Positions 1 to 6,423 of a stretch of DNA of 6,423 nt are shown in pieces. The notes below the pieces were generated by a model. That model was not told the origin of the DNA, searched no databases, and saw only the letters and a list, made by a program, of their open reading frames with translations. The DNA is taken from positions 1 to 6,423 of the forward strand of contig CAJCHQ010000264.1 of assembly GCA_903970295.1 (NCBI GenBank), written 5' to 3'. Made by a program: the position numbers and the translations under genes. This stretch comes from Bryobacterales bacterium. GTDB lineage: Bacteria > Cyanobacteriota > Vampirovibrionia > Obscuribacterales > Obscuribacteraceae. The number at the start of each line of letters is the position of its first letter. Position 1 is the stretch's first letter.

Positions 1-1
1 C

Positions 2-1192
2 AGTGGCAATGGTGGTCCTGGCACGGCGATTTTCTCGAACGCTCCTTCGGTCTCCGGCCCTGCCGGCAGCACTCTGATCGATGACTGGTACAAGTTCAAC
101 ACGGGGACCGGCCCGAATCCTGGCCTCGGTACCGGCACCTCGGATGGTGCCATCTGGATCGCCACCAGCCCTACAGCCGCCGGTACAGTCGCTACTGCCG
201 CCCAGATACCGGTCCTGGAAAAAATCGTCGCTCCTAATTATGTATCGATTTCAGTGAACAACTGCTTGAGCGAATTGAACCGTCAAGGTTATGTCAGCGG
301 TGCCTGCTTGACCTGGATGCCGACCATCGCTCTCACCTACGGCCGCTCGTTACCCAGTGGCTCCAGCGACCTCAGTTCGATGGGACCAGTCTTCTCAAAC
401 GTTGATGTGATCAAAGAGACTGTCATCCAAGAATTCCTCAGTCGCGTTCAACGCTTTACAGTCCAAGCGCCGGCAACGCCTGCCGCCAGTAATTTTCCGC
501 ATACTCCCCAACTGGCTGGCTCGACTGGAATGGGACAGTACATCACACCCGATGGGCAGACTGGTCCTGGCGCCAGGTACGCATCGCCTTTCGTATCGAT
601 GCCGATCGAGAAGCCAAACTCACCTTACGCCTACTTGAATCAAATCGACCAATTTGGTGGTGCTTGCGGCACAACAACCGTCTTCAACAAAATTGTGCAA
701 CGCTGCCAGGAAATTCAACCGACAGTCACAGCCGCGCAGGTGAAAGCGCTGCTCAGCTCGAACACGCTGCCGATGGGCGCCAAACTCTACATCTATCTGC
801 CCGGGGCCAATCCTAAGTTGAGCGGTCCCTATGGCGGTCTCACCATGGACGTCGGACCACCCCCGGCATTCAGCGGTCAGATCCCTGATGGTCAGCCAGT
901 CAATCCTCTCAGCCACTGTCAATGTACATACAATCTGCTCAATCTGATGGTTGATGTCGAGCGCGATCCGCCGGTGCATAGACTATCAGGCAGTACGCCT
1001 GCACCGACATGGCAAGCGGATTTGAACCTGCACGAGCGCCCGTACACGCAGACCTCTCCTCAAGGCATTGCCGATCTCTTCGGCGCCGACCACGCTCTCT
1101 GGCAAGATTCATCAGGCTACGGCAATTTGCTTGGACACCTCGAGTTTGCCAACACAGTCCAGGGAGGCGACCAATTCGCCGCTCCCAACTAA
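2..1192 (+). CDS. TadG-like large exported protein, copy 1 (5' end outside window)
   Basis: The frame is open from the left edge, so this is the last 396 residues of a longer protein. A GTG at 254 is internal, because codons 2-253 already match the complete paralogue at 2162-4423 (for example the shared LIDDWYKxNTG and DGAIWIATSPTAAGTVAT segments). The alignment places this part opposite paralogue residues from about 361 onward, so about 360 amino-terminal residues, including the expected TadG-like membrane segment, are missing from view. Six cysteines are shared with the paralogue (NNCL, GACLTW, GGxCGT, QRCQEI and HCxC). A seventh paralogue cysteine (C368) is asparagine here, and there is a short Gly/Pro insertion near the left edge. 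The TadE-like gene starts 78 bases downstream. The function of the visible region is unknown to me. A surface or pilus-associated role is inferred from the paralogue's amino end and from the neighbour. Confidence 0.85.
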   Translation, partial: SGNGGPGTAIFSNAPSVSGPAGSTLIDDWYKFNTGTGPNPGLGTGTSDGAIWIATSPTAAGTVATAAQIPVLEKIVAPNYVSISVNNCLSELNRQGYVSGACLTWMPTIALTYGRSLPSGSSDLSSMGPVFSNVDVIKETVIQEFLSRVQRFTVQAPATPAASNFPHTPQLAGSTGMGQYITPDGQTGPGARYASPFVSMPIEKPNSPYAYLNQIDQFGGACGTTTVFNKIVQRCQEIQPTVTAAQVKALLSSNTLPMGAKLYIYLPGANPKLSGPYGGLTMDVGPPPAFSGQIPDGQPVNPLSHCQCTYNLLNLMVDVERDPPVHRLSGSTPAPTWQADLNLHERPYTQTSPQGIADLFGADHALWQDSSGYGNLLGHLEFANTVQGGDQFAAPN

Positions 1193-1254
1193 GTCAGGGG
1201 GAGAAGCTCGCCCAACGGCGTGAACTGGACACCTACATCTAATTCAAATTTTTT

Positions 1255-1264
1255 GGAGGCGAGG
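1255..1264 (+). promoter_or_regulatory. ribosome binding site deciding the start of TadE-like copy 1
   Basis: GGAGG (1255-1259) is followed by a second GAGG (1261-1264) that lies six bases before the ATG at 1271. This supports ATG 1271 rather than the upstream in-frame GTG at 1220, which has no comparable site. Confidence 0.75.
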
Positions 1265-1270
1265 CAAGCG

Positions 1271-1900
1271 ATGAGACGTTCAACTAGAAAAACTGTTACC
1301 GGTGCCAGTCTGACTGAGGCTGCGGCTGGATTGATCTTCTTGATTCCGATTTTGTTCATTCTGATCGATTGCGCTACGTTGATCCTGGCCCAGACTCAAA
1401 ATGATGGCATCGCTAAGCACTCTGCTCGAGCCGCTGCCGGTATGAGCACTGCCACAGCCAGACAAACAACAGCCGGAATGGTTGTCGCCAGTTACCAGGG
1501 CAATGCAGTCGAAACAGCGCCGACCATGCAATCTTATTCCGACGATGGTCAAAACGTCACAGTCGTGACGCGAGTTGTGTGCCATTTGCCGATCCCGGTG
1601 CCATTTGGCGGACCCACCGAGCAATCATTCTCGGCTACCGAGACCGAGCCCATAGTCGCCCTTTTAGCCCCCAACTCCAACCCGGTTCAAATTGCTGATG
1701 CCGGTATTGCCTGGGGCCAGAATGACGATACCGGCTATTTGAAAGTATCACTGCCTTGTGGACCCTACGGTGGCGGCACGCCGGTAGTCACTGCACCCGT
1801 GATTGGCGCGCCACTCGGCGGCGGCGGCGGTGGCGGCGGCGGACTAGGTCGGGGCGGCGGGGGCGGTGGTGGTGGCAATCGCAATACTAGACCAGATTGA
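1271..1900 (+). CDS. TadE-like pseudopilin with poly-glycine tail, copy 1
   Basis: This is a 209-residue protein. After a basic leader (MRRSTRKTVT) comes a prepilin-type site, G11 followed by ASLTE, which places E16 at position +5 as in type IV pilins and TadE/TadF pseudopilins. A hydrophobic helix follows (about 17-40, with the TadE-like proline P26), then the NDGIAKHSARAAAG segment, which resembles the conserved region after the TadE helix. Cleavage by a prepilin peptidase and export by a Tad-type machine are inferred from this. The rest (about 60-180) is a Thr/Val/Pro-rich exported domain. The tail has 9 and 8 glycines in a row (183-191, 195-202) and ends in NRNTRPD. I chose ATG 1271 because it has a good ribosome site and because the paralogue at 4496 then aligns residue for residue through its first 16 positions. 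An in-frame GTG at 1220 would add 17 residues with no counterpart there. It is probably co-transcribed with the long gene upstream (78-base gap). Confidence 0.85.
   Translation: MRRSTRKTVTGASLTEAAAGLIFLIPILFILIDCATLILAQTQNDGIAKHSARAAAGMSTATARQTTAGMVVASYQGNAVETAPTMQSYSDDGQNVTVVTRVVCHLPIPVPFGGPTEQSFSATETEPIVALLAPNSNPVQIADAGIAWGQNDDTGYLKVSLPCGPYGGGTPVVTAPVIGAPLGGGGGGGGGLGRGGGGGGGGNRNTRPD
1817..1876 (+). repeat. GGN triplet tract encoding the poly-Gly tail, copy 1
   Basis: Nearly every codon is a glycine codon (9 glycines, then Leu-Gly-Arg, then 8 glycines). GGC predominates, mixed with GGT, one GGA and one GGG. The mixed codons argue against very recent triplet slippage, although slippage probably seeded the tract. 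The + strand is very G-rich here. Confidence 0.9.
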
Positions 1901-1942
1901 CATCAACCATAGCATTTGCATTTAATGATGAATATTTTCTGC

Positions 1943-1974
1943 GCGTTATCAGTTTTTTTTAGAACTGATAACGC
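1943..1974 (+). terminator. perfect 12-bp stem-loop, possible terminator or operator
   Basis: GCGTTATCAGTT (1943-1954) and its exact reverse complement AACTGATAACGC (1963-1974) flank an 8-base loop, TTTTTTAG. It begins 43 bases after the stop of TadE-like copy 1, a suitable place for ending module 1 transcription. Only 5 of 12 pairs are G-C and the + strand downstream (TCTTACTCT) is only a weak T tract, so it is not a textbook intrinsic terminator. A protein-binding inverted repeat controlling module 2 is the main alternative. Confidence 0.5.
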
Positions 1975-2147
1975 TCTTACTCTGCAATAACTGACCTCAG
2001 CCGTGCTATTATTAAAGAAACGATTAAAATTATCAAATGTGTCCGAATCCGTTTTTACTAATGGTGGATGATTAGCCAAATAAATAAGTTCCGTGCAGCG
2101 ACAGTTGATTCGTGGTGTCACGTCTTCTGATTTGTGATTTGGAAAAT

Positions 2148-2152
2148 AGGAG
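2148..2152 (+). promoter_or_regulatory. ribosome binding site of TadG-like copy 2
   Basis: AGGAG lies nine bases before the ATG at 2162. A second in-frame ATG at 2174 would be 21 bases away, so 2162 is preferred. Confidence 0.7.
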
Positions 2153-2161
2153 CGACCGGTT

Positions 2162-4423
2162 ATGCAGACTAAAATGCGGCGAAGCAGAGGCGCAGTTCTT
2201 GGCTTGGTAGCCGCCTGCACTCTTATTTTTGTTGTTCTTGGCATAGCGTTTTTCTTTCTCGCTAAGATTTTTGGTGGTGGCAGAGAAGTTGCCCACACCA
2301 CAGATTCAGGCATCCTCAACGTCTGCAAACAGGCGATGCAGAATCCGGGCGTTTCTGCAGCCGGGACCGATTTTGCTTTTGACGGTGTGCCGGTCGGCGC
2401 TCCGATCACGCTCTATTCCTATAACAAATGTGTATCTCAGGCCTTGCTCGTGGCGCTCAATGCCCAAGCCGCTGGCACCACTGCCGGAGGCAACAATGCA
2501 GCGGCAGTGCTCGAGCAGTTGCAGACTAAGGTCACCCAGCCCCTGCGCAATGAACTGACTGGCGGTAGCGGCGGCACTTTCAATTATCAAAATGCTTTCG
2601 CGACCGTAGCCGGTATGAATAACACGCGTATGAGCGGCAACAATACCGTTCAGGCCCCGAATTACGGAACTGCCTATATGCGAGGTGGGACAGGCGATCT
2701 ATCCACTGTCGCTTCGAGCAATCTCTATTTCACTAACGGTCAGCTGAGCGCTGCGGCTATGAGTGAAATTCCCTTCAATACAACTGCAACTTTCCGACCG
2801 ACAGCGCCAAATTCTACATCTTATGTAGCCGGTTACAAGCCGATTTCGGTGACTGTGCCCGCAGCCGGTCGGCTTACTTTTATGACCGTCCCGGTTTTTC
2901 CCCAACAGTCGCCTCACCTCGTCAGTCTCGGTGACTTCACTGCTTCAGCCGGTGCACCCGACGCCAATACACTGCCTAACGCGATGAAAGTGAATTCGCA
3001 AACGCTCGATTCGACTGCCCAGGTTTTTGGCGGTGCCGTCGCTTGTGCCATTGTCGGGGCTGTCGATCAAGGTTATGGGGCGCAAATTCCAGGCGGTTAT
3101 ATCGAAATTTTCAATCGTCCTGGTCAAAAATTGAGCGGTTTTGCTCCCAATGATATGAGCAACAACATATTCAACAATGAAATGTTCGGTGAGCCGGGCG
3201 TTTCGCTCACCGTTATCCCGCCTCCTGCCGGTGCTTCACCGAGTGGCACGGCGATCTTTTCTTGTGCGCCGTCGGCGGGCGGTCCTGCCGGCACTACTTT
3301 GATCGATGACTGGTACAAGTACAACACGGGGGCTGGACCGAATCCCGGCACTGGCACCGGCACCTCTGATGGTGCAATCTGGATCGCCACCAGTCCCACT
3401 GCCGCCGGCACCGTCGCTACTTCCGGGCAAATTGCGACTTTGCAAAACATCGTGGCGCCCAATTACGTATCTGTATCTGTGAACAATTGTTTGAAAGAAT
3501 TGAATACCCAGGGTTATGTCAAAGGCGCTTGCTTGACGTGGATGCCGACGATTGCCCTGACTTACGGGCGCTCTTTGCCAGGTGGCAGCGACAATCTCAG
3601 TTCGATGGGACCGGTTTTCTCCAATGTCGATGCGATCAAACAAACGGTTATTCAAGAATTTCTCAGTCGGGTTCAACGCTTCACTGTCCAGGCACCATCA
3701 ACGCCACCAGCCAGTGCCTATCCGTTGACTCCGCAAATGGCCGGCTCGACCGGAATGGGACAATACATCACGCCCAATGGTGGCACCGGCCCTAACCAGA
3801 GGTATCCTTCGCCCTACGTCTCGATGCCGATCGAAAAGCCCGCATCTCCCTATGCGTATTTGTCTCAAATCGATCAATTCGGAGGCGGTTGCGGTACAAG
3901 CACGGTGTTCAGCAAGCTCCTGCAGCGCTGTCAAGAAATTCAGCCTTCGGTGACTGCGGCTCAGGTCAAAGCCCTGCTCGGCTCGAATACTTTGCCGATG
4001 GGGGCCAAGCTCTATATCTACTTGCCCGGCGCTAACCCTAATTCGTCCACGCCTTATGGCGGATTGACAATGGACGTGGGACCACCGCCGGCTTTCAGCG
4101 GAGTTCTCCCTGACGGGCAGCCGGTCAACCCCAAGAGCCACTGCGAATGCTCGTACAACTTGATCAATCTGATGGTCGATGTCGAGCGTGATCCTCCTGT
4201 AAAAGGAAGCGATTTGAACAGCAGCTCGCCGCCGGCGGTCTGGCAAGCTGATTTGAATTTGCACTGGCAGCCTTACACGCAGACCAAGACTATGGCAAAC
4301 ACCGACCTGTACGGTTACGACCATGCCATGTGGCAGGACTCATCCGGTGCTGGCAATCTTCTCGGTCATCTGGAGTTTGCCAACACTGTGCAAGGCGGCG
4401 ATCAATTTGCTGCTCCCAATTAG
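2162..4423 (+). CDS. TadG-like large exported protein, copy 2 (complete)
   Basis: This is a 753-residue protein. The amino end has basic residues, then RRSRGAVLGLV leading into a single hydrophobic helix (about 11-34). The REVAHTTDSGILNVCKQAM segment (41-59) follows and resembles the rEL..A.DaaAL region after the helix in TadE/TadG-like Flp pilus proteins. As in TadG relatives, the +5 glutamate of true pilins is absent (it is Leu15 if cleavage follows G10). The rest is expected outside the cytoplasmic membrane and is rich in Gly, Ala, Thr, Ser, Asn and Pro. The region from about 361 matches copy 1 and has six conserved cysteines (443, 457, 577, 590, 661, 663), which suggests disulfides. I see no von Willebrand A motif, and the carboxy-terminal part matches no family I know. 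Start ATG 2162 is supported by AGGAG nine bases upstream. The TadE-like gene follows after 72 bases. A role as a pilus-associated or surface protein is inferred from the amino end and the partner gene, and is not shown directly. Confidence 0.85.
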   Translation: MQTKMRRSRGAVLGLVAACTLIFVVLGIAFFFLAKIFGGGREVAHTTDSGILNVCKQAMQNPGVSAAGTDFAFDGVPVGAPITLYSYNKCVSQALLVALNAQAAGTTAGGNNAAAVLEQLQTKVTQPLRNELTGGSGGTFNYQNAFATVAGMNNTRMSGNNTVQAPNYGTAYMRGGTGDLSTVASSNLYFTNGQLSAAAMSEIPFNTTATFRPTAPNSTSYVAGYKPISVTVPAAGRLTFMTVPVFPQQSPHLVSLGDFTASAGAPDANTLPNAMKVNSQTLDSTAQVFGGAVACAIVGAVDQGYGAQIPGGYIEIFNRPGQKLSGFAPNDMSNNIFNNEMFGEPGVSLTVIPPPAGASPSGTAIFSCAPSAGGPAGTTLIDDWYKYNTGAGPNPGTGTGTSDGAIWIATSPTAAGTVATSGQIATLQNIVAPNYVSVSVNNCLKELNTQGYVKGACLTWMPTIALTYGRSLPGGSDNLSSMGPVFSNVDAIKQTVIQEFLSRVQRFTVQAPSTPPASAYPLTPQMAGSTGMGQYITPNGGTGPNQRYPSPYVSMPIEKPASPYAYLSQIDQFGGGCGTSTVFSKLLQRCQEIQPSVTAAQVKALLGSNTLPMGAKLYIYLPGANPNSSTPYGGLTMDVGPPPAFSGVLPDGQPVNPKSHCECSYNLINLMVDVERDPPVKGSDLNSSSPPAVWQADLNLHWQPYTQTKTMANTDLYGYDHAMWQDSSGAGNLLGHLEFANTVQGGDQFAAPN

Positions 4424-4481
4424 ACGACTTTCCAGGGAGCTAACTGAAAACCACAACAGAGAGCATGGCTATCGATTTACT

Positions 4482-4486
4482 GGAGG
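4482..4486 (+). promoter_or_regulatory. ribosome binding site deciding a GTG start
   Basis: GGAGG is nine bases before the GTG at 4496, which supports this non-ATG start. The resulting leader has the same length up to the GASLTE site as in copy 1. Confidence 0.75.
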
Positions 4487-4495
4487 ATAGTAAAA

Positions 4496-5131
4496 GTGAA
4501 TACAGTTCTTAGAAGAACCACCACTGGTGCCAGTCTCACCGAGGCTGTTGCGGGGCTGATCTTCCTCATACCACTGCTTTTCATTTTATTAGACGTGGCT
4601 ACACTGGTTGTGGCCCAGACGCAAAATGACGGCATCGCCAAGCATGCGGCTCGGGCTGCCGCGGGCATGAGCAGTCGAGCCGCGAGACAAACAACCGCCG
4701 GAATGGTCGTCGCCAGTTACAAAGGTAATGCCATTTCGACAGCGCCGACTTTGAACTCTTATTCGGAAGTGCCTGCCGGTCAAAACGTTACGGTCGTCAC
4801 TAAATTGACATGCCATCTGCCGGTGCCTGTGCCGTTTGGTGGTCCGGCCGAGCAAACTTTCTGCGCCACTGAGACCGAGCCCATCGTCGCCATTTTGGCA
4901 CCAGCAGAACCAGTCGGTGTCGTTGCTAATGGTGCAACAGGCTGGACTCAAAATGACGACTCTGGCTTTCTCAAAGTATCTCTACCCTGCGGTCCCGATG
5001 GTGGCGGCACGCCCCACGTGACAGCGCCTGTAATCGGCGAACCGCTCTCCGGTGGCGGCGGTGGCGGTATTCTTCGTGGTGGTGGTGGCGGCGGTGGCGG
5101 CGGCGGCGGTCGCGGCGTCAAGCCCTTATAG
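4496..5131 (+). CDS. TadE-like pseudopilin with poly-glycine tail, copy 2
   Basis: This 211-residue protein starts at GTG and is the paralogue of the gene at 1271-1900. Leader MNTVLRRTTT precedes G11 and ASLTE, giving the prepilin-type site with E16 at +5. The hydrophobic helix (about 17-40) carries P26, and NDGIAKHAARAAAG follows as in TadE proteins. Conserved blocks shared with copy 1 include QTTAGMVVASY, QNVTVVT, PVPFGGP, ATETEPIVA and KVSLPCGP. Two cysteines, C106 and C165, are at positions conserved in copy 1 (104 and 163). C123 is found only here, and C34 of copy 1 is Val34 here. The tail has 6 and 11 glycines in a row (186-191, 195-205), separated by Ile-Leu-Arg, and ends RGVKPL. It is probably translated from one transcript with the long gene 72 bases upstream. 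It ends 32 bases from the convergent cdsA stop. Confidence 0.85.
   Translation: MNTVLRRTTTGASLTEAVAGLIFLIPLLFILLDVATLVVAQTQNDGIAKHAARAAAGMSSRAARQTTAGMVVASYKGNAISTAPTLNSYSEVPAGQNVTVVTKLTCHLPVPVPFGGPAEQTFCATETEPIVAILAPAEPVGVVANGATGWTQNDDSGFLKVSLPCGPDGGGTPHVTAPVIGEPLSGGGGGGILRGGGGGGGGGGGRGVKPL
5051..5110 (+). repeat. GGN triplet tract encoding the poly-Gly tail, copy 2
   Basis: This tract has the same length (60 bases) and the same place in the gene as the one in copy 1: 6 glycines, Ile-Leu-Arg, then 11 glycines, with mixed GGC and GGT codons. The non-glycine break is again three residues ending in Arg, although the run lengths differ between copies. Confidence 0.9.
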
Positions 5132-5163
5132 GTAGGTAGAAGAAGATCACGTTGCAATGCTTT

Positions 5164-6123
5164 TTAGTGAGCAAAGAAGTAACGCGTTAGATGAAAAAAT
5201 ATTGGGGCCGCAAAGCATAGCGAATCAATGCGATCGAGTATGCCGCCATGACCGGGAATGAGCGTGCCGAAGTCTTTGATCCCCCGATCTCGTTTGATTG
5301 CGGAAAGAACTAAGCCGCCGAAAAATCCTGCCAACGTGATTGCCAATGACATCAAGGCAGCCTGCCAGGGCAGAAACGGTGTCAGCGAGAACAGTGCGGT
5401 GCCCAGAGCTGAGGCTGAGAGCACTCCACCAACCAGTCCTTCCACGGTTTTGTTAGGACTGACCGTTGGGTTGATTTTGTGTCGGCCGAATAGTTTGCCG
5501 AAAATATACTGCAGAACGTCGCTTGCCTGAGTGACTATGACCAGGAAGCAGAGCAATTTGTAATCTTGACCGGCAAATCCCGCGATGTTCAAATTGAGCA
5601 AGGCTGCCGCATGACTGGGAAAATAAACACACAAAAGCAGTGCCCATTGCAATTCACTCGACCGGTCGAGAAAATTTGTGGTATCACCAGCGATGGCGTT
5701 GCCAATAGGCACGAAAAGCATCATATAGACTGGGATGAAAATGGAAAATAGTCCGTACCAATCGCCAGCGACCAGGCAATACTGTGCCGGCAGGACGAGA
5801 AAAAATATACTGAGCATCGTTTTGTGATCGGCTTTGCGCACCGGCGTCAAAACCAGCATCTCGCGCAAGGCCAGAAATGAAATGAGCAGAAAGAGAAAAA
5901 TAACCGCGATTTTCCCCAGGCATATTGAAGCGGCAAAGGTACCGGCTAAGATCCACCACGACTGTATTCTCGCCACCAGATTGTCGGCCGATTCTTTGGT
6001 CAAAGGCGCCTGGGCTCTGGTCTGAATCTTAGCCGCGACACCTGATGCGGCTGCCAGGATAGCCGCCACTGCGCCGAATAAAGTGATGAAACTAGAGTCA
6101 AAATTCAGCGCTAGCTGGCACAT
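5164..6123 (-). CDS. cdsA: phosphatidate cytidylyltransferase (CdsA family)
   Basis: This 319-residue membrane enzyme is expected to make CDP-diacylglycerol from phosphatidate and CTP, the branch-point donor for phospholipid head groups. Most of its length is hydrophobic, with segments at about 11-31, 58-86, 103-145, 158-182, 188-200, 230-250, 253-276 and 300-317. The CdsA signature is intact near the end: SAIKRDRGIKDFG (274-286) followed by PGHGG (290-294) and DRID (297-300). The upstream block QASDVLQYIFGKLFGRHKI (199-217) and SPNKT (222-226) is also present. The SDVxQY form, in place of the nDxxAY of many housekeeping CdsA proteins, recalls the YnbB-type branch, from memory of the family. 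ATG 6123 overlaps the end of the plsC-like gene by 13 bases and has GAGG (6134-6137) ten bases upstream, so the two are probably one operon and translationally coupled. It converges on the TadE-like gene, and I see no clear hairpin in the 32-base gap. Confidence 0.9.
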   Translation of the reverse strand: MCQLALNFDSSFITLFGAVAAILAAASGVAAKIQTRAQAPLTKESADNLVARIQSWWILAGTFAASICLGKIAVIFLFLLISFLALREMLVLTPVRKADHKTMLSIFFLVLPAQYCLVAGDWYGLFSIFIPVYMMLFVPIGNAIAGDTTNFLDRSSELQWALLLCVYFPSHAAALLNLNIAGFAGQDYKLLCFLVIVTQASDVLQYIFGKLFGRHKINPTVSPNKTVEGLVGGVLSASALGTALFSLTPFLPWQAALMSLAITLAGFFGGLVLSAIKRDRGIKDFGTLIPGHGGILDRIDSLCFAAPIFFHLTRYFFAH

Positions 6124-6422
6124 TTTAATACCGCCTCTTGGGCACGAATGAGAAACTCACGGCGATTCTCATCGGCTTGTACTTTTATGGGTTGGCCAAA
6201 AGTAACGGTGCACGGTAGTGGCACCGGCATCAATTCGCCTTTCGGCAGAATTTTGTGCATGTTACTCAAGTGCACTGGTACCAACTCGATCTGGGGATTA
6301 GCTTTGCTCAAATGATAGAGTCCGCTTTTAAAAGGTTTGAGTTCGCCCTCTTCAGCGCGCCCGCCTTCCGGGAAGATGACCAGCGAGCGGCCTGAAACTA
6401 GCAATTCATTCAAGGCATCGAT
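6111..6422 (-). CDS. plsC: PlsC-like lysophospholipid acyltransferase, carboxy-terminal part
   Basis: The gene runs off the right edge, so only the last 103 residues are visible. The frame continues to 6422 (IDALNELL), so the TTG at 6413 is not taken as the start. FPEGGR followed by GELKPFKSGLYHLSK corresponds to block III of the glycerolipid acyltransferase family (usually FPEGTRS), which helps bind the glycerophosphate substrate. LVPVHLSN corresponds to block IV. The catalytic NHxxxxD (block I) lies outside the window, so activity cannot be confirmed here. The expected reaction is acylation of 1-acyl-glycerol-3-phosphate to phosphatidate, the substrate of the CdsA enzyme encoded next. The stop codon overlaps the cdsA start by 13 bases. 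It could also be a related acyltransferase with a different acceptor. Confidence 0.8.
   Translation of the reverse strand: MDALNELLVSGRSLVIFPEGGRAEEGELKPFKSGLYHLSKANPQIELVPVHLSNMHKILPKGELMPVPLPCTVTFGQPIKVQADENRREFLIRAQEAVLKCAS
6134..6137 (-). promoter_or_regulatory. ribosome binding site of cdsA, inside the plsC-like gene
   Basis: On the - strand GAGG sits ten bases before ATG 6123, within the last codons of the upstream acyltransferase gene. This fits coupled translation. Confidence 0.55.
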
Positions 6423-6423
6423 C

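Follow-up and report, generated by a model that had tools for sequence, protein, structure and literature searches.

In 2025, a Tad pilus with exchangeable tips was described in a predatory bacterium. According to the main text of that report (PMC12075869), the Kil (Tad) pilus of Myxococcus xanthus has four paralogous, partly redundant KilLMN tip clusters. Any one of these clusters suffices for pilus formation, the loss of all four abolishes the pilus, and strains that carry only one of the tips differ depending on the prey. Its authors describe the Kil tip genes as restricted to Myxococcota by sequence, and none of the terms "cyanobacter," "Melainabacter," and "Vampirovibrio" occurs in the main text. 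As stated in the accessible part of PMC10191384, the tip complexes of type 4 filaments contain a cap subunit without Glu5, and a table in that article places TadG in the membrane sub-complex, not among the minor pilins. For Caulobacter, the accessible part of PMC12607857 describes CpaL as a large minor-pilin-like protein with a von Willebrand A (vWA) domain that is predicted to be located at the tip. A full-text search, with most subscription journals outside its coverage, yielded no paper on Obscuribacterales Tad, Melainabacteria tight adherence, or a Vampirovibrionia pilus, and the Obscuribacter paper PMC4451040 has no match for Tad in its accessible part.

We analyzed a stretch of 6,423 nt (the window) on contig CAJCHQ010000264.1 (GCA_903970295.1) from a member of the Obscuribacteraceae. 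Its open reading frames form two long-plus-short gene pairs on the plus strand followed by two genes on the minus strand (Table 1). The original prediction that the two pairs are paralogues in the same order was confirmed: long protein 1 and residues 356 to 753 of long protein 2 are identical in 319 of 398 columns (80%), the two short proteins in 149 of 205 columns (73%), and the DNA repeat consists of five collinear blocks of 121 to 300 bases each with 72 to 78% identity, far beyond chance. In the case of short gene 1, the mechanically defined reading frame starts earlier than the ATG given in Table 1, at GTG 1220.

Table 1. Features of the window
Feature	Position	Strand	Remark
Long gene, copy 1	2..1192	+	C-terminal 396 aa; open at left edge, amino end outside window
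Short TadE-like gene, copy 1	1271..1900	+	209 aa from ATG 1271; GGAGG ribosome site before ATG
Prepilin-peptidase motif G/ASLTE, short copy 1	1301..1318	+	Predicted from sequence
Glycine-rich tail, short copy 1	1817..1876	+	
Candidate two-way terminator	1943..1974	.	Perfect 12-bp inverted repeat between pairs
Long gene, copy 2	2162..4423	+	753 aa; pilin-like N-terminal helix, large distal part
Leader glycine (residue 10), long copy 2	2189..2191	+	Conserved; +5 is leucine, not glutamate
Short TadE-like gene, copy 2	4496..5131	+	211 aa; GTG start
Prepilin-peptidase motif G/ASLTE, short copy 2	4526..4543	+	Predicted from sequence
Glycine-rich tail, short copy 2	5051..5110	+	
CdsA-type cytidylyltransferase	5164-6123	-	
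Acyltransferase end	6111-6422	-	

Compared with KilL, KilM, and KilN as described in the main text of PMC12075869, the family to which the window belongs is alike in having several paralogous minor-pilin clusters (in the window family, seen in relatives) for one Tad machine, in a large pilin whose distal domain has no PDB match, and in partner pilins that are homologous to TadE/TadF in Kil and TadE-like in the window. Unlike the window modules, which have two genes and are known from sequence alone, the Kil modules have three genes each (L, M, and N) and their role as tips is backed by genetics. If the Kil logic holds here, it does so with different proteins and in a distant phylum.

The short and long proteins

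In both window copies of the short protein, the leader ends in glycine and is followed by ASLTE and then by a hydrophobic helix. The glycine at -1 and the glutamate at +5 are both kept in 58 of 61 aligned short relatives, and 9 of the 61 have a glycine-rich tail. Pfam TadE (PF07811) matches 19 of these relatives (best E value, 0.0013) and NCBIfam TadE_Rv3655c (NF041390) matches 29 (best E value, 9.7e-5), weakly in both cases. When the short profile was compared by hhalign with 19 canonical TadE proteins from Tad-1 loci of the order, the score was 90.8% over 60 columns; the controls gave 2.01% for TadG, 0.30% for RcpC, and less than 1% for five column-shuffled TadE alignments. The model of short protein 2 (pLDDT 76.6) has a helix at residues 12 to 56, a second helix, three strands, and a low-confidence tail. 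Canonical TadE proteins of tad loci (PF07811) resemble it in the prepilin motif, the one long helix, and the small beta sheet; the window proteins are unlike them in matching no Pfam family, in the glycine-rich tail, and in having relatives outside tad loci. These features support the designation of the short genes as TadE-like in the original prediction, and the short protein is by its sequence characters a predicted TadE-like minor pilin. We use the label "TadE-like" rather than "TadE" because the window proteins have no match to PF07811 and the matches of their relatives are weak.

The long genes had been called TadG-like. This holds for the N terminus and the architecture, but kinship to TadG is weak, and we regard the long protein as TadG-like in architecture only. 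The model of long protein 2 (pLDDT 84.6, pTM 0.79) shows helices at residues 11 to 38 and 40 to 60, followed by a large mixed body. The leader glycine is present in all 54 long rows having a letter at this position, and glutamate at +5 occurs in none of 57 long relatives; the canonical TadG proteins of the order have the leader glycine in 16 of 18 cases and glutamate at +5 in none of the 18. The long and short profiles have the leader in common (hhalign, 62% over 17 columns). A large subunit with an N-terminal pilin-like helix and a leader glycine without Glu5 is thus what the long protein has in common with TadG and CpaL. The bodies of the long protein and TadG, in contrast, are not similar by profile, as hhalign of the long profile against canonical TadG gave 23% over 21 columns only. 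PF13400 (TadE/G-like, Tad) matches 8 of the 57 long relatives (best E value, 9.7e-4) and not the long protein of the window. Unlike CpaL, which has a vWA domain (accessible part of PMC12607857), the 57 long relatives match no vWA family among the 18 Pfam families that they do match. Neither the long nor the short proteins of the window match any Pfam family at an E value of 1, and their models have no PDB fold match below 1e-3. For the body of the long protein, these searches found no relative by sequence or fold, a weak or missing fold match being no demonstration of a new fold. The leader glycine combined with the lack of Glu5 would fit a subunit that caps the tip of a type 4 filament.

The mean pairwise identity of the long proteins is 64% for residues 1 to 60, 38% for residues 61 to 200, 42% for residues 201 to 345, 27% for residues 346 to 560, and 37% for residues 561 to 753. 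The base of the protein is thus the most conserved part, but since residues 561 to 753 are as conserved as residues 61 to 200, variability is strongest in the middle of the protein and not simply at its far end.

Relatives, pilus machinery, and candidate function

Relatives of both proteins occur throughout the order. The long protein as query matched 52 of 53 Candidatus Obscuribacterales genomes (E value, 1e-5), and the short protein matched all 53 (E value, 0.01). When 386 genomes sampled from the phylum were scored with the long profile, with at most two candidates per genome, the probe genome (G001) alone matched. The relatives retrieved from the named genome collection lie in one Candidatus Obscuribacterales MAG; some other relatives bear database names of photosynthetic cyanobacteria and are probably misnamed bins. 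The number of matches per genome ranged from 0 to 14 with a median of 4 and rose with genome size (Spearman coefficient, 0.60; split hits included in both cases).

ATPases, platform proteins, secretins, and modules were mapped in 8 of the 53 genomes, which were selected by eye because their contigs were long and their matches strong. Each of them contains 3 to 10 long open reading frames and 7 to 13 short rows, which bears out, for the family and in these eight relatives, the expectation of several modules per genome. As in the case of Kil, each of these genomes has several paralogous clusters, located away from the machine. A PilB-type locus is present in all eight genomes, a Tad-2 locus (with single-domain platform proteins) in seven, and a Tad-1 locus in five. 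In the order as a whole, counted by eye, Tad-2 TadA occurs in 47 of 53 genomes with 79 to 100% identity and Tad-1 TadA in 30 of 53. The idea that the pairs are orphan modules therefore has to be qualified: no pilus machinery lies beside the modules in the mapped genomes, but the relatives have Tad loci elsewhere. None of 12 TadA genes has a module nearer than 36.8 kb, and for 6 of them the contig contains no module at all; with modules at least 36 kb from TadA or on other contigs, only family membership links them to Tad.

In the Tad-2 locus L066 we found genes for a Flp-like protein (E value, 0.0014, under Pfam's cut-off), RcpC, a ParA-type ATPase at the TadZ position, TadA, TadB, TadC, and prepilin peptidase. 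Four of the 47 Tad-2 loci were read over 20 kb each. At an E value of 1, no open reading frame in these loci matched the long or the short profile or a canonical TadE or TadG profile, and the RcpC profile, used as a control, found its gene in all four. The open reading frames with a prepilin motif were Flp-like with a single exception, L069:6556-7401, which encodes 281 aa, matches no pilin profile, and is presumably a hydrolase. These four Tad-2 loci thus contain no recognizable minor pilins of their own. The Tad-1 locus L067 shows a likeness to the modules, with genes for Flp, TadE, RcpC, a TadG-like protein, TadZ (by position only), and TadA in one run; it has its own TadE (PF07811; E value, 3.8e-16), and its TadG-like gene matches PF13400 with an E value of 0.0011, under the cut-off. 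Unlike the modules, however, the TadE and TadG of L067 match no profile of the window family at an E value of 1. In G001, one Tad ATPase was found, with 4 long and 12 short rows scattered elsewhere over the genome. If the Tad pilus of this genome works, its minor pilins must therefore come from elsewhere.

On balance we favor the view that each pair encodes a candidate module for the tip of a Tad (type IVc) pilus, and by analogy with the Myxococcus Kil pilus the window modules are most likely alternative tips. A prepilin peptidase would cut the short protein after the glycine of G/ASLTE, and the cut protein would join the helical bundle that starts the filament. The long protein would be a large minor-pilin-like subunit with its conserved N-terminal helix seated in this bundle, its missing Glu5 would fit a cap where assembly starts, and its distal part would be displayed at the tip, where it may make contact with surfaces or other cells. 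The modules would be served by a single conserved Tad machine encoded at another site of the genome (Flp, RcpC, TadZ, TadA, TadB, TadC, and the peptidase). We infer use of this machine, tip position, and exchangeability together: any one of several dispersed modules would prime the machine, and the tandem copies would be two tip modules kept side by side. If this is true, tip choice could be compared across the order, since each genome would combine one machine with several candidate tips, and the modules would offer an initial view of the way in which Obscuribacterales contact surfaces or other cells. The finding is a clear, testable lead on tip choice in a little-studied order, albeit one derived purely from sequence.

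A broader version, which we put forward only tentatively and at somewhat less than even chance, concerns the whole order, whose members are mostly uncultured relatives of cyanobacteria. The tip would be uncoupled from a nearly invariant Tad core that has no minor pilins of its own, and this core would be primed by genome-wide, expanding tip modules with a conserved base and a variable body, giving species-specific repertoires of contact tips. The window would then show a module of this kind that was duplicated in tandem long ago.

The pairing of the two genes in relatives bears on whether the long proteins are pilus parts at all. The 47 long open reading frames of the eight genomes comprise 20 of up to 620 aa (measured as open frame) and 27 longer ones, the size class of the window. 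In 18 of the 20 in the smaller class, a short gene is located directly upstream on the same strand, in one case overlapping by 17 bp. In the larger class, a short gene was found within 600 bp in 2 of 27 cases (both in G001, one divergent) and at 0.6 to 5 kb on the other strand in 4, and 21 of the 27 have no short gene within 5 kb, which counts against a Tad tip. Long-then-short order is therefore local; the pairing is strong for the family and mostly absent in the size class of the window outside its nearest relative. This absence is the strongest argument against regarding the two proteins as a fixed unit. It would agree with the long proteins being surface proteins anchored by a single membrane helix at the N terminus, with the TadE-like gene encoding a separate pilin and being a neighbor only in some cases, and so would the lack of Glu5 and the lack of Pfam or PDB matches for the distal part. 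We consider this explanation unlikely, as the leader glycine is invariant among the rows with a letter and is shared with canonical TadG, the Tad family PF13400 matches some of the long relatives, and the smaller class, whose matches fall in the same N-terminal part (profile positions 1 to 320, approximately), is the one that is paired with the short gene.

Further observations count against the assignment to a Tad tip. Among them are the weak kinship to TadG, the listing of TadG in a membrane sub-complex (PMC10191384), the peak of variability in mid-protein, the lack of PDB fold matches, the distance between modules and TadA genes, and the non-Flp open reading frame with a prepilin motif in L069. 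In G021, a long/short pair lies 5 to 7 kb from the PilB gene of a type IVa locus, in G040 a pair lies 18 to 19 kb from PilB, and G023 has a Tad-2 locus without a long match to the single query. That the pairs encode minor pilins of a type IVa pilus or of a secretion pseudopilus, and not of a Tad pilus, appears to us still less probable than membrane-anchored surface proteins: the N_methyl family PF07963 matches 1 of the 61 short relatives versus 19 for TadE, the short profile matches canonical TadE, and pilin folds rank below or among unrelated enzymes.

Age and spacing of the duplication

As expected by the original prediction, silent differences between the copies are numerous. Among 396 aligned codons of the long genes, 159 are identical, 160 differ silently, and 77 lead to residue changes (dN, 0.15; dS, 1.65); the corresponding numbers for 203 codons of the short genes are 77, 72, and 54 (dN, 0.21; dS, 1.47). 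The dN/dS ratio of the duplicated genes is thus about 0.1. Silent changes near saturation together with restrained protein change indicate that the two pairs arose long ago and have been kept under purifying selection.

The distance of 3,231 bases between the stop codons was found for both gene types, as predicted, but its equality is partly a coincidence. The offset of the repeat is 3,225 in positions 19 to 318 and 1285 to 1542 and 3,231 in positions 990 to 1191 and from 1547 on, and the spacers between long and short gene measure 78 bases in pair 1 and 72 bases in pair 2. Small indels in both genes and the 6-base difference of the spacers therefore cancel each other. The equal distances would suit an assembly artefact or a very recent duplication, but with dS values of about 1.5 to 1.65, unlike spacers, indels, and a long copy 1 that is nearer to P0002 (87%), a protein encoded outside the window, than to copy 2 (81%), this reading is untenable and its chance negligible.

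In a tree of the C-terminal parts, copy 1 and copy 2 group with P0002 (99/99), and this group nests in a five-member clade with P0003 and P0004 (100/100). This grouping and the closer relationship of copy 1 to P0002 than to copy 2 suggest that the duplication is probably older than this strain. For both P0002 and P0003, the longest contig listed has 9,851 bases, which hints at a possible second array.

The two pairs are separated by 261 bases containing the perfect inverted repeat. It is absent from the list of a consensus terminator scan, and promoter-like sites in the sequence were no more common than in shuffled sequence. The region from 1925 to 1990 has a predicted fold of -19.7 kcal/mol (z, -4.2). 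The length of the gap and the inverted repeat suggest that the two pairs may be separate transcription units.

Paired short genes and second pilins

Tandem pairs of TadE-like short genes were found at two loci from relatives, L053 and L065 (see table), the second gene of each pair being a weak match. The long gene directly adjoins the pair in L053, and in L065 it lies ~2.5 kb away on the opposite strand. Two short genes and a long gene possibly form a three-gene module resembling the KilLMN tip modules of the Myxococcus xanthus Kil pilus (PMC12075869). Among the Tad-2 loci, two Flp-like pilin genes each were present in L069 and L070, and one each was flagged in L066 and L068. By analogy, the second Flp-like pilin of L069 and L070 could correspond to the adapter pilins KilK/KilO.

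Features located in the window and in loci of relatives
Feature	Location	Strand
CdsA-type phosphatidate cytidylyltransferase and end of PlsC-type acyltransferase, overlapping	window 5164-6422	(-)
Two long-family genes, divergent	L063 (G038:C41) 6075-8336 and 11252-13501	(-) and (+)
Tandem pair of TadE-like short genes	L053 10351-11254	(-)
Tandem pair of TadE-like short genes	L065 11670-12561	(-)
Short genes with long low-complexity tails (MAG_CO261)	L001 12314-13249; L002 8800-9543	

Long genes, secretins and cdsA

The two long-family genes of L063 are separated by ~3 kb, and the search for the short family gave no match on this contig. The eight mapped genomes (G001, G017, G021, G033, G037, G038, G040, and G050) each gave one to three secretin matches; by coordinates, no Tad ATPase match lay less than 20 kb from any of them, so that position assigns none of these secretins to the Tad pilus as its outer-membrane pore. 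For cdsA of the window, the highest identity within the order was 61% (residues 45-319), to a sequence of G001 whose contig gave no module matches in the long- and short-gene searches.

Short-protein tails

The low-complexity tails of the MAG_CO261 short proteins are of GSGSS type and GGGGD type, and thus differ between paralogues within one genome.
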